NCBI GenBank assembly: GCA_005888315.1
Contig: VAWH01000018.1
Span: 62,001 to 126,000, forward strand
Length of the DNA stretch: 64,000 bases
Reading direction: 5' to 3'
Source: Actinomycetota bacterium
Lineage (GTDB): Bacteria; Actinomycetota; Thermoleophilia; Gaiellales; Gaiellaceae
Position 1 is the first letter of the stretch, and every line of letters starts with the position of its first letter. The translations under genes and the position numbers were made by a program. Shown here piece by piece: positions 1-64,000 of this stretch. The notes beneath the pieces were generated by a model. That model made no database searches and was not told where the DNA came from. It was given only the letters and a program-made list of their open reading frames with translations.

Positions 1-1
1 C

Positions 2-682
2 GAGCAACTCGCCGATAACGGCGCCCGGGCGGACGCGATCCTCTTCGACCTCGGGGTCTCGTCGATGCAGATCGACCGTCCCGAGCGAGGCTTCTCATAT
101 GCCGCCGACGCGCCGCTCGACATGCGGATGGATCCCTCCGTGGACTACTCGGCCCGCGAAGTCGTCAACGAGGCCTCCGAGCGCGAGCTGACCCACATCT
201 TCCGGCAGTACGGCGAGGAGCGCTACGCGAAGCAGATCGCCCGCGCGATCGCGCGCCGGCGCCGCGAACGGCCCTTCGAACGGACGGGCGAGCTCGTCGA
301 GACGATCAAGACTGCGATTCCGGCGCCGGCCCGTTTCGGCGACGGCCATCCCGCGAAGCGGGTCTTCCAGGCGCTTCGGATCGCTGTCAACGATGAGCTC
401 ACCGCGCTCGAGGACGCCTTGCCCCCGGCGGTCGATCTCCTCAACCCGGGCGGGAGGCTGGCGGTGATCAGCTTCCACTCGCTCGAGGACCGGATCGTCA
501 AGCGCTTCCTCCGCGACCAGGAGCGGGGCTGCACCTGCCCGCCGGACTTTCCCATCTGCGTCTGTGGACAGGAGCCGGTGCTTCGTGCGACGCCGCGGCG
601 GGCGATCCGGCCGAGCTCTCGCGAGACCGCCGGCAATCCACGCGCCGCGTCGGCGCGCTTGAGGGCGGCGGTGAAGGTTTAG
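2..682 (+). CDS. rsmH: 16S rRNA (cytosine-1402-N4)-methyltransferase, 5' truncated by window edge
   Basis: RsmH (MraW) methylates N4 of C1402 in 16S rRNA with SAM and usually heads dcw clusters. The reading frame is open from base 2 and encodes FDLGVSSMQIDRPERGFS, a conserved RsmH block, followed by the SFHSLEDRIVK motif near the C-terminus. About 226 residues of the usual ~310 are present; the SAM-binding N-terminus lies outside the window. The C-terminus ending in RAAVKV looks natural. The stop codon TAG (680-682) is the first three bases of the palindromic repeat that follows. The next gene, ftsL, is separated by ~327 bp of repeat, whereas these two genes are usually nearly adjacent. Confidence 0.97.
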   Translation, partial: EQLADNGARADAILFDLGVSSMQIDRPERGFSYAADAPLDMRMDPSVDYSAREVVNEASERELTHIFRQYGEERYAKQIARAIARRRRERPFERTGELVETIKTAIPAPARFGDGHPAKRVFQALRIAVNDELTALEDALPPAVDLLNPGGRLAVISFHSLEDRIVKRFLRDQERGCTCPPDFPICVCGQEPVLRATPRRAIRPSSRETAGNPRAASARLRAAVKV

Positions 683-843
683 TGCCCCATCCAGCAATAC
701 ATGCCGGCTTCTGGCCCGCGATCACGCGGCGCCAGAGTCCACCCTCGCTCTTGCCAAGGCTGCCAGCCTTGGCCGCGAGCGAGTGCGGTCTCTGGCTTGG
801 TGCTCGCGACCCAGAAGCTCGGCGGCATTACTGGAAGGGGCAC
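680..843. repeat. Long imperfect palindrome, copy 1 of a 164-bp tandem repeat
   Basis: This unit recurs 164 bp downstream with only about four mismatches. It is itself a long inverted repeat centred between 762 and 763 and extending from 680 to 845. Paired arms include TAGTGCCCCATCCAG with CTGGAAGGGGCACTA at the ends, GCTTCTGG with CCAGAAGC, GCCAGAG with CTCTGGC, CTCGCTC with GAGCGAG, and GCCAAGGCTG with CAGCCTTGGC at the apex. It carries no ORF conserved between copies, since 164 is not a multiple of three. It resembles a MITE or REP-type element; no transposase is nearby. Its left tip provides the rsmH stop codon. Confidence 0.9.
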
Positions 844-1007
844 TAGTGGCCCATCCAGCAATACATGCCGGCTTCTGGCCCGCGATCACGCGGCGCCAGA
901 GTCCACCCTCGCTCTTGCCAAGGCTGCCAGCCTTGGCCGCGAGCGAGTGCGGCCTCTGGCTTGGTGCTCGCGACCCAGAAGCTCGGCGGCCTTACTGGAA
1001 GGGCTAC
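844..1007. repeat. Long imperfect palindrome, copy 2, abutting ftsL
   Basis: Second copy of the 164-bp unit, centred between 926 and 927, with inverted symmetry from about 845 to 1008. Differences from copy 1 are single bases near the ends and within the right arm. Its right end contains GGAAGGG (997-1003), which serves as the Shine-Dalgarno sequence of ftsL at a 6-nt spacing. The equivalent GGAAGGGG in copy 1 (834-840) is followed by a GTG at 846 that opens no useful frame. In RNA the two units could each fold into a ~75-bp hairpin. Confidence 0.9.
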
Positions 1008-1009
1008 TG

Positions 1010-1396
1010 ATGGCGTCCTGGCACGAAGCGGCCGCCGTCGCCGCGCCGAGGCCGCGCCGCGCACCGCGTCCGAAGCCGAAGCCGCGTGCGGTGCCACGCC
1101 GGAAGGCGGCGGCGAAGGCCGGCGTCGCGGGTGGCCTTGCCTGGATCATCGTCGGCTCGGTTCTGCTGGCCGGAATCGTCGCGCTCAACGTCGCAGTCCT
1201 GCGGCTGAACATCCGGCTCGACCACATGAACAACGAGCGCGAGCAGCTGCGAGCTGAGAACGCGGCGCTCGGCGCGAAGCTCTCCGGCGCCGCCTCCTCG
1301 CCGCGCATTCAGGCGCTCGCCAAGGCGCGCGGGTTCGTCCCCGCCGATCCGACGACGATCGGCTACGTCGACCTCACACCCGGCCGCGCGCGTTGA
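1010..1396 (+). CDS. ftsL: Cell division protein FtsL
   Basis: A 128-residue bitopic membrane protein of the divisome, which with FtsB/DivIC and FtsQ activates septal synthesis. Residues 13-36 are Pro/Arg/Lys-rich and cytoplasmic, residues ~39-64 form one transmembrane helix, and ~66-92 form a short coiled coil (IRLDHMNNEREQLRAENAAL). Size, topology and position between rsmH and ftsI identify it; primary sequence of FtsL is poorly conserved. The ATG at 1010 is chosen because GGAAGGG lies 6 nt upstream; upstream in-frame starts would run through the repeat. The stop overlaps the TTG start of ftsI (TTGA). Confidence 0.88.
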   Translation: MASWHEAAAVAAPRPRRAPRPKPKPRAVPRRKAAAKAGVAGGLAWIIVGSVLLAGIVALNVAVLRLNIRLDHMNNEREQLRAENAALGAKLSGAASSPRIQALAKARGFVPADPTTIGYVDLTPGRAR

Positions 1397-3081
1397 GCGG
1401 CCGGCTCGCGAACCGGCGGATCCGCCTCCTGCTCGCCGTCTTCGCGATCGTCTTCGGCGCCACGGTGGCTCGCGCCGTCTGGCTTCAGGGGGTTCGCGCG
1501 CAGTCTCTCGGCAGGATGGCGGCGAGCCAGCACCGCCGGACGGTCACGATCGCGGCGAACCGCGGCACGATCTATGACAGCACGGGCGTCCAGCTCGCGA
1601 TCGGGGAACAGGCGATGACGGTCTACGCCGACCCGTTACAGATCCGCGACGCGACGAAAGTCGCGCCGCTCGTCGCACGGATCCTCCGCCTCGACCCGAA
1701 GCAGGTCTACGAGCAGCTCTCCGACCGTGCGCACGGCTTCGTCTACGTCGCCCGCAAGGCCGACGCGGCGCGTGCCGCGAAGCTCGAGCGCCTGCACATC
1801 ACAGGCCTCGGGTTCTATCCGGAAGAGCGGAGGTTCTACCCGCAGCACTCGATCGCGGCGCAGGTGCTCGGCTATGCCGGCGTCGACAACCATGGCCTGT
1901 CGGGGCTCGAGCTCTCGCTCGACCGTCCGCTGGCGGGACGCCCGGGACGGGAGACCCTCGTCCGCGACCCGTTCGGCCACGTGCTCGACTCGATCGTCTC
2001 GACTCCCGCACGCGACGGCCGCGACGCCTCGCTGACGATCAACCAGAACATCCAGGGCACGGCGGAGACGGTGCTCCGCGAGACCGTGCAGAGGTGGCAC
2101 GCGAAGGATGCGAGCGCGATCGTGCTCGATCCCCATACCGGGGCGGTGCTCGCGATGGCCGTGGCGCCGACCTACGACGCGAACAACTTCCCCGGGGTCT
2201 CGAAGGACCTGCAACGCAACCGTGCGATCACCGACACCTACGAGCCCGGCTCGACGTTCAAGCTCGTCACGGTCGCCGGTGCGCTCTCGACAGGGATCGT
2301 GACGCCGCGAACCGCCTTCACGCTGCCGTACGAGATCCAGGTCGCCGATCGGAGGATTCACGATGCCGAACCGCGCGGCACGGAGACGATGAGCGTGGCG
2401 ACGATCCTCTCGAAGTCATCCAATGTCGGTGCGATCACACTCGCACGCCTGCTCGGCAAGGAGCGGCTGATGTCGTGGATCTCACGCTTCGGCTTCGGCC
2501 GCCGGACCGGGATCGACTTCCCCGGCGAGAGCCGGGGCATCATGCTCCCGGCCGACGAGTGGTCGGGCTCGACGATCGGCAACGTGCCGATCGGCCAGGG
2601 GATCGCGGTCACGCCGATGCAGATGGCCTCGGCGTATGCGGCAATTGCCAACGGCGGAGTCTGGACGCGGCCGCACGTCGTCGAGCGTCTGGGCGACGGC
2701 CTCGCCAGGCCACTCTTCCACCGCCGGGTCGTCACTCGCTGGATCGCCCGGGAGCTGACGTCGATGCTGCAGAACGTCGTACTCGACGGCACCGGCACGC
2801 TCGCACAGATTCCGGGGTACCACGTCGCGGGGAAGACCGGCACTGCGGCGAAGCCGGATCCGCGCGGCGGCTACTCGACGTCGAGGTACGTGGCGTCGTT
2901 CGTCGGCTTCGCCCCGGCGACGCGGCCGCGCGTCGTGGTGCTCGTCACAGTCGACGAGCCGCGAGGCGCGATCTGGGGCGGCGTCGTTGCTGCGCCGGCG
3001 TTCAAGTCGATCATGCAGCAGACCCTGCAGTACCTGTCGGCGCGGCCCGACGCGCCCGCGACTACGAGCGCGGCGCCTTGA
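1393..3081 (+). CDS. ftsI: Septal peptidoglycan transpeptidase (class B PBP, FtsI/PBP3 type)
   Basis: A 562-residue class B penicillin-binding protein that crosslinks septal peptidoglycan with FtsW. One N-terminal transmembrane helix spans ~10-30, followed by the RGTIYD dimerisation block near 57. The transpeptidase domain carries STFK with nucleophile Ser287 and Lys290, SSN at 342-344 and KTGT at 481. No PASTA domains are present. The TTG start overlaps the ftsL stop (TTGA), implying translational coupling. The 3' end overlaps the convergent PBP gene by 20 bp, so this transcript cannot continue directly into murE without running antisense to mrdA. Confidence 0.96.
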   Translation: MSGRLANRRIRLLLAVFAIVFGATVARAVWLQGVRAQSLGRMAASQHRRTVTIAANRGTIYDSTGVQLAIGEQAMTVYADPLQIRDATKVAPLVARILRLDPKQVYEQLSDRAHGFVYVARKADAARAAKLERLHITGLGFYPEERRFYPQHSIAAQVLGYAGVDNHGLSGLELSLDRPLAGRPGRETLVRDPFGHVLDSIVSTPARDGRDASLTINQNIQGTAETVLRETVQRWHAKDASAIVLDPHTGAVLAMAVAPTYDANNFPGVSKDLQRNRAITDTYEPGSTFKLVTVAGALSTGIVTPRTAFTLPYEIQVADRRIHDAEPRGTETMSVATILSKSSNVGAITLARLLGKERLMSWISRFGFGRRTGIDFPGESRGIMLPADEWSGSTIGNVPIGQGIAVTPMQMASAYAAIANGGVWTRPHVVERLGDGLARPLFHRRVVTRWIARELTSMLQNVVLDGTGTLAQIPGYHVAGKTGTAAKPDPRGGYSTSRYVASFVGFAPATRPRVVVLVTVDEPRGAIWGGVVAAPAFKSIMQQTLQYLSARPDAPATTSAAP

Positions 3082-4906
3082 CGCCGAAGTACGCCGAGTA
3101 GATCTCCTTCGCGGCCGGAGCCGCGGCCTCGGCCCCGAAGCCCCCGTGCTCGATCATGACGACGACGACTAGCTTCGGGTTGTACGCGGGCGCCCACGAC
3201 GCGTACCAGGAGTGGTCGCTCCCGGGCGGCGCCTCGGCCGTTCCGGTCTTGCCGGCCACCGGAATCGGGAAGCTGCCGAAGACGGAGCCCGAGGTCCCCG
3301 AATGGGCGCCGGCGAACAGCCCGTCCCTGATCGCGCCGACATCGTGGAGACGGACGTGCCGCCGGGCCGGGAAGCGGAGCTGCCTGGTGATCCGCCCGCT
3401 CGAGTCGAGGACGGCCCGGCCGACGTGGGGGCGAACAACGGTGCCGCCGTTGGCGAGCGTCGAGTAGGCGACGGCGAGCTGGAGCGGCGTGATCGCGAGC
3501 TGCCCCTGGCCGACGGCCAGGTTGACGGAGTAGCCCTCGTACCAGATCCGCTGCCAGGCCTGCTTGAACGTCCGCTTCAGCCAGCCGGGGGTCGGCACGA
3601 GCCCCGCAGCCTCGCCCGGGACATCGAAGCCCGTCGGATGCCCGACCCCGAGCCGGCGGGCCCAGTCCTGCATGTACAGGTGCCCTCTCTGCTGCTCGCC
3701 GTAGAACATCGCTCCGAGGCGATAGAACCACGTGTCGCAGGAGATCGAGAGCGCCTGCGGCAGTGTCAGGCTCGCGTTGACGCTCGCCTCGACGTTGTGG
3801 AAGACGTGGTTGCCGACGGTGTAGGTGCTCGTGCACGGGAGGGTCGAATACGGGCCGATCAGCCCCGACGCAAGCCCGGCCTCGGCGACGATCGGCTTGA
3901 ACGTGGAGCCGGTCGGATACATGCCCTGGGTGGCGCGGTTGACCAGGAGATGGCGCGGGTCGTTCGGATTGAGCAGCGCGCGCAGGTACTCCGGATTGGT
4001 CGCGGCGCGGGCCTGGTCGAAACGTGGGTAGCTCGCGAGCGCATAGACGGAGCCGTCGCGCGGGTTCATCACGACCGCGGCGCCGGCGTGGGCGTCGTAG
4101 TGGCCGTTGGCGTGCGCGAGCGCGATTCCGTCTTGAACGGCCTTTTCGGCGACGCGCTGAAGGCGCAGGTCGATCGTGAGCTGAAGCCCGCTCGCGGGAC
4201 GCGGCACGCGGACGACGTGCGCGCCGCCGATCGGACGACCGCGGGCGTCGACGACGACGCGAGCCTTCTCCAGGCCGCCGTTGAGAAGCCGGTCGTAAGT
4301 CGCCTCGGCGCCGGACTGGCCGACGATCGCGCCGGCCCGAAGGCCCGGATGGGCGCGGGCCCCAAGCTGCGTCGGGCTGATCTCGCCGAGCAACCCGAGG
4401 AACTCGCTCCCGATCGAGCCGCTCGGATAGCTTCGCTCCGGTAGGGCGACAACGTGGATTCCCGGGAACTGCAGCGCGTGCTCGTCGAGGAAGTAGTTGA
4501 GGTCGCGCTTGATCCGGGGCAGGACGACCGCGGACGCGTAGGGCGACTTGAACTCGCTATGGCGAATGCGGCGAATGAAGAGGGCGATCGGGACACCGGA
4601 GAGACCGCTCAGCCGTCGCAGGAGCATTCGCCCCTGATGGGTGGGCCACCAACGGCCGTGCCGGTCGATCTGACCGAGTGCGGCGGGGTCGACCGAGACG
4701 GCGAGGCCGCCGCTCGTCCCGGCCAGCAATCGGCCCTTCGCGTCGACGATCTGGCCTCGCGGTGCCGGCAGGTCGATGAGCCTGAATGTCTGGCTTTGCG
4801 CCGCGAGGGCGAAGTGCGGCCCGCGGACGACCTGCAGCGACCAGAGGCGGAGTGCCAGGAGGCCGAAGAGGGCGATCGTGGCGAGCCCGATGATTCCGAC
4901 GCGCAC
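3062..4906 (-). CDS. mrdA: Penicillin-binding protein 2 (elongasome class B PBP, MrdA type)
   Basis: A 614-residue class B PBP with an N-terminal transmembrane helix (~4-26), a RGQIVD pedestal block, and a transpeptidase domain with STFK (Ser334, Lys337), a SCD form of the SxN motif and KTGT (Lys553). The SCDTWFY context and the ASWAPAYNPKLVV tail match PBP2/MrdA of the side-wall elongasome rather than FtsI. It lies inverted between ftsI and murE, overlapping ftsI tail to tail by 20 bp. The frame stays open upstream of the GTG at 4906 (a DFHGSAGFF extension) with no strong ribosome-binding site, so the start is uncertain. No rodA neighbour is seen. Confidence 0.92.
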   Translation of the reverse strand: MRVGIIGLATIALFGLLALRLWSLQVVRGPHFALAAQSQTFRLIDLPAPRGQIVDAKGRLLAGTSGGLAVSVDPAALGQIDRHGRWWPTHQGRMLLRRLSGLSGVPIALFIRRIRHSEFKSPYASAVVLPRIKRDLNYFLDEHALQFPGIHVVALPERSYPSGSIGSEFLGLLGEISPTQLGARAHPGLRAGAIVGQSGAEATYDRLLNGGLEKARVVVDARGRPIGGAHVVRVPRPASGLQLTIDLRLQRVAEKAVQDGIALAHANGHYDAHAGAAVVMNPRDGSVYALASYPRFDQARAATNPEYLRALLNPNDPRHLLVNRATQGMYPTGSTFKPIVAEAGLASGLIGPYSTLPCTSTYTVGNHVFHNVEASVNASLTLPQALSISCDTWFYRLGAMFYGEQQRGHLYMQDWARRLGVGHPTGFDVPGEAAGLVPTPGWLKRTFKQAWQRIWYEGYSVNLAVGQGQLAITPLQLAVAYSTLANGGTVVRPHVGRAVLDSSGRITRQLRFPARRHVRLHDVGAIRDGLFAGAHSGTSGSVFGSFPIPVAGKTGTAEAPPGSDHSWYASWAPAYNPKLVVVVMIEHGGFGAEAAAPAAKEIYSAYFGVKAPRS

Positions 4907-5245
4907 GAAGAAGCCCGCGCTGCCGTGGAAGTCCGCGGCGGCGACGGAAATCGGGCGGACGCCGAGGCGGCGCGGGATACGGACGCTGCGACGGCCGCGC
5001 CCGGGGTGAGAGACGAAATCGCTCAGCGCACGCGGTCCGGGTCGGCTTCGGGCACGTCGCGGCCGCTGCGGCGTACTACCTGGGGAACGTTATGTCCGGT
5101 CGGGACAGGTGCCATCGCCGTTCGTGGCACTAAGGATGCCCGCTTTGCAAATGTGATGCCAGCTGAGCTGTGCTTGATGCGCTGCAGTGTGTGAGCGGAA
5201 CCTGCAGTTTTGAAATCACTCTCCTTAAATTGCTACGTGTGCGCT

Positions 5246-5267
5246 GGGGGAACCTCCCGGTTCCCCC
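5246..5267. repeat. Short hairpin repeat (copy 1 of 2)
   Basis: Arms GGGGGAACC (5246-5254) and GGTTCCCCC (5259-5267) are separated by TCCC. An identical 22-base hairpin occurs at 52215-52236, upstream of aspS, and both are followed by a C-rich run. It lacks a U-tract, so it is not a classical terminator; a small dispersed REP-like element is the best description. Confidence 0.8.
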
Positions 5268-5318
5268 AGACCCCCCACTGGTCGGCTTTCGCGGACAGGC
5301 CGCTTCGCGGCCGGTTCG

Positions 5319-5402
5319 CCCGGCCTCCTCCCCGAGGCGAGCATAACCCGGAAGGTGTCGCCAAGCTAGGTGTCTCTCGTCGCGAAAGTGCTGCAAATCT
5401 GT
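5319..5402. repeat. Dispersed intergenic repeat, divergent copy A
   Basis: Shares 16 identical bases (CCCGGCCTCCTCCCCG) with 24729-24744. Downstream it shares weaker similarity (GAGC.TA, a GGTGTCT-like block, CGAAAGTG) with copies at 24716-24807 and 39446-39558. The copy is the most diverged of the three. It lies just upstream of the murE promoter. Confidence 0.55.
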
Positions 5403-5463
5403 GACTTTTCACACTGCGGAGCTCTCTGTGGCGGCTGGACGCGTTGGTAGACTCGCCGCCCAG

Positions 5464-6909
5464 ATGAACCTGGAGCGCGTCATCGCAGCGCTCGCCCCTA
5501 CGGACGTCGTCCACCGCGCTCCGGTCGAGATCTCCGACCTCGCCTACGACACGCGCGCCGTCGGGCCCGGGGCGCTCTTCTTCTGCGTGCCCGGCGAGCG
5601 CCACGACGGTCACACGTTCGCGCGTGACGCTGTGCAGCGGGGGGCGACCGCGCTCGTCGTCGAGCGGCCGCTCGAGCTCGACGTCTCGCAGGTCGTCGTC
5701 CCGGACGCCCGGCGGGCGATGGCCCAGGCGGCCGTCGTCTTCTTCCGCGAACCCACGCGGGAGCTCGAGGTTGCCGGCGTCACGGGGACGAACGGGAAGA
5801 CGACGACCACCTTCCTCCTCCATTCGATCCTTGCCGCGGCCGGCCGGCGGCCGGGGCTGCTCGGCACGATCGAAAGCCGAATCGGCGGCGAGCGACGTCC
5901 GGCGATCCGGACGACGCCCGAGGCGATCGATCTCCAGCGCGCCTTCCGCGAGATGCTTGAGGCCGGCGACCGAAGCTGTGCGCTCGAGGCGACCTCGCAT
6001 GGCTCCGAGCTGGGTCGGCTCGAAGGCGTCCGCTTCGCCGCCCTCGCGTTCACCAACCTGGGCCAAGAGCACCTGGACTTCCACGGCACCTTGGAGCGCT
6101 ACTACGCGGCGAAGCGCCGGCTCTTCGTCGAGGGCGAGCGGCCTCCGGCCGCGGTCAACGTCGGCGACGAGCACGGTCGCCGGCTCGCGGAGGAGCTGCG
6201 CGCCCTCGGGCACGAGCCGCTCCTGACCTTCGGTGTGGTCGACGATGCCGACATCCGGCCCGAGCAGCTCGAGCTCGGCGGAGGCGGCGCCCGGCTGCGG
6301 GCCGGCGGGATCGAGCTGAGGACGAAGCTACGCGGCCGCTTCAACGTCGAGAACGTGCTGGCCGCTGTCGCCGTCGCGCGGCTACTCGAAATCGAGAACG
6401 AGGCGATCGCGGCCGGCGTCGAGGCGCTCGACGGAGTCCCCGGCCGGTTCGAGGCGGTCGAGGCAGGCCAGCCCTTTGCGGTCGTCGTGGACTACTCCCA
6501 TAAGCCGGACGCGCTCGCGAACGTCCTCCGCACCGCGCGTGAACTCGCACGCAACCGCGTCATCTGCGTCTTCGGTTGCGGCGGCGACCGCGACCGCGGC
6601 AAGCGGCCGCTGATGGGACGGATCGCCGGCGAGCTCGCTGACGTCGCGATCGTCACCTCGGACAATCCGCGCAGCGAAGATCCCGCCGCGATCATCGCCG
6701 AGGTGGTGGCGGATGCGGGGCAGAGCCTCGAAGTCGAGCCGGACCGAGCCGCGGCCATCGAGCGGGCGATCGGCATCGCGCAGGAAGGCGACATCGTCGT
6801 GATCGCCGGCAAGGGCCATGAGCAGGGCCAGGAGTTCGCCGACCGGACGGTGCCATTCGACGACCGCGAGGTCGCCCGGGAAGCGCTGCAGGCGGTGGCG
6901 CGCGCGTGA
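5464..6909 (+). CDS. murE: UDP-MurNAc-tripeptide synthetase (meso-DAP adding)
   Basis: A 481-residue cytoplasmic ATP-dependent ligase that adds the third stem-peptide residue to UDP-MurNAc-L-Ala-D-Glu. It shows the Mur P-loop GTNGKTTT (Lys112), the central ATS.GL-type region, and DNPRSEDP at ~400. The DNPR motif marks enzymes specific for meso-diaminopimelate, so m-DAP peptidoglycan is predicted. The ATG at 5464 is chosen over an in-frame GTG at 5401 because TAGACT (5448-5453) ends 10 nt upstream, fitting a near-leaderless mRNA. The stop overlaps murF by 4 nt (GTGA). It begins the murE-to-murB operon. Confidence 0.96.
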   Translation: MNLERVIAALAPTDVVHRAPVEISDLAYDTRAVGPGALFFCVPGERHDGHTFARDAVQRGATALVVERPLELDVSQVVVPDARRAMAQAAVVFFREPTRELEVAGVTGTNGKTTTTFLLHSILAAAGRRPGLLGTIESRIGGERRPAIRTTPEAIDLQRAFREMLEAGDRSCALEATSHGSELGRLEGVRFAALAFTNLGQEHLDFHGTLERYYAAKRRLFVEGERPPAAVNVGDEHGRRLAEELRALGHEPLLTFGVVDDADIRPEQLELGGGGARLRAGGIELRTKLRGRFNVENVLAAVAVARLLEIENEAIAAGVEALDGVPGRFEAVEAGQPFAVVVDYSHKPDALANVLRTARELARNRVICVFGCGGDRDRGKRPLMGRIAGELADVAIVTSDNPRSEDPAAIIAEVVADAGQSLEVEPDRAAAIERAIGIAQEGDIVVIAGKGHEQGQEFADRTVPFDDREVAREALQAVARA

Positions 6910-8135
6910 TCCCGCTGACGCTCGGAGAGGTCGCCACAGTCGCGCCCGGGGAGCTGCGGGCGGAGCCGTGGGCCGAATCCGTGACCGGCGTCCAGATCGA
7001 CTCACGACGGATCGAGGAGGGCGACCTCTTCGTCGCGGTCGGGGCCGGGTCGGAGTTCCGCAAGCACGCGCTGGCGCGCGGTGCCGCGGCGACGCTCGTA
7101 CCCGACGATCCATTCGCCGCGCTCGCCGCCCTGGGAAAGGCGGTCCGGGACCGCTCGAGCGCTCGCGTCGTCGCGATCACGGGCTCGATCGGCAAGACGA
7201 CGACGAAGGATCTGCTCGGCGCGATCTGCGCCCCGCAGCGGCGCACAGTCGCCGCCGAGCGCAGCTTCAACAACGAGCTCGGGGTCCCGCTGACGCTGTG
7301 TCGTCTCGAGGAGGACACCGAGCTCTGCATTCTCGAGCTGGCGATGCGGGGCTTCGGCCAGATTGGGGAGCTCGCGGCCTACACGCGGCCCGAGGTCGGC
7401 GTCGTGACCGCGATCGCCCCCGTCCATCTCGAGAAGGTCGGCTCGCTGGAGGGCGTCGTCCGCGCGAAGTCGGAGCTGATCGCGGCCCTTCCGGCGGGCG
7501 GGGCGGCGGTCGTGCCGGCCGGGTTCGCCGTCGAACGCGGCGACCTGCAGGTCGTCCGCGTGGGCGAAGACGTGACGCTCGAGGCATTCGAGCCGCCGAC
7601 GCTCGTCACCTCGTTCGGCATGTTCGACGTCGGTTTCTCGGCGCGGCATCTCGCGGTCAATGCGCTGACCGCGCTCGCGACCGCCCAGGTCCTCGGCCTG
7701 GAGCTCCCGGGGCGGATCGACGCGACCTTCGCCGAATGGCGGAACCAGGAGCTCGAGCTCCCGGGCGGCGGCCTCCTGATCAACGACGCCTGGAACGCCC
7801 ATCCGATCTCGATGCGGGCTGCGCTCGAGCACCTCGCCGATCGTGCGGGGGACCGGCGGCGCGTCGCCGTCCTCGGACAGATGGCGGAGCTCGGCGACTA
7901 CGGCGACGAGGCTCATCGCGAGGTCGCTCAAGCCATCGAGCAGATCGGGGTCGACGTCCTGATCGCCGTCGGCCCGGAGGCGCGGGTCTACGGCGGGCGC
8001 CAGGCCGCCGACGCCACGGAGGCGATCGAGGCGTTACGCGAAGAGCTGCAGCCCGGCGACTGCGTGCTCGTGAAGGGTGCGCGTGTGCTCGAGCTCGAAA
8101 AGGTGGCGGAAGCGCTCGCGGCGGTCCACCACTAG
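6906..8135 (+). CDS. murF: UDP-MurNAc-tripeptide D-Ala-D-Ala ligase
   Basis: A 409-residue Mur ligase that attaches D-alanyl-D-alanine to complete the pentapeptide precursor. It has GSIGKTTTKD (Lys97) as P-loop, the central domain with SFNNELGVPL and LELAMRGFGQI, and a C-terminal domain with the NDAWNAHP block typical of MurF. GTG start overlapping the murE stop by 4 nt; no spacing to mraY (TAG then ATG). No ddl gene was seen in this window. Confidence 0.96.
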   Translation: MIPLTLGEVATVAPGELRAEPWAESVTGVQIDSRRIEEGDLFVAVGAGSEFRKHALARGAAATLVPDDPFAALAALGKAVRDRSSARVVAITGSIGKTTTKDLLGAICAPQRRTVAAERSFNNELGVPLTLCRLEEDTELCILELAMRGFGQIGELAAYTRPEVGVVTAIAPVHLEKVGSLEGVVRAKSELIAALPAGGAAVVPAGFAVERGDLQVVRVGEDVTLEAFEPPTLVTSFGMFDVGFSARHLAVNALTALATAQVLGLELPGRIDATFAEWRNQELELPGGGLLINDAWNAHPISMRAALEHLADRAGDRRRVAVLGQMAELGDYGDEAHREVAQAIEQIGVDVLIAVGPEARVYGGRQAADATEAIEALREELQPGDCVLVKGARVLELEKVAEALAAVHH

Positions 8136-9140
8136 ATGGTCCGTGTCCTGATCGCGGGCCTCGCCGCCCTGCTGATCTCGATCCTCGCCGGGCCCCGCTT
8201 CATCGCCTTCATGCGTCGCAAGGAGTACGGGCAGACGATCCGCGAGGAGGGGCCCGAGCATCACGTCACCAAGCAGGGCACGCCGATCATGGGCGGGTTG
8301 CTGACGCTCGGTGTGGCCACCGCCGCGTTCCTCGCGCTGTCGAAGTACACGGTGCCCGCGCTGACCGTCTTCTTCGTGACGCTCGCCTGCGGGGCGATCG
8401 GGTTCATCGACGACTTCATCAAGCTGAGGCACCGCCGTTCCCTCGGCCTTAATGCGCGCTGGAAGCTGCTGCTGCTGGCGGCGGTCACGGTGGGCGTCGG
8501 CGTCGCCGCCAGGCACCAGCACCTGCCGACGAACGTCTACGTCCCGGGCCTGGGCCACCTCGAGCTCTCGTGGGGGTGGTACGGGCTGCTCTTTCTTGTC
8601 ATCGCCGGCGCGGCAAACGGCGTCAATCTCACCGACGGCCTCGACGGCCTCGCCGCGGGGACGGGGATCATCGCGCTCTTCACCTACACGGCGATGAACG
8701 TGATCGCCTGGATCCGATCCGGCCCCCCAGGGCACCGCTTCGAGACGAAGCTCGACCTGGCGATCGTCGGCGCGGCGCTGATCGGGGGCCTGATCGGGTT
8801 CCTCTGGTACAACGCGTTCCCCGCCGAGGTCTTCATGGGCGACACCGGCTCGATGGCGATCGGAGGCGCGCTCGCGGCCTTCGCGATCATGACGAAGACG
8901 ATCTTCCTGCTGCTGCTCGTCGGCGGGATCTTCGCGATCGAAGCGCTCTCCGTGATCCTGCAGGTCTTCTCGTTTCGCTACTGGGGCCGCCGGATCTTCC
9001 TGATGGCGCCGATCCACTACCACTTCGAGATGAAGGCGTGGTCCGAGACGAAGATCATGGTCCGCTTCTGGATCGTCACCGGCCTGCTCTGCGCGGCCGC
9101 CTTCGCCCTCTACTACCGCTACTTCCGCGGGTTCCGCTGA
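8136..9140 (+). CDS. mraY: Phospho-N-acetylmuramoyl-pentapeptide transferase
   Basis: A 334-residue polytopic membrane enzyme that transfers phospho-MurNAc-pentapeptide to undecaprenyl phosphate, giving lipid I. Family marks are the GTPIMGG block near 48, FIDDFIK with the Mg2+-binding Asp pair (~90), NLTDGLDGLAAG (~165), and MGDTGSM (~233). A late block, PIHYHFEMKAW (~290), is typical of the HHH region. About ten transmembrane helices are expected. It starts immediately after the murF stop and its own stop overlaps the likely murD start, in keeping with coupled translation. Confidence 0.97.
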   Translation: MVRVLIAGLAALLISILAGPRFIAFMRRKEYGQTIREEGPEHHVTKQGTPIMGGLLTLGVATAAFLALSKYTVPALTVFFVTLACGAIGFIDDFIKLRHRRSLGLNARWKLLLLAAVTVGVGVAARHQHLPTNVYVPGLGHLELSWGWYGLLFLVIAGAANGVNLTDGLDGLAAGTGIIALFTYTAMNVIAWIRSGPPGHRFETKLDLAIVGAALIGGLIGFLWYNAFPAEVFMGDTGSMAIGGALAAFAIMTKTIFLLLLVGGIFAIEALSVILQVFSFRYWGRRIFLMAPIHYHFEMKAWSETKIMVRFWIVTGLLCAAAFALYYRYFRGFR

Positions 9141-10321
9141 ACCGGCTGCCTGAACGCGTGCTCGTGCTCGGGCTCGCGCGCTCCGGCTTCGCGGCGGCGG
9201 CGGCGCTCGAGCGGCGCGGGGTGGAGGTCGTGCGCGCCGACCGTGAGCTCGGCAATGACGAGGACATCGGGCTGCTCGACGGAGTGGAGCTGCTCGTCAA
9301 GAGTCCGGGAGTACCGGCCGAGGCTCCGCTCGTGGCCGCGGCCCGCGAGCGCGGTATTCCGGTCTGGAGCGAGATCGAGCTCGCCTCCCGCCTGCTTCCC
9401 AATCCGATCCTCGGCGTCACCGGCACGAACGGGAAGACGACGACCGCGGAATGGCTCGGGTTCATCCTCGGTGCCCCAGTCGCCGGAAATGTCGGCCGGG
9501 CGCTGTCCGAGCTCGACGGCGAGGTCGACCCCGACCAGCTCGTGGTGGTCGAGCTGTCCTCGTTCCAGCTCGAGGACGTCCACGAGTTCCGGCCGCGGAT
9601 CGCGGTGCTGCTCAATCTCGAGCCCGATCACCTCGACCGCCACGGCTCGTTCGACGCCTACCAGGCGGCAAAGCTGCGGATCTTCGAGAACCAGGCCGAG
9701 GACGACACCGCCGTCGTTCCACGGGACCTGGCTCACCTCGTTCGAGGGCGGCGGGTCGAGTTCGCCGCGGACGACCCGCTCCCGGCCGAGCCGTCGCTCC
9801 GCGGCCTGCACAATCGGGAGAACGCCGCTGCGGCAACCGCCGCGGCCCGCGCCGCGGGCGCGACCGACGAGCAGATCGCCGAGGGGCTGCGCGATTTCAC
9901 GGGGGTCGCGCACCGGCTCGAGCTCGTCGGCGAGCGCCGCGGTGTCACCTACGTGAACGACTCGAAGGCGACGAACGTGGCGGCGACCCTGCGCGCGCTT
10001 GCTGCGTACGAGGACGAGCCGGTCCGCCTGATCCTGGGCGGCTCACGCAAGGGCGAGGACTTCGCGGCGCTCGCCGCCGCGCTCGGCCCGAATGTCCACG
10101 CCGTCTACGTGATCGGCGAAACAGCGGACGAACTCGCCCGGGCGATCCCCGACACGATCCGCGCCCGCGATCTCGAGACCGCCGTCGAGCGCGCCGCTAC
10201 TGCGGCCCAACCTGGGGAGGTCGTGTTGCTCTCCCCCGGCTGTGCGAGCTACGACCAGTTCCGCGACTTCGAAGAGCGCGGCGAGGAATTCAGGCGCTTG
10301 GTGGAGAACTTGCCCATGTGA
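9137..10321 (+). CDS. murD: UDP-MurNAc-L-alanine:D-glutamate ligase
   Basis: A ~394-residue Mur ligase adding D-glutamate. It has an N-terminal Rossmann-like LVLGLARSG, the P-loop GTNGKTTTAEW (Lys100), the LNLEPDHLDRHG central block and a YVNDSKATN motif. It is shorter than the usual ~440-450. The start is uncertain: the frame gives CTG at 9137, which would form the same 4-nt overlap with mraY (CTGA) seen at other junctions here, or GTG at 9158, which would cut seven residues. The 3' end overlaps ftsW (GTGA). Confidence 0.93.
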   Translation: MNRLPERVLVLGLARSGFAAAAALERRGVEVVRADRELGNDEDIGLLDGVELLVKSPGVPAEAPLVAAARERGIPVWSEIELASRLLPNPILGVTGTNGKTTTAEWLGFILGAPVAGNVGRALSELDGEVDPDQLVVVELSSFQLEDVHEFRPRIAVLLNLEPDHLDRHGSFDAYQAAKLRIFENQAEDDTAVVPRDLAHLVRGRRVEFAADDPLPAEPSLRGLHNRENAAAATAAARAAGATDEQIAEGLRDFTGVAHRLELVGERRGVTYVNDSKATNVAATLRALAAYEDEPVRLILGGSRKGEDFAALAAALGPNVHAVYVIGETADELARAIPDTIRARDLETAVERAATAAQPGEVVLLSPGCASYDQFRDFEERGEEFRRLVENLPM

Positions 10322-11553
10322 AGAAGGGCGCCTTCGAGGCGAGGCTTTTGCTCCTCGTCAGCTTCGGGCTGGTCGCGTTCGGCCTGGTGATGGTCTACAG
10401 CGCGACCTCGGCCTCGGCCGCCCTCGAGAACGGCGATCCCGCCTACTACGTCAAGCGGCAGGCGATCTACGCGGCGCTCGGGCTGGTGCTGATGTTCGTG
10501 CTCGCGCGCTTCCGCTTCCAGACCTTGCGCGGGCTCGCGCCGCTGCTTGTAATCACGAGCCTCGGGCTGCTCGCGGCGGTCCTCGTGCTCGGCTCCGCGG
10601 TCAACGGCGCGCGCCGCTGGCTCACCTTCGGCCCGGCAGTCTTCCAACCGTCCGAGCTGGCGAAGCTCGCGCTCGCCGTCTGGGCCGCCGCCTACCTGGC
10701 TCGCCGGCGCCCGCCGGCGACTCTCAAGGAGCTCTGGCGCCCGGTCGGAGCGCTCGCGTGTGTCTTCGCTGCGCTGCTGATGCTCGAGCCCGACCTTGGA
10801 ACGACGATCGCGATCTTCGTGATGCTCGCCGGGATGCTGCTCGTGGCCGGGACGCCGGTCCGCGTCCTCGGAGCCGGCCTGTCGGTCGCGACCGCGCTTG
10901 GCATGGCCGCGATCTGGTTCGAGCCCTATCGGCGGGCGCGAATCTTCAGCTTCGTCAACCCGTGGCACGATGCGCAGGGGGCCGGCTTTCAGATCGTCCA
11001 GGCCATGATCGGACTCGGCTCCGGCGGCATCTTCGGCCGCGGTCTCGGTCAGAGCATCGAGAAGGCGAACTTCCTCCCCGAGGCGCATACGGACATGATC
11101 TTCGCGATCATCGGCGAGGAGCTCGGTCTCGTCGGGGCGACAGCCCTGATCGCCGCCTACGCAACCTTCGCCTACGTCGGGCTGCGGATCGCGTTGCGCT
11201 GCCGCGATCCCTTCGGCAAGGCGCTTGCGACCGGTCTGACCATGCTCGTCTGCGGCCAAGCGGCGATCAACATCGCGGCGGTGATGGGGCTTGCGCCCCT
11301 AACCGGGATCCCGCTCCCCTTCGTGTCCTATGGCGGCTCGAGCCTGGTCGTCGCTCTCGCCGGGGTCGGCATCCTCCTTAACATCGCGGTCGGTCATGGC
11401 GGAGAAGCGAGAGCTCAAGTGCGTGATCGCGGCCGGGGGCACGGCGGGGCACGTGCTGCCGGCGCTCGCCGTCGCCGAGGCGCTGCACGAGCGCGGCGTG
11501 CGGGTGAGCTTCGCCGGGTCGCCGGATCGCGTCGAGGCGCGTCTCGTTCCTGA
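10318..11553 (+). CDS. ftsW: Lipid II polymerase / septal glycosyltransferase FtsW (SEDS)
   Basis: A 411-residue SEDS-family membrane protein that polymerises lipid II at the septum with FtsI. It shows VMVYSATS in the first helix, the KRQ and RRW loops, LEPDLGTT (~160) and the C-terminal PLTGIPLPFVSYGGSS signature (~330-345), with about ten transmembrane helices. Start is GTG overlapping the murD stop. After the last helix (GILLNIAVG) the frame stays open for a further ~52 Arg/Gly/Ala-rich residues that overlap the 5' end of murG by 158 nt in another frame. Such a long overlap is unusual; the tail may be a basic cytoplasmic extension. Confidence 0.95.
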   Translation: MKKGAFEARLLLLVSFGLVAFGLVMVYSATSASAALENGDPAYYVKRQAIYAALGLVLMFVLARFRFQTLRGLAPLLVITSLGLLAAVLVLGSAVNGARRWLTFGPAVFQPSELAKLALAVWAAAYLARRRPPATLKELWRPVGALACVFAALLMLEPDLGTTIAIFVMLAGMLLVAGTPVRVLGAGLSVATALGMAAIWFEPYRRARIFSFVNPWHDAQGAGFQIVQAMIGLGSGGIFGRGLGQSIEKANFLPEAHTDMIFAIIGEELGLVGATALIAAYATFAYVGLRIALRCRDPFGKALATGLTMLVCGQAAINIAAVMGLAPLTGIPLPFVSYGGSSLVVALAGVGILLNIAVGHGGEARAQVRDRGRGHGGARAAGARRRRGAARARRAGELRRVAGSRRGASRS

Positions 11554-12466
11554 CGCGGGCTATGAGCTCGACACGTTTCGCAGCTCCGGGCTGCCGCGGC
11601 GGCTGGGAGTTGGGCTCGCGGGAGCCCTGGCCACCGCTGCGGGCGCTCCCGCCGCCTGCGTGAGGATCCTGCGCCGCCGCCGGCCCGACGTCGTGCTGGG
11701 CGGGGGCGGCTACGTCTCCGGTCCGATGGTGCTCGCGGCCGCGCTGCGGCGGACGCCCGCGGCGGTGCTCGAGGCGGACGCGCAGTTGGGGCTCGCGAAC
11801 CGGCTCGCCGCTCCGTTCGCCGCGCGGGTCTTTCTGGCCCTGACGATCGAAGGCCTCGACGGCCCGAAGTACCGGGTCACGGGGCGGCCCGTGCCGCACC
11901 GGTCGCGGGCGATGCCGGCGCCTGACGCGCGGCGTCGGCTCGATCTGCCCGCCAAGGGGTCGGTCGTCCTAGTGCTGGGGGGGAGCCAGGGCGCTCTCCG
12001 CTTGAACGAGCTCGCGGCCGAGCGGTGGGGGGCAGCGGGCCCCGCCGTCCTTCATCTCTGCGGCGAGCGGGATTACGCGATGCTGCGCGATCGAGTTGCA
12101 CGTCCCGACTACCGCCTGCTCGCGTTCACGGACGAGATCGGCGCGGCCTACGGCGCCGCCGACGTGGCGCTTGCGCGCGCCGGCGGCGCGGTCTGGGAGC
12201 TCGCGGCCGCCGGACTGCCGGCGGTCCTCGTTCCCTACCCTCACGCGACGGCGGATCACCAGCTGAAGAACGCGCTTCACTTCGAGGCCGCGGGGGGCGC
12301 GGTCGTCGTCCCCGAGAGCGAGCTCGAGCAAGCGCCCGCGGTCGTCGAGGAGCTCCTGGTCGACCCGGCGCGACGCGAGCGCATGCGACGCGCGATGCTC
12401 GAGATCGCGCGTCCCGAGGCGGCCGACGAGATCGCGGACGAGCTGGTTGCGCTTGCATCCGCTTGA
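11396..12466 (+). CDS. murG: UDP-GlcNAc:lipid I N-acetylglucosaminyltransferase
   Basis: A 356-residue peripheral GT-B glycosyltransferase making lipid II from lipid I. Motifs are GGTAGHVLPALA near the N-terminus, GGGGYVSGP (~100), GGSQGALRLN (~190), and the donor-binding RAGGAVWELAAAGLPAVLVP with HATADHQLKNA (~260-285). The ATG at 11396 places the first Gly-rich loop at the expected distance from the start. Its first 158 nt are shared with the ftsW tail. Its end overlaps the murC start by about 20 nt. Confidence 0.95.
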   Translation: MAEKRELKCVIAAGGTAGHVLPALAVAEALHERGVRVSFAGSPDRVEARLVPDAGYELDTFRSSGLPRRLGVGLAGALATAAGAPAACVRILRRRRPDVVLGGGGYVSGPMVLAAALRRTPAAVLEADAQLGLANRLAAPFAARVFLALTIEGLDGPKYRVTGRPVPHRSRAMPAPDARRRLDLPAKGSVVLVLGGSQGALRLNELAAERWGAAGPAVLHLCGERDYAMLRDRVARPDYRLLAFTDEIGAAYGAADVALARAGGAVWELAAAGLPAVLVPYPHATADHQLKNALHFEAAGGAVVVPESELEQAPAVVEELLVDPARRERMRRAMLEIARPEAADEIADELVALASA

Positions 12467-13631
12467 GGGCCGCCGCATCTGGTTCGTCGGCATCGGCGGC
12501 GCCGGCCTATCCGGCTACGCGCTTCTCGCGCGCGCCTGGGGGGCGGAGGTAGGCGGCTGGGACCGGGTCGAGACGCCCTACCTGAGGCAGCTCGAGGGCG
12601 TTCCGATCGAGCTCGCTCCCGAGCCGGTCGTGCCGGAGGCGTGGGGCGAAGTCGTCGTCTCGACGGCGTATCGGGGCCAGGTGGACGGCAGGTCGCGGGC
12701 AGACCTCCTCGCCGAGCTCGTCTCGTTGCAGCGTTCGATCGTGGTCGCGGGGGCGCACGGCAAGACCACCACCGCGGGGATGATCGCCTTCTGCCTAGAC
12801 CGGCTGGGCGACGATCCTGGCTTCCTGGTCGGCGGTGAGATACCTCAGCTGGGCGGGAACGCGCGGGCCGGCCGAGGCTGGCTGGTGGTCGAGGGCGACG
12901 AGTCCGATCGGACAATCGCCGCCCTGCGCCCCGAGATCGCGGTGGTCACGAACGTCGATCTCGATCATCACAGCGAATTCGCCTCGTACGCAGAGGTCGA
13001 GTCCCTGTTCGCCGACTGGCTCGCGGCCGCGCCGAGGAGCGTCCGCGGAGACGAGCTCGAGCCGGTCGAATTTGAGCTCGCGATCCCGGGTGAGCACAAC
13101 CGGCGTAACGGCGCCGTCGCGCTGGCCGCGGTCGCGCTCGCCGGCTACTCGGCCGAAGAAGCGGGGGTGGCTCTACGTGAGTACCGCGGCGCCGCCCGCC
13201 GGCTCGAGCCGCGCGGGGAGGCTGGTGGGGTGGAGATCATCGACAGCTACGCGCACCATCCGCAGGAGCTTGCGGCCGACATCGCCGCCGTCCGCGACGG
13301 GGGCCGCACTCTCGTCCTCTTCCAGCCGCACCTCTACTCGCGAACGCGCCACCTCGCGCACGCATTCGGCGCCTCTCTTGCGTCTGCGGATGTCGTCGCG
13401 GTGACCGATGTCTATCGCGCGCGGGAGGAGCCGGTCGAGGGCGTCACGGGGAAGCTGGTCGTCGACGCCGTGGCCGACGCGCGGCCGGGCATGGAAGTCG
13501 GCTGGACACCGGCGGTCGAAGACGGCGCTCGCTTCGTCGCCGCCAGAGCGCGCGCAGGCGACCGCGTATTGACGCTCGGCGCGGGCGACGTCGACCGTGC
13601 CGTCGCGCTCATTCTCGAGGCGCTCGCTTGA
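12447..13631 (+). CDS. murC: UDP-MurNAc:L-alanine ligase
   Basis: A 394-residue Mur ligase that starts the stem peptide by adding L-alanine to UDP-MurNAc. It has FVGIGGAGLSG at the N-terminus, GAHGKTTTAGM as P-loop (Lys106), EGDESD, NVDLDHHSEF and a C-terminal DSYAHHPQEL block typical of MurC. It is compact compared with the usual 450-490 residues. TTG at 12447 (or TTG at 12453) is the likely start, inside the murG 3' end. The stop overlaps murB as TTGA. Confidence 0.94.
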   Translation: MRLHPLEGRRIWFVGIGGAGLSGYALLARAWGAEVGGWDRVETPYLRQLEGVPIELAPEPVVPEAWGEVVVSTAYRGQVDGRSRADLLAELVSLQRSIVVAGAHGKTTTAGMIAFCLDRLGDDPGFLVGGEIPQLGGNARAGRGWLVVEGDESDRTIAALRPEIAVVTNVDLDHHSEFASYAEVESLFADWLAAAPRSVRGDELEPVEFELAIPGEHNRRNGAVALAAVALAGYSAEEAGVALREYRGAARRLEPRGEAGGVEIIDSYAHHPQELAADIAAVRDGGRTLVLFQPHLYSRTRHLAHAFGASLASADVVAVTDVYRAREEPVEGVTGKLVVDAVADARPGMEVGWTPAVEDGARFVAARARAGDRVLTLGAGDVDRAVALILEALA

Positions 13632-14512
13632 GGATCGAGCAGGCGGTGCCGCTGGGCCGCTACACGACGCTCGGCGCTGGCGGCGCGGCCCGGGCGTTCG
13701 CGAAGCCGTCCAGCCTGGAGGAACTCGAGCAGGCGCTGGCGTGGGCCGGCGAACACAGGCTTCCGGTTGCTGCGATCGGACTCGGCTCCAACCTGCTCGT
13801 CGCGGATGAAGGCGTCGACGCGCTCGTTCTCAAGCTCGACGGAGGATTGGCCTCGGCCGAGATTCGCGGCGATCTACTGGTCGCGGGAGGTGGGGCAGCG
13901 AACGCGGTCTGCCTCCACCGAGCCCGGGCGGCCGGGCTGGGGGGCTTTGAGTTCGCGTGCGCGATCCCTGGCACCGTCGGCGGGGGCGTTCGGATGAATG
14001 CGGGCGCTTACGGAAGCGACTGGTCCGAGATCCTCGAGCGGGCACTCGTGGTGGACGAAGCAAGCGTCCGGTGGCTGACGCCGGCTGAGCTGGGGCTCTC
14101 GTATCGTCGCTCACGGCTCCGGGGCGGTGAGGTGGTCGCGCAGGCGGAGTTTCGGCTGGAGCCGCGAGATCCTGACGAGATCAAGGCGAGGGTCAGCGAG
14201 CTCCAGGCGCTTCGCAAGGCCGCACAGCCGACGAACAAGCGCACGTTCGGAAGTGTCTTCAAGAACCCCGATCACGAGCTCACCGCCGGCTTGATGCTCG
14301 AGGCGTGCGGCTTGAAGGGCCACCGGATCGGCGGCGCCCAGATCTCGCCGCGGCATGCGAACTTCATCGAGAACGCCGACGGAGCACGCGCGGCCGACGC
14401 CATCGCGCTGATGACCGAGGCACGCCGCCGGGCGCACGAGCAGTACGGAGTCGAGCTCGAACACGAGGTGCAGTTTCTGGGCCCGTTGGCCCTGCCGCCG
14501 GTCGGCGGCTGA
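13628..14512 (+). CDS. murB: UDP-N-acetylenolpyruvoylglucosamine reductase
   Basis: A 294-residue FAD-dependent enzyme reducing enolpyruvyl-UDP-GlcNAc to UDP-MurNAc with NADPH. It shows the FAD-binding IGLGSNLLV (~55) and IPGTVGGGVRMNAGAYG (~115-130), YRRSRL, and the catalytic GSVFKNP (Ser, ~205) of type II MurB. The C-terminus has GAQISPRHANFI. TTG start overlaps the murC stop. It is the last gene before a 244-bp gap, so the murE-murB operon probably ends or is re-initiated here. Confidence 0.95.
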   Translation: MRIEQAVPLGRYTTLGAGGAARAFAKPSSLEELEQALAWAGEHRLPVAAIGLGSNLLVADEGVDALVLKLDGGLASAEIRGDLLVAGGGAANAVCLHRARAAGLGGFEFACAIPGTVGGGVRMNAGAYGSDWSEILERALVVDEASVRWLTPAELGLSYRRSRLRGGEVVAQAEFRLEPRDPDEIKARVSELQALRKAAQPTNKRTFGSVFKNPDHELTAGLMLEACGLKGHRIGGAQISPRHANFIENADGARAADAIALMTEARRRAHEQYGVELEHEVQFLGPLALPPVGG

Positions 14513-14756
14513 TTGCACGGATCTGAAAATTGGCGCCGATTTGGCCCATGCCCGTCACCCACCGGTGCGTGGATCGGAGCTAGGCTCGCCTGTAGAGGGT
14601 GGCGGGAAGGAGCCCCACCCAAATAGAGGGCGGGGGTACGCGCGCGTGTACTTAGCGAGTTAGCGAGCGGTTGCGGTGACCGCGCCTGACTCACTCACGC
14701 GCCGGGACCCTTGGCCGCCGTAGGAGGAGGTCCTGCTGCGGCGAAGGAATCTTCGC
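14513..14756 (+). promoter_or_regulatory. ftsQ upstream region: TAGGCT -10 and a possible structured leader
   Basis: The 244-bp gap contains a -10-like TAGGCT (14581-14586), giving a predicted leader of about 165 nt, unusually long in this window. The leader contains foldable elements: GTACGCGCGCGTGTAC (near 14636-14651), a tandem TTAGCGAG pair, and a GCGGT/ACCGC stem. GGACC and GGTCC also pair around 14704-14732. No known riboswitch family is recognised. A good Shine-Dalgarno, GAAGGA (14743-14748), precedes the ftsQ ATG by 8 nt. Confidence 0.5.
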
Positions 14757-15557
14757 ATGGCAACCGTCTCCAGACCGGCTCGCGCCCACGCGACGGCGCT
14801 GCCGCTGCGGCACGCCCGCCGGGCTCGAGGCGTCGTGCTCGCGAACGCTCTTCCCTCGGGCCGGGCGCTCTTACTCGGGTTCGCTCTGATCGCGGCCGGA
14901 GCGGTCGCGTACGTAGGCGCCCGCGAAAGCTCGCTCTTCGCACTGAGGTCGATCGAGATCAGTGGCGCACCGCCGCGGGTGGGCGCGCACGTGCGGACCG
15001 CGCTCAAGTCGCTCGAGGGGCAAAGCCTGCTCGCGCTGAACAAGCGACAGTTCGAGCGCCGGCTCGCCGGACTCTCAGACGTCGCCGCTGTCTCGTTCGA
15101 CCGCGACTTCCCGCACACCCTGCGTGTGATCGTGACACCGGCGCACTCGATCGCCGTCCTTCGCCGCGGCGCTTCGGCCTGGATCGTCTCGAGCGATGGT
15201 CGCGTCGTCCGTAGCGCGGGCCTGTCCGCGGCCCGCAAGCTACCGCGTATCTGGATCCCCCGGATCGTTGCGGTCGATGTGGGCGCGACGGTCGCCGACG
15301 CCGACGCCGCCCGCGCGATCCGCGCACTCGCGATTGCGCGCGGCGCGGGCTTCGGGGCGCGGATCGCAGCCGTCCGCTCGTCCGACCGCGAGCTGACCTT
15401 CGTCCTGGCGGGCGGGCCCGAGCTTCGGTTCGGCGATCCGACGGCTTTGCCCTTGAAGCTGGCGGTGGCGCGCCGGCTGGTCCCGCTCGCGGCGAGCACG
15501 AGCGGCTACGTCGACGTCACCGTTCCCGCGCGCCCAGTCGCTGGGCTGAAACCCTAA
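14757..15557 (+). CDS. ftsQ: Cell division protein FtsQ (POTRA domain)
   Basis: A 266-residue bitopic divisome protein. A basic cytoplasmic segment of ~36 residues precedes one transmembrane helix (~38-58). The POTRA domain follows (LRSIEISGAPPRVGAHVRTAL, ~63-130), then the FtsQ/DivIB C-terminal domain with FPHTLRVIVTPAHSIAVLRR and WIVSSDGRVV. It links FtsL/FtsB to the early divisome. Start ATG is supported by GAAGGA 8 nt upstream. Position between murB and ftsZ is the standard dcw order for Gram-positives. Confidence 0.93.
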   Translation: MATVSRPARAHATALPLRHARRARGVVLANALPSGRALLLGFALIAAGAVAYVGARESSLFALRSIEISGAPPRVGAHVRTALKSLEGQSLLALNKRQFERRLAGLSDVAAVSFDRDFPHTLRVIVTPAHSIAVLRRGASAWIVSSDGRVVRSAGLSAARKLPRIWIPRIVAVDVGATVADADAARAIRALAIARGAGFGARIAAVRSSDRELTFVLAGGPELRFGDPTALPLKLAVARRLVPLAASTSGYVDVTVPARPVAGLKP

Positions 15558-15598
15558 AGTCGAAGGTTGAGGTTGACTCTCTGCACCGACGTCGGCCG

Positions 15599-15627
15599 TT
15601 GACAGCGCTGTAGAAGCCGCGTAGTCT
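15599..15627 (+). promoter_or_regulatory. ftsZ promoter, TTGACA-17-TAGTCT
   Basis: TTGACA (15599-15604) and TAGTCT (15622-15627) are separated by exactly 17 nt, a near-consensus housekeeping promoter. It lies in the 128-bp gap between ftsQ and ftsZ and predicts a start near 15634, with a leader of about 52 nt. It is one of the clearest -35/-10 pairs in the window, consistent with strong, independent ftsZ expression. Confidence 0.75.
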
Positions 15628-15685
15628 CCTGCCGGAAACGGAGCGCGCAAACGCACGCTCCACCGCAGCTTCAGGTCGAGCAACC

Positions 15686-16780
15686 TTGAGCGTAAGAGAC
15701 CAATCAGGAAATTTCCTCGCCGTGATCAAGGTGGTCGGCGTCGGCGGCGGCGGCACGAACGCGGTCAACCGGATGGTCGATGCGGGCCTGACCGGGGTCG
15801 AGTTCATCGCCGTGAACACCGACGCTCAGGCGCTGCTGATGTGCGACGCGGACGTGAAGATCCACATCGGCTCGCAGGCGACGCGAGGTCTCGGCGCAGG
15901 CGCCGATCCGGCCGTCGGAAAGGCTGCCGCGCAGGAAAGCCGCGACGAGCTCAAAGAGGCGCTCAAGGGCGCCGACATGGTCTTCGTGACGGCGGGCGAG
16001 GGTGGAGGCACCGGCACGGGTGGTGCGCCGATCGTGGGCGAGCTCGCCTCCGAGGAGCTGGGCGCCCTCACCGTCGGGGTCGTGACGCGGCCGTTCTCCT
16101 TCGAAGGTCGCAAGCGGGCGCAGCAGGCCGAGCGCGGGATCGAGGACCTCCGCGACATGGTCGACACGCTGATCGTGATCGAGAACGATCGCCTGCTCCA
16201 GGTGGTCGAGAAGCGCACCTCGATCGTCGACGCCTTCAAGCTCGCCGACGACGTGCTCCGACAGGGCGTGCAGGGGATCACAGACCTGATCACCATCCCC
16301 GGGCTCGTCAACCTCGACTTCGCCGACGTACGCACGATCATGCGCGGCGCCGGCTCGGCTCTGATGGGGATCGGCGCGGCCTCCGGCGAGAATCGCGCCA
16401 CCGAGGCGGCGCAGGCCGCGGTCTCTTCGCCGCTGCTCGAGGCCTCGATCGAAGGCGCTACCGGGATCCTGCTCAACGTGACCGGCGGCCGTGAGATCGG
16501 GCTCTTCGAAGTGAACGAAGCCGCGGAGGTCGTCACCGGGGCGGCAGACCAGAATGCGAACGTCATCTTCGGCGCGGTCATCGACGAGTCCCTCGAGGAC
16601 GAGGTGCGCGTCACCGTGATTGCGACCGGGTTCGGCCCGCACCGGACGCGCCGGCGACGTCCTGCGCAGGTCGCCGAGCCGGAGCAACTGCCCGGGGAAG
16701 AGCCGCAGCCTGTGCGCCGTGAAGGCTTCGACGTACCGGACGACATCCTCGAAGTTCCGTCGTTCCTGCGCGATTCGTAG
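15686..16780 (+). CDS. ftsZ: Cell division GTPase FtsZ
   Basis: A 364-residue tubulin-like GTPase forming the Z ring. It has [15 protein letters not shown] at the N-terminus, the tubulin signature GGGTGTG at 106-112, the synergy loop around NLDFADVR (Asn209) and a short acidic linker. It ends in the conserved tail [11 protein letters not shown], which binds partner proteins such as SepF in actinobacteria. The linker is shorter than in many actinobacteria. TTG at 15686 is the likely start; a GTG at 15722 would leave only the core. ftsA is absent, as in actinobacteria. Confidence 0.98.
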
Positions 16781-16935
16781 CCGGCAGGTTTAGAACCCCG
16801 TCGCGTGCGGTAGGTTCGCAGTTGCCCTCTCGGGCTACCCGCTGAGCGGGGGCCCGCGATGACCCGGTCCGGCCGTCCCGGCCCCTCCGAATCGGTGGGG
16901 GGACCGGGGCGGCTTCCTTTAGCATCACCCGCCGG
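16781..16935 (+). promoter_or_regulatory. ftsZ-gcvT intergenic: large hairpin and TAGCAT -10
   Basis: A strong stem pairs CCGGTCC (16864-16870) with GGACCGG (16901-16907) and CCCC (16882-16885) with GGGG (16897-16900) inside it. It has no U-tract, so it may insulate ftsZ from gcvT or terminate weakly. TAGCAT (16920-16925) ends 10 nt before the gcvT ATG. No glycine riboswitch core was found. Confidence 0.55.
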
Positions 16936-17991
16936 ATGCAGACGCTCCTGCGCACGCCTCTCTTCGACCGGCACGTTGCCCTGGGCGCCCGCATGGTTCC
17001 GTTCGCCGGCTGGGAGATGCCCGTGCAGTACGAGGGAGTCATCCCGGAACACAAGGCTGTGCGCACCGACTGCGGCGTCTTCGACGTCTCGCACATGGGC
17101 GAGCTCGAGGTCGAAGGCCCGCGCGCCCAGGGCCTCCTGCAGTCGCTGCTTTCGAACGACCTCGAGCGGCTCGAGGACGGCCAGGCGCAGTACACGCTCC
17201 TGACCAATGACTCGGGGGGGATCGTCGACGACCTGATCGTCTACCGGCTCAGTCCGTTTCGCTTTCTGTTGATCGTGAACGCGGCCAACCGGGAGGGCGA
17301 TTTCGAGTGGATGCGGGAGCGCGAGATCCCGGGCTCGGATGTCCGCGACGTCTCGGACGAATATGGGTTGCTGGCCGTCCAGGGCCCCCGGGCGCTCGAG
17401 CGCCTCGGGCTGCCCGAGGCACCGGCGTTTTCCTTCGCGGAGGGCGAGCTCGACGGAATCGCCTGCATGATCAACCGCACCGGGTACACGGGCGAGCAGG
17501 GCGTCGAGCTGATGGTGCCGGTGGAGGACGCTGGGGATCTCTGGGATCGCGTGGTCGCGCGCGGCGCCAAGCCGGCGGGCCTCGGCGCGCGCGACACGCT
17601 CCGACTGGAGGTCTGCTACCCGTTGCATGGCAACGACATCGGCCCCGAAACCGACGCGATTTCGGCGGGCCTCGGCTGGGTCTGCGCCCTCGACAAGGAC
17701 TTCACGGGTGCCGACGAGCTGCGGAAGATCAAGGCGGAGGGGCCGCGCCGGCGCCTCGTCGCGTTCGTCATGCAGGAGCGCGCGATCCCCCGCGAGGGGA
17801 TGGGGATCGACGGCGGCGGCGAGGTCACCTCCGGAACGCACTCGCCGATGCTCGACCGCGGCATCGGCCTGGGCTACGTGCCGGACGACAACGCCGCGCC
17901 CGGAACGGAGCTGACGATCGACGTGCGCGGCAGGCCCCGCCGCGCCCGCGTCGTCAAGAAGCCGATCTACAAGCCCGAGGAAGGGCCGTAG
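16936..17991 (+). CDS. gcvT: Glycine cleavage system T protein (aminomethyltransferase)
   Basis: A 351-residue T protein. It transfers the methylene carbon from the aminomethyl-lipoyl H protein to tetrahydrofolate and releases ammonia. Family marks are FAGWEMPVQY near 20, VFDVSHMGE (~50), the YTLL.ND.GGI.DD block (~80-100) and the LGARDTLRLEV motif (~215). The LDRGIGLGYV motif falls near 310. It begins a gcvT-gcvH-gcvPA-gcvPB operon; its stop shares one base with gcvH (TAGTG). TAGCAT upstream fits a short-leader mRNA. Confidence 0.97.
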   Translation: MQTLLRTPLFDRHVALGARMVPFAGWEMPVQYEGVIPEHKAVRTDCGVFDVSHMGELEVEGPRAQGLLQSLLSNDLERLEDGQAQYTLLTNDSGGIVDDLIVYRLSPFRFLLIVNAANREGDFEWMREREIPGSDVRDVSDEYGLLAVQGPRALERLGLPEAPAFSFAEGELDGIACMINRTGYTGEQGVELMVPVEDAGDLWDRVVARGAKPAGLGARDTLRLEVCYPLHGNDIGPETDAISAGLGWVCALDKDFTGADELRKIKAEGPRRRLVAFVMQERAIPREGMGIDGGGEVTSGTHSPMLDRGIGLGYVPDDNAAPGTELTIDVRGRPRRARVVKKPIYKPEEGP

Positions 17992-18383
17992 TGGCGACCG
18001 AGACCTATCCCGACGAGCTCAGATACCACTCCGAGCACGACTGGGCCCGGATCGAGGGCGACGAAGCACTGCTCGGGATCACGTGGTTCGCGCAGGACTC
18101 GCTGGGCGAGCTCGTGCACTTCGAGCCGCCCGCCGAGGGGGCGACAATCACGAAGGACGCGTCGTACGGCGAAGTGGAGTCGGTCAAGGCAGTGTCGGAG
18201 CTGATCTCGCCGCTCTCCGGGGAGGTGATCGCCGTCAACCAGAAAGTTGTCGAGGCTCCCGAGACCGTCAATGAGGATCCGTATGGCGACGGCTGGCTGG
18301 TCCGGATTCGCCTATCGGAGCCCGGTGAAGCCGACTCGCTCCTCGACGCCGCCGCCTACAAGCAGCTCCTCGACGAGCAGTAG
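17991..18383 (+). CDS. gcvH: Glycine cleavage system H protein
   Basis: A 130-residue lipoyl carrier that shuttles the aminomethyl group between P, T and L proteins. YHSEHDWARIEGDEALLGIT opens the lipoyl domain, and ASYGEVESVKAVSE carries the lipoylated lysine, Lys66. NEDPYGDGWLVRI follows, as in canonical GcvH. GTG start overlaps the gcvT stop by one base. No lipoyl synthase or ligase gene is in the window. Confidence 0.97.
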   Translation: MATETYPDELRYHSEHDWARIEGDEALLGITWFAQDSLGELVHFEPPAEGATITKDASYGEVESVKAVSELISPLSGEVIAVNQKVVEAPETVNEDPYGDGWLVRIRLSEPGEADSLLDAAAYKQLLDEQ

Positions 18384-18400
18384 GGCCGAGCAGAGCCCCG

Positions 18401-19732
18401 ATGAGCTTCCTGTCCCTGACCGAGCAGGATCGCGAGCAGATGCTCGAGACGATCGGGATCGACTCGGTCGACGAGCTCTTCGCGCAGATCCCGCCGGCCG
18501 TCCGCCTCGGCCGTACGCTCGACCTCGAGCCCGCGCTCTCAGAGCCTGAGCTCGTTGCGCACCTGGGCGAGCTTGCCTCGCGCAACACCGATACCGGGCG
18601 CGAAGTCTCCTTCCTCGGCGCCGGCATCTACGACCACTACGTCCCGGCGGTCGTCGACGCGATCCTCGCCCGCGGCGAGCTCCTGACCGCGTACACGCCG
18701 TACCAGCCTGAGATGAGTCAGGGCCTGCTGCAGGCGATCTTCGAGTACCAGACCGCGATCTGCGAGCTCACCGGGATGGACGTCTCGAACGCCTCCGGCT
18801 ACGACGGGACAACCGTCGCCGCGGACGCCTGCTACGTCGCGAAGCATGCGACCGGTCGCTCGAAGGTCGTCCTCGCCGAGACGTTGAACCCTCAGGTGCG
18901 CCAGGTCGTCAAGACCTACGCGCCCGGGTTTCGGCTCGACGTCGTCGAGGTTCCGCACCGCGACGGGACGATCGACCCCGACGAGCTGCAGGCGGCGGCC
19001 GGCGATGCGGCCTGCGTGATCTTCCAGCAGCCGAACTTCTTCGGCTGCCTGGAGCCCGCGGCCGATCTCGCCGCTGCCGCGAGCGGCGCCGGAGCCCTGG
19101 CCGTCGCCCACGTCGACCCGGTTTCGCTCGGCGTGCTCGAGGCTCCGGGCGCCTACGGCTGCGCGCTCGCGATCGGCGAAGGTCAGTCGGCGGGGAACTA
19201 CCAGTCGTACGGCGGCCCTCACTATGGGTTTTTTGCGGCACGGTCCGAGTTCATCCGACGCATGCCCGGCCGGATCTCGGGTGAGACCGTCGACACCGAT
19301 GGCGAACGCGGCTTCGTCCTGACGCTGCAGACGCGGGAACAGCACATCCGCCGCGAGAAGGCGACTTCCAACATCACCACGAACCAGACGCTGCTCGCGC
19401 TGGCCGGGCTCATCCACCTTTCGTGGCTTGGACCGCAAGGGCTGCGCGAGCTGGGGGAGATCTGCCTCGCGCTCTCGCACTATGCGAAGGAGCGCCTGGG
19501 CGAGGCAGGGTTGGAGCTGGTGTTTCCAGAAAAGACAACATTCAAGGAGTTTGCCGTCCACGTCGGACGACCCGCGAAAGACGCAATCCGCGCAGCCCGC
19601 AGCGCCGGTGTGCACCCGGGCTATGCGCTCGGCCGAGACTACTCCGGCCTGGACGACGCACTGCTCGTCGCAGTGACCGAGAGGCGGACGCCCGAGGAGA
19701 TCGACCGGCTCGTGGAGGCCTTGGCGGCGTGA
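18401..19732 (+). CDS. gcvPA: Glycine dehydrogenase (decarboxylating) subunit 1
   Basis: A 443-residue N-terminal-half subunit of the P protein, the PLP enzyme that decarboxylates glycine and loads the H protein. Blocks include FLGAGIYDHYVPAVV, AYTPYQPEMSQG, NASGYDGTT and QNYQSYGGPHYGF-like sequence (AGNYQSYGGPHYGFFA). The lysine that binds PLP is in subunit 2, as expected for the split A/B form common in Gram-positives and thermophiles. It overlaps gcvPB by GTGA. Confidence 0.97.
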   Translation: MSFLSLTEQDREQMLETIGIDSVDELFAQIPPAVRLGRTLDLEPALSEPELVAHLGELASRNTDTGREVSFLGAGIYDHYVPAVVDAILARGELLTAYTPYQPEMSQGLLQAIFEYQTAICELTGMDVSNASGYDGTTVAADACYVAKHATGRSKVVLAETLNPQVRQVVKTYAPGFRLDVVEVPHRDGTIDPDELQAAAGDAACVIFQQPNFFGCLEPAADLAAAASGAGALAVAHVDPVSLGVLEAPGAYGCALAIGEGQSAGNYQSYGGPHYGFFAARSEFIRRMPGRISGETVDTDGERGFVLTLQTREQHIRREKATSNITTNQTLLALAGLIHLSWLGPQGLRELGEICLALSHYAKERLGEAGLELVFPEKTTFKEFAVHVGRPAKDAIRAARSAGVHPGYALGRDYSGLDDALLVAVTERRTPEEIDRLVEALAA

Positions 19733-21225
19733 AGCTCGTGTACGAGAAATCGGAGTCCGGCCGCCGGGCCTCGTCCCTGCCGCAGCCTGGCCTGCCGCTG
19801 CCGGAAATCCCGGAAGAACTTCGCCGCTCGAGGCCGCCCCGCCTGCCCGAGATCTCCGAGCCGGAGCTCGTCCGGCATTTCACGGCGCTCGCCGATCGCA
19901 CGTTCGGCGTCGACACCGGCTTCTATCCGCTCGGGTCGTGCACGATGAAGCACAACCCGCGGGTGAACGAGCGCGTCGTCAACCTGCCGGGGTTCCGGGA
20001 CGTGCATCCGCTTCAGGAGGAGGACGCCTCCCAGGGAGCGCTCGAGCTGATGTGGCGCTTGCAGGAGATCCTCGCCGAGATCGTCGGCCTGGCGGCGGTG
20101 TCGCTCCAGCCGGCCGCGGGCTCTCAGGGCGAGCTCACGGGCCTGCTGCTGATGCGCGCCTATTTCGCCGACCGGGGCGAGAACGAGCGACGCCGTGAGA
20201 TCGTGATCCCCGACACGGCGCACGGCACGAATCCGGCCAGCGTGACGATGGCGGGGTACGAGGTGGTCGGCGTCCGCACCGACCCGCGCGGGAACGTCGA
20301 CCTCGAGGAGCTGCGCGGCAAGGTCGGGCCGCAAACAGCGGGTCTGATGCTGACCAACCCGTCCACCCTCGGTCTCTTCGACGAGGGAATCGAGGAGATC
20401 ACGCGGATCTTTCACGAGGCCGGCGCGCTGATGTACTACGACGGCGCGAACCTGAACGCGATCTGCGGCATCTCCCGGCCCGGCGACTTCGGCTTCGACA
20501 TCGTGCACTTCAACCTGCACAAGACGTTCTCGCAGCCGCACGGCGGTGGGGGCCCGGGTGGCGGGCCGATCGCTGTCCGCGAGCGCCTCGAGCCGTTCCT
20601 GCCGGTGCCGGCCGTCGTGCGCGACGGCGATGTCTTCCGGCTCGACTACGAACGGCCGAGGTCGATCGGCAAGGTGCGCGGGTTCTGCGGGCCGTTCGGC
20701 GTCTTCGTCCGCTCGTACGCGTACATCCGCTCGTTCGGCCCGGCGCTCAAGGAGATGTCCGAGGTGGCCGTCCTCAACGCCAACTACCTGCTCGCGCGGC
20801 TCAAGGACGCCTACGAGCTTCCGTTCGACCGGTTCTGCATGCACGAGTTCGTGCTCTCGGGCCGGCGCCTGAAGCGCGAGCACGGGGTCACGACGCTCGA
20901 CGTGGCCAAGCGGCTGATGGACTACGGGTTCCATCCACCGACCATCTACTTCCCGCTGATCGTCCCCGAGGCGCTGATGGTCGAACCGACGGAGACGGAG
21001 GCCAAGGAAACGCTCGACGCCTTCGCCGATGCGATGCTCGCGATCGCGCGTGAGGCGGCGGAACAGCCCGAGGTCCTCAAGAAGGCGCCGCACGCGCGGC
21101 CGGTGAAGCGCCTCGACGAGGTACGTGCCGCGAAAAGGCCGATCGTTCGCTATCGCTTCGAAGAGCACGAAGAGCCGTACGGTGCCGGCGAGCCTCGCCA
21201 GCTCGAGGCGCAGAAGGGAGCTTGA
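19729..21225 (+). CDS. gcvPB: Glycine dehydrogenase (decarboxylating) subunit 2
   Basis: A 498-residue PLP-bearing P-protein subunit. The cofactor lysine is Lys265 in NLHKTFSQPHGGGGPG. Other marks are FYPLGSCTMKHNPRVNE near 65, QPAAGSQGELTGLL, IPDTAHGTNPAS and MYYDGANLNAI. The C-terminus has FHPPTIYFPLIVPEALMVEPTE. GTG start overlaps the gcvPA stop. The stop overlaps a small membrane-protein gene (TTGA), which may be co-translated. Confidence 0.97.
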   Translation: MKLVYEKSESGRRASSLPQPGLPLPEIPEELRRSRPPRLPEISEPELVRHFTALADRTFGVDTGFYPLGSCTMKHNPRVNERVVNLPGFRDVHPLQEEDASQGALELMWRLQEILAEIVGLAAVSLQPAAGSQGELTGLLLMRAYFADRGENERRREIVIPDTAHGTNPASVTMAGYEVVGVRTDPRGNVDLEELRGKVGPQTAGLMLTNPSTLGLFDEGIEEITRIFHEAGALMYYDGANLNAICGISRPGDFGFDIVHFNLHKTFSQPHGGGGPGGGPIAVRERLEPFLPVPAVVRDGDVFRLDYERPRSIGKVRGFCGPFGVFVRSYAYIRSFGPALKEMSEVAVLNANYLLARLKDAYELPFDRFCMHEFVLSGRRLKREHGVTTLDVAKRLMDYGFHPPTIYFPLIVPEALMVEPTETEAKETLDAFADAMLAIAREAAEQPEVLKKAPHARPVKRLDEVRAAKRPIVRYRFEEHEEPYGAGEPRQLEAQKGA

Positions 21226-21527
21226 TCGGCGGCGACTCGCGGCTGGAGCAGCGGCTCGATGCGCTGCTCTCGCAGCATGGCACTCCGCGTTCGCGGCGCG
21301 CGTGGCTGTCCATTTGGGGTCTCCTCGTCCTTCTGGGATTCCGCTATCGCCTGGCAGTCGCGACTCGCGTGCTCTTAGCACTTGCGGCCGCCGTCGCGTT
21401 CGCGCGTGGCCAGCCGATCGGCGGCGGCATCGTCGTCGTTCTCTTTCTGACCTACCTGTTCCAGATCCCTCTCATCGTGGGGATCCTTCTCGCGGAGCGA
21501 GACTCCCGTCGAACTCGGCGTGATTAG
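21222..21527 (+). CDS. Small membrane protein of unknown function
   Basis: A 101-residue protein with a charged N-terminus, then two hydrophobic stretches (about 27-56 and 67-92) and an RRTRRD tail. The TTG start forms a TTGA overlap with gcvPB, which supports real translation in the gcv operon. It overlaps the convergent rlmN by 4 bp. The family is not recognised, and no role in glycine metabolism can be inferred from sequence. Confidence 0.6.
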   Translation: MIGGDSRLEQRLDALLSQHGTPRSRRAWLSIWGLLVLLGFRYRLAVATRVLLALAAAVAFARGQPIGGGIVVVLFLTYLFQIPLIVGILLAERDSRRTRRD

Positions 21528-22498
21528 GACGCTGCCGCCAGCTGCCCGCAGGCCGCGGCGATGTCTCGGCCGCGCGTCAGGCGCACCGTCGTCGGCAGCC
21601 CGCGCCGCCGCAGCTCGGCCTCGAAGGCCGCGATTGCCTTCGGCGACGAGCCCGTAAACGCGCCCGTCGGGTTGTAGGGGATCAGGTTCACCTTGAAGAC
21701 CTGCGGGTCGAGCAGCTCCGCCAGCGACCTGGCCTGCTCGACGCGGTCGTTCACACCGGCGAGCATCACGTACTCGACGAAGACCTTGCGACGGCGAAGC
21801 TCGAAGTAGCGGCGGCACTCGGCCACGACGTCCGGCAACGGGTAGCGGTCGTTGACCGGCATCAGCTCCGAGCGCAGCGCCGGCTCGGCAGCATGCAGCG
21901 AAAGCGCCAGGCGCACAGGCTCCTCGACCTCGTCGACGAACCTCCGCAGGCCCGGGAGCCAGCCGACGGTCGACACGGTCGTCCGCCGGTGCGTGACGCC
22001 GAGGTCCGGCAGGCGGCGCGCCGCTGCGATCACCTCGTCGATGTTCAGCATCGGCTCGCCCATCCCCATGAAGACGCAGTGGTCGATCGGCTCGACGCGG
22101 CGGAAATGCAGTGCCTGGTCGAGGATCTCGGACGCGGTCAGGTTGCGGCGAAACCGCATCTGCCCCGTCGCGCAGAAGGTGCACGTCAGCGGGCAGCCAC
22201 TCTGGGAGGAGACGCAGACCGACCGGCGGCCGTCACGGAACCGCATCAGCACGGCCTCGACCGGGTGCTCGTCGGCGGTCCGAAACAGCACCTTGACCGT
22301 CCCGTCGCTCGATCGCGCCTCGTCTTCGACCGTGAGTGTCGAGAACGGAACCCGTTCTGCGAGTGCCGCGCGGAGGGGCGACGGCAGATCGGTCATCTCG
22401 TCGTAGCCGGAAGCGCCGCGCGCTGCCCAGGCCCAGACCTGCCGGGCCCGGTAGGGCGGCTCGTCGGCCAGCTCCGCTGCGAGCAGCTCGAGGTTCAC
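21524..22498 (-). CDS. rlmN: Dual-specificity 23S rRNA A2503 / tRNA A37 C2-methyltransferase
   Basis: A ~324-residue radical-SAM enzyme. The cluster motif CPLTCTFC supplies cysteines at about 102, 106 and 109. PYRARQVWAW near the N-terminus, FMGMGEPMLN, STVGWLPG, LSLHAA and the C-terminal RGRDIAAACGQL (second catalytic Cys) are typical. The GTG at 22498 is chosen because it overlaps the upstream VOC stop as GTGA, the prevailing arrangement here. A GTG at 22519 would add seven residues. It is likely the last gene of the SRPBCC-ArsR-VOC operon. Confidence 0.94.
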   Translation of the reverse strand: MNLELLAAELADEPPYRARQVWAWAARGASGYDEMTDLPSPLRAALAERVPFSTLTVEDEARSSDGTVKVLFRTADEHPVEAVLMRFRDGRRSVCVSSQSGCPLTCTFCATGQMRFRRNLTASEILDQALHFRRVEPIDHCVFMGMGEPMLNIDEVIAAARRLPDLGVTHRRTTVSTVGWLPGLRRFVDEVEEPVRLALSLHAAEPALRSELMPVNDRYPLPDVVAECRRYFELRRRKVFVEYVMLAGVNDRVEQARSLAELLDPQVFKVNLIPYNPTGAFTGSSPKAIAAFEAELRRRGLPTTVRLTRGRDIAAACGQLAAAS

Positions 22499-22914
22499 CC
22501 AGTCACGGTAGCGCCCCACTCCTCCGGCTCGGTGTCGTGAATCGGCTGAGCGAAGAACCAGTGATGTCCTTCCGGGTCGGTCGCCGTGTAGCGGCGGTCG
22601 CCGTACTCCTGGTCCTCGGGCTCGGCCAGGATCTCGGCGCCGGCGGCCCGCGCCTGTTCGTAGTGTCGGTCCACGTCGTCGACGAGGACGTAGATCCCGA
22701 CGGTCTCCTGGCCGAGCCGTTTCGGGTTCTTGTAGTGGTCGCCTGGGTCGCCGAGGTAGATCGCGGCGTCACCGAGCCGGGCTTCGGCATGGTTGACGTA
22801 GCCCTCCGGGCCGGTGAAGCGCAGGTGCTCCTGGAAGCCGAACGCCCGCTCGAGGAACTCAAGTGCTGCGTCGACATCCTCGTAGAGCAAGTACGGCGTG
22901 ATCGTCTGGGTCAT
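22495..22914 (-). CDS. VOC (glyoxalase/PhnB-like) family protein
   Basis: A 139-residue single-chain vicinal-oxygen-chelate protein. It opens TPYLLYEDVDAALEFLERAFGF and contains YLGDPG and VDDVDRHYEQARAAGA, with TDPEGHHWFF near the C-terminus, as in PhnB-like members. Substrate unknown. An excellent Shine-Dalgarno, AAGGAGG, precedes tandem ATG codons at 22917 and 22914; the second has the better spacing. It overlaps the arsR-like stop. The SRPBCC-ArsR-VOC arrangement is common in actinobacteria, where the effector is usually unknown. Confidence 0.88.
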   Translation of the reverse strand: MTQTITPYLLYEDVDAALEFLERAFGFQEHLRFTGPEGYVNHAEARLGDAAIYLGDPGDHYKNPKRLGQETVGIYVLVDDVDRHYEQARAAGAEILAEPEDQEYGDRRYTATDPEGHHWFFAQPIHDTEPEEWGATVTG

Positions 22915-23222
22915 CATCTCCTCCTTCGTCGCTTGATCTCGGTCTCGATGGCGTCGAGCCGGTTCGTCCAGAAGCCGCGATAGCGGGCGAGCCACTCGTC
23001 CAGCTCGGCGAAAGGCGCCGGCTCGAGGGAGTACAGGCGGCGCCTGCCGTCGCTGCGCGCCTGCACGAGGCCCTGCTCGCGCAGGACCCGCAGGTGCCGG
23101 GAGACCCCGGGCCGGCTCGTGCGAAACTCGGCCGCGAGCTCGCCGGCCGAGCGTTCGCCGTCGGCCAGCAGCTCGACGATCCGCTGCCGGGTCGGGTCGG
23201 CGAGAGCCGCCAGCGCGTTCAA
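22914..23222 (-). CDS. ArsR-family winged-helix repressor
   Basis: A 102-residue regulator opening LNALAALADPTRQRIVELLA, the classic ArsR start. The HTH is ERSAGELAAEFRTSRPGVSRHLRVLREQGLV and the wing is SDGRRRLYSL. No metal-binding CxC motif is present, so it belongs with the SRPBCC-associated ArsR proteins rather than metal sensors. The TTG start overlaps the upstream SRPBCC stop (TTGA) and has AAGGA at a good spacing. Its probable operator is the inverted repeat at 23593-23612. Confidence 0.9.
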   Translation of the reverse strand: MNALAALADPTRQRIVELLADGERSAGELAAEFRTSRPGVSRHLRVLREQGLVQARSDGRRRLYSLEPAPFAELDEWLARYRGFWTNRLDAIETEIKRRRRR

Positions 23223-23569
23223 CGCCGTCCTTCCCGGAGCTCCGCGCCGAAGCGGTCGAGCCGCGGAGTCCAGAAGCCGAAGTACCCCATGCACACGCGG
23301 GCTTCGAGCCGGCTGTGGTCGAGCACGAGGACCGTGCCCGCGCCGTCGGGCGCCAGTTCGAGACGGACGAGCGAGCCACCCTCGCCTCGACGTGTCCAGT
23401 CCAGCTCGAGCACCCGCCCCGGCTCGACCGTGCGCATCCGTGCGTCCACGTCGGCGGGAGGGCCGAGCCAGCGCGAGATCGAGGCCGGGTCAGTCAAGAC
23501 CTGCCAGACCTCCTCGAGCGAGGCTCCGTAGCGGCGTGTGAAGCGAAGCGCGGCGAGATTCTCAGCCAC
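23219..23569 (-). CDS. SRPBCC / AHSA1-like ligand-binding protein
   Basis: A 116-residue START-like fold protein (FTRRYGASLEEVWQVLTDPASISRWLGPP near the N-terminus). It is followed by VLELDWTRRGEG-type strands and a C-terminal helix FWTPRLDRFGAELR. Members bind small hydrophobic ligands; the ligand is unknown. It is first in an operon with ArsR and VOC genes. Promoter TTGACA (23605-23600) and TAGATC (23581-23576) lies upstream, with 6 nt from the -10 to the GTG start, so a leaderless mRNA is likely. Confidence 0.85.
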   Translation of the reverse strand: MAENLAALRFTRRYGASLEEVWQVLTDPASISRWLGPPADVDARMRTVEPGRVLELDWTRRGEGGSLVRLELAPDGAGTVLVLDHSRLEARVCMGYFGFWTPRLDRFGAELREGRR

Positions 23570-23575
23570 CGGGCG

Positions 23576-23612
23576 GATCTAAGCGGCAATTCATGTAACT
23601 GTCAAGTTACAT
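23576..23612 (-). promoter_or_regulatory. Promoter and ArsR-type operator of the SRPBCC-arsR-VOC operon
   Basis: An inverted repeat with 8-bp arms, ATGTAACT (23593-23600) and AGTTACAT (23605-23612), surrounds a GTCA centre. The minus-strand -35 TTGACA (23605-23600) lies within it, and the -10 TAGATC sits 18 nt downstream. A repressor bound here would block its own promoter. The site also overlaps the expected -35 region of the divergent aldolase gene, whose -10 is TAAAGT (23625-23630). Confidence 0.75.
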
Positions 23613-23636
23613 ATCTACCGACGCTAAAGTCGAAGC

Positions 23637-24680
23637 GTGATCGACCTTCGCTCCGACACCAAGACGCAGCCGAGCCCCGGCATGCGCGAGGCGATCGCGA
23701 ACGCGCTCGTCGGAGACGAGCAGCGGCGCGAGGACCCGACCGTCAACGAGCTCGAGCGCCGGGTGGCCGATTTGCTCGGCCAGGAGGAGTCGGTCTTCGT
23801 CCCGACCGCGACGATGGCGAACGAGATCGCCCTCCGGACTCTTTCCGAACCGGGTGACGAGCTGATCGCGGAAGAGAATGCGCACATCCTGCTCTCCGAG
23901 CTCGGCGGGCCGGCGGTCCATGCGGGTGTGATGACGCGACCGATTCGCGGCCGGGCGGGCCGCTTCGGGCCGGATGAGGTGCAGCGCATGGTGCGCCGCA
24001 CCGACGCCACTCACGTGCCGCCGACGCGCGTGGTCGCGATCGAGAACACCCACAACGCATCGGGCGGACGGGTCTGGCCGCTCGAGGAGATCCGGGCGCT
24101 CGTCGGGGCGTCCCGCGAGCTCGAGCTCTCCGTCCATCTCGACGGCGCTCGGGTGCTCAACGCCGCTGTCGCGAGCGGCGTTCCGGCGGCCGAGATCGCA
24201 GGACAGTTCGACACGGTCACGTTGTGTCTCTCGAAGGGCCTCGGCTGCCCGCTCGGCGCGCTCGTGGCCGGCTCCGGTGAGCTGATGCGCAAGGCCCGTC
24301 GCCTCAAGCACCAGTTTGGAGGCGCGATGCGCCAGGCCGGAATCGTTGCCGCGGCCGGAATCTACGCCCTTGACCACAACCTCGAGCGGCTCGCCGACGA
24401 CCACGCCCGGGCCCGGCGCCTGGCCGAGGGCCTGCACGCCGCGGGCGTGCCGGTCGACCTCGAGCAGGTCGAGACGAACTTCGTCCAGGTCGACGTGGGC
24501 GCGCTCGGCCTCGACGGCGCGGATGCTCTCGCCCGGCTTGCAGAAGAAGGCATCGGGCTCTCCGGGACGGCGCACCCAGGCCTGCTGCGGGCGGTTACCC
24601 ATCTCGACATCGGTGACGAAGACATCGACCGTGCGCTCGAGCTGATTCCGAAGGCGCTCGGCGTGCTCGCCCGCGCCTGA
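23637..24680 (+). CDS. ltaE: Low-specificity L-threonine aldolase
   Basis: A 347-residue fold-type I PLP enzyme that splits L-threonine or L-allo-threonine to glycine and acetaldehyde. It opens with IDLRSDTKTQPSPGMREA, and has ENTHNASGGRVWP, the HLDGARVLNAAVA aspartate block, and SKGLGCPLG with the PLP lysine, Lys200. GTG start; TAAAGT ends 6 nt upstream, so leaderless. The glycine produced could be used by the gcv system ~4 kb away. The ArsR operator overlaps its promoter region. Confidence 0.92.
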   Translation: MIDLRSDTKTQPSPGMREAIANALVGDEQRREDPTVNELERRVADLLGQEESVFVPTATMANEIALRTLSEPGDELIAEENAHILLSELGGPAVHAGVMTRPIRGRAGRFGPDEVQRMVRRTDATHVPPTRVVAIENTHNASGGRVWPLEEIRALVGASRELELSVHLDGARVLNAAVASGVPAAEIAGQFDTVTLCLSKGLGCPLGALVAGSGELMRKARRLKHQFGGAMRQAGIVAAAGIYALDHNLERLADDHARARRLAEGLHAAGVPVDLEQVETNFVQVDVGALGLDGADALARLAEEGIGLSGTAHPGLLRAVTHLDIGDEDIDRALELIPKALGVLARA

Positions 24681-24715
24681 TCGCCTCCCCGGGACGCTGT
24701 TCTGGCGCCGCGCCC

Positions 24716-24807
24716 TTGTTGAGGCGCACCCGGCCTCCTCCCCGCGGTGAGCGTATCGACGAAGAACGCACAGGTGTGTGTCGCGGGTGCGGCGGAAGTG
24801 TGAATTT
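24716..24807. repeat. Dispersed intergenic repeat, copy B
   Basis: Shares an 18-base identical core (CCCGCGGTGAGCGTATCG, 24741-24758) with 39495-39512 and a TTGTTGA.GCGC block (24716-24727) with 39446-39457. The stretch CGAAGAACGCAC.GGTGT also corresponds to copy C. It also shares 16 identical bases with 5319-5334. It fills most of the ltaE-cax gap (24681-24851), where no gene is seen. Confidence 0.75.
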
Positions 24808-24851
24808 GCGGAGAGCGACCAGGCGGGGGGACGCGTGGCCGCCGAGACGGC

Positions 24852-25901
24852 TCAGCGATCTCCGGCGAAGCCGAAGCCGACCACGAGTGCCGTGTAGAGG
24901 CTGATGAGGGCAACTCCCTGCCAGCGCTTCGAGGAGCCGTCGAAGACAACCAGGGCGACGACGACGGTCGCCAGCGCCATCGCGCCGAGCTCTTCCCATC
25001 GGAAGGCCAGTGGCAGGGCCGGGGTCACCGCCCAGGAGAGCAGCGCCACGGCCGGCGTCACGAACAAAGCCACCTGAGCGCTCGAAGAGACCGCAATTTC
25101 CGTCGCGAGTCGCAGCTTCCCGCGTCGCGCGATCACAATCGCTCCTCCGTGTTCGGCGGCGTTGCCGACCACGGCCACGATCACGATCGAGATGAAGAAC
25201 TGCGAGAGGCCGGCGGCCTTCGCGAAGCCGTCGAGCGAGTGGACGAGGATCTCGCTCGTCCCGGCCGTCGCGGCCGTCGCGAGCGCCAGCGCGAGCAGAG
25301 CACGGGGGAGCGGCCAGGCGCCCTCCCGCTCCTCGTAACCCGATTCCGCATGGCTTTGCCGAAATCCCCGTAACTGCACGGTCTGCACGACGAGATAGAC
25401 CGCAAGCAGCACCGCGGCGAGCGGGGCCGTCAGCACGGCGAGGGAGTGCCGCTCAGGATTGCCGTGCCAACCCGCGATTGACGGAGCGAGGAAGAGCAGC
25501 ACGGCCACCCCGACGAGCCCGAGTTGCAGGAGCAGCGAATTCCTGTCGATCCGCTTGCCTGTCTCGCCTGCAAACATCGCCACACCGAGCACGAGCAGCA
25601 GGTTCGAGACGACGCTGCCGGCGAGCGAGCCGCGGACGACGTTCGGCAGCCCGTCGGCGACCGCGAACATGGCGATGATCAGCTCGGGGGCGTTGCCGAA
25701 ACTCGCGTTCAGGAAGCCGCCGATTCCCGGGCCGGTGTGCTCGGAGGCCTGTTCGGTGGACTCACCGATCAGCCAGGCGAGCGGGACGAGCGCGACAGCT
25801 GCCAAGACGAAGAGCGCGACGTCGCCCGGATGCAGGGCAAAGTCGACGACGAACGTGATCGGAGCGAGCGCGAGTGACGCCCAAAGGAGCTTTCGCGCCA
25901 C
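24852..25901 (-). CDS. Calcium/proton antiporter (CaCA family)
   Basis: A 349-residue membrane antiporter with about ten or eleven helices. It carries the two inverted alpha repeats of cation/Ca2+ exchangers, GNAPELIIAMFAVADG (~68-84) and GNAAEHGGAIVIARRG (~245-260), with their ion-binding glutamates. These match Cax/ChaA-type Ca2+/H+ exchangers. An acidic-loop region (SHAESGYEEREG) separates the halves. GTG start; TAGGGT (25913-25908) ends 6 nt before it, so the mRNA is probably leaderless and its -10 is shared with the divergent HAD gene. Confidence 0.9.
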   Translation of the reverse strand: MARKLLWASLALAPITFVVDFALHPGDVALFVLAAVALVPLAWLIGESTEQASEHTGPGIGGFLNASFGNAPELIIAMFAVADGLPNVVRGSLAGSVVSNLLLVLGVAMFAGETGKRIDRNSLLLQLGLVGVAVLLFLAPSIAGWHGNPERHSLAVLTAPLAAVLLAVYLVVQTVQLRGFRQSHAESGYEEREGAWPLPRALLALALATAATAGTSEILVHSLDGFAKAAGLSQFFISIVIVAVVGNAAEHGGAIVIARRGKLRLATEIAVSSSAQVALFVTPAVALLSWAVTPALPLAFRWEELGAMALATVVVALVVFDGSSKRWQGVALISLYTALVVGFGFAGDR

Positions 25902-25906
25902 GTCGA

Positions 25907-25913
25907 TACCCTA
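25907..25913. promoter_or_regulatory. Shared symmetric -10 of a divergent pair (cax / HAD)
   Basis: The seven bases TACCCTA read TACCCT on the plus strand and TAGGGT on the minus strand. Each hexamer ends exactly 6 nt before a GTG start (25919 plus, 25901 minus). The whole intergenic gap is 17 bp, so a single symmetric -10 would fire both genes as leaderless transcripts. Confidence 0.6.
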
Positions 25914-25918
25914 ACGGC

Positions 25919-26644
25919 GTGCCGGCGGCGGTCCTCTTCGACTGGGGCGACACCCTGATGCGCTGGGCCTACGATGCGGCCCTCGTCGAGGCCGGCCATC
26001 GCGCCGGGCTGGCGGCACTCGAGCGCGACGACCTGCCCGAGGTGGAGCGCATGGCGGAGCATTTTCGCGAGCGCTACGAGCCCTTCTTCTGGACCCCGGG
26101 GACGGTCGAGGAGCTCGAGTATCCGGGCCTCGTGCGACAGCTGCTCGGCGACTTCGGAGTCGAGGTCGACGACGGGGCGCTGACCCGTTTCCTCGAAGCC
26201 GAGCACGCAGCTTGGGATCCCGCGCGGCAATTGGCAGCGCACACGCCCGCGCTGCTCGAATCCCTACGGGCGCGCGGGCTCAAGCTCGGGCTCGTCTCGA
26301 ACGCCTTCGACCCGGGCTGGCTCCTCCAGCGCGACCTCGAGCAGATGGGGCTCGGCGAGCAACTCGACTTCGCCGTCTTCTCGTCCGAGGTTGGCAAGCG
26401 GAAGCCGCACCCCGCCATCTTCGAGCGGGCGCTGGACGCGCTCGGGATCGGGGCCGCCGAGACCGTCTTCGTCGGCGACCGTCTCTACGAGGACGTGCGT
26501 GGCGCGGGCGAGCTCGGGATGACGACCGTACAGGCGCTCTGGTTCCGCGTCGACGAGCATCCCGAGGGCGGCGAGCCGGACTTCCAGGCGTTCACGCAAA
26601 TGGACGTGCTCAACGTCGTCGATCGGCTGGCCGCGGCTGCGTAG
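25919..26644 (+). CDS. HAD-superfamily hydrolase
   Basis: A 241-residue HAD protein with helical cap. Motif I is FDWGDTL, so the usual second aspartate (acid/base in phosphatases) is replaced by Gly. Motif II Ser is in GLVSNAFDPG, motif III Lys is in VGKRKPHPAIFERAL, and motif IV is FVGDRLYEDVRGA. Substrate cannot be told; loss of the +2 Asp argues against a standard phosphatase and is reminiscent of dehalogenase-type members. GTG at 25919 is chosen from the -10 geometry; an in-frame GTG at 25874 would lie inside the divergent cax gene. Confidence 0.85.
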   Translation: MPAAVLFDWGDTLMRWAYDAALVEAGHRAGLAALERDDLPEVERMAEHFRERYEPFFWTPGTVEELEYPGLVRQLLGDFGVEVDDGALTRFLEAEHAAWDPARQLAAHTPALLESLRARGLKLGLVSNAFDPGWLLQRDLEQMGLGEQLDFAVFSSEVGKRKPHPAIFERALDALGIGAAETVFVGDRLYEDVRGAGELGMTTVQALWFRVDEHPEGGEPDFQAFTQMDVLNVVDRLAAAA

Positions 26645-26655
26645 TCTGCTCTTTA

Positions 26656-26722
26656 GGCGTTCGCTTGCGACGCCGACCTGGAGGGGGACCCGGCTTTGCC
26701 GGGGCGCCCGTCTAAGCCCGGG
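26656..26722. repeat. Dispersed double-hairpin repeat, copy 1
   Basis: A ~67-bp element with a GGCGTTCGC/GCGACGCC hairpin, a CCTGGAGGG spacer, a CCGGCTTTGCCGG hairpin and a GCGCCCGTCTAA.CCCGG end. It is about 80% identical to 56608-56671 and weakly similar to 35796-35853. It sits in the 201-bp gap 26645-26845 between the HAD gene and a cysteine-rich unknown, where no other gene is seen. Confidence 0.75.
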
Positions 26723-26845
26723 TTGCAACGCCGCTGCCGTCGCGTTCCTTCTGCAACGGCTCCTCGGTCCGCTCGCCGCCCTAGCCCGTTCCGGCGTGCT
26801 TGTCAAGTCTTGCGGAGGGTGCCCGGGTTCACCCAAAATTCCGAC

Positions 26846-27271
26846 ATGGAGACCAAGCGCGACCTCGTCACCCGGGCCAGCGAGCTCCCGCTGCATCCGC
26901 AGGACGAGATCGAGTGCCGGCGCTGCGGCGTCTACTGCGACAAGGTCGTCTATCCCGCCGCCTGTGTCGAGCGGGACTGCGCCTTCCTCTACTCGTACGA
27001 GGAGTTCGGCCACACCTACGTCGGTTGCATGCAGAAGGTCTTCGACGTCGAGATCGACTTCGACCTGCTGCGGGCTGCCGAGGCGACCGGTGAGTTCGGC
27101 GCCGTCAAGGCGACGCACAAGCCGCTGCCGATCTGCCGCGCCGAGGTCGAGAGCTGCTACGACAGCCGCACCGAGGACGTCGGCTGCCTCAACCCCGAGT
27201 TCTACGAGCTCCCTGTGGGTGAACCGACTTTCCGGGTTTTCGCGCAGATCCGCCCCGCCGCCTCTTCGTAG
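26846..27271 (+). CDS. Cysteine-rich protein of unknown function
   Basis: A 141-residue protein not assigned to a family. Residues ~24-60 hold a run of cysteines (IECRRCGVYCDKVV, then AACVERDCAFLY and YVGCMQKVF). More cysteines follow in PICRAEVESCYD and DVGCLNPEF, so metal or Fe-S binding is plausible. A degenerate promoter, TTGCGG (26811-26816) with CAAAAT (26834-26839) at 17-nt spacing, ends 6 nt before the ATG. Its last ~83 nt overlap the convergent nfo gene, so the 3' parts are encoded on both strands. Confidence 0.7.
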   Translation: METKRDLVTRASELPLHPQDEIECRRCGVYCDKVVYPAACVERDCAFLYSYEEFGHTYVGCMQKVFDVEIDFDLLRAAEATGEFGAVKATHKPLPICRAEVESCYDSRTEDVGCLNPEFYELPVGEPTFRVFAQIRPAASS

Positions 27272-28115
27272 TCGCGCGGGCGTGTAGCTCCTTCAGCTTG
27301 CGGATCTGCTCCGCGTCGGGGCCGTGGCCGTCCGTACCCGGGACCTCGAGAAACGCAGGCAGCCGCTGCAACTTCGGGTGCGAAAGAAAGACCCCGAGCT
27401 CTTCGCCGAGCAGGCCCTCGCCGATGTTGTCGTGCCGGTCGCGGTTCGATCCGAGCGGCGCCTTCGAGTCGTTGACGTGCAGGGCGCGCAGCCGCTCGAG
27501 GCCGATCCGCTCGTCGATCTCGGCGAGCACGCGGTCGAGCTCCTTCCGCTGCGTGACGTCGTAGCCGGAGACGTAGAGGTGACAGGAGTCGAGGCAGATG
27601 CCGAGCCGCTCGTGTGCGCCCAGGGCGTCGTAGAGCGCGGCGAGCTCCTCGAGCGAGCGGCCGATCGTCCCGCCGGCTCCGGCTGAGTTCTCGATCAGCA
27701 GCCACGTCGTCTCCGAGCAGCGCTTGAGCGCCTTGCGCAGGGCCGGCAGCGCCCGCTTCAGCCCAACCTCGAAGCCCGCCCCCTGGTGCGAGCCGACGTG
27801 GAAGACGACGCCGTCGGCCTCGATCGCGCACGCGACGTCCACGGTGTTCTCGAGCGCAGCGACCGACTTTCCGTAGATCTCGTCGTGCGGGCTCGCCAGG
27901 TTGATGAGGTAGAGGGCGTGGCAGACGACGCCGCCGATCCCGGCCTCGGCTCGGCGCTCCTTGAACCGCTCGAAGTTGGCCGGGTCGTGGTTTGTCGGGC
28001 GCCAGGTACGCGGGCTCTGGGTGAAGATCTGGACGCAGTCGCCGCCGATGGCCTCGATCCGGTCGATCGCCGTGTGGATGCCGCCGGAGGTGGAGACGTG
28101 CGCGCCGAGCTGCAT
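27189..28115 (-). CDS. nfo: Endonuclease IV (AP endonuclease)
   Basis: A 308-residue Zn-dependent TIM-barrel AP endonuclease of base-excision repair. It opens QLGAHVSTSGGIHTAIDR, and shows FTQSPRTWR, HALYLINLASP, VFHVGSHQG, IENSAG and GICLDSCHLYVSGYD. HVNDSKAPLGSNRDRHDNIGEG and LEVPGTDG complete the metal site. The last ~30 residues form a basic tail (TTKRRRGGSARKPGKS) that overlaps the neighbouring cysteine-rich gene. TAGCGT (28128-28123) lies 7 nt before the ATG. Confidence 0.95.
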   Translation of the reverse strand: MQLGAHVSTSGGIHTAIDRIEAIGGDCVQIFTQSPRTWRPTNHDPANFERFKERRAEAGIGGVVCHALYLINLASPHDEIYGKSVAALENTVDVACAIEADGVVFHVGSHQGAGFEVGLKRALPALRKALKRCSETTWLLIENSAGAGGTIGRSLEELAALYDALGAHERLGICLDSCHLYVSGYDVTQRKELDRVLAEIDERIGLERLRALHVNDSKAPLGSNRDRHDNIGEGLLGEELGVFLSHPKLQRLPAFLEVPGTDGHGPDAEQIRKLKELHARATTKRRRGGSARKPGKSVHPQGARRTRG

Positions 28116-28143
28116 GGTCCCGACGCTAGCGCCTGGCGACGTC

Positions 28144-28158
28144 GTAACAGACTGTTAC
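28144..28158. promoter_or_regulatory. Perfect palindrome between nfo and gltX
   Basis: GTAACAG (28144-28150), A, CTGTTAC (28152-28158) is a perfect 7-bp inverted repeat in the 83-bp divergent gap. It lies at the expected -35 position for nfo (minus-strand -10 TAGCGT at 28128-28123). A repressor or activator site is likely; the sequence does not match a known SOS box. Confidence 0.5.
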
Positions 28159-28198
28159 TTGCAACTGAGCCGCGCGGGCACGGCAGTACGCTACGGAG

Positions 28199-29482
28199 GT
28201 GGCCGCCCGAGTCCGCTTCGCGCCGAGTCCGACCGGCTTCCTGCACATCGGCAGCGTCCACACGGCGCTTTTCAACTGGCTGTTCGCGCGCCATGAGGGC
28301 GGCGAGTTTCTGCTCCGGATCGAGAACACGGACACGAGCCGCGAGGTGGCGCAGGCGACCGACCAGATTCAGGAGTCGCTGCGCTGGCTCGGTCTCGACT
28401 GGGACGGCCAGGTGACGTTCCAGCTCGAGCGGATGGTCAGGGCGCAGGAGGTCGCAAAGCAGCTCGTCGCCGAGGAGAAGGCCTACGAAGACGAGGGAGC
28501 GACGCGTTTTCGCATGCCGGACGAGGGCGTCACGGCTTGGGACGACCTGATCCTAGGCGCGATCGAGTACCCGAACGAGAAGCTCGAGGACGTCGTCCTC
28601 GTCCGCTCCGACGGCCGGCCGACGTACAACTTCGTCTCGCCGCTCGAGGACCTGCTCGACGGGATCACCCACGTGATCCGCGGCCAGGACCACGTTTCGA
28701 ACACGCCGAAGCAGCTTCAGATCCTCGCGGCGCTAGGCGCAGAGCTACCGCAATACGCGCACGTGCCGCTCCTGAACGGTCCCGACGGAAAGAAGCTCTC
28801 GAAGCGGCACGGGGCGAACACGGTCGAGGAGTTCCGCGGCGCCGGCTTCATCCCCGAGGCGCTGGTCAACTATCTGGCGCTGCTCGGTTGGAGTTACGAC
28901 GACCACACCGAGTTGATGACCCGAGAAGAGCTGATCGAGCGCTTCTCGCTCGAGCGAGTCGGCAAGAGCGCGGCCACGTTCGACTACGAGAAGCTGACCC
29001 ACATGAACGGCGTCTACCTGAGAGCGCTGCCGCCTACCGAGTACGCCGATCGGCTCGTCGCCTACCTTCGCGAGCAGGGCTACGCTTGGGACGAGGAGCT
29101 GGTTCGCAAGGCGGCCCCACTCGTGCAGGAGAAGATCGCGACGCTCGGCGACTTCCCGAAATTCGCGCGCTTCTTCTTCGAGCGGATCGCGCCCGAGGAG
29201 CCGCTCGAGGACGGCGCCGTTCTGCCCGCCGTCGCCGAGACGCTCGCGCAGATCGAATCCTTCGACGCGGCGACGATCGAGGCGGCTTTACGAGAGCTCG
29301 CCGACCGGCTCGGGCTCAAGCCCCGTCAGGCGTTCCGGCCCATCCGTCTTGCTCTGACCGGATCGACCGTCTCGCCCGGCTTGTTCGAGAGCCTCGAGCT
29401 GCTCGGCAGAGAGGAGTCGATCGATCGGATCAGCGCTCGTGGAAGCGGCCTCGGAGGCGCGAGCGGATCGAGCGCACGCTGA
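28199..29482 (+). CDS. gltX: Glutamyl-tRNA synthetase
   Basis: A 427-residue class I aminoacyl-tRNA synthetase. It has RFAPSPTGFLHIGSVHTALFN with the HIGS signature and KKLSKRHGAN with the KMSKS-equivalent. It is shorter than the ~470-490 of many homologues, trimmed in the anticodon-binding C-terminal domain, and ends in a Gly/Ser/Ala tail. No gatCAB is visible here to decide whether it also charges tRNA-Gln. TACGCT (28187-28192) lies 6 nt before the GTG start, with GGAG also adjacent. Confidence 0.94.
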   Translation: MAARVRFAPSPTGFLHIGSVHTALFNWLFARHEGGEFLLRIENTDTSREVAQATDQIQESLRWLGLDWDGQVTFQLERMVRAQEVAKQLVAEEKAYEDEGATRFRMPDEGVTAWDDLILGAIEYPNEKLEDVVLVRSDGRPTYNFVSPLEDLLDGITHVIRGQDHVSNTPKQLQILAALGAELPQYAHVPLLNGPDGKKLSKRHGANTVEEFRGAGFIPEALVNYLALLGWSYDDHTELMTREELIERFSLERVGKSAATFDYEKLTHMNGVYLRALPPTEYADRLVAYLREQGYAWDEELVRKAAPLVQEKIATLGDFPKFARFFFERIAPEEPLEDGAVLPAVAETLAQIESFDAATIEAALRELADRLGLKPRQAFRPIRLALTGSTVSPGLFESLELLGREESIDRISARGSGLGGASGSSAR

Positions 29483-29606
29483 AACTCGAGCCACGCGCGC
29501 CGGCGAAACTGCGTGGTTGGGCGGGGAAGAAGATCGTTCAAACCGAGACCGGCCGCCGGGCGACTTTACGATTTCTGAACAATAAACGCCTGGCGGCCCG
29601 AAGCGG

Positions 29607-30191
29607 TTACGGCCGTGGCGAGTAGACGAGCACGCCGCCCGCGAAGAGTGCGAGCCCGAGCGCCCAGACCGGCCAGAGCTCGAGAGTCGCGCCGGCAGCA
29701 AAGAGGGCTGCGCCGCTCAGGGCCAGCAGGGTCGCGGCCAGCGCGTCGCCGCGCGCGGGGGGCCCGGGCTCGCTTGCATCCTCTGCCGGAAGCGGCTTCG
29801 GACTCGCTACGCGGAGCCGCGCGAGCCGGACGCGGAACAGCGACCCTCGCCATTCGGGCAGCAGCGCCTCGGCCGCGATGCCGCCGCCGTGTTCCAGCAC
29901 CTCGGCGATCTCCGCGGTCGCGTCACGCGCTCCGGCGAGAGCGGCGGCCAACTCGGCATGCGCGACCTCGGCGCCCGCCGGAGGCCGCAGCCCGAGCGCG
30001 AGCTCGCTCGCCGCGTGGAGTGCGTACTGAAGGGAAGGCAGCCGCTGGAGGACACCGTCCTCGTCGAAGAGCTCCGTTGGATCGGCTGCGATCGACTCGA
30101 GCTCCGTCAACGCCCAGGCGAGGCGCTTCCACAGGCCCGTGAGCGCTGCTGCGTACCCCTCGCGCTGCCCACTCGCGACGCCCGGTCTCAC
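29607..30191 (-). CDS. Membrane protein of unknown function
   Basis: A 194-residue protein. The first ~130 residues are helical and alanine-rich without recognised motifs, and the C-terminus has two transmembrane helices (about 150-168 and 172-190). Unassigned. It is divergent from the receiver gene, with TAAGAT (30203-30198) ending 6 nt before the GTG start. The 124 bp between it and gltX (29483-29606) shows no gene or clear terminator. Confidence 0.6.
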   Translation of the reverse strand: MRPGVASGQREGYAAALTGLWKRLAWALTELESIAADPTELFDEDGVLQRLPSLQYALHAASELALGLRPPAGAEVAHAELAAALAGARDATAEIAEVLEHGGGIAAEALLPEWRGSLFRVRLARLRVASPKPLPAEDASEPGPPARGDALAATLLALSGAALFAAGATLELWPVWALGLALFAGGVLVYSPRP

Positions 30192-30197
30192 AGCCCG

Positions 30198-30213
30198 ATC
30201 TTAACGCTAGGCT
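30198..30213. promoter_or_regulatory. Back-to-back -10 elements in a 31-bp divergent gap
   Basis: TAAGAT on the minus strand (30203-30198) serves the membrane-protein gene starting at 30191. TAGGCT on the plus strand (30208-30213) serves the receiver gene starting at 30223. The two hexamers are only four bases apart, so the two polymerases would exclude one another. Confidence 0.55.
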
Positions 30214-30222
30214 CCCGGCCAC

Positions 30223-30585
30223 ATGGGGGGAGTCGGAAATACCGTGCTCGTCGTCGACGACGACGACAGTCTGCGAATGCTCTGCCGCGTCAACCTCGAA
30301 CTCGAGGGCTACCGCGTGCTCGAGGCGCCCACGGTTGAGCGCGCCGAGACGCTGCTTCACGACGAGGCCGTCGACGTCGTGCTCCTCGACGTCCACGTGG
30401 GCGCCGGCGATGGGTTCAAGGTGCTCGACGGGGTGGGTGGCGAGCGGGTCGCCCTGTTCACCGGCAGCTTCGAGGTCGACGAGCACCACGCGGCCGCTGT
30501 CGACGCCGTCCTCCGCAAGCCGTTTACGCTCACGGAGCTCTCCGAGACCGTCGGTCGGCTCGCGGACGCTGGAACCGAGCTCTAA
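30223..30585 (+). CDS. Stand-alone response-regulator receiver
   Basis: A 120-residue receiver domain with no output domain. Acidic pocket DDDD follows VLVV near residue 10-15, the phospho-acceptor is Asp56 in VVLLDVHVG, Thr is in ALFTGS and Lys99 is in LRKPF. CheY-like single-domain regulators act through protein contacts; the partner kinase is not in the window. TAGGCT lies 9 nt before the ATG. The peptidase gene follows after 26 nt with its own TAGATT. Confidence 0.88.
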   Translation: MGGVGNTVLVVDDDDSLRMLCRVNLELEGYRVLEAPTVERAETLLHDEAVDVVLLDVHVGAGDGFKVLDGVGGERVALFTGSFEVDEHHAAAVDAVLRKPFTLTELSETVGRLADAGTEL

Positions 30586-30611
30586 GCAGCCTGCGCTAGA
30601 TTGCTTCGCCG

Positions 30612-32123
30612 ATGAGCGTCACCGCCGTCCGCACGCCGGCCGAGTACGAGTCCCAGCTTCGCCGCTATCTCTATGACCGCTCCGAGGAGGGGCGTGCGGT
30701 CCGGGTCGGCGAGAAGGAGGTCTCCGAGCGCGCCGAGATCGTTGCTCGCTATCGCGATCTCTTCAGCCGCGAGCAGCTCGGCGCGCTGCGCGCGGCCGAA
30801 GAAAATGCCTCCGCAGGCGACGAGCGGGAGCGCTTGTACCGGCTGCGGAAGACCTGCGAAGCCGGGGTCGTCTCGGCGGAGATGGCGGAGCGGGAGGACG
30901 CACTCGAGAACGCGGTACTCGCCGCGCGGATCGATTTCAAGGGCGAAGAGTTGCCGATCCGCTCGGCACAGGCGAAGCTCGCCGTGCTCGCCGAGTACCG
31001 CGAGCGCGAAGACCTCGGCGAGGTGACGGCGGATCGCTCGGCCGAGTTCAACGACGAGCGCCTCGAGGTTCTGCGCACCGGCGAGGAGCTCGAGGCGGAA
31101 GTCTCGGGCGAGCCCGACATGGTCGCGCGCAACGAGGAGGAGAAGGGCGTCTCGCTACGCGAGCTCGAGGCCGCGCTGGCGCAGGCCAGCGAGCGCTCGA
31201 CCGCCGCCTACGTCCTCCTGCGGGACCGCTGGTTCGAGCGGCTGCTCGGCCCCGAGCGGGAGCACGTGCCGTCCTCTTACCACGTCGCCTATCTCCGTCG
31301 CCTCTCGCCGCTCGCTTCGACGTACACCAAGGACCGCGCGGTCGAGGTCTGCATCGACACGGTCAAACGGCTCGGCTTCGACCTGGAGAGCGAGCCCAAC
31401 ATCCGACTCGACCTCGACGATCGGCCGCAGAAATCACCGCGGGCCTGTGTGATTCCCTCGGACCCGCCGTCCGTCGTGCACCTGATCACGCGCGCCCAGG
31501 GCGGCCTCCACGATTACCAGGCCTTCCTGCACGAAGCCGGCCATGCACTCCATTACGCGGGCTGCGACCCGGAGTTGCCCTATACGTTCCGAAACATCTC
31601 CCGCGACCATGCCTTGACCGAGATTTACTCGTACATCCTCGAGGCGATCACGCGCGAGCCCGAGTGGCACGCCCACTACTTCGGCCTCTCCGACGAGGAG
31701 GCCGTTCGGAACGCGGAGGCCACGACCTTCCTCGAGGCGCTGCTGTTCCGTCGCTACACGGCCAAGCTGCGGTTCGAGCTCGACTACTGGGCCCGATTCA
31801 ACGAGAACGGCGGCGGCCCCGAAGGTTACGAAGAGCGCCTCACCGAGGCGACGGGCATCCGCTACCGCGCCGACGCGTACCTGGCCGACATGGACGGGGG
31901 CTTCTACTCGGCCGACTACCTGCGGGCCTGGATCCGCTCGGCGCAGCTACGCGCCTACCTCGTCCGCGAGCTCGGCGAGAACTGGTGGCGAAGCGCCGAG
32001 ACGGGAGAGCGGCTCCGCGCCCTATTCGCCGAGGGAACGCGGCCGTCAAGCGAGGAAATCGCCTCGCGGCTCGGCTACCAGCCGTTGGACATAGGGCCGC
32101 TGCTGCACGAACTAGGCGCCTAG
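30612..32123 (+). CDS. M3-like zinc metallopeptidase
   Basis: A 503-residue gluzincin-type peptidase. The zinc motif is HEAGH at 307-311 and the third ligand is probably Glu337 in LTEIYSYILEAI. A coiled, Glu/Arg-rich N-terminal half (~1-200) precedes the catalytic half, as in M3/M32 carboxypeptidase or oligopeptidase folds. The substrate is unknown. No signal peptide, so cytoplasmic. TAGATT (30597-30602) lies 9 nt before the ATG. It overlaps the next, convergent gene by 4 bp. Confidence 0.75.
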   Translation: MSVTAVRTPAEYESQLRRYLYDRSEEGRAVRVGEKEVSERAEIVARYRDLFSREQLGALRAAEENASAGDERERLYRLRKTCEAGVVSAEMAEREDALENAVLAARIDFKGEELPIRSAQAKLAVLAEYREREDLGEVTADRSAEFNDERLEVLRTGEELEAEVSGEPDMVARNEEEKGVSLRELEAALAQASERSTAAYVLLRDRWFERLLGPEREHVPSSYHVAYLRRLSPLASTYTKDRAVEVCIDTVKRLGFDLESEPNIRLDLDDRPQKSPRACVIPSDPPSVVHLITRAQGGLHDYQAFLHEAGHALHYAGCDPELPYTFRNISRDHALTEIYSYILEAITREPEWHAHYFGLSDEEAVRNAEATTFLEALLFRRYTAKLRFELDYWARFNENGGGPEGYEERLTEATGIRYRADAYLADMDGGFYSADYLRAWIRSAQLRAYLVRELGENWWRSAETGERLRALFAEGTRPSSEEIASRLGYQPLDIGPLLHELGA

Positions 32124-33505
32124 GACACCGGCACCGTCTCCGAGGTCGCCTCGGCTCCCGAGCGCCTGAGCGCTCTGACGCCGAAGAACCTCGCGTCTGT
32201 CTTGAGCTCGATCGCCGTCTCGAAGCCGGTCTGCTTCACGGTTCGCAGCGGCTTCGCGTCGGCTCGGGTCGCTCCTGCCAGGACCTGCCAGCGGGAGACG
32301 TCCGTGGCGCCGTTCCAGCTCGCGTAGACGGTGACGCGCCCGTCACCGCTCCTGCGGGCGACGATCCTGGGGCGCTCGTTCGGCAGTCCCTGCCATTCGA
32401 ACTTGTAGGCGCGGTACGAGTCGGCGCCCTTGACGAAGTGACCGTCGAAGACGACCTTGCCGTCGGCTGCAAACTCGGTGAACCACGGTTCGGCGCCCCA
32501 GCCGACGAAGGCGTGGCTGTCGGGCAGGACCTGCATGTTGCCCTGGCTCGTCGCGAGGAGGTCTTTTGGGTGCGTGAACGCATGCAGGAGCGTCACGTTC
32601 CGTCGCCGGAGATCGAGATGCAGAAACAGGGCTCGCGAACGCTTCTCCACGGCAGGAGCGGCGCCGTCGTCGAAGAGGGAGATCGCCGTCGGCGAGCGCC
32701 AGCGAGCGTCGTGCTGCCACGCGAACCTCGTTCCGCGGCCCATCGCGAAATCGCTTCGTTTGCCGCCCAGCCGCCAGACGACCGCCCCGGTGCGCCGGTC
32801 GATCTCGTAGATCGCGTTGGTGTTTCGCGCCGAGACGAGCAGATTGCCGTCTCGGCCCAGCTCGACCGAGTTGATGTGGAAGTAGTCGAACGGCGCCTTC
32901 CCTCTCCGCTTGGCGTAGGACTCCGAAAGCGCGATGTGACCGAGCGCGTGCCACTCGAACAAGACACGCCCCGTCGCGATGTCGAGCTCCTGCAGGCCGG
33001 AGTCGATCACGTCGCCGCGCGGCTCGTAGAAGGTGATCAGGGCGGTGTTGCGCGGCGTGATCGCGAACTCGTGTTCGTCGCCGGCGAGGCCGTTCCCGGC
33101 GCGGACGAGGGCGATCGGGCGGTAGGAGCTGCTCATGATCACGTAATTGCCGCGTCCGCGGCCGAACTTCGAGCGGCCCTGCCACCAGGTCAGCACCGGC
33201 CGGCCGCGGTACCGCTGCATACGGAAATCGGCGACGCCGAGCCGGAGCGGATGGAACCAGATCACCCGGCCGCGGCCGTCGACGATCAGCGGCCCACGCT
33301 GCCGGACGGCCTTCTTCGGCGCGATGAAGACGTATCCCGGCGCCGCGTCACCCGCTGCCACGTCGATCGTGACCGTGGGCGGCCGGAGATCGGGCCGCGA
33401 GACGAAATGCTGGAACTTCGCTCTTGCCGCCGTGTTCTTGGCGCCGCCGCAGCCGGCGCCGGCGATGGCGACGCCGGCGAGCGCAACCGCAAACCCTTTC
33501 CGCAG
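32120..33505 (-). CDS. Arylsulfotransferase-like beta-propeller lipoprotein
   Basis: About 461 residues similar in style to the arylsulfotransferase (ASST) family. Repeated propeller blades include VIWFHPLRLG, NYVIMSSSYRPI, HEFAITPRNTAL, FHINSVELGRDGNLLVSARNTNAIYEID and TGAVVWRLGGKRSDF. Upstream of the first GTG (33361) the same frame encodes RKGFAVALAGVAIAGAGC, a lipoprotein signal peptide, and the only start there is CTG at 33505. It is preceded by GGGAGG (33515-33510) and a -10 TAGTCT (33532-33527). CTG initiation is therefore proposed; otherwise the protein loses its export signal. Confidence 0.7.
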   Translation of the reverse strand: MRKGFAVALAGVAIAGAGCGGAKNTAARAKFQHFVSRPDLRPPTVTIDVAAGDAAPGYVFIAPKKAVRQRGPLIVDGRGRVIWFHPLRLGVADFRMQRYRGRPVLTWWQGRSKFGRGRGNYVIMSSSYRPIALVRAGNGLAGDEHEFAITPRNTALITFYEPRGDVIDSGLQELDIATGRVLFEWHALGHIALSESYAKRRGKAPFDYFHINSVELGRDGNLLVSARNTNAIYEIDRRTGAVVWRLGGKRSDFAMGRGTRFAWQHDARWRSPTAISLFDDGAAPAVEKRSRALFLHLDLRRRNVTLLHAFTHPKDLLATSQGNMQVLPDSHAFVGWGAEPWFTEFAADGKVVFDGHFVKGADSYRAYKFEWQGLPNERPRIVARRSGDGRVTVYASWNGATDVSRWQVLAGATRADAKPLRTVKQTGFETAIELKTDARFFGVRALRRSGAEATSETVPVS

Positions 33506-33529
33506 AGTTCCTCCCGTTTCGGCGGGAGA

Positions 33530-34864
33530 CTAACTGCGGGCGACAGCCGTGAGCGCCGAGACAACCTGCGGGTCGAACTGCGTGCCGCTGTTCGCGAGAA
33601 GCTCGGCGAGCGCCACGTCCTGCGAGAGCGCCTTCCGATACGGACGGTCGCTCGTCATCGCGTGGAACGCGTCGCAGCAGCAGACGATCCGCGCGACCAG
33701 CGGGATGTCTTCGCCGACGATCCCATCCGGGTAGCCGGAGCCGTCGTAGTGCTCGTGACACGAGCGCACGAGACGCCCAACCTCGCCGAGCAGCCCGCCC
33801 ACCTGTTCCAGCATCTTCTCGCCCTCGATCGTGTGCGCGTTCATGATCCCCCGCTCCTCGGGCGTCAACGGGCCCGGCTTGTTGATGATCTCGTTCGGGA
33901 TCCGGACCTTGCCGACGTCGTGCAGGAGCGCCACGAACTCGGCCTGGCGTCGCTCCTCGGGGCCTAGGTTGAGCCTTTCGGCGACCCGCGTCGTCAGCTC
34001 GACCACGTCGCGGCTGTGGCTGCCGGTGTAGGCGTCGTCGCCTTCGATCACGTCCCCGAGCAGGTAAGCGGTGCCGCGGTAGGCATGGCTGAGCTCGAGA
34101 GTCCGGTCGATCTGCGTGCGATGCCCGCGCGCGAACAGCGACAGCAGCCCGATCAGCGGCAGGGCGAGCAAGAACGCGTACGACGTCTGGTTCGCGGTGA
34201 TGGCGATGGCGAGCCCAACGGGCGCAAGCGCCAGATCCATGACCCAAACCGACACAGAAGCGCCGAGCTGCTGGCGCGCCGGGATACCGAGGGCGACGCG
34301 GCCGCGGATCGCCGTCGCGGCGAAATCGAACAGGAACTGGGCTGCGAGCGCGGCGACGTAGAGCGGCCAGTGCCGGAGGCTCGGCGAGGTTTGACCGGCC
34401 GCAGCGAGCACGACGACGGGGCCGACGACGTACCAGGCATCGGCGATGAGCAACGCTCGCTCGACGTGAAGGGCTTGGCGCGCGCCGTCGATGATGCGGG
34501 CGAGCAGGATCGCGCCCGCCACACAGAGCGGAACAAGGCCGAGCGGCAGGATGAAGAGCATCGGCACGAGCACGAGCTCTGTCGGAATCGCGAAGCCGGC
34601 GCCAACCTCGAAATCGAGACGAAAGGCCGCCGCGTAGGCGAGGACGAGGCCGGCGACGACGAGGGCCGAAGGTGAGCGTCCGCTCGGTACGAGAAGGGCG
34701 AGCGGCACTGCAACTGCCAAGAAGCCGCCGCCGAGAACGGCGGCGAGCACGCGATCGGCGTGCGGCAGCGGTGCCGTCTGGCGGGCACGCTGCGCCTCGA
34801 TCGGCGCGTGCTCGTCAAGAGCGATACGGGGCCCGGTTGCCGTTTGTGTCGCCGCAGTCGCCAC
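33530..34864 (-). CDS. Membrane HD-GYP domain protein (probable c-di-GMP phosphodiesterase)
   Basis: A 444-residue protein with about seven transmembrane helices in residues ~38-240, then an HD-GYP domain. The domain has TGSHSRDV, LLHDVGKVRIPNEIINKPGPL, MNAHTIEGEKML, HEHYDGSGYPDGI and DAFHAMTSDRPYR. All HD and GYP residues are intact, so metal-dependent hydrolysis of a cyclic dinucleotide is likely; the membrane part may sense a signal. GTG start. Its stop codon TAG coincides with the -10 of the downstream lipoprotein gene. Confidence 0.88.
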   Translation of the reverse strand: MATAATQTATGPRIALDEHAPIEAQRARQTAPLPHADRVLAAVLGGGFLAVAVPLALLVPSGRSPSALVVAGLVLAYAAAFRLDFEVGAGFAIPTELVLVPMLFILPLGLVPLCVAGAILLARIIDGARQALHVERALLIADAWYVVGPVVVLAAAGQTSPSLRHWPLYVAALAAQFLFDFAATAIRGRVALGIPARQQLGASVSVWVMDLALAPVGLAIAITANQTSYAFLLALPLIGLLSLFARGHRTQIDRTLELSHAYRGTAYLLGDVIEGDDAYTGSHSRDVVELTTRVAERLNLGPEERRQAEFVALLHDVGKVRIPNEIINKPGPLTPEERGIMNAHTIEGEKMLEQVGGLLGEVGRLVRSCHEHYDGSGYPDGIVGEDIPLVARIVCCCDAFHAMTSDRPYRKALSQDVALAELLANSGTQFDPQVVSALTAVARS

Positions 34865-35032
34865 GATCTCAAGATCGTCCTCGCGCGGGGCTTGCTTGAG
34901 GGGGGCGACCGGAAATCACTCGCGAGAGGGATGGAGGCGCCCCGGAAGGGGGATGCGCGAGCCGGCGATCCAGAGACGCTGAGAACGAGCTTCGGAACCG
35001 GGGCTTGCACGAGGTCGAAAAGAGGAGGATCT

Positions 35033-35683
35033 GTGGCGTCTCTGCGGTCGGTTTTTCGCGTCTCTGTCTGCTCGCTGGCGTTGTTCGCTTTCACGGCGCC
35101 GCTGGCGCATGCGGGCCTTGTCTCCGGTCTGCTGCCCGGGCTCGTGTCCCCGTCCGACACTCCCGCGACCTGCGACACAACGTCGTCGCAGCCCTTCGCG
35201 AAGGTCGACGGCGACAAGTCGAACTACGTCCTCGTCCCCGGCGGGTCCTTCGAGGGCGGCGCGACCGGATGGACGCTCGGCCGCGGCGCTGGGGTTGTCT
35301 CCGGCAACGAGCCGTGGAGGGTTCACGGCACGCGAGACAATCACTCGCTGTACATCCCGAGCGGGAGCTCCGCGACGACGCCGGCGATGTGCTTCGCGGC
35401 CGGCGACTGGCACATGCGCTTCTTCGCGGCCAGCTCTTCCAGCTCGGTCTCGTCGCTTCAGGTGCGCGTCCGCGTCAAGAGCCTGCTCGGCGTCCTGAGC
35501 ATCCTCGACGGCGGCAAGATCTCGACGAACTCGACGTGGCAGCCCTCGCCGCGCATCGCTTTGCTGCTGACGAACCTGACCGGGCTCCTCGCGACGGACG
35601 CGGTCTCGTTCCAATTCGTCCCATCGGACTCCGCTTCCTGGCGGATCGACGACGTCTATCTCGACCCCTGGAAGAGCGGCTAG
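35033..35683 (+). CDS. Secreted protein of unknown function
   Basis: A 216-residue exported protein. A signal peptide (residues 1-~27, ending in PLAHA) is followed by a mature part with NYVLVPGGSFEGGATGWTL, SLYIPSGSSATTPAMCF and SWRIDDVYLDPW. The spacing of strands suggests a jelly-roll or carbohydrate-binding-like fold, but the family is not recognised. GTG at 35033 is preceded by GAGGAGG (35022-35028). The 5' leader overlaps nothing. The tRNA-Glu gene ends two bases after its stop, on the other strand. Confidence 0.7.
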   Translation: MASLRSVFRVSVCSLALFAFTAPLAHAGLVSGLLPGLVSPSDTPATCDTTSSQPFAKVDGDKSNYVLVPGGSFEGGATGWTLGRGAGVVSGNEPWRVHGTRDNHSLYIPSGSSATTPAMCFAAGDWHMRFFAASSSSSVSSLQVRVRVKSLLGVLSILDGGKISTNSTWQPSPRIALLLTNLTGLLATDAVSFQFVPSDSASWRIDDVYLDPWKSG

Positions 35684-35684
35684 G

Positions 35685-35757
35685 AGGCGCATACGGGATT
35701 CGAACCCGTGCCGCCGCCGTGAGAGGGCGGTGTCCTAGGCCACTAGACGAATGCGCC
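35685..35757 (-). tRNA. tRNA-Glu (anticodon CTC)
   Basis: Cloverleaf on the minus strand: acceptor GGCGCAT pairs with ATGCGCC, the D-arm starts GTCTAGTGG, and the anticodon stem CCGCC/GGCGG encloses CTCTCAC with anticodon CTC. The T-arm is ACGGGTTCGAATCCCGT. The 3' CCA is not encoded. It reads GAG codons, abundant in this GC-rich genome. Confidence 0.95.
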
Positions 35758-35795
35758 CGGCGAGGCGGAAGTGTAGCGACGCGGCGGCATAGCTT

Positions 35796-35853
35796 GGCGA
35801 CGCGAGCTCAAGGACGTCCCGGCTTCGCCGGGGGGTCCGGCTAATCCGCGCGG
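35796..35853. repeat. Possible diverged copy of the double-hairpin repeat
   Basis: Lies between the two tRNA genes. It shares CCCGGCTTCGCCGGGG and a CCGGCTAATCCG end with the copies at 26656-26722 and 56608-56671, but the left hairpin is degraded. Membership in the family is tentative. Confidence 0.4.
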
Positions 35854-35870
35854 TGCCTCGCCCCTTAGGC

Positions 35871-35896
35871 AAAAAGAAAACCCCGCGCAAGCGGGG
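35871..35896 (-). terminator. Rho-independent terminator after tRNA-Gln
   Basis: Stem CCCCGC (35881-35886) and GCGGGG (35891-35896) with a GCAA loop on the plus strand. On the minus strand the stem is followed by TTTTCTTTTT (35880-35871), a strong U-tract. It lies directly downstream of the minus-strand tRNA-Gln gene. It is the clearest intrinsic terminator in the window. Confidence 0.9.
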
Positions 35897-35909
35897 CTTT
35901 TCGACCAGA

Positions 35910-35980
35910 CTGCGGGGCTAGGATTCGAACCTAGACTACTCGGTCCAGAGCCGAGCGTCCTACCATTAGACGACCCCGCA
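35910..35980 (-). tRNA. tRNA-Gln (anticodon CTG)
   Basis: Minus-strand cloverleaf: acceptor TGCGGGG/CCCCGCA, D-arm GTCTAATGG, anticodon stem CTCGG/CCGAG around CTCTGGA giving anticodon CTG, T-arm CTAGGTTCGAATCCTAG, discriminator G. CCA is not encoded. It reads CAG. A terminator follows at 35871-35896. Confidence 0.95.
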
Positions 35981-36007
35981 AGGGGCTGGAAAGTGTAGCG
36001 CGGTGTT

Positions 36008-36781
36008 CTATTCGAGCGGCCGGCGGCCTTCGCGCAGTGTCGGGGCGACGCTCGCGCCGCCGTCGCATACCAGGATCTGACCCGTGATCCAGCTTCCGCG
36101 CGGGGAACACAGGAAGGCGACGAGCTGCGCGGCGTCCTCGGGCCGGCCGACGCGGCCCAGCGGCGTTGCTCGGCGAATGCGCTCATTGAGCTCGGCCGAT
36201 ATCCAGCCGGTGTCGGTGGGGCCTGGATTGACGACGTTCACCGTGATTCCTTGCGCTCCGAGCTCGGCGGCCGCGGCGACGGCGATCCGCTCGAGCGCCG
36301 CCTTGCTTGCGCCGTACGCGACCTCACCGTGGACGGCGTCGCTTGTGAAGGCGACGATGCGTCCCGAGCCGGGCTCGCGGCGGAAGCGGCGGGCGAACTC
36401 GGCGATGAGCAGGAGCGTGGCGCGGGCGTTGATTGCCAGGTGCCGGTCGAAGACGGCGGCCGTCGTGTCGAGAATGCCGCCGGCACGCGACTCGGTATGC
36501 ACGATCACGAGCGCCGTCAGCGGGCCTACGACATCCTCCGCAACACCCACGACGCGTGCGGGTGCCTCCGCGTCGGCGAAGTCATTCTCGCTCCAGCTCG
36601 CGAGCACGCCCTCGCTGAGCAGCCGGTCCGGAGCGTCCGGGTCGGCTCCCCACGACTCCGTCTCGTCATACGGGCGGTAGCCGGTCGCCGCGACCGTCCA
36701 TCCGTCTTCGGCGAGGTGCCGTGCTACGGCGGCAGCGATCCCCTGGAGACGGCTGACTCCGGTGACGAGTACGGCCGGCAC
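36008..36781 (-). CDS. Short-chain dehydrogenase/reductase
   Basis: A 257-residue classical SDR. The cofactor loop is TGVSRLQGIAAAVA, a variant of TGxxxGxG in which the first Gly is replaced. The catalytic Ser lies in VAFTSDAVHG, and YGASK carries Tyr and Lys. The C-terminal NPGPTDTGW and GQILVCDGG are typical. Substrate unknown; FabG-like sequence is possible. GTG start with GACAAT ending 6 nt upstream. No operon partner is certain. Confidence 0.85.
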   Translation of the reverse strand: MPAVLVTGVSRLQGIAAAVARHLAEDGWTVAATGYRPYDETESWGADPDAPDRLLSEGVLASWSENDFADAEAPARVVGVAEDVVGPLTALVIVHTESRAGGILDTTAAVFDRHLAINARATLLLIAEFARRFRREPGSGRIVAFTSDAVHGEVAYGASKAALERIAVAAAAELGAQGITVNVVNPGPTDTGWISAELNERIRRATPLGRVGRPEDAAQLVAFLCSPRGSWITGQILVCDGGASVAPTLREGRRPLE

Positions 36782-36791
36782 GGGGCGATTG

Positions 36792-37670
36792 TCAGGTCTC
36801 GAGCCGGTAGGTCGGCAGCAGCAGTTTCTCGGCCTCGCCCTCGATGTGCGCGATCACGTCGACGTACGGCTCGAGCCCGGAGCCGCGCAGCTTCGCCCCT
36901 AGCAGCTCGTCCACCTGATAGATCCCGGAGGAGTTGTTCATCGCGATCTCGATCCCGATCGGACGCTCGACGCCGTCGGTGATCACGACGTCGTCGATCG
37001 CGGCCGCCGAGAGCGAGTGGATCGACACGCGGCCGCGCTCGAACGGGATCCGCGAGCGGCCCTTCGCCATGTCGAGCGCGTCGGCGACCCTGACGATGCC
37101 GGCCTCGAGCGTCAGCGGCTTCCCGTACTCGCGATGGCTCGTGATCGCGTGCAGCACCTCGGATGCGATCACGGTCAGCTCGGGCTCCTCGTAAAGGCCT
37201 TTGAGCAGCTCGCGCTGCTTGGGCTCCGCCATGAAGAGGCTGAAGTCCTCGTGACCGTCCCGATGGATTGCCATGCCGACGCAGTGCAGTAGGGCGCCGA
37301 GCGTGACGACGACCTCGGCGTCGTCCCGTTCGAGCCCGTAGTCGGTGACGAGCGACGGCTCGACGCCGTGTTTCGTCAGCTGGCGCAGCAGCTTCAGGGC
37401 GATGTTGGCAACGATCTGAACGTGCACCCACGAGTGGTCGTTGATCTGCATCCGCGCCACCGCGTTCACGTTCGCGACGTGCCACCAGGCCTTGAGCTGC
37501 TTGTCCTTGTTGACGCGCTCGAGCAGCGTCCGCAGCTTGCGGTTGCCGCGGGCCGGGACCCTGAGGCGCATCCGCTCGACGGCTTGCGCGGGCGTCAGGC
37601 GGGTATCTCGCTCGGCCTCCTCGGAGACGGGCTGCTCGATGCGCTCCTCGGTCTGTTTGTCCAGCGCCAT
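36792..37670 (-). CDS. HD-superfamily protein with altered HD motif
   Basis: A 292-residue protein resembling metal-dependent phosphohydrolases of the HD superfamily. INDHSWVHVQIVANIALKLL gives the first His, and LLHCVGMAIHRDGHE takes the place of the HD step, so the key Asp is Cys. IVRVADALDMAKGRSRIPFE supplies the distal Asp. Loss of the HD aspartate may reduce metal binding or mark a different ligand set. The ATG overlaps the stop of the upstream ABC gene (TGATG), which suggests co-translation. Confidence 0.75.
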   Translation of the reverse strand: MALDKQTEERIEQPVSEEAERDTRLTPAQAVERMRLRVPARGNRKLRTLLERVNKDKQLKAWWHVANVNAVARMQINDHSWVHVQIVANIALKLLRQLTKHGVEPSLVTDYGLERDDAEVVVTLGALLHCVGMAIHRDGHEDFSLFMAEPKQRELLKGLYEEPELTVIASEVLHAITSHREYGKPLTLEAGIVRVADALDMAKGRSRIPFERGRVSIHSLSAAAIDDVVITDGVERPIGIEIAMNNSSGIYQVDELLGAKLRGSGLEPYVDVIAHIEGEAEKLLLPTYRLET

Positions 37671-39428
37671 CAGGCTACGTCGGCGGCCCAGTCTCCATAG
37701 AGCGAGGTATACAAGCCGCGTTTCTGCATCAGCTCGTCGTGGCTGCCTTGTTCGACGATCCGGCCGTGCTCGAGGACGACGATCAGGTCGGCGTCGCGGA
37801 TCGTCGAGAGCCGGTGGGCGATGATGAAAGCAGTTCGTCCGGCCAGGAGCAGCCGCAGCGCCCGTTCGATCTTCCGCTCGGTGCCGATGTCGACCGAGGA
37901 CGTCGCCTCGTCGAGGATCAGGATCCTCGGGTCCGCGAGGAGCGCCCGGGCGAGGGCGATCAACTGGCGCTGCCCGAGCGAGAGACGGCTGCCCCGTTCC
38001 TGCACCTCGGTCTCGTAGCCGTTCTCGAGGCGAAGGACGAACTCGTGCGCGCCGACGGCCTGCGCGGCGCGGACGATCTCTTCACCCGAAGCGTCCGGCC
38101 GGCCGAAGGCGATGTTCTCGGCCACCGTGCCCGCGAAGAGGAACCCCTCCTGCGGGACGATGTTCGTCGAACGTGATCCGTCCGTCGCGGGGATCGTAAA
38201 AACGCGCGAGCAGCTTCGCGATCGTCGATTTGCCTGCGCCCGTGTGGCCGACGAGGGCGACCGTCGTCCCGGCCGGCACGTCCAGGTCGAGATCGGGCAA
38301 CACGTCCGGTCCCTCCCCGTAGCCGAACCGGACATGCTCGAAGCGGACGTGCCCCTCGATCGTCGGCAGCTCTCGCGCGCCCGGCTTGTCGAGTACCTGC
38401 GGCTCCTCGTCGAGCACGTCCATGATCTTGTCGAGCGCCGCGGTAGCGGAGAGGAACGTGCTGTAGAGCTGCGAGAGCTGCTGGACCGGGTCGAAGAAGT
38501 TCTGGACGTAGAGCAGGAAGGCGAACAGCGTTCCGAGCGTGACGTCGCCCTGGAAGTAGAGGTGGCCGCCGTAGCCGAGGACAACCGCGAGCGCGACGGA
38601 CGAGACGAGGTCGACGAACGGGAAGTAGAGCGCGTTGAGGACGACGGTCTGCATGTTCGCGTCGCGGTAGCGCTCCGCCACTTCGCGAAAGTGGGCGATG
38701 TTGCGCTCCTCGCGCGTGAACGCCTGAACGATCCGCATGCCCGCGATGTCCTCGGCCAGCGTTGCCGTGACGAGCCCCAGCCGCTCACGGACCGCGGCGT
38801 ACGCCCGCGAGGAGTAGATGCGGAACAGAATCGTGCCGACGCTCATCACCGGGATCACCGCCAACGTCGCCAGCGCGAGCCGCCAGTCGAGCACGAACAG
38901 CAGGATCGCCGTGCCGAACAGCGTCAGCGTGCTCTGCACGAGCGTCGTGACGCCGTCGGTGACGAGCTGGTCGAGCGCCTCGACGTCGTTCGTCAGCCGG
39001 CTGATGATCACGCCCGCGCGGTTGCGCTCGAAGAAGCCGAGCGAGAGCCGCTGCAGGTGGCCGAAGAGCTTCAGACGGAGGTCGGCCAGGATCCGCTCGC
39101 CCACCCAACCGGTCAGGTAGGTCTGCAGGTAGCTCATGCCCCAGTTCGCGAGCCCGGCGAGCAGGAAGGCAGCGACGATCACCCAGAGGGTGCCGAGGTC
39201 GTGGCGGCGGATCCCGTCGTCGATCGCGTACTTCGACAGGAAGGGCGGCGCCAGCGCGGTCGCCGTCGCGAGGAGCAGCGAGAAGATCGAAAAGACCGTC
39301 CGCGTCCGGTACGGCGCTGTCAGGCGCGCCAGCGTCGCGAGCCGCCTGCGGGTGCGGCGCCACGACCAGTCCTCGACCTCGGCGCCCCTTTGCATGGTGA
39401 GGTGGCTGCCCGGCTGCCAGACTCTCAT
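37670..39428 (-). pseudogene. ABC exporter half-transporter with internal deletion/frameshift
   Basis: A type IV ABC exporter (TMD then NBD) reads in one frame from the ATG at 39428 (MRVWQPGSH) through GHTGAGKSTIAKLLARFYDPRDGRITFD. It then shifts frame near 38161-38172 and resumes at NIVPQEGFLFAGTVAENIAFG, LSLGQRQ and LILDEATSSVD to TGA at 37672-37670. Compared with its partner, about 16 residues between the strand after Walker A and the Q-loop are missing, and the reading frame changes. Either a true inactivating deletion or an assembly error. Were it intact, it would carry the catalytic Walker B glutamate of the exporter pair. Confidence 0.75.
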
Positions 39429-39445
39429 CGCGCGCGACCTCTTAT

Positions 39446-39558
39446 TTGTTGACGCGCGCTTCCCCGCCCGGGTGGTGGATAGGACCACCCTCCACCCGCG
39501 GTGAGCGTATCGCGGAAAAGCGCACGTGTCTGTGCCCGAAGTAGGCCGAAGCTGTCAA
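39446..39558. repeat. Dispersed intergenic repeat, copy C
   Basis: Third copy of the family at 24716-24807, with the identical 18-base core at 39495-39512 and the TTGTTGACGCGC block at 39446-39457, and extra sequence between the blocks. It fills the gap between the two ABC half-transporter genes and overlaps the extreme 5' side of the broken one. Confidence 0.75.
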
Positions 39559-41367
39559 TCATGCGACCTCCGCCTCCTCGGCTTCCTCGCCGAGCGCTCG
39601 CGCCTCCACCGCATCGGCGAACTGGCGCTCGAGCAACCCGTGCTCGTAGATGTCGCGGTAGACCTGGCTCGTCTCGAGCAGGTCGTCGTGCGCGCCCCGG
39701 GCGGCGATTCGACCGTCGTCGACGACGACGATCTCGTCGGCGAGTGAGATCGTCGACAGCCGGTGCGCGATGATCAGCGTCGTTCGGCCGTGCATCGCCT
39801 CGCGCAGGCCCAGGCGGATCCGGGCCTCGGTGCTGGCATCCACGGACGCGGTGGCGTCGTCGAGAATCAGGATGCGCGGATCGACGGCGATCGCGCGGGC
39901 GATCGCGAGCCGCTGCCGCTGACCGCCGGACAGCGTGATCCCGCGCTCGCCGATGATTGTCTCGTAGCCCTCCGGCAGGAGCTCGATGAACTCGTGGGCC
40001 TGGGCGAGGCGCGCCACGTGCTCGACTTCGTCGTTGCTCAGGTCGGGGGCGCCGAAGGTGATGTTCTCGCGGACCGTGGCCGAGAAGAGGAACGTGTCCT
40101 GCGAGATCACCCCGATCTCCCGCCGCAGCGAGCGGAGCTTCACGTCTCGCACGTCTGCGCCGTCGATCGTGACACGCCCGGCGGTGACATCGTAGAAACG
40201 CGGCACGAGCGAGGTCAGAGTCGTCTTGCCCGAGCCGGTGTGTCCGATCAGCGCGATCGTCCGGCCCGGAGGCACATCGAGGTCGACGTCCTCGAGCACG
40301 GGGCGTGCCGTCAGGTACTCGAAGCCGACTCCCTCGAAGCGGAGGTGACCGCCGCCGGCCGGGAGCTCGCCGGCGCCCGGCCTGTCCATCACCTCCTCGG
40401 GCTCGTCCATCACCTGGAAGATCCGCTCGCCCGAGGCGGTCGCCCGCTGCGACTGGCCGATCCACATTCCCAGCGAGCGGAGCGGCATCACGAGCATGGT
40501 GAGGTAGAGGTTGAACGCGATGAAGCCGCCGACCGAAAGCTCGCCGGAGGTGACCATGCGCGCGCCGACCAAGAGCACCGCGGCCTGGGCGACGAGGGGC
40601 ACCCACGAGATCAGCGGAACGTAGAGGGCGCGCTGCCGGTTCGCTTTGATCGTCTGGTCGAAGACGGCCTCCGACCGGCCCCGGAACTTCTCGCTCTCCT
40701 TCGGCTCTTGCGCGAACGACTTGACGACGTGAACGCCGACGATGTTCTCCTCGGCGACCGTGGCGACGTCGGCGAGCTTCTGCTGAACCTCGCGGAGCGT
40801 CGGGTGAGAGACGTGGCTGTAGCGGTAAGCGAGCGCAACCAGGACCGGCGTGATCGCGAGCGCGATCAATGCCAGCTTCCACTGGAAGACCAGCAGCACG
40901 CCGGTGACGAAGACGACGGTGAGGATGTTCTGGAAGAAGAAGATCAAGCCGTAGCCGAGGAAGAACCGCACGCCCTGCAGGTCGACGGTCGCGCGTGACA
41001 TCAGTTGGCCGGTTTGGTGGCGGTCGTAGAACCCGAAGGACAGCCGCACCAGATGCGAGTAGAGGCCCTGCCGCAGGTCCATCTCGACGGCGAGCGCCTG
41101 CCGTCCCGAGATCATCCGGCGGCCGTACATCAGCAACGCGCGCACGAGCCCGAGCACCACGATTCCACCGACGTAGAACCAAAGCTTGCGCGAATCGTGC
41201 GGCGCGAGCGCATCGTCGATTACGTTCTTCGTCAGCCAGACGAGCGCGATCTGGCTGGCCTGGTAGCCGATCGCGAACACGGTCGAGATGGCGAGCGAGA
41301 CCTTGTACGGCCGCAGGAATCCCAGCAGCCGGAAGAACGTCTGACGGTAGCGCGGGGTCTCGGGCAT
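39559..41367 (-). CDS. ABC exporter half-transporter (degenerate-site NBD)
   Basis: A 602-residue TMD-NBD fusion with about six helices (~20-310). The NBD has Walker A GHTGSGKTT, Q-loop VISQDTFLF, signature LSGGQRQ and Walker B LILDDATASVD, where the catalytic Glu is Asp, then the H-loop AHRLST. Its partner has a canonical DEATSS Walker B but an altered LSLGQ signature. The two therefore fit a heterodimeric exporter with one degenerate and one active ATP site (as in BmrCD or TM287/288). TAGATT (41379-41374) lies 6 nt before the ATG. Cargo unknown. Confidence 0.9.
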   Translation of the reverse strand: MPETPRYRQTFFRLLGFLRPYKVSLAISTVFAIGYQASQIALVWLTKNVIDDALAPHDSRKLWFYVGGIVVLGLVRALLMYGRRMISGRQALAVEMDLRQGLYSHLVRLSFGFYDRHQTGQLMSRATVDLQGVRFFLGYGLIFFFQNILTVVFVTGVLLVFQWKLALIALAITPVLVALAYRYSHVSHPTLREVQQKLADVATVAEENIVGVHVVKSFAQEPKESEKFRGRSEAVFDQTIKANRQRALYVPLISWVPLVAQAAVLLVGARMVTSGELSVGGFIAFNLYLTMLVMPLRSLGMWIGQSQRATASGERIFQVMDEPEEVMDRPGAGELPAGGGHLRFEGVGFEYLTARPVLEDVDLDVPPGRTIALIGHTGSGKTTLTSLVPRFYDVTAGRVTIDGADVRDVKLRSLRREIGVISQDTFLFSATVRENITFGAPDLSNDEVEHVARLAQAHEFIELLPEGYETIIGERGITLSGGQRQRLAIARAIAVDPRILILDDATASVDASTEARIRLGLREAMHGRTTLIIAHRLSTISLADEIVVVDDGRIAARGAHDDLLETSQVYRDIYEHGLLERQFADAVEARALGEEAEEAEVA

Positions 41368-41376
41368 TCCTGGAAT

Positions 41377-42000
41377 CTAGCCGCCCGCGGACGCGTCGCC
41401 GAGCTGCTCGAGCTCCGCGCGGATGAGGGCGCACGCGCCTTCGACGAGCCCCCGGTTTGCAGGGGAATTGAGCCAGCCGCTCGCTCCGGAGGGATGGGGA
41501 AGCGGGATTGCCACGCTGCCTTCGCGCTCGTAACGCTCTCCGACGCACTCACTGACGCTTCTCAGGCCTAGCAGCCGCCGGGCGGCCAGGCCGCCGACGG
41601 GAACGATCAGCCGCGGCCGGATCAGGCGGAACTCCCACTCCCGCCAGAAGGAGCACAGCTGCTGCTCGCGTGGCGTCGGAGTGCGGTCCCCGCGTCCGGA
41701 CGGCGCCTTCCCTGGATAGCAGCGCGTAACCGAGGCGCAGTAGAAGGTCGCGTAGAACGCGTCCTCGTCGAGCTGCAGCCAGCGCCGGAGCGTCCTGCCT
41801 GCGCGGCCGCGCCAGGGCCGGCGTTCCTCTCCCTCGACGATGCCTGGCGCCTGGCCGAACATGTAGGCGCGCTGGCCTTCGTAGGGCTGGACGATCGGCA
41901 GTGACTCGAGCGGGAAGCCGGCCTCGACGCAGGCCCGGCAACCCCGGTTGTCGCGTTGGAGCGATCGCATCACGCGATAGCTCGAGCGCCTCCGCGTCAT
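41377..42000 (-). CDS. Uracil-DNA glycosylase, Fe-S family 4/5 type
   Basis: A 207-residue protein with CRACVEAGF near the N-terminus, motif I GQAPGIVEGEERRPWRGRAG, RCYPGK, a later cysteine in QQLCSFWREW, and PLPHPSGAS as the catalytic-loop motif. Four cysteines (two CxxC, two about 18 apart) are in place for a 4Fe-4S cluster. It removes uracil from DNA; family 4 versus 5 cannot be settled by eye. ATG at 42000 overlaps the upstream VOC stop (ATGA), so the gene belongs to a methyltransferase-VOC-UDG operon. Confidence 0.85.
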   Translation of the reverse strand: MTRRRSSYRVMRSLQRDNRGCRACVEAGFPLESLPIVQPYEGQRAYMFGQAPGIVEGEERRPWRGRAGRTLRRWLQLDEDAFYATFYCASVTRCYPGKAPSGRGDRTPTPREQQLCSFWREWEFRLIRPRLIVPVGGLAARRLLGLRSVSECVGERYEREGSVAIPLPHPSGASGWLNSPANRGLVEGACALIRAELEQLGDASAGG

Positions 42001-42329
42001 TCGCGCGCGGTGCCGATCCGTAGGCGGTTGCCGTCCGGATCGCCGAGCTCGATCTCGCGCGCCCACGGCTGCTCTTCGGGCGTCGCGCCGAATTCGAGAG
42101 CGAGCTCGTCAACGTCGTCGACGAAGAGATAAACCAGCGTGTTCGGACGCGCGTCGCCTTCGTGCTCGGACAGAAAAAGTCGAATCGGCCCGCGATCGAT
42201 CGAGACGAATGCGGGCAGCCCCGGTTCGAAGCGGTGCTCCCAGGCTTTGACGAATCCGAGCCGCTCGTACCACTGGACGGCGCGGCCGGCGTCCTCGACG
42301 TAGAGGATCGGGATCGCGCGCTCGTTCAT
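41997..42329 (-). CDS. VOC (glyoxalase/bleomycin-resistance-like) protein
   Basis: A 110-residue single-domain VOC protein with IPILYVEDAGRAVQWYERLGF, a FVSIDRGPIRLFLSEHE middle and EIELGDPDGNRLRIG at the end. Substrate is unknown; homologues range from bleomycin-binding to dioxygenases. ATG at 42329 overlaps the methyltransferase stop (ATGA) and its own stop overlaps the UDG start. Confidence 0.82.
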   Translation of the reverse strand: MNERAIPILYVEDAGRAVQWYERLGFVKAWEHRFEPGLPAFVSIDRGPIRLFLSEHEGDARPNTLVYLFVDDVDELALEFGATPEEQPWAREIELGDPDGNRLRIGTARE

Positions 42330-42913
42330 GACTGCACGGCGACAAACCAGCGGCCCGCGAACAGCGTGCGGCCGCCGCCGAGCTCCTCGGCAAGCTGCTC
42401 CGACGCGAAAAAGCGCTTGTAGACCTGCCAGCGCGAGCCATCGTTCAGCACCCGCTCCTGCCATTCGACGGGCTCAACCTCGTCATTGAGGGCAGAGTCG
42501 ACGACGACCAGCTCGCCCGCGACGCGGCGCGCCTCGCGCAGGAACGCGAGACGATCGGCCTCCTCGAGGTGGCCGTAGAGGAAGCTCGTGAAGAGGCGGT
42601 CGAACGACTGGTCTGCGAACGGCAGCTCGAGGGCGTCGGCCTGAATGAAACGACCCGCCGGGACCCTCGCCTGCGCGAGCTCCAGCATCGAGGCGCTCTG
42701 GTCGACTCCGGTGATCTCGCCGCGCAGGTGCCGCGTCAGAAAGCCGGTTCCGCAGGCGACGTCGAGTGTCCGGGCGGGGGGCAGCGCCTCGAGTGACCTC
42801 CTGAGAGCGGCGACTTCCTCATCCCAGCCGGGCCGATGGCGCTCGACGAACCTTCCGGTACCGCGCCACCAGTCGTCATATTCGGCCGCGCGCCGCTCGT
42901 AGTAGGCCTTCAC
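42326..42913 (-). CDS. Class I SAM-dependent methyltransferase
   Basis: A 195-residue Rossmann methyltransferase: motif I LDVACGTGFLTRHL, acidic residue in ITGVDQSASML, FIQADALELPFADQSFDRLF, then a C-terminal SALNDEVEPVEWQER region. Target unknown. First of a three-gene operon. GTG start at 42913; the minus-strand -10 TAGTCT (42927-42922) ends 8 nt upstream and is part of a symmetric element shared with ftcD. Confidence 0.85.
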   Translation of the reverse strand: MKAYYERRAAEYDDWWRGTGRFVERHRPGWDEEVAALRRSLEALPPARTLDVACGTGFLTRHLRGEITGVDQSASMLELAQARVPAGRFIQADALELPFADQSFDRLFTSFLYGHLEEADRLAFLREARRVAGELVVVDSALNDEVEPVEWQERVLNDGSRWQVYKRFFASEQLAEELGGGRTLFAGRWFVAVQS

Positions 42914-42920
42914 GCGGTCC

Positions 42921-42927
42921 TAGACTA
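42921..42927. promoter_or_regulatory. Shared symmetric -10 of a divergent pair (methyltransferase / ftcD)
   Basis: The seven bases TAGACTA read TAGACT on the plus strand (6 nt before the ftcD GTG at 42933) and TAGTCT on the minus strand (8 nt before the GTG at 42913). The divergent gap is only 19 bp, leaving no space for separate core promoters. Confidence 0.65.
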
Positions 42928-42932
42928 CGCGC

Positions 42933-43820
42933 GTGCGTTTGCCGCTCGAGTCGGTGCCGAACTTCTCCGAGGGACGAGACCGAGCGACGCTCGACGCGCT
43001 CGCGGGCGCCCTTTCGGTGCGGGCGCGCTTGCTGGACGTGCACGCGGACGTGGACCACCACCGCTCCGTGTTCACGCTCGTCGCCGACGAGGAGGATCTC
43101 GTCGAAGCCCTCCTTGCGGGGGTGGCGTGCGCGTGCGAGCGGATCGATCTGCGCAGGCACGAGGGCGCCCACCCGCGGATCGGCGCTGCCGACGTCGTGC
43201 CGGTGGTTCCGCTGCAACCCGCGGACATGGAGCGCGCGAAACGGGCCGCCCTCAACCTGGCCGAGCGGATCGGCGCCGAGCTCTCGTTGCCGGTCTTCCT
43301 CTACGGCGAGCTCGCGCGCGGACGCGGCCCGGCCTTCTTCCGCTCCGAAGGTCTCGAGGGGCTTCGCCGGCGCGTCGACTCGGGTGAACTCGAGCCCGCG
43401 TTCGGGCCGAAGCGCCTCGACGAGCGTTCGGGCGGCGTCCTCGTCGGCGCCCGGCGGCCGCTGATCGCGTTCAATGTCAATCTGCGCGGCGACCTCGGCG
43501 CGGCGCGGGCGATTGCCAGCGTTATCCGCGAACGGGACGGCGGGTTTCCGGGCGTCCGCGCCCTCGGCCTCGACCTGCCGCGGGCCGGCCTCGTGCAGGT
43601 GAGCATGAACGTGGAGGACTGGGAGGCCGCGGCCCTCCACCTGCTCCTCGCGACAATCGAACGGGAAGCTGCCACCCGCAGCGCGGAAGTGATCGGATCC
43701 GAGCTCGTCGGCCTCATGCCCGGCGGCGCCGCCGCCGCCGCTGCGGGAGCCGCCTTGCGAATCGACGGGTTCGATGCCTCCCGCGTGCTCGAGCTGCGGC
43801 TGCTCGAAACGGATTCGTAA
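42933..43820 (+). CDS. ftcD: Glutamate formimidoyltransferase (single-domain FtcD)
   Basis: A 295-residue transferase that moves the formimino group of N-formimino-L-glutamate to tetrahydrofolate, the last step of this histidine pathway. It has VPNFSEGRD at the N-terminus, DVDHHRSVFTLV, RRHEGAHPRIGAADVVPVVPL and PAFGPKRLDERSGGVLVGAR. LIAFNVNLRGDL lies near the middle. The fused cyclodeaminase domain of eukaryotic FTCD is absent, and no separate fchA is in view. TAGACT ends 6 nt before GTG, so leaderless. It leads the hut cluster. Confidence 0.95.
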   Translation: MRLPLESVPNFSEGRDRATLDALAGALSVRARLLDVHADVDHHRSVFTLVADEEDLVEALLAGVACACERIDLRRHEGAHPRIGAADVVPVVPLQPADMERAKRAALNLAERIGAELSLPVFLYGELARGRGPAFFRSEGLEGLRRRVDSGELEPAFGPKRLDERSGGVLVGARRPLIAFNVNLRGDLGAARAIASVIRERDGGFPGVRALGLDLPRAGLVQVSMNVEDWEAAALHLLLATIEREAATRSAEVIGSELVGLMPGGAAAAAAGAALRIDGFDASRVLELRLLETDS

Positions 43821-44004
43821 GAGGTCTCTGGCCCCGGCCGGCAAAGTCCGATCGGCGCAGATTCGTTCACGAATGCGTTGCCCACGCGCGCGCAAATTCG
43901 GCATAGGCTCGACGCGGGGAGGAGGTCGGCTGTGCCTTCACCAGGGGTCGCGTTTGATCACGAAACAGCGGGTCTTCCGCCCGGTCCGTCAGACTGCGGA
44001 CGCG

Positions 44005-44430
44005 ATGGCCGACCCCGTCTCCTGGCTGATGATCGAAACAGGTTGGAAGGTGCTCGCGGCCGACGGGAGCGAGGTCGGTGAAGTCGACGAGGTCGCAGGC
44101 GACAGCAGCGTGGACATCTTCGACGGGCTCGCGATTGCGACGAACGCGTTCGGAAAGCCCCGCTACGTGCCCTCGGAGCAGGTGGCCGAGATCACAGAGG
44201 GAACCGTGCGGCTCTCGCTGACGCGCGAGCAGATCGGACAGCTCGGGGAATATCGCGAGCCCGCCACGAGTGCCGAGATCGAGCCGGACAGCAAGGGCGG
44301 GATCGGCGAATCGCTCGCTGCAGATGCCCGCGAGCTCGAAGGCAAAGTGCTCGCCCCGACGCAGCGTCATGAGCACTCGATGAACATCTGGCGGCGGATC
44401 GCGTTCTTCTTCCGGCGCCTCATCCGTTAG
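44005..44430 (+). CDS. PRC-barrel-like protein of unknown function
   Basis: A 141-residue protein, WKVLAADGSEVGEVDEVAGDSSVDIFDGLAI then ARYVPSEQVAEITEGTVRL-like sequence (PRYVPSEQVAEITEGTVRLSL), fitting a PRC-barrel fold; the C-terminus is amphipathic and basic (MNIWRRIAFFFRRLIR). Location inside the hut cluster has no clear reason. Start is unsettled: ATG at 44005 fits the barrel. However, a TAGGCT (43904-43909) with a strong GGGGAGGAGG (43917-43926) and an in-frame CTG at 43930 could add 25 residues. Confidence 0.65.
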   Translation: MADPVSWLMIETGWKVLAADGSEVGEVDEVAGDSSVDIFDGLAIATNAFGKPRYVPSEQVAEITEGTVRLSLTREQIGQLGEYREPATSAEIEPDSKGGIGESLAADARELEGKVLAPTQRHEHSMNIWRRIAFFFRRLIR

Positions 44431-44477
44431 CTCGGCCGGCGGATTCCGGGCGAAGGGCGGGGCTAGACTGGCCGGAA

Positions 44478-46022
44478 ATGGCGCTGCGCACCGCGGTCCA
44501 GCTGACCGGCGACGACCTGACGATCGACGACGTTTGGGCGGTTGCGGTCGACGGCGCCGAGGCCGCCCTAAGCGATCTCGCCCGCGAGAAAATCGCCCGT
44601 GCCCGTGCGCTTGTCGAGCGGGCGGCGCACGGGACGAGAGAGCACACGTACGGCATCAACACCGGCTTCGGCCGGTTCGTCTCGCGCTCGATTCCCGAGG
44701 AGCTCACCGCCGAGCTTCAGCTCCGGCTGCTGCGGAGCCACGCCTGCGGAGTAGGAGAGCCGTATCCGGACGAAATCGTGCGTGCCGCGATGCTGCTGCG
44801 CGCGAACGCGCTCGCCAAAGGCTTTTCGGGGGCGCGGGCCAGGCCGGTCGAGCTCCTGATCGAATGCCTGAACCGCGGCGTCCTGCCGCATGTCCCCAGC
44901 CGAGGGTCAGTCGGCGCCAGCGGGGACCTCGCTCCGCTCGCTCATCTCGCCCTGCCCCTGGTCGGGGAGGGTGAGGCGTGGGTGGACGGCAGACGACTGG
45001 ATGGCGCTGCAGCACTTGCGGAAGTGGGGCTCGAACCGGTCTCGCTCGAGGCCAAGGAAGGTCTCTCGCTCGTGAACGGGACGCAGTTCATGACTGCCTT
45101 CGGCGCCCTCGCACTTGCCCGGGCGCGGCGCCTCGTCAGGGCGGCGGACATCGCCTGCTCCTTATCCGTCGAGGCGCTGCAGGGGTCGCGCACGAGCTTC
45201 CTGCCGCAGATCCATGCAGCCCGTCCCCTCCGCGGGCAGATCGATTCGGCGGCGAATCTACTCCAGCTGCTCGAAGGCTCCGCGATCAACGAGTCGCACC
45301 GCTGGTGCGACAAGGTTCAGGACGCTTATTCGCTCCGCTGCGCTCCGCAGGTCCACGGCGCCTCGCGCGATCTCCTTGCCTACGCCGAGGCGACCGTGTC
45401 GGTCGAGCTGAATTCGGCGACGGACAATCCACTCGTCCTCGTGGACGACGAGTTGCTCGTCTCGAACGGGAACTTCCACGGCCAGCCCCTCGCCTTCGCC
45501 CTCGATGCGCTGGCAATGGCAACGTCGGAGCTCGCCAACATCTCCGAACGGCGGATCGAGCGGCTCGTCAACCCGAGCCTGTCCGACGGTCTACCGGCCT
45601 TCCTGACCCTCGACGGAGGCCTGAACTCCGGCTTCATGATCCCGCAGTACGTGGCCGCGGCACTCGTCAGCGAAAACAAGTCTCTCTGCCATCCCGCGAG
45701 CGTCGACTCGATCCCGACGAGCGCGGGACAGGAAGACCACGTGTCGATGGGCAACGCCTCGGGGTTGAAGGCATGGCAGGTCCTGGCGAACGCCGAGCGA
45801 GTGCTCGCGATCGAGCTCCTCGCCGGCGCGCAGGCCGTCGAGTTCCTCGCTCCACTGGAACCGGGCGCCGGTGCCCGGGCCGCCCGCGATGCGGTGCGAG
45901 TCTTGTCGCCGCGGCTCGCGGACGACCGGCCGCTCGCGAGCGATATCGAAGCGGTGGCCGGCGCCCTCCGCGACGGCGGCTTGGTGGCGGCTGTCGAGGC
46001 CGAGGTTGGTGAGCTGCGGTGA
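44478..46022 (+). CDS. hutH: Histidine ammonia-lyase
   Basis: A 514-residue lyase that deaminates histidine to trans-urocanate, the first step of histidine use. The MIO cofactor forms from Ala147-Ser148-Gly149 within [43 protein letters not shown] and [13 protein letters not shown] are characteristic. TAGACT (44464-44469) lies 8 nt before the ATG, so a short-leader transcript with its own promoter begins here. The stop overlaps the next small gene by GTGA. Confidence 0.97.
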
Positions 46023-46237
46023 AGTGGGACGTGCCGAAGGTTCCCCCCTCGCGGCACCCGTTTCGAGACAGCGTGGTCAGCTACGGGCTGCTCGCGCTGG
46101 TGATCGTGTTGGTCGGGGGGATCACCGGTGGCGGGTGGATGAGAACCGTGCTGGCGGCCGCGGCGTTCTTCGTCGCCGCGACCGCTTGGAGTTGGTGGCG
46201 ATCCGGCCGAAGGCACGAGGACGAGCGGGTCCGATGA
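46019..46237 (+). CDS. Small two-helix membrane protein in the hut operon
   Basis: A 72-residue protein with two hydrophobic helices (about 20-40 and 42-60) and a basic tail (RRHEDERVR). It overlaps hutH by GTGA at its start and hutU by ATGA at its end, so it is translated as part of the operon. Family unknown; a role in transport or anchoring of the pathway is only a guess. Confidence 0.6.
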
Positions 46238-47946
46238 CCGCGGTCGGCACACTCGACGCGACCGTCGAGGCGCTCTGCGGCGACTTGAGCAGGATTCGAG
46301 CTCCGCGCGGCACCGAGCTGAACGCACGATCGTGGGCGACCGAGGCGCCGCTCCGAATGCTGCTCAACAATCTCGACTCCGAGGTCGCCGAGCTGCCGGA
46401 AGAGCTGATCGTCTACGGCGGCTCGGGCCGGGCTGCGCGCAACCACGAGGCGCTGAAGGCGATCGTGGCGTCGCTGCTGCGACTCGCCGACGACGAGACC
46501 CTCTTGGTGCAGAGCGGCAAGCCCGTCGGCGTGTTCCGCACCCATCCCGGCGCGCCGCGCGTGCTGATTGCCAACTCCCTGCTCGTGCCTCGTTGGGCTA
46601 CGTGGGACGAGTTCCGCAGGCTCGAAGCGCTCGGCCTGACGATGTTCGGACAGATGACGGCGGGGTCCTGGATCTACATCGGCACCCAAGGGATCCTTCA
46701 GGGCACCTATCAGACGTTCGCGGCGGCCGGGGAGCGGCATTTCGGGTCGCCTGACCTCGCGGGCCGAACGCTTCTCACTGCCGGGCTCGGCGGCATGGGC
46801 GGAGCGCAGCCGCTTGCCGCGACGATGCTTGGCGGCGCCATTCTCTGCGTCGAGGTCGATCCGGGGCGGATCCAGCGGCGGCTCGATACCCGCTACCTCG
46901 ATGAGGCGACCGATTCGCTCGAAGACGCCCTGGCGCGCATCCGCGCGGCCGCCGCCGAGCGCCGGCCGCTGTCCGTCGGCCTGCAGGGGAACGCGGCCGA
47001 GGTCGTCCCTGAGCTTGCGCGGCGCGGCGAGCACTTCGATCTCGTCACCGACCAGACCGCCGCCCACGACCCCCTGACCGGTTACGTGCCCGCCGGATTG
47101 TCTGTCGAGGAGGCGTCCAGGTTGCGCGCCGACGATTCCGACGACTACCTCCGCCGCGCGCGGGACTCGATTGTCGCCCACGTCGAGGCCATGCTCGAGT
47201 ACGTCCGACGGGGCAGCTATGTTTTCGATTATGGCAACAACCTACGAGGGGAGGCTCATGCGGGAGGCGTAGCGGACGCGTTCACATACCCGGGCTTCGT
47301 CCCGGCCTACATTCGACCGCTCTTCTGCAGGGGCATCGGGCCGTTTCGCTGGGCGGCGCTCTCCGGAGACGAGGCGGACATCGCGACCATCGATCAGACG
47401 CTGCGCGGACTCTTTCCGGACGACGCCGCGCTGCAGCGCTGGCTCGAGCTCGCACCGGGGCGCGTGGCGTTCCAGGGGCTCCCGGCACGGATCTGCTGGC
47501 TCGGCTACGGCGACCGGGCACGCGCCGGTCTCGCGATCAACGACCTCGTTCGCTCGGGGAAGGTCAAGGCGCCGGTCGTCATCGGCCGCGATCACCTCGA
47601 TTCCGGCTCGGTCGCCTCGCCGTACCGGGAAACCGAGGCGATGCGCGACGGATCCGACGCTATCGCAGACTGGCCGATCTTGAACGCACTGCTCAACGTG
47701 GCGGCGGGCGCCACCTGGGTCAGCGTCCATCACGGCGGCGGCGTCGGGATCGGGAACTCGATCCACGCGGGGATGGTCGTCGTCGCGGACGGCAGCGACG
47801 AGATGGCGGAGCGGCTCGAGCGCGTGCTCACGACCGATCCGGGAACGGGCGTCCTTCGTCATGTTGATGCGGGGTACTCGGACGCAATCGCGTTCGCGGG
47901 CGACCACGGCCTAGAGCCGCCGATGCGGCCTCAGGCCGCGGAGTGA
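46234..47946 (+). CDS. hutU: Urocanate hydratase
   Basis: A 570-residue NAD+-dependent urocanase converting urocanate to 4-imidazolone-5-propionate. Marks include [38 protein letters not shown] and [15 protein letters not shown] with the NAD-binding loop. [13 protein letters not shown] and the C-terminal [12 protein letters not shown] follow. ATG is chosen at the overlap with the upstream small gene. Its stop overlaps hutI by GTGA. Confidence 0.96.
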
Positions 47947-49232
47947 GCAACCCGGACGGCGGGCAGCGGGCGCTGCTCGTCCGCGATCTCGCGCAGCTTG
48001 CGACACCCGCGGGCAGCGAGGCACCGCTCCGGGGTGCGGCGCTCGCGAATGTCGAGGTCGTCCGCGACGCGTACGTGCTGTGCGAAAACGGACGAATCAC
48101 CGCGTTCGGCCCGATGCGAAAGCTTCGCCCTGGCCTGGGCGAGGCCCAAGGCGAGGTCGAGGAGCTGGACGGTCGCGGCCTCTGCGCCGTCCCCGGACTC
48201 GTGGACTGCCACACGCACGCCTGTTTCGCGGGCGATCGCGTCGACGAATTCGAACTGCGGGCGACCGGGGCGAGCTACGAGGCGCTGCACGCGGCGGGCG
48301 GCGGCATCCTCGCGACCGTCCGCGCGACGCGCTCAGCCGGCGAACGCGGCCTGGCCGAGGCTGTCCGACGCCATCGTGGGTGGATGCGACGGGCCGGCAC
48401 GACCACGTTCGAGGCCAAGTCCGGCTACGGACTCGACCAGGAGACCGAGCTCGCCTCGCTGCGCGCGATTCGCGAGGCCGGCGGGATCGCGACCTGGCTC
48501 GGGGCACACGCGGTGCCGCCGGAGTTCAGCAGCGCCGCCGCGTACCTCGAGTTTGCGCTTGCCGACGTGCTGCCGCAGGCGGCCCGGCTCGCGGTGGCTG
48601 CAGACGTTTTTCTCGAAGAAGGGGCCTTCGACGTCGACGAGGCTCGCCGCTACCTCGAGGCGTGCCGGGCCGCGGGGCTCGCTCTGCGCCTCCACGGGGA
48701 CCAGTTCACCGAGCAGGGAGCGATTCCGCTCGCGGTCGAGCTCGGCGCCCGCTCCGTCGATCACCTTGAGGCGACGAGCGACGCCGGCGTCGGGATGCTC
48801 GCGGCGAGCGCGGTCGTCGGCGTCCTCTTGCCGGTGAGCGCCCTCTTCCTCGGCCGCCCGATGCCACCGGCGCGTGCGCTCGTCGACGCCGGCGCGGCGA
48901 TTGCGCTCGCCACCGATTTCAATCCCGGCAGCTCCTTTTGCGAGAGCCTTGGGGTCGTCTCGTCGCTGGCGGTCACGCAGCTCCATCTGAGTCCGGCGGA
49001 GGCGCTGGCGGCCTGCACGGTCAACGCGGCGCACGTCGTCGGTCTGGCCGCGAGGGTCGGCCGAATCGCGCCCGGATACACGGCCGATCTCGTCCTGTTG
49101 GACGCGCCGGACTGGCGTTACCTCTCGTACCACCTCGGCGCGGATCTGGTGGCAGCCGTGGTCGAGGCGGGCGAGATCACTTGGCAGCGTGCCGCAGGAC
49201 GATCCGAGCCGAAAAGGCCCGCGCTAGGCTAG
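47943..49232 (+). CDS. hutI: Imidazolonepropionase
   Basis: A 429-residue amidohydrolase that opens the imidazolone ring to N-formimino-L-glutamate, the FtcD substrate. The metal site begins with [16 protein letters not shown], then [38 protein letters not shown] and [12 protein letters not shown] start overlaps hutU. It completes HutH-HutU-HutI; the formimino group then goes to FtcD (42933-43820), not to HutE/HutF, so the formiminotransferase branch is used. Confidence 0.96.
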
Positions 49233-49237
49233 CTCCG

Positions 49238-49657
49238 ATGTCTTCCCGCAAGCAGCGGCGCCGCCGCGCGAAGGAACGGCGGCATGAGTACGAGTACGTC
49301 TACGTCGACGAGACGGGGCACGAGGTCGAGCCGCCGCCCGAGGGAACCCCGGAACGAGATCGCCCGCCCAGGCGCGCCGCGAATGGGGGCAAGGCCGGCG
49401 CCCGCGGCAAGCGCGCGGGGCCGGTTCGGGAGGCGAAGCCACCGTCGTGGAACCGGTCCCTGCGTCGCGCGGCACTGTTTCTGCCGCTCTTCTTCATCGT
49501 CTTCTCGCTCGTCAACAAGCATGAGCCGATTGCGCAACGTGTGGGTCTTTCCGTGCTCTACTCGGCGTTATTCATACCGCTCACGTACTTGATGGATCGC
49601 ACGGCGTACCGAACCTACCTGCGCCGATCCGGGCAGCAACCGGCCGCAAAGCGCTGA
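49238..49657 (+). CDS. Basic membrane protein of unknown function
   Basis: A 139-residue protein: a strongly basic N-terminus (SSRKQRRRRAKERRHEYEYVYVDETG), a Gly/Ala/Arg linker, and two transmembrane helices (about 81-95 and 104-121). Unassigned. TAGGCT (49225-49230) lies 7 nt before the ATG and overlaps the hutI end. Convergent with the cupin gene. Confidence 0.6.
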   Translation: MSSRKQRRRRAKERRHEYEYVYVDETGHEVEPPPEGTPERDRPPRRAANGGKAGARGKRAGPVREAKPPSWNRSLRRAALFLPLFFIVFSLVNKHEPIAQRVGLSVLYSALFIPLTYLMDRTAYRTYLRRSGQQPAAKR

Positions 49658-49667
49658 GAACGCCGCT

Positions 49668-50009
49668 TCAGCCTGCGACGCCGCCGCCGCGGTAGTGGCC
49701 CTCGCCCGGCCAGGGGGCAAAGAGCAGGAGGATCCGTGCGCCGCTCTCGGTCGAGACCGATCGCCGTTCGTCGGGATCGAACATGCAGAGCGTCCCAGGT
49801 CCGGCCTCGACCGCCTGGCCACCTGAGTCCACACGCGCCTTGCCGTCGACAACGAGCACGTACGCATGCTCTTTCACCTGGTGAGCGCCGAGAGACTGGT
49901 TCGGGTCGAGCACGATCAGAACCGCGCGGGCGGCGTCGTCCGAGTCGAGCACGACCGGGGAGCGGCTGCCGCCTTCGACCTCGATCTCGTGAAGGTTCCA
50001 GCTCCGCAC
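49668..50009 (-). CDS. Small cupin-domain protein
   Basis: A 113-residue single cupin: strands SPVVLDSDDAARAVLIVLDPNQSLGAHQVKEHAYVLVVDGKARV and GTLCMFDPDERRSV-like second motif. Several metal-ligand positions look altered (HQVKEH), so function is unclear. GTG start with TAGGAT (50024-50019) 9 nt upstream, on the minus strand. Confidence 0.7.
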   Translation of the reverse strand: MRSWNLHEIEVEGGSRSPVVLDSDDAARAVLIVLDPNQSLGAHQVKEHAYVLVVDGKARVDSGGQAVEAGPGTLCMFDPDERRSVSTESGARILLLFAPWPGEGHYRGGGVAG

Positions 50010-50264
50010 GAGCGCAGGATCCTAACGAGGCCGTTCTGAGCGCGTGGCGCGCGATTCGAAGTGAGCGATGGTCTCTGCCGGTGGTCGCCGGCCGACCGCA
50101 CCCACCCCTGGGGGTGGGCGGCACGCTATCGCCCGCCCCAAGGCCGAGTGTGACGTAAACGAGACAGCTCAGGAACTTTGGCGAGCCAGGGCGGAACGTT
50201 CGTCGCCCGGACTAGCCTTCTGCGCCCCGAAATGGAGAAGGCACCGCGGTTAGACTCGGCCGCC
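50010..50264. other. Divergent gap between cupin and MBL genes
   Basis: This 255-bp divergent gap contains a perfect inverted repeat, CCCACCC (50101-50107) with GGGTGGG (50112-50118), and the plus-strand -10 TAGACT (50251-50256) for the MBL gene. No gene, RNA or known regulatory site is recognised beyond these. Confidence 0.6.
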
Positions 50265-50903
50265 ATGAGCCTCGCGGTCGATCGCCACGAGCTCGGCCCG
50301 ATCGGGACGAATTGCTACGTCGTCAGGGAGTCGCCGGCGGCGGCGGAAGCGGTCGTCATCGATCCCGGCGGCAACGCGATCGAGCTCGAGCGCGAGCTGG
50401 CCCGATTCGGCGCCGTTTGCGTTGCGATCCTGATTACGCACGGCCACTGGGACCACCTCGGCGGCGTCGCCGACCTCGCCGAGGCGACTGGCGCGCCCGT
50501 CCACATGGCGGCCGTGGAGCGGATCGCGCTGGAGCGAATCAGCGACTTCGCGCCCGCCGAACTAACGCTGCGCCCCTACACGCCCGACGTCCTCCTCGAA
50601 GGCGACGAGACGCTCGAGCGCGCCGGGATCTCATTCCAGACGCTGCTGGTGCCTGGCCATTCACCCGCGCACCTGGCCTATCACGCCGACGGCTGTCTCT
50701 TCTCAGGAGACGTCGTGTTCGCCGGTTCGGTCGGCCGCACCGACCTGCCCTTCGGGGACTGGGACACGCTCGTCGAGTCGATCCGCATGCTTGCCGATCG
50801 CTTCCCGCCCGAGACGATCGTCTATTCCGGTCACGGCCCGGAGACGACGCTGGGCGCCGAGCTCGCCCGCAATCCCTTTCTCGCCGACCTGCGCGCCTCG
50901 TGA
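50265..50903 (+). CDS. Metallo-beta-lactamase-fold hydrolase (glyoxalase II-like)
   Basis: A 212-residue MBL-fold protein with the zinc motif THGHWDHLGG (~62-70), LVPGHSPAHLAY, LFSGDVVFAGSVGRTDLP and the C-terminal YSGHGPETTLG, as in hydroxyacylglutathione hydrolase relatives. Thiol or thioester substrate unknown. TAGACT lies 8 nt before the ATG. GTGA overlap with hisS means the two are co-translated. Confidence 0.88.
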   Translation: MSLAVDRHELGPIGTNCYVVRESPAAAEAVVIDPGGNAIELERELARFGAVCVAILITHGHWDHLGGVADLAEATGAPVHMAAVERIALERISDFAPAELTLRPYTPDVLLEGDETLERAGISFQTLLVPGHSPAHLAYHADGCLFSGDVVFAGSVGRTDLPFGDWDTLVESIRMLADRFPPETIVYSGHGPETTLGAELARNPFLADLRAS

Positions 50904-52141
50904 GCCCGAGGTTCGAGGCGCCGCGTGGGACACACGACGTCCTGCCGGCCGAGCAGCCGCTCTGGCAACGAGTGATTGCCGAGCTCGAGAGCCTCTGCGC
51001 GCTCTACGGCTATCGGCGCATCCAGACGCCCGTGTTCGAGGACACCGAGCTCTTCGCGCGCACGTCGGGAGCGGGCTCGGACGTCGTCCAGAAGGAGATG
51101 TACAGCTTCGAGGACCGGGCCGGCCGCTCGTTGACGCTGCGGCCGGAGGGCACGGCGCCGATCGTCCGCGCCTACCTCGAGCACGGCCTGCACCGGGAGC
51201 CGCAGCCCCAGAAGCTGTTCACGATCGCGACGATGTACCGCTACGCAGCGCCGCAAAAGGGCCGCTACCGCGAGCACTACCAGGCGTCCGTCGAGGCGAT
51301 CGGCTCGAACGACCCCGCCGTGGACGCCGAGTTGATCCAGTTCTACAACGAGCTGCTCCGGCGGCTCGGTGTGACGCACTACCGGCTGGAGCTGAACTCG
51401 ATCGGCGATCGCAACTGCCGGCCGGCGTACCTCGAGCGGCTCAACGCCTGGCTCGACGAGCACGAGGACGTTCTCGACGACGAGGCGCGCCAGAAGCGGG
51501 CCACGACGCCGCTGCGCGTCTTCGACGTCAAGAGCGAGCGAGTCCAGACCGCCCTCGTCGATGCGCCCAAGATCGGCGAATCGCTCTGCGAAGCCTGCCG
51601 GGAGCACTTCGACGCCGTTCGGCGCTATCTCGACGCCTACGGCGTCGCGTACGAGCTGACGCCGACGCTCGTGCGCGGCCTCGACTACTACACGCGCACG
51701 ACCTGGCAGTTCGAGGGGCCGGAGCACGGCGCGCAGAGCACGATCTCGGGTGGGGGTCGCTACGACTACCTCGCGGAGGAGATCGGCGGCCCGGCGACGC
51801 CGGGTGTCGGCTTCGGCGCGGGGATCGAGCGGCTGCTGCTCGCCCTCGAGGATGCCGGCGTCGAGGCCCCCGCCGAGGAGCCGATCGATGTCTTCTTCGC
51901 GTGCGACGAGGGCGCCCCGCGCGAGCGAGTGCTTGCCCTCATGGGGAGCCTTCGCGCGGCCGGGCGGACCGCCGATACCGACTACGCCGGCCGGTCGCTC
52001 AAGGGCCAACTGACACAGGCCGGCCGACTGGGCGCGCGCCTGACCGTGGTGGTCGGCGCCGCCGCGGCGACGATCCGGACGGCCGGGACGCAGGACGTCG
52101 AGATTCCTCTCGACGAGCTGGAGGAGAGGTTGACCGCATGA
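50900..52141 (+). CDS. hisS: Histidyl-tRNA synthetase
   Basis: A 413-residue class II synthetase. FEAPRGTHDVLPAE opens it, TLRPEGTAPIVRAYLEHGLH forms motif 2 strands with MYRYAAPQKGRYREHYQASVEAIG, and VRGLDYYTRTTWQF binds histidine. The C-terminal anticodon domain has VFFACDEGAPR. GTG start is coupled to the MBL gene. The neighbour aspS follows after 133 bp of hairpin repeats, and the hisS-aspS pairing is common in bacteria. Confidence 0.96.
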   Translation: MSPRFEAPRGTHDVLPAEQPLWQRVIAELESLCALYGYRRIQTPVFEDTELFARTSGAGSDVVQKEMYSFEDRAGRSLTLRPEGTAPIVRAYLEHGLHREPQPQKLFTIATMYRYAAPQKGRYREHYQASVEAIGSNDPAVDAELIQFYNELLRRLGVTHYRLELNSIGDRNCRPAYLERLNAWLDEHEDVLDDEARQKRATTPLRVFDVKSERVQTALVDAPKIGESLCEACREHFDAVRRYLDAYGVAYELTPTLVRGLDYYTRTTWQFEGPEHGAQSTISGGGRYDYLAEEIGGPATPGVGFGAGIERLLLALEDAGVEAPAEEPIDVFFACDEGAPRERVLALMGSLRAAGRTADTDYAGRSLKGQLTQAGRLGARLTVVVGAAAATIRTAGTQDVEIPLDELEERLTA

Positions 52142-52167
52142 CCGTCGCTCGCCTTCGGCTCGCTCCC

Positions 52168-52192
52168 GCGGGGGAGACCCTGTTTCCCCCGC
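52168..52192. repeat. GC-rich hairpin upstream of aspS
   Basis: Arms GCGGGGGA (52168-52175) and TCCCCCGC (52185-52192) flank an 8-nt loop. No U-tract follows. It is the first of two strong hairpins in the hisS-aspS gap (52142-52274), which could act as attenuator, processing site or repeat element. Confidence 0.6.
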
Positions 52193-52214
52193 GAGCCCCC
52201 TTCTCCATAGATGC

Positions 52215-52236
52215 GGGGGAACCTCCCGGTTCCCCC
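52215..52236. repeat. Short hairpin repeat (copy 2 of 2)
   Basis: Identical in all 22 bases to the hairpin at 5246-5267: GGGGGAACC and GGTTCCCCC around TCCC, followed by a C-rich run. Placed 39 bp before the aspS start. Confidence 0.8.
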
Positions 52237-52274
52237 GAGTCCCCCTCCCCTGCTCAAGGGCCAGGGGCTAGCCC

Positions 52275-54014
52275 ATGAGCTGGCGCGACCTCGGAGCCGG
52301 CGAGGTCCGCAGCGACCACGTGGGCGAGCGCCTCACGCTCGCCGGCTGGGTTGCACGGCGCCGCGACCATGGCGGCCTGATCTTCGTCGACCTCCGCGAC
52401 CAGACGGGCATCTGCCAGCTGGTCGTCAACCCCGAGCGCTCTGCGGAGGCGGCAAAACAGGCGCACGGGATCAGGAATGAGTTCGTGCTTCACGCGCAAG
52501 GCGAGGTCGTCGCGCGCGCGGCCGAGGCAGTGAATCCGAACCTGCCGACCGGCGAAGTCGAGCTCCAGGTCGACACGCTACGTGTCCTCTCGAGCGCGCC
52601 GCCGCTGCCCTTCCAGCTCGACGAGGAAGGCGTCGACGAGACGCTCAGGCTCCGCTACCGCTGGCTCGACCTTCGCCGCGAGCGGATGCAGCGGAACATC
52701 CGCACGCGCGCGCGGGCCGTGGCGGCGATTCGCCGGGAGATGGAGGCGGCCGGCTTCGTCGACATCGAGACCCCGATCATGGGCAAGCCGACGCCCGAGG
52801 GAGCCCGCGACTTCCTCGTGCCGACAAGGCTGCAGCCGGGGCGCTTCTTCGCGCTGCCTCAGTCTCCTCAGATCTACAAGCAGTTGCTCGTGATCTCGGG
52901 CTTCGAGCGCTACTACCAGATCGCGCGCTGCTTTCGAGACGAGGACCTCCGCGCAGATCGGCTGCAGGAGCTGACCCAGCTCGACGTCGAGATGGCGTTC
53001 CCCGACCAGGAGTTCCTCTTCGAGCTCAGCGAGCGGACGATGCAGAGCGTCTGGCGCGACTGTCTCGGCATCGAGGTCGAGGCCGCGTTCCAGCGGCTGA
53101 CCTGGGATGAAGCCCAGGCGCGCTACGGCTCCGACAAACCGGATCTTCGCTTCGGCCTCGAGATCGAGGACGCGACCGAGCTGACGCGCGGGTCCGAGTT
53201 CGGCGTCTTCGCGAGCGCGCCGGCTGTGCGTTTTCTCCGCGTCCCGCAGGAGTTCTCACGTGCCGACCTCGAGCGGCTCGAAGGGATCGCCAAGGAGTGG
53301 GGGGCGAAGGGCCTCGCCTATCTCGTCTACGACGAGGAGGGCGAGGTCCGCTCGCCGATCGCGAAGTTCCTCTCGCAGGAGGAGCTCGACGGTTTTCGCT
53401 CGGAGCCTGCGACGACCGTGCTCTTCGCCGCCGACGAGCCGGCGATGGTCGCGCGGGTCCTCGGAGCGCTGCGACTCCACCTCGGGCGCGAGCTCGAGCT
53501 GATCGACCGCGAAGCGTGGCGGTTCCTCTGGGTAACCGATTTCCCGTTGCTCGAGTGGGACGAGGAGGAAAACCGGTGGAAGGCGGTGCATCATCCGTTC
53601 ACTCGGCCGAACGACGAGGGGATCGAGCTGCTCGACTCCGACCCCGGCGCCGCACGTGCCGTCGCCTACGACCTGGTCGTCAACGGGATCGAGATCGCCG
53701 GCGGCTCCTTCCGGATCCACGAGCCCGCGTTGCAGGCCCGGATCTTCGGCCTGCTCGACATCTCGCCCGAGGAGCAGCGAGCGAAGTTCGGCTTCCTGCT
53801 CGACGCCCTCGCGATGGGCGCGCCCCCGCACGGCGGCATCGCGTCGGGCATCGACCGGCTCGCGATGGCGCTCCTCGACGAGCCCTATATCCGCGACACG
53901 GTCGCCTTTCCGAAGAACCAGGCCGGCGTCGATCCGATGAGCGGGGCGCCGACGGAGGTTGCGCCGGAACAGCTCGCCGAGCTGGGCATCGCCGTGGTCG
54001 CCGAGGAGGACTAA
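52275..54014 (+). CDS. aspS: Aspartyl-tRNA synthetase
   Basis: A 579-residue class II synthetase of bacterial type. The N-terminal OB fold has GWVARRRDHGGLIFVDLRDQTG, RYRWLDLRRERMQRN follows, and motif 2 is YYQIARCFRDEDLRADRLQELTQLD. A GAD insertion domain and the C-terminal GIDRLAMALL motif 3 complete it. ATG at 52275 has no strong ribosome-binding site beyond the hairpins upstream. It precedes a group of envelope-type unknowns. Confidence 0.96.
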   Translation: MSWRDLGAGEVRSDHVGERLTLAGWVARRRDHGGLIFVDLRDQTGICQLVVNPERSAEAAKQAHGIRNEFVLHAQGEVVARAAEAVNPNLPTGEVELQVDTLRVLSSAPPLPFQLDEEGVDETLRLRYRWLDLRRERMQRNIRTRARAVAAIRREMEAAGFVDIETPIMGKPTPEGARDFLVPTRLQPGRFFALPQSPQIYKQLLVISGFERYYQIARCFRDEDLRADRLQELTQLDVEMAFPDQEFLFELSERTMQSVWRDCLGIEVEAAFQRLTWDEAQARYGSDKPDLRFGLEIEDATELTRGSEFGVFASAPAVRFLRVPQEFSRADLERLEGIAKEWGAKGLAYLVYDEEGEVRSPIAKFLSQEELDGFRSEPATTVLFAADEPAMVARVLGALRLHLGRELELIDREAWRFLWVTDFPLLEWDEEENRWKAVHHPFTRPNDEGIELLDSDPGAARAVAYDLVVNGIEIAGGSFRIHEPALQARIFGLLDISPEEQRAKFGFLLDALAMGAPPHGGIASGIDRLAMALLDEPYIRDTVAFPKNQAGVDPMSGAPTEVAPEQLAELGIAVVAEED

Positions 54015-54120
54015 GGCTCTAGGAGGCTTCGTCTCAGCCCGTGCAAGGAACAGCCAGGGCGCGTCGAATCTAACGCGCAGTGACGGTCGCGCCGATACAG
54101 TCGCCATACTTTCCGAGCTG

Positions 54121-55002
54121 ATGGCCAGCGAAAGAGGACAACAGGCGTCATTGACACCGCTTCCGAGTGTCGAGGAGCTGCCGACCCTCCCGGACGGCGG
54201 CTACGACCCGGAGCGCGTCAAGGAGGCCTTTGAGTCGTTCAGGCGCCACACGACTCAGCTCCAGGTGCAGCTGCGCGTGCTGCAGGCGGCGGCCCGCAGC
54301 GGCCAGGTCGAGCCGACCGGGCACGCCGTTCGCATGGATGCGCTGCACCTGATCCGGGCCGCCGCGGACATGGCCGACACGATCGAGCGCGACGCGCAGA
54401 CGGCGTCCGTGGCCCAGGTCCGCCGCACCGAGGAAGAGGTGAGCCGTCGCCAGCGTGAGCTGCAGGAGCGCGAAAGCGACGTCGAGCGCTATCGCCAGGA
54501 GAGCGAGCGCCAGCGTGCCGAGGTGCTCAACGCGGCGCGCAACGAAGCCCGTGAGATGCAGGCCGAGGCACAGCGGCACACCACCGCCGATATTCGCGAG
54601 GCCGAGGCGCGTGCAAACAGGTTGCTCGAGCAAGCTCGCCACCAGGCGACCGAGCTGACCAACTCTGCCCGCGCCGAGGTCGAGCAAACGCTCGAATGGG
54701 CGCGCGCACAGGCTTCAGCCGTGATGGCGCGGGCCCAGGAAGGCGCCGAGCAGCTGCTCGCCGCAGCCGGGCTTGGCGACGAGGCGATCGGCAGAGTCGC
54801 CGAGAAGATCGTCGAGGCCGCTCAGGCGGCAACGGAGGCGAGTCGCGGGCCCGCGGCCTCGCCGAGCGGCGCCGAAGAGCCCTCTTCTCCCGGGGCGCCG
54901 TCGACGCCCGCCGCCGCCGCGCCGCCGCTCTCGGTGCCCGCTCCGGTGGAACCGCCGGTCTCGGCGCCCGACGAAGAGTCGAACGAGCCAGATTCGGCGT
55001 AA
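54121..55002 (+). CDS. Coiled-coil protein of unknown function
   Basis: A 293-residue protein: a short N-terminal region with YDPERVKEAFESFRRHTTQLQVQLRVLQ, then a long coiled coil (~100-215, many EARR/QERE heptads), then a Pro/Ala/Ser-rich tail. The layout recalls cytoskeletal or septum-scaffold proteins such as DivIVA, but the DivIVA signature is not evident. TACTTT (54107-54112) lies 8 nt before the ATG. The gap 54015-54120 shows nothing else. Confidence 0.65.
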   Translation: MASERGQQASLTPLPSVEELPTLPDGGYDPERVKEAFESFRRHTTQLQVQLRVLQAAARSGQVEPTGHAVRMDALHLIRAAADMADTIERDAQTASVAQVRRTEEEVSRRQRELQERESDVERYRQESERQRAEVLNAARNEAREMQAEAQRHTTADIREAEARANRLLEQARHQATELTNSARAEVEQTLEWARAQASAVMARAQEGAEQLLAAAGLGDEAIGRVAEKIVEAAQAATEASRGPAASPSGAEEPSSPGAPSTPAAAAPPLSVPAPVEPPVSAPDEESNEPDSA

Positions 55003-55035
55003 GCCGACTGCCGCGAGCGCTAGGCTCTCGCCGTC

Positions 55036-55671
55036 ATGCCGGGACGACTGGGGCCGCGGTTTGCGATTGAAGCGCTCTTCCTGATCGCGCTCGCAGTTGC
55101 GGCGGCCTATGCCGACCTCGCAAGCAAGTGGATCGTGATCGTGATGGCGGGCGGCTGGCTCGTCGTCGCCCTCCTCGAGCTGAGCGCCGACCGGATCTGG
55201 GCCGCCGCACCGCCCTGGCGGCGACCCTACTACGTTCCGGTTTCGCCGCCTCGGGCGGAGACAGCGGCCGCTCAGCCTCCTCCCGCAGCCGCCGAGGCGG
55301 AGCCTGAGGTTCAACCCGAGCGCGAACCTCGACTCGAACCCACGCCTGCCAAGGAGGAGGCGGTTACGATGATCGCTCCGCGGCCGCCGAAGCCGGTTGC
55401 GGAGGGGGAGGAGCCCGAATCCGAGCTGAAGCCGGAGCCCGAGCTCGAGCCGGTGGCGGCGGAGACCGCTCCGCCGAAGCTCGAGCCGCTCGAGCCCAAA
55501 TCCAAGGGCCGCTGGTTTCGTCGACGCGGGCATGAGCCGGTTGCAGTCGAGGTGCCCGAGATCGAGATGCCCAAGCACGTGCGGCTGCTCCCGGCGGGCG
55601 AACGCACCGATCCCGACGAGGTCACCGAGCTCTTCGACGCGCCGGAACGCGAGGACCGTACCCGCAGGTGA
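55036..55671 (+). CDS. Membrane protein with Pro/Glu-rich tail
   Basis: A 211-residue protein: two transmembrane helices (about 9-27 and 31-48), then a disordered Pro/Glu/Ala-rich region (~70-150) and a C-terminal segment with MPKHVRLLPAGER. Unassigned. TAGGCT (55021-55026) lies 9 nt before the ATG. Its stop overlaps the next gene (GTGA). Confidence 0.6.
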   Translation: MPGRLGPRFAIEALFLIALAVAAAYADLASKWIVIVMAGGWLVVALLELSADRIWAAAPPWRRPYYVPVSPPRAETAAAQPPPAAAEAEPEVQPEREPRLEPTPAKEEAVTMIAPRPPKPVAEGEEPESELKPEPELEPVAAETAPPKLEPLEPKSKGRWFRRRGHEPVAVEVPEIEMPKHVRLLPAGERTDPDEVTELFDAPEREDRTRR

Positions 55672-56180
55672 GGGTCCCGGTTGCCATGAGTCGGCTTCTC
55701 CGAAAGACCGCTATGCGGGCGGAGTCGGTCGCGGAGCGGATGTCCCCCGCGGGAGGTTTGGTCTCGAAGCCTTCGGCCGACGAGCACCCGCCGACGCCGG
55801 TTCCCGAACCCGGGCCGCCCGCCCCCGAGCCGGCGCCGCCCGCCCCCGATCCGGAGCCGCCGACGCCGGAGCCGGGGCCTCCGCCGCCTCAACTGCGCGC
55901 GGTCGCGCCGCCCCTGCCGGAGGCGGAACCTGTCCGCGAGGACGTGCAGGAGCCCGTCACCTACCTGCCTCGAGCCGGGGGAGAGCCCCGAGAGTGGAAC
56001 GTCTGGGAGCTGGAACGGCTCGCACGCGAGAGTGAAGGGCGTGATCAGCCGCGGCACGAGGAGCTCGCTTTTCTGCTCCTCGAGCTGCGGCAGTTCGCAA
56101 ACGCCGACGGCCAACTGCCGGTGGGCTTCGACCCGGTCGTGCGCGAGTCGTTCGGCGAGCTTCTCTACGCCGCGGTTTGA
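55668..56180 (+). CDS. Proline-rich protein with conserved C-terminal helix block
   Basis: A 170-residue protein: an N-terminal basic part, a PEP/PAP repeat (~43-80, PxPEPxPPAPxP), and a compact C-terminus EWNVWELERLARESEGRD with LAFLLLELRQFANADGQLP. Not assigned; no signal peptide. Overlaps both neighbours by 4 nt, so the three genes (55036-56593) form a coupled unit. Confidence 0.55.
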   Translation: MRVPVAMSRLLRKTAMRAESVAERMSPAGGLVSKPSADEHPPTPVPEPGPPAPEPAPPAPDPEPPTPEPGPPPPQLRAVAPPLPEAEPVREDVQEPVTYLPRAGGEPREWNVWELERLARESEGRDQPRHEELAFLLLELRQFANADGQLPVGFDPVVRESFGELLYAAV

Positions 56181-56593
56181 GCCCGGCGCTGGCCCAGAGG
56201 GAAGTCGCTCTCGCCGGGGTCGCTCTGGCCGCGGCGGTTGTCGCACTCGCCGTCACCTCGTCACACGGGTCCAACCGAGGCGGCCACCTCAACCCGGTCT
56301 ACGTTCCCGGAGGCGGCTGGTACACAGCCCTGGCCGGCGCTCGACCAGTGCGTTACGGCACGCGGACGAACTGCGGCGTCCTGCTGCGGACGAAGACGCG
56401 CGGCGTCGTCGACTCGGTCCTGCCGTGCAACATCAAGCTCTTCGTCTCGTTCGGCCGCAGCCCGCGTATCCTCACGCAGGTGGTCGCGCGGCGCCCAGTC
56501 GTCCCTGGTCGACGCTTCGACGTGACGCCGGCCCTCGCGGAGGACCTCGGCATCCAGGGGATCCAGCGCATCAGGTGGGTCTACGCCCGGTGA
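56177..56593 (+). CDS. Secreted double-psi beta-barrel (RlpA-like) protein
   Basis: A 138-residue protein with one N-terminal hydrophobic helix (~9-28, signal anchor or signal peptide). The remainder fits a double-psi beta-barrel of the RlpA/expansin kind: GGGWYTALAG, RTNCGVLLRTKTRGV, LPCNIKLFVSFG, VARRPVVPGRRFDVTPALAEDLGI. RlpA is a septal lytic transglycosylase elsewhere, but catalytic residues are not settled here. TTG start overlaps the upstream stop (TTGA). Its stop codon lies within a 21-base direct repeat. Confidence 0.65.
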   Translation: MSPALAQREVALAGVALAAAVVALAVTSSHGSNRGGHLNPVYVPGGGWYTALAGARPVRYGTRTNCGVLLRTKTRGVVDSVLPCNIKLFVSFGRSPRILTQVVARRPVVPGRRFDVTPALAEDLGIQGIQRIRWVYAR

Positions 56594-56714
56594 GCTAAGC
56601 TCGGCGAGGCGTCGCTTGCGATGCCGCCTGGAGGGCGTGGCGGCTTTGCCGGCGCGCCCGTCTAATCCCGGTCGTTGGTCAAGCGGCGTCTCGCGCCCGG
56701 TGAGCTAAGCTCGG
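56584..56714. repeat. 21-bp direct repeats bracketing a double-hairpin element
   Basis: The same 21 bases, beginning CGCCCGGTGAGCTAAG and ending CTCGG, occur at 56584-56604 and 56694-56714, a period of 110 bp. Between them lies copy 2 of the double-hairpin element. The left copy includes the stop codon of the preceding gene. Each copy contains TAAGCT (56596-56601 and 56706-56711), a candidate -10. The pattern looks like insertion with a target-site duplication or a tandem duplication of the gene end. Confidence 0.8.
56608..56671. repeat. Dispersed double-hairpin repeat, copy 2
   Basis: Left hairpin GGCGTCGC (56608-56615) with GCGATGCC (56618-56625), then CCTGGAGGG, CGGCTTTGCCGG, and GCGCCCGTCTAATCCCGG. 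About 80% identical to 26656-26722. Flanked by 21-bp direct repeats and followed by a structured RNA candidate. Confidence 0.8.
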
Positions 56715-56717
56715 TTC

Positions 56718-56900
56718 AGTGCTCGACCCTGTGCGAGCTCTGCGTTCTCAAAGTAGAACCAACACCAAGTGAAAGGGAGCCCGCGTCCGGTTAGGGCATC
56801 GCCCGAGGCCGGCAAGGCACCCACCTGGCAGTGCCAGGTTCGCTACGGGCGCGGAGTTCCGGCAGGGTGGGGCACTTTGAGAAGTGCTCTCAACGCAAGC
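56718..56900 (+). ncRNA. Candidate structured non-coding RNA, family unknown
   Basis: A ~180-nt non-coding stretch folds well. TGCGTT (56741-56746) pairs with AACGCA (56892-56897), and TTCTCAAAGT (56745-56754) with ACTTTGAGAA (56874-56883). GGAGC+CCGCG (56776-56785) pairs with CGCGG+GTTCC (56850-56860, one bulged A). Two hairpins sit inside: CCGG/GGGC-GCCC/CCGG (56787-56812) and ACCTGGC/GCCAGGT (56823-56839). An A-rich internal loop (56755-56772) lies inside the closing stem. TAAGCT (56706-56711) is a plausible -10. The closing stem with an open central bubble recalls 6S RNA, but no family consensus is seen. Confidence 0.6.
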
Positions 56901-56971
56901 CGGGATTAGCATGCTCCTTGGGGCCGGGGCGGGGATGCCCCTGATCGCGTAGGGGCAGCTAGCCTGACCGT

Positions 56972-58213
56972 GTGATCGAGGTCGTTGGGGATTCCTCGCG
57001 CGACGGCGAGGTAGCGCTCGTTCGGCTGGCGGTCGAGGGCGACCGCATCGTCGACGCAGACACAGACGGGCTCGGGCGCCCGCTCCGTGGCCTTACCTTG
57101 CTCGAGGCGGCGGCGGTGCCGGGCGAGACGCTTGCCGCGGACGCCCTCGCTAACGCGCTCAGTCAGGTGTTTCGGGCTGAGCCTGATCCCGGCCGCGTCG
57201 CGGTGGCGATGAGCGGCGGTGTCGACAGCGCGGTTGCGCTTCTGCGCGGGGGCCCGCAGGCGGTCGGCGTCACGCTGCGGCTCTGGATCGATCCGGAGGC
57301 GCCGGACTCGGAGCGTGCCTGTTGCTCGCCGGAAGCCGTGATCGCCGCGCGCGAGACGTGCCACGCGCTCGGTCTCCCGCACGTGACGCTCGATCTGCGC
57401 GAGGAGTTTCGCCGGGCCGTCGTGGCCCCGTTCGTGCGCGGCTACGCCCGCGGCGAGACTCCGAATCCGTGCATTCGCTGCAACGGCAGCTTTCGCTTCG
57501 CGGAGCTCCTCGCGTTCGCGGAGCGTGCCGGAGCCTCGCGCCTCGCGACCGGGCACTACGCACGGATCGTCGAGCACCGCGGCCGGCGCCTGCTGGCCCG
57601 AGGCCACGATCCGGGGAAGGACCAGACGTACATGCTCGCCCGCCTCGACCCGCGCCTGCTCGACCGGATTTGGTTCCCGCTGGGCGAGCAGACCAAGGAG
57701 GAGACGCGGGCCGAGGCCGGCCGCGCCGGACTCGCAGCCGCGCGGCGTACGGAGAGCCAGGAGGCCTGTTTTCTCGGGGGCGGCGACTACCGTGACTTCC
57801 TGGGGCGCCACGGCGTCGAGCAGGCCGAGGGCGAGATCCTCGACGAGCAGGGCCGCCGGCTCGGCAGCCACGACGGCTTCTGGCGCTTTACGCCCGGCCA
57901 GCGCCGAGGGATCGGCGTTGCGGCGGGGAAGCCCCTGTACGTGCTGCGCACCGATTCCGGCGCGAACGCGGTCGTCGTCGGGCCCCGCGAGTCGCTTGCG
58001 GTCGAAACGATTTCCGCCCGTGGACGGTTGTACGTCCGGGTGAATCGCGCCGAGGTCAAATGGCGGTACCGGTCTCCCGCGGTCCCGGCCGCGGTGGAGG
58101 AGACCGAGCACGGGTTCCGGCTCTTGCTCGACGCGCCTGCGTACGGCGTGGCTGCGGGGCAGGCCGCCGTTCTCTACGAGGACGACGTGGTCGTCGGAGC
58201 GGGGGTGCTGTGA
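56972..58213 (+). CDS. mnmA: tRNA-specific 2-thiouridylase, with N-terminal NifU-like extension
   Basis: The 413-residue protein carries MnmA, which forms 2-thiouridine at U34 of tRNAs. The PP-loop is VAMSGGVDS (~75), catalytic cysteines lie in NPCIRCNG and SQEACFLGG, and GHYARI and the C-terminal beta domain are normal. Before it, ~68 residues (VALVRLAVEGDRIVDADTDG... LLEAAAVPGETLAADALANAL) look like a NifU N-terminal scaffold that has lost its cysteines. TAGCCT (56960-56965) lies 6 nt before GTG. A hairpin, GCCCC (56937-56941)/GGGGC (56952-56956), precedes it. Confidence 0.9.
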   Translation: MIEVVGDSSRDGEVALVRLAVEGDRIVDADTDGLGRPLRGLTLLEAAAVPGETLAADALANALSQVFRAEPDPGRVAVAMSGGVDSAVALLRGGPQAVGVTLRLWIDPEAPDSERACCSPEAVIAARETCHALGLPHVTLDLREEFRRAVVAPFVRGYARGETPNPCIRCNGSFRFAELLAFAERAGASRLATGHYARIVEHRGRRLLARGHDPGKDQTYMLARLDPRLLDRIWFPLGEQTKEETRAEAGRAGLAAARRTESQEACFLGGGDYRDFLGRHGVEQAEGEILDEQGRRLGSHDGFWRFTPGQRRGIGVAAGKPLYVLRTDSGANAVVVGPRESLAVETISARGRLYVRVNRAEVKWRYRSPAVPAAVEETEHGFRLLLDAPAYGVAAGQAAVLYEDDVVVGAGVL

Positions 58214-58587
58214 CATCGGACCGGATCCTGCTCACGATTCCTCGCGGCGAGGGCTTCGAGAATGTCGCGCAGCTCGTCCTCGCGGGCGTCGCGGCCCGGT
58301 TGAACCTCACCTATGAGGTGATGGACGATCTCGGCACGGCGCTGTCGACGCTGCTCGAGCGGCGCGGGGAGCAGGGCGAGCTGACGGTCGAGCTCGACGT
58401 CGGCGAAGACGTCGTCACGGCGACGCTCGGCCCGTTCGGCGACGCGCTCCGGCTCGAACTCGAGCGTCAGGACGGCGGTGTCGGCCTGCGCCGCGTGCTG
58501 GAGACGATGGTCGACGGTTTCGGCACCGTCGAGCGCGAGGGCGGCGAGTGGATCGAGCTCGAGAAGAGGGTCGAGAGCGCGCCTTGA
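58210..58587 (+). CDS. Anti-sigma/GHKL-like regulatory protein
   Basis: A 125-residue protein in the position of an anti-sigma factor gene. RILLTIPRGEGFENVAQLVLAGVAARLNLTYEVMDDLGTALSTLLERR and later strands fit the RsbW-type histidine-kinase-like ATPase fold. The usual N-box Asn and the Gly-rich ATP lid are not clear, so it may bind the sigma factor without kinase activity. GTG overlaps the mnmA stop and its own stop overlaps the sigma start (TTGA). Confidence 0.65.
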   Translation: MTSDRILLTIPRGEGFENVAQLVLAGVAARLNLTYEVMDDLGTALSTLLERRGEQGELTVELDVGEDVVTATLGPFGDALRLELERQDGGVGLRRVLETMVDGFGTVEREGGEWIELEKRVESAP

Positions 58588-59348
58588 CCGAGAAGAGCGA
58601 CAAAGCTCTCCTGCGCCGGTATCACCAAGACGGCGACCTCGCCGCGCGCGAGCAGCTGATCGAGCAGTACATGTCCCTCGTCCGCTCGCTCGCCCGCCGC
58701 TACTCCTATCGCGGCGAGCAGTTCGAGGACCTCGTCCAGATCGGCGCGATCGGCCTGATCAAGGCGATCGACCGGTTCGACCTCGACCGCGGGGTCGAGC
58801 TGACCACCTACGCGACGCCGAACATCATCGGCGAGATCAAGCGGCATTTCCGCGACCGCGGCTGGTCGGTGCGGGTGCCCCGTGGTCTGCAGGAGCTCAA
58901 CATCCAGCTCTCGCGGCTGCTCGAGGAGAAGACGGTCGAGCTGGGCCGCTCGCCCACGATCAGCGAGCTCGCCAAGGCCGCGGAAGTCTCGGACGAGGAG
59001 GTGCTCGAGGCGCTCGAGAGCGGCCGGGCCTACAGCTCGCTGTCGCTCTCGGCAGGTCCCGGCCAGGACGAGGACGGCGACCTCGACCCGCTCGAGTCGC
59101 TCGGGACGGAGGAGCACGAGTACGAGGTCTCCGAGGACCGGGCGATCCTCGCGCCCGGCTTCCGCGTCCTCGACGATCGCGAGCGGACGATTCTCCATCT
59201 CCGCTTCTTCAAGGGGCTGACGCAATCCCAGATCGCGCAGCAGGTCGGGATCTCGCAGATGCACGTGTCCCGGCTGATCCGCCGCTCGCTCGAGAAGATC
59301 CGCGAGGAGATCGCCGAGGACGAGGAAGCGGGCCGACCCCTGCGGTAG
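58584..59348 (+). CDS. SigF/SigB-type RNA polymerase sigma factor
   Basis: A 254-residue group 3 sigma factor. Region 2 is AREQLIEQYMSLVRSLARRYSYRGEQFEDLVQIGAIGLIKAIDRFD with LTTYATPNIIGEIKRHFRDRGW. Region 3 follows RVPRGLQEL, and region 4 is LDDRERTILHLRFFKGLTQSQIAQQVGISQMHVSRL. Such factors control general-stress or sporulation-like responses and are held by anti-sigma proteins. The preceding coupled gene supplies one. TTG start gives the TTGA overlap. Target promoters cannot be named from this window. Confidence 0.93.
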   Translation: MTEKSDKALLRRYHQDGDLAAREQLIEQYMSLVRSLARRYSYRGEQFEDLVQIGAIGLIKAIDRFDLDRGVELTTYATPNIIGEIKRHFRDRGWSVRVPRGLQELNIQLSRLLEEKTVELGRSPTISELAKAAEVSDEEVLEALESGRAYSSLSLSAGPGQDEDGDLDPLESLGTEEHEYEVSEDRAILAPGFRVLDDRERTILHLRFFKGLTQSQIAQQVGISQMHVSRLIRRSLEKIREEIAEDEEAGRPLR

Positions 59349-59369
59349 GTCGGCCCGCCGATCGGACGC

Positions 59370-60785
59370 TTACTCCAGGCTCAGCTGGGCGCTGTCCGAG
59401 CTGAGCGACGAGAGATTGAACCTGCCGTCGCTGAAGGTGCACTGCATCTCGACCGTGTCGCCGAGCGCGAAGCCTGAGAGCTCGGTGCCGGGCGGCATCG
59501 CACAGTTGACCGGCTCCGGGTGACCATCGACTTGGATGCCGACACCGTCCGAGCGCTTCGACCCGAGCACGCCGGTCAGGTCGAACCACTCCGCGAGCCG
59601 ACCTTCCCCGTACTCGAGCGACGCGTTGGCGGACGTGAGGCCGGTGAGCACATAGTGGCCGAGGGGCTTCCTGTCGCACTCGATCTCGACGAGGTCGCCG
59701 ACCGCGAAGCCGCGCAGGTCCTGGCCGGCCTGCAGGGCGCAGGTCGCCTTTTCGTTCTCGTGCATCAGCGACGCCACTTCCGTCTGAGCCGTCACGGCGA
59801 CCGTGACGGAGACCGAGTCGAGCCCTGTGATCGATCCCTCGAGGTCGATTGATCCGTCGCCGCCGTCTGGGGGATCGCCCGCCTTCGGACGGAGCTTCAC
59901 CAGCACGAAGCGGCCGTCTGTGAAGTTGCAGCTCATCTCGACCGGTTGCCCGGCCGCGAAGCCGGAGAGATGGACCGAGGGCGGGACCGCGCAGCGCACC
60001 GGCTCGGGATGGCCCTCGACGGTCACGCTGACCGTTGTGGATGAGAGGGAGGCGACGACGCCGGTGACCGTGAAGTAGTTGTCGCCCATGTCAACGCCGT
60101 CGTCGCCACCCGTGCCGTCGTTGCTCGCGTCCTCGTTGTCGAGGCTGACGAGTGTGAAGCTGCCGTCCGGCTCCACCGTCGCGTGCAGCGAGACCTCGTC
60201 CCCCGGCGCGAGTTCGGGTAGATCGAAATCGTCGGGAACGGTGACCTTGACGAGGCCGCGGCCGTGCACCGCGAGGCTGAGAACGCCTTTCTCGGTCGAG
60301 AGGTAGATGCCCTCGAGCTCGAGTTCGTCGTCGTGGCCGATCGGCTTGACGTCGTCGCAGAAGAGCCGCGCCTTGCCGAAGCTGGCCGAGGCGTGGACGC
60401 GGTCGCCTGCGCGCAGCTTGGCCGCGGCACCTCTTCGCAGACTGAACGCGAAGACGCTTTTTCCTGCAGAGAGGTAGAGCTTCTGCCCGGCGCGCTTCAC
60501 GACCGTCGCTCGTACGCGGGCGTGCCTGAGGCGGCGGATCTGCTTCGTTCCGGTGGCCGCGAAGGTGCCGTCGGGCAGCTGGCGGGCCCGGAACGCGACG
60601 AGAGCGCCGATGCCGATCTTGCGAATCGCCTGCGGGGCTCGAACCGTCCGGACGGTCCCGTTCTCGGCGGCGGTCACGATCGCCTTCCGCTTTGCGTTCT
60701 TTGCGATCACGACGCCCTGGAAGGCGCCGGCGTTCGCGGCTGTCGGCAGAGCGAGCCCGACCAGAGCCACGAGCACTCGTTTCAT
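59370..60785 (-). CDS. Secreted protein with internal OB-like repeats
   Basis: A 471-residue exported protein with a signal peptide (MKRVLVALVGLALPTAANA). The mature part holds paired repeats of about 60 residues, each with two cysteines: VEGHPEPVRCAVPPSVHLSGFAAG...VEMSCNFTDGRF and VDGHPEPVNCAMPPGTELSGFALG...VEMQCTFSDGRF. A third, more diverged repeat lies between them (KATCALQAGQDLRGFAVG...VEIECDRKPLG). The style resembles DUF5666-type secreted proteins. AGGAGGA precedes the ATG. Function unknown. Confidence 0.72.
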   Translation of the reverse strand: MKRVLVALVGLALPTAANAGAFQGVVIAKNAKRKAIVTAAENGTVRTVRAPQAIRKIGIGALVAFRARQLPDGTFAATGTKQIRRLRHARVRATVVKRAGQKLYLSAGKSVFAFSLRRGAAAKLRAGDRVHASASFGKARLFCDDVKPIGHDDELELEGIYLSTEKGVLSLAVHGRGLVKVTVPDDFDLPELAPGDEVSLHATVEPDGSFTLVSLDNEDASNDGTGGDDGVDMGDNYFTVTGVVASLSSTTVSVTVEGHPEPVRCAVPPSVHLSGFAAGQPVEMSCNFTDGRFVLVKLRPKAGDPPDGGDGSIDLEGSITGLDSVSVTVAVTAQTEVASLMHENEKATCALQAGQDLRGFAVGDLVEIECDRKPLGHYVLTGLTSANASLEYGEGRLAEWFDLTGVLGSKRSDGVGIQVDGHPEPVNCAMPPGTELSGFALGDTVEMQCTFSDGRFNLSSLSSDSAQLSLE

Positions 60786-60976
60786 TTCGCTTCCTCCTGT
60801 TGTGCCGGCCCGGTGGCGAAGCGCCGGCTGTCGCTGTTTTCTGCGGCAGCGGTCGGGCGGCAACCACCGTGACTTTGATCGGCCTCGCCGCGCTTCACTC
60901 GCGAAACTTCCCTCGTGCGGGTCACCGCATTCGAGTTACGCAGAGGCGCGGAGAGCGGCACCTAGAATCAACGCCG

Positions 60977-63499
60977 ATGCGTACGACGGCGGAGTTGCGC
61001 GAAGGCTTTCTCTCCTTCTTCGAGGAGAAGGGCCACGTGCGCCGGCCCTCGGCCTCAGTGATCCCGCCGGCCGACGACCCGACAACGCTCTTCATCATCG
61101 CCGGCATGCAGCCGATGAAGCGCTGGTTCCTCGGTCTGGAGGCGCCGCCCGCGCCGCTTGTGACTACGGCCCAGAAGGCGGTGCGTGCCGGAGGCAAGCA
61201 GAACGACCTCGATGATGTCGGTCTGACGAACCGGCATCTCTGCTTCATGGAGATGCTCGGGAACTTTTCGTTCGGCGATTACTTCAAGGACGGCGCGGTC
61301 GACTTCGCCTGGGAGTTCGTGACCGAGCGGATGAAGCTCGAGCCGGAGCGTCTGTGGCCGACGATCTTCGCCGGCGATCCAGAGTTGCAGCTCGGCGAGG
61401 ACGAGATCGCGATCGCGAGCTGGGAGCGATATGTGCCGCGCGAACGGATCATCGGACTCCCGCGCTCCGAGAACTTCTGGCAGGCGGCCGATACGGGTCC
61501 ATGCGGCCCCTGCAGCGAGCTCCACTACGACCGCGGCGAGGAGTACGGCTGTGGCCGGCCGACCTGCGCTCCCGGCTGTGAGTGCGAGCGGTTTCTCGAG
61601 CTCTGGAATCTGGTCTTCATGGAATTCGATCTCGCGGAAGACGGCACCTTGACGGCGCTGCCGCGGCAGAACATCGACACGGGAATGGGCCTCGAGCGGG
61701 CGGCGATGATCCTGCAAGGAGTCGATTCGCTCTTCGACATCGACACGTTCGAGCCGCTGCTGGCGTGGGTCGGCGAGCGTGCGAACGTGCCGTACGGCTC
61801 GTCCGAAGACGCGACGAAGGCCTACCGCGTCGTTGTCGAGCACGCGCGGACGGCGGCGTTCCTCGTCGCCGAAGGCGTCGCGCCCGCGAACGAAGGGCGC
61901 GGCTACGTGCTGCGCCGGGTGATCCGCCGGGCGGTTCAGTTCGGCCGGCGCCTTGGACTGGAGCCACCGTTCCTCCACGAGTTGGCCGACGTCGTGCGCG
62001 GGCAGATGGGCTCTGTCTACCCGGAGCTCGAAGAACGCCGCAGCGAGGTCACGGAGTTGATCCGGGCCGAGGAAGACCGCTTCCGAGAGACGCTCGCCCG
62101 CGGCGAGAAGCTGTTCGAAGAGATGGTCGCGAAGGGCGAGATCACGCCCGAGGACGCGTTCCGCCTGCACGACACGTTCGGCTTCCCGTGGGAGCTGACG
62201 AAGGAGCTCGCGGCCGAGCGTGGGCTCGAGGTCAACGAAGAGGAGTTCACCCGGCTGATGGAGGAGCAGCGCGAGCGGTCGCGGCAGGGCTCGGCGTTCG
62301 AGGTGGACGTACGGGTAACCGGCCCCCGCACGGAGTTCGTCGGTTACGAGCGGACTGACGTGCTGACGGCGATCCTCGCCTACGCAGAGCTCGGCGACGG
62401 CACGTTCCAGGCGAAGCTCGAGAAGTCGCCGTTCTATCCAGAGGGCGGCGGCCAGGTCTCGGACGCCGGCTACATCGAGAACGAGGAGACCGGCGCCCGC
62501 GCCGAGCTGATCAAGGCGACGCGGCTAGACGACGACCAGGTGCTGACCTTCAGCGGCCAGGGGTTCGGCGAAGGCATCCGCGTGCGTGCGGTCGTGCCGT
62601 GGTCGGTGCGCTTCCCGACCATGGCCAACCACACGGCGACGCACGTGCTGCACAAGGCGCTCCGCGACCTGCTGGGCGAGCACGTCAAGCAGGCCGGCTC
62701 TGCCGTGCGGCCCGACAAGCTGCGCTTCGACTTCACGCATCCGCAGGCGCTGACCCCGGACGAGCGCGCGCGGGTCGAGCATGCCGTCAACGAGATCGTC
62801 TTCCAGAACCGGCCGGTCCGCGCGTTCGTGACCCCGATCGAGGAGGCACGCAACCTTGGCGCGATGATGCTCTTCGGCGAGAAGTACGGCGAAGAGGTCC
62901 GGGTTGTCGAGATCGACGGCTACTCACGCGAGCTCTGCGGGGGCACGCATGTGCGTTCGACGGCGGAGATCGGCCCGATCGTGATCCTCTCGGAGGGCTC
63001 GGTCGGCTCCGGCGCGCGGCGGATCGAGGCTGTGACCTCCGGCGAGGCGTTCGCGCTCCTCCACGAGCGGAGCCGCGAGTCGGAGCAGCTTCGCGCGGAA
63101 CTCGCGGAGGCGCGCAAGCAGACGCGAAAGCAGGCCCGCGACCGGGGTGCGGATGTGGTCTACCGCGACGAGTCCGGAGACGTCGTCGTGGCCGAGGTAA
63201 AAGCGGTCAAGGGCTCCGCGCTTCGCGATCTGTCGGATCAGATCCGGCAAGCGAAGAAGGCGCTGGCGGTGCTGCTCGGGTCCGTCGACGACGGCCGCGT
63301 CTACCTCGTCGTCAACGTCGACCCGTCGCTCGTCGACGCCGGCGTCGACGCGGTCGCGGTTGCTCGCGAGGCGGCGAAGAAGATCGACGGTGGCGGTGGC
63401 GGACGGCCGAACCTGGCCGAGGCCGGCGGCAAGAATCCGGCCGGGCTCGCCGACGCGTTCGAGGTGGGAAAGAGCGAGATCGCCGCTGCCCGCCGATGA
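60977..63499 (+). CDS. alaS: Alanyl-tRNA synthetase
   Basis: An 840-residue class II synthetase with full domain set. Catalytic part: FLSFFEEKGHVRRPSASVIP, NRHLCFMEMLGNFSFGDYFK and GPCGPCSELHYDRG. A four-cysteine insert (YGCGRPTCAPGCEC) is seen near 205. Editing domain: HTATHVLH with H552 and H556, and ELCGGTHVRST with Cys654 and His658. A C-Ala domain follows (KKIDGGGGGRPNLAEAGGK). TAGAAT (60963-60968) lies 8 nt before ATG. It leads the alaS-ruvX-mltG run that is common in bacteria. Confidence 0.97.
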   Translation: MRTTAELREGFLSFFEEKGHVRRPSASVIPPADDPTTLFIIAGMQPMKRWFLGLEAPPAPLVTTAQKAVRAGGKQNDLDDVGLTNRHLCFMEMLGNFSFGDYFKDGAVDFAWEFVTERMKLEPERLWPTIFAGDPELQLGEDEIAIASWERYVPRERIIGLPRSENFWQAADTGPCGPCSELHYDRGEEYGCGRPTCAPGCECERFLELWNLVFMEFDLAEDGTLTALPRQNIDTGMGLERAAMILQGVDSLFDIDTFEPLLAWVGERANVPYGSSEDATKAYRVVVEHARTAAFLVAEGVAPANEGRGYVLRRVIRRAVQFGRRLGLEPPFLHELADVVRGQMGSVYPELEERRSEVTELIRAEEDRFRETLARGEKLFEEMVAKGEITPEDAFRLHDTFGFPWELTKELAAERGLEVNEEEFTRLMEEQRERSRQGSAFEVDVRVTGPRTEFVGYERTDVLTAILAYAELGDGTFQAKLEKSPFYPEGGGQVSDAGYIENEETGARAELIKATRLDDDQVLTFSGQGFGEGIRVRAVVPWSVRFPTMANHTATHVLHKALRDLLGEHVKQAGSAVRPDKLRFDFTHPQALTPDERARVEHAVNEIVFQNRPVRAFVTPIEEARNLGAMMLFGEKYGEEVRVVEIDGYSRELCGGTHVRSTAEIGPIVILSEGSVGSGARRIEAVTSGEAFALLHERSRESEQLRAELAEARKQTRKQARDRGADVVYRDESGDVVVAEVKAVKGSALRDLSDQIRQAKKALAVLLGSVDDGRVYLVVNVDPSLVDAGVDAVAVAREAAKKIDGGGGGRPNLAEAGGKNPAGLADAFEVGKSEIAAARR

Positions 63500-63897
63500 A
63501 GGTCGTGGCGGTGGATTACGGCTCGGCGAGAACCGGGGTTGCCGCCTCGGACCCGACCGGCACGCTTGCTAGACCAGTGGGCGTGGTCGAACGCGTCCGC
63601 ACCGAGGCCGGTATGGAGCAATTGGTCGAGCTGATCAGCGGCGAGAGTCCCGAGCGCGTCGTCGTCGGCGTGCCGCTGACGCTTCGCGGCGAGCGCGGCG
63701 ACCAGGCGCTCGAGACCGAGCGGTTCGTCGAAGAGCTCAGCCGCGTGCTCGACGTGCCCGTCGAAGGGTTCGACGAACGCTTCACGACCGATCTCGCCGA
63801 GCAGGATCCCGGAAGCCGTAACCTGCCGGCCGATGCCCGGGCCGCTGCCCACCTGTTGACGAGCTACCTCGCGTGGTCGAGCCGAGGCGCGGAGTAA
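63496..63897 (+). CDS. ruvX: YqgF/RuvX-family pre-16S rRNA nuclease
   Basis: A 133-residue RNase H-fold protein: VVAVDYGSARTGVAASD (first catalytic Asp), VVGVPLTLRGERGDQA, and the DERFTTDLAEQ end motif. Homologues process the 5' end of 16S rRNA; the older name is a putative Holliday-junction resolvase. ATG overlaps alaS (ATGA); its end overlaps mltG by ~25 nt. Confidence 0.93.
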   Translation: MKVVAVDYGSARTGVAASDPTGTLARPVGVVERVRTEAGMEQLVELISGESPERVVVGVPLTLRGERGDQALETERFVEELSRVLDVPVEGFDERFTTDLAEQDPGSRNLPADARAAAHLLTSYLAWSSRGAE

Positions 63898-64000
63898 TCG
63901 CGCCGCAGCCGCGCCGCCCCGAGCGGCCGCGCCCTCCGCGCGCCGTGGTCATGCGGCGACGGCTCGTCGCGCTGGGCATTCTCCTGGCCGCGCTGATCGG
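63873..64000 (+). CDS. mltG: Endolytic transglycosylase MltG-like protein, 3' truncated by window edge
   Basis: A frame opened by GTG at 63873 encodes a Pro/Arg-rich cytoplasmic start (VEPRRGVIAPQPRRPERPRP) and then RRRLVALGILLAALIG, the beginning of a transmembrane helix, before the window ends. Position straight after ruvX matches mltG in the widespread alaS-ruvX-mltG arrangement, which is the main evidence; the catalytic domain lies outside. The start may be later. Confidence 0.6.
   Translation, partial: MVEPRRGVIAPQPRRPERPRPPRAVVMRRRLVALGILLAALI

What the first reader, a model, noticed from the sequence alone, without database searches (positions are those of the whole stretch)
56718..56900. 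Candidate new structured RNA upstream of mnmA
A ~180-nt gap has a 10-bp closing stem, a bulged 10-bp stem and two interior hairpins, with an A-rich open loop and a plausible -10 just upstream. Known RNAs (RNase P, tmRNA, SRP, common riboswitches) do not match by motif; a 6S-like role is possible but unproven.
Basis: partly seen in the sequence, partly recalled or inferred. Interest (0 to 1): 0.7.

Follow-up and report, generated by a model that had tools for sequence, protein, structure and literature searches.

The report
A 6S RNA in a Thermoleophilia-type bacterium
The structured stretch before mnmA is not a new kind of RNA: it is this bacterium's copy of 6S RNA, a well-known small RNA that holds the main RNA polymerase by imitating an open promoter; the only notable point is that the bacterium belongs to Actinobacteria, a phylum that recent papers describe as lacking 6S RNA.

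Summary
Window 56718-56877 (+), 160 nt, matches the Rfam 6S/SsrS model (RF00013) end to end (42.6 bits, E 1.8e-7). This is just under the curated cut-off of 46.4, so a default scan misses it. It is the genome's only RF00013 match. Orthologues in the genus and family score over the cut-off. Compensatory change is strong: 17 of 31 pairs vary on both sides and 95.8% of cells are paired; no shuffle of 500 reaches either. All 30 homologues carry a TAnnnT -10 element just upstream. The neighbourhood (aspS - 6S - mnmA - alaS) matches a Bacillota locus with a 91.9-bit 6S RNA, which a model built only from the actinobacterial sequences recovers. In some relatives the RNA is divergent to mnmA, so it is not an mnmA leader. 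Mechanism, inferred by homology: it sequesters sigma-holoenzyme RNA polymerase and is released by pRNA synthesis. Recent papers say Actinobacteria lack 6S RNA, yet RF00013 matches 142 of 397 genomes of the phylum. Ordinary, with a modest correction to the literature.

The parts
56718..56877 (+). 6S RNA (ssrS), about 160 nt
   Evidence: RF00013 full length 1-187, 42.6 bits, E 1.8e-7; only match in the genome; own covariance model R1 149.9 bits, next best in the genome 17.7 (the window sequence is one of the 30 that R1 was built from)
56706..56711 (+). -10 promoter element TAAGCT
   Evidence: TAnnnT within 15 nt upstream of the RNA start in 30/30 homologues; background 1-6%
56720..56732 (+). closing stem, 5' side (pairs with 56862-56874)
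   Evidence: 12 pairs, 7 with changes on both sides, 94.4% of cells paired
56862..56874 (+). closing stem, 3' side
56733..56774 (+). 5' strand of the central bubble; by homology with E. coli and B. subtilis 6S RNA, the likely template strand for pRNA
   Evidence: no conserved pairs in the consensus fold; pRNA template role inferred from known 6S RNAs (own knowledge)
56756..56760 (+). GAACC, can pair across the bubble with GGUUC 56837-56841
   Evidence: 30/30 sequences can form all five pairs, one pair with a compensatory A-U to G-C change; resembles the inner helix of the RF00013 model
56775..56822 (+). apical (terminal) stem-loop arm
   Evidence: helices 2 and 3: 13 pairs, 9 with changes on both sides
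56823..56839 (+). 3' central-bubble hairpin ACCUGG/CCAGGU, mutually exclusive with the GAACC:GGUUC pairing
   Evidence: 100% of cells paired, G-C to C-G swap in 9 of 30 at its top pair; the two folds differ by 1.5 kcal/mol
52275..54014 (+). aspS, upstream neighbour
   Evidence: Pfam class II tRNA synthetase (D, K, N), anticodon-binding and GAD domains
56972..58213 (+). mnmA, downstream neighbour
   Evidence: Pfam tRNA_Me_trans HUP, middle and C-terminal domains

Best explanation
It is the 6S RNA gene (ssrS) of an uncultured actinobacterium, probably of the Thermoleophilia, transcribed from its own -10 promoter between the aspS side and mnmA. The RNA folds into a long irregular hairpin with an open central bubble that imitates a melted promoter. 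By homology it binds the housekeeping-sigma RNA polymerase holoenzyme and holds it off promoters when nutrients are short. It is released when the polymerase uses the bubble as template for a short product RNA, which makes the bubble refold; the two conserved, mutually exclusive pairings (GAACC:GGUUC and the ACCUGG/CCAGGU hairpin) fit such a switch. Shown here: family match, fold, covariation, promoter element, synteny, single copy. Inferred: expression, polymerase binding, pRNA synthesis, release.
For: Full-length RF00013 match, unique in the genome. Orthologues are over the curated cut-off, as are 63 of 99 genomes in the class sample. Covariation exceeds all shuffles and slid controls. A model built only from these sequences recovers a Bacillota 6S RNA (74.6 bits) that RF00013 scores 91.9, in the order aspS - 6S - rarA - rrf2 - iscS - mnmA - alaS. 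B. subtilis 6S-1 RNA lies between aspS and yrvM (PMC11077062). A -10 element is found in 30/30 homologues.
Against: The window copy itself scores 3.8 bits below the curated cut-off. There is no expression or binding evidence. The RNA polymerase-binding RNAs so far shown in well-studied Actinobacteria are Ms1, which binds core enzyme, and CoRP (PMC9130861, PMC11077062), so binding to holoenzyme rather than core is not certain here.
Confidence: 0.95

Rival explanations
1. It is an Ms1-type RNA, the actinobacterial RNA that resembles 6S RNA in structure but binds core RNA polymerase without sigma.
For: Same phylum; Ms1 also folds as a long hairpin with a central bubble (PMC9130861).
Against: Length is ~160 nt, not ~300. 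The neighbours are aspS/mnmA, not the HAD-hydrolase context of Ms1. It matches the 6S model full length and cross-matches Bacillota 6S RNA.
Confidence: 0.04
2. It is a cis-acting leader (riboswitch or attenuator) controlling mnmA.
For: It lies 95 nt upstream of the predicted mnmA start on the same strand in this window.
Against: In several relatives the RNA is on the strand opposite to mnmA (L057; L073 and L074). In others of the order no mnmA was found in the ~1.5 kb fetched on each side. Rfam identifies it as 6S.
Confidence: 0.005
3. Chance folding of a GC-rich spacer.
For: GC content is about 65%, so stable folds are common.
Against: Energy z = -4.3, compensatory changes far above controls, conserved bubble sequence and promoter.
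Confidence: 0.005

Closest known systems
6S RNA / SsrS, Rfam RF00013
   Same: Full-length model match, length, closing stem, central bubble with 3' hairpin, apical arm, aspS-mnmA-alaS neighbourhood as in Bacillota, own promoter.
   Different: Sequence is divergent enough to fall 3.8 bits under the curated cut-off; 160 nt against 187 model positions, with most of the shortening in the apical arm; host lies in a phylum described as lacking 6S RNA.
B. subtilis 6S-1 RNA (bsrA)
   Same: Same gene neighbourhood (downstream of aspS; mnmA and alaS nearby) and same architecture.
   Different: The genes that follow bsrA in Bacillota (yrvM or rarA, rrf2/cymR, iscS) are not between the RNA and mnmA here; two unknown proteins lie between aspS and the RNA, and mnmA follows directly.
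Ms1 RNA of mycobacteria and streptomycetes
   Same: Long hairpin with central bubble; RNA polymerase-binding RNA of Actinobacteria.
   Different: About 300 nt, different gene context, binds core enzyme without sigma.

Membership tests
6S RNA (RF00013) | Match to the family covariance model at the curated cut-off | tested here: inconclusive
   42.6 bits against 46.4 for the window copy; E 1.8e-7, full length; same-genus orthologues 48.8 and 48.1, over the cut-off
6S RNA (RF00013) | Closing stem, large open central bubble and apical arm, supported by covariation | tested here: met
6S RNA (RF00013) | Length about 160-200 nt, independent transcription unit | tested here: met
   160 nt; -10 element in 30/30 homologues; transcription itself not observed
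6S RNA (RF00013) | Homology to accepted 6S RNAs of other phyla | tested here: met
   Model R1 from this clade finds the Bacillota 6S RNA in L131, 74.6 bits, itself 91.9 bits to RF00013
6S RNA (RF00013) | Binds RNA polymerase holoenzyme with the primary sigma factor | not testable with these tools
   Needs immunoprecipitation or in vitro binding
6S RNA (RF00013) | Serves as template for pRNA | not testable with these tools
   Needs small-RNA sequencing or in vitro transcription
Ms1 RNA | About 300 nt, next to a HAD hydrolase gene | tested here: not met
   160 nt; neighbours aspS side and mnmA; definition from PMC9130861
Ms1 RNA | Binds core polymerase, not the sigma holoenzyme | not testable with these tools
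   Needs immunoprecipitation
mnmA leader / riboswitch | Consistently on the sense strand upstream of mnmA | tested here: not met
   Opposite strand in L057, L073, L074

The most novel reading that the evidence does not exclude
Actinomycetota is not a phylum without 6S RNA: 6S RNA is ancestral and kept in many deep-branching classes, including this one, and was replaced by Ms1 or CoRP in the well-studied lineages. These RNAs would then be a place to study the transition from holoenzyme-binding to core-binding RNAs.
Probability: 0.5. Interest if true: 0.45.

Novelty: new member of a known kind. Interest (0 to 1): 0.22.

Why it matters
As an RNA it is ordinary. It matters mainly as a correction. 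Papers of 2022 and 2024 state that 6S RNA is widespread except in Actinobacteria, whereas the public Rfam model matches 142 of 397 sampled genomes of this phylum at E <= 0.001 (83 over the curated cut-off). The absence therefore holds for some lineages and not for the phylum. It also shows that the RF00013 cut-off misses real members in this family.

Tried and rejected
Default Rfam scan of the window found only two tRNAs; the 6S match appeared only with the permissive search. The other permissive matches (isrB, GRIK4, HOXA11, Six3os1 and others, E 0.24-9.8) were rejected as chance. My first homologue alignment, A1, used the wrong strand for the minus-strand loci and was discarded; A2 replaces it. 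The simple sigma-70 and terminator scan found nothing, because it asks for a -35 box and a T-run that this GC-rich promoter and gene end lack. Wehner 2014 and Barrick 2005 are not held, so I could not check whether they list 6S RNAs of this class. Paper searches pairing 6S RNA with Thermoleophilia, Rubrobacter, Coriobacteria or Solirubrobacter found nothing.

Full report
What is there. The stretch 56718-56900 is non-coding and folds far better than shuffled sequence (-91.6 kcal/mol, z = -4.27, 0 of 200 shuffles as stable). The RNA itself is shorter at the 3' end than reported, about 56718-56877.

Identity. A scan of the window at Rfam's curated cut-offs gives only two tRNAs. Searching 56600-56980 without the cut-off gives RF00013, 6S/SsrS RNA, over the whole model (1-187), 42.6 bits, E 1.8e-7, against a cut-off of 46.4. 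In the whole genome this is the only RF00013 match. Ten of 61 relatives searched, including two of the same genus, score over the cut-off (46.9-52.9 bits). In 99 genomes of the class 76 match, 63 over the cut-off. In 397 genomes of the phylum 142 match at E <= 0.001, 83 over the cut-off, up to 102 bits.

Structure by comparison. Thirty homologues, oriented correctly, were aligned (A2; mean column identity 61%). The consensus fold has four helices and 31 pairs. Of the cells, 95.8% are standard pairs (85.2% when 3' letters are shuffled); 17 pairs and 82 cells have changes on both sides (shuffled means 10.9 and 21.9); no shuffle of 500 reaches the observed values, and sliding the partner by one to three columns collapses the pairing to 32-50%. 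Related sequences inflate the shuffle control, but the slid control and the number of separately varying pairs agree. Within the central region, GAACC (56756-56760) can pair with GGUUC (56837-56841) in 30 of 30 sequences with one compensatory pair, while a hairpin ACCUGG/CCAGGU (56823-56839) that uses part of the same bases is also formed by all 30. In this sequence the two folds differ by 1.5 kcal/mol. pRNA-induced refolding is how known 6S RNAs let go of the polymerase (PMC11077062), so the conserved alternative pairings fit that role; this step is inference.

Promoter and gene neighbourhood. All 30 homologues have TAnnnT within 15 nt upstream of the RNA start, against 1% of upstream stretches and 6% of shuffled ones; here it is TAAGCT, 56706-56711. 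The order here is aspS (52275-54014), proteins without Pfam match, the RNA, mnmA (56972-58213), a sigma factor (58548-59348), and an alaS-like gene in the ORF that starts at 60692 (the alaS name is from reading the translation). In a Bacillota locus (L131) the order is aspS, 6S RNA (91.9 bits), rarA, rrf2, iscS, mnmA, alaS (gene names from reading the translations). B. subtilis 6S-1 RNA lies between aspS and yrvM (PMC11077062). A covariance model built only from A2 finds the L131 6S RNA at 74.6 bits, E 2e-13, and all ten high-scoring phylum loci tested. In L057, L073 and L074 the RNA is on the strand opposite to mnmA, so it is not an mnmA leader.

Mechanism. By membership in the 6S family the RNA most likely binds the housekeeping sigma holoenzyme, represses promoters in slow or stationary growth, and is freed by pRNA synthesis. 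None of this was observed here. The rival is Ms1, which binds core enzyme, is ~300 nt and sits beside a HAD-hydrolase gene (PMC9130861); length, context and model match all speak against it.

Host. mnmA relatives at 67-87% identity come mostly from records named Actinobacteria/Actinomycetota bacterium and Thermoleophilia bacterium, so the window is from an uncultured Actinomycetota, probably Thermoleophilia.

Novelty. The RNA is a known kind. What is mildly noteworthy is the conflict with the statement that 6S RNA is widespread with one exception, the Actinobacteria (PMC9130861), and has not been identified there except for one Streptomyces candidate (PMC11077062). Searches show that this cannot hold for the phylum as a whole. 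Rfam's own model already picks these RNAs up, so the fact may be known to curators; the 2005 and 2014 surveys were not readable here.

Side observation. Just upstream of the 6S promoter, 56606-56671 is one copy of a dispersed repeat of ~66 bp, present in dozens of copies in each of four genomes of the genus, often in tandem at ~110 bp with a locus-specific spacer, folding into two hairpins with some compensatory changes, without any Rfam match.

Noticed in passing
window 56606-56671 (+), another copy at 26655-26721: A ~66-bp dispersed repeat (GAGGCGTCGCTTGCGATGCCG..GGCGGCTTTGCCGCC..CCGTCTAAACCCGG) with 40 or more matches in each of four genomes of the genus and a few in two other genera of the family. 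It forms two hairpins (6 of 22 pairs with changes on both sides) and has no Rfam match. Tandem arrays have a ~110-bp period in which the ~44-nt spacer is nearly the same within an array but differs between loci.
   Followed up: partly
window 56584-56604 and 56694-56714: A perfect 21-bp direct repeat flanks the repeat element. It contains the stop of the upstream ORF and the 6S -10 element, so the -10 is present twice, 110 bp apart. In relative L036 (G003) the insert is absent and the ORF stop overlaps the 6S -10, which looks like an insertion with a long flank duplication.
   Followed up: partly
window 680-1003: Two tandem copies of a 164-bp unit, 98% identical.
   Followed up: no
L039, L044, L049, L052, L053, downstream of the 6S RNA: GC-rich hairpins (GGGGGAGCC..GGCTCCCCC type) without a clear T-run follow the 6S RNA in several relatives and may act as its terminator.
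   Followed up: no
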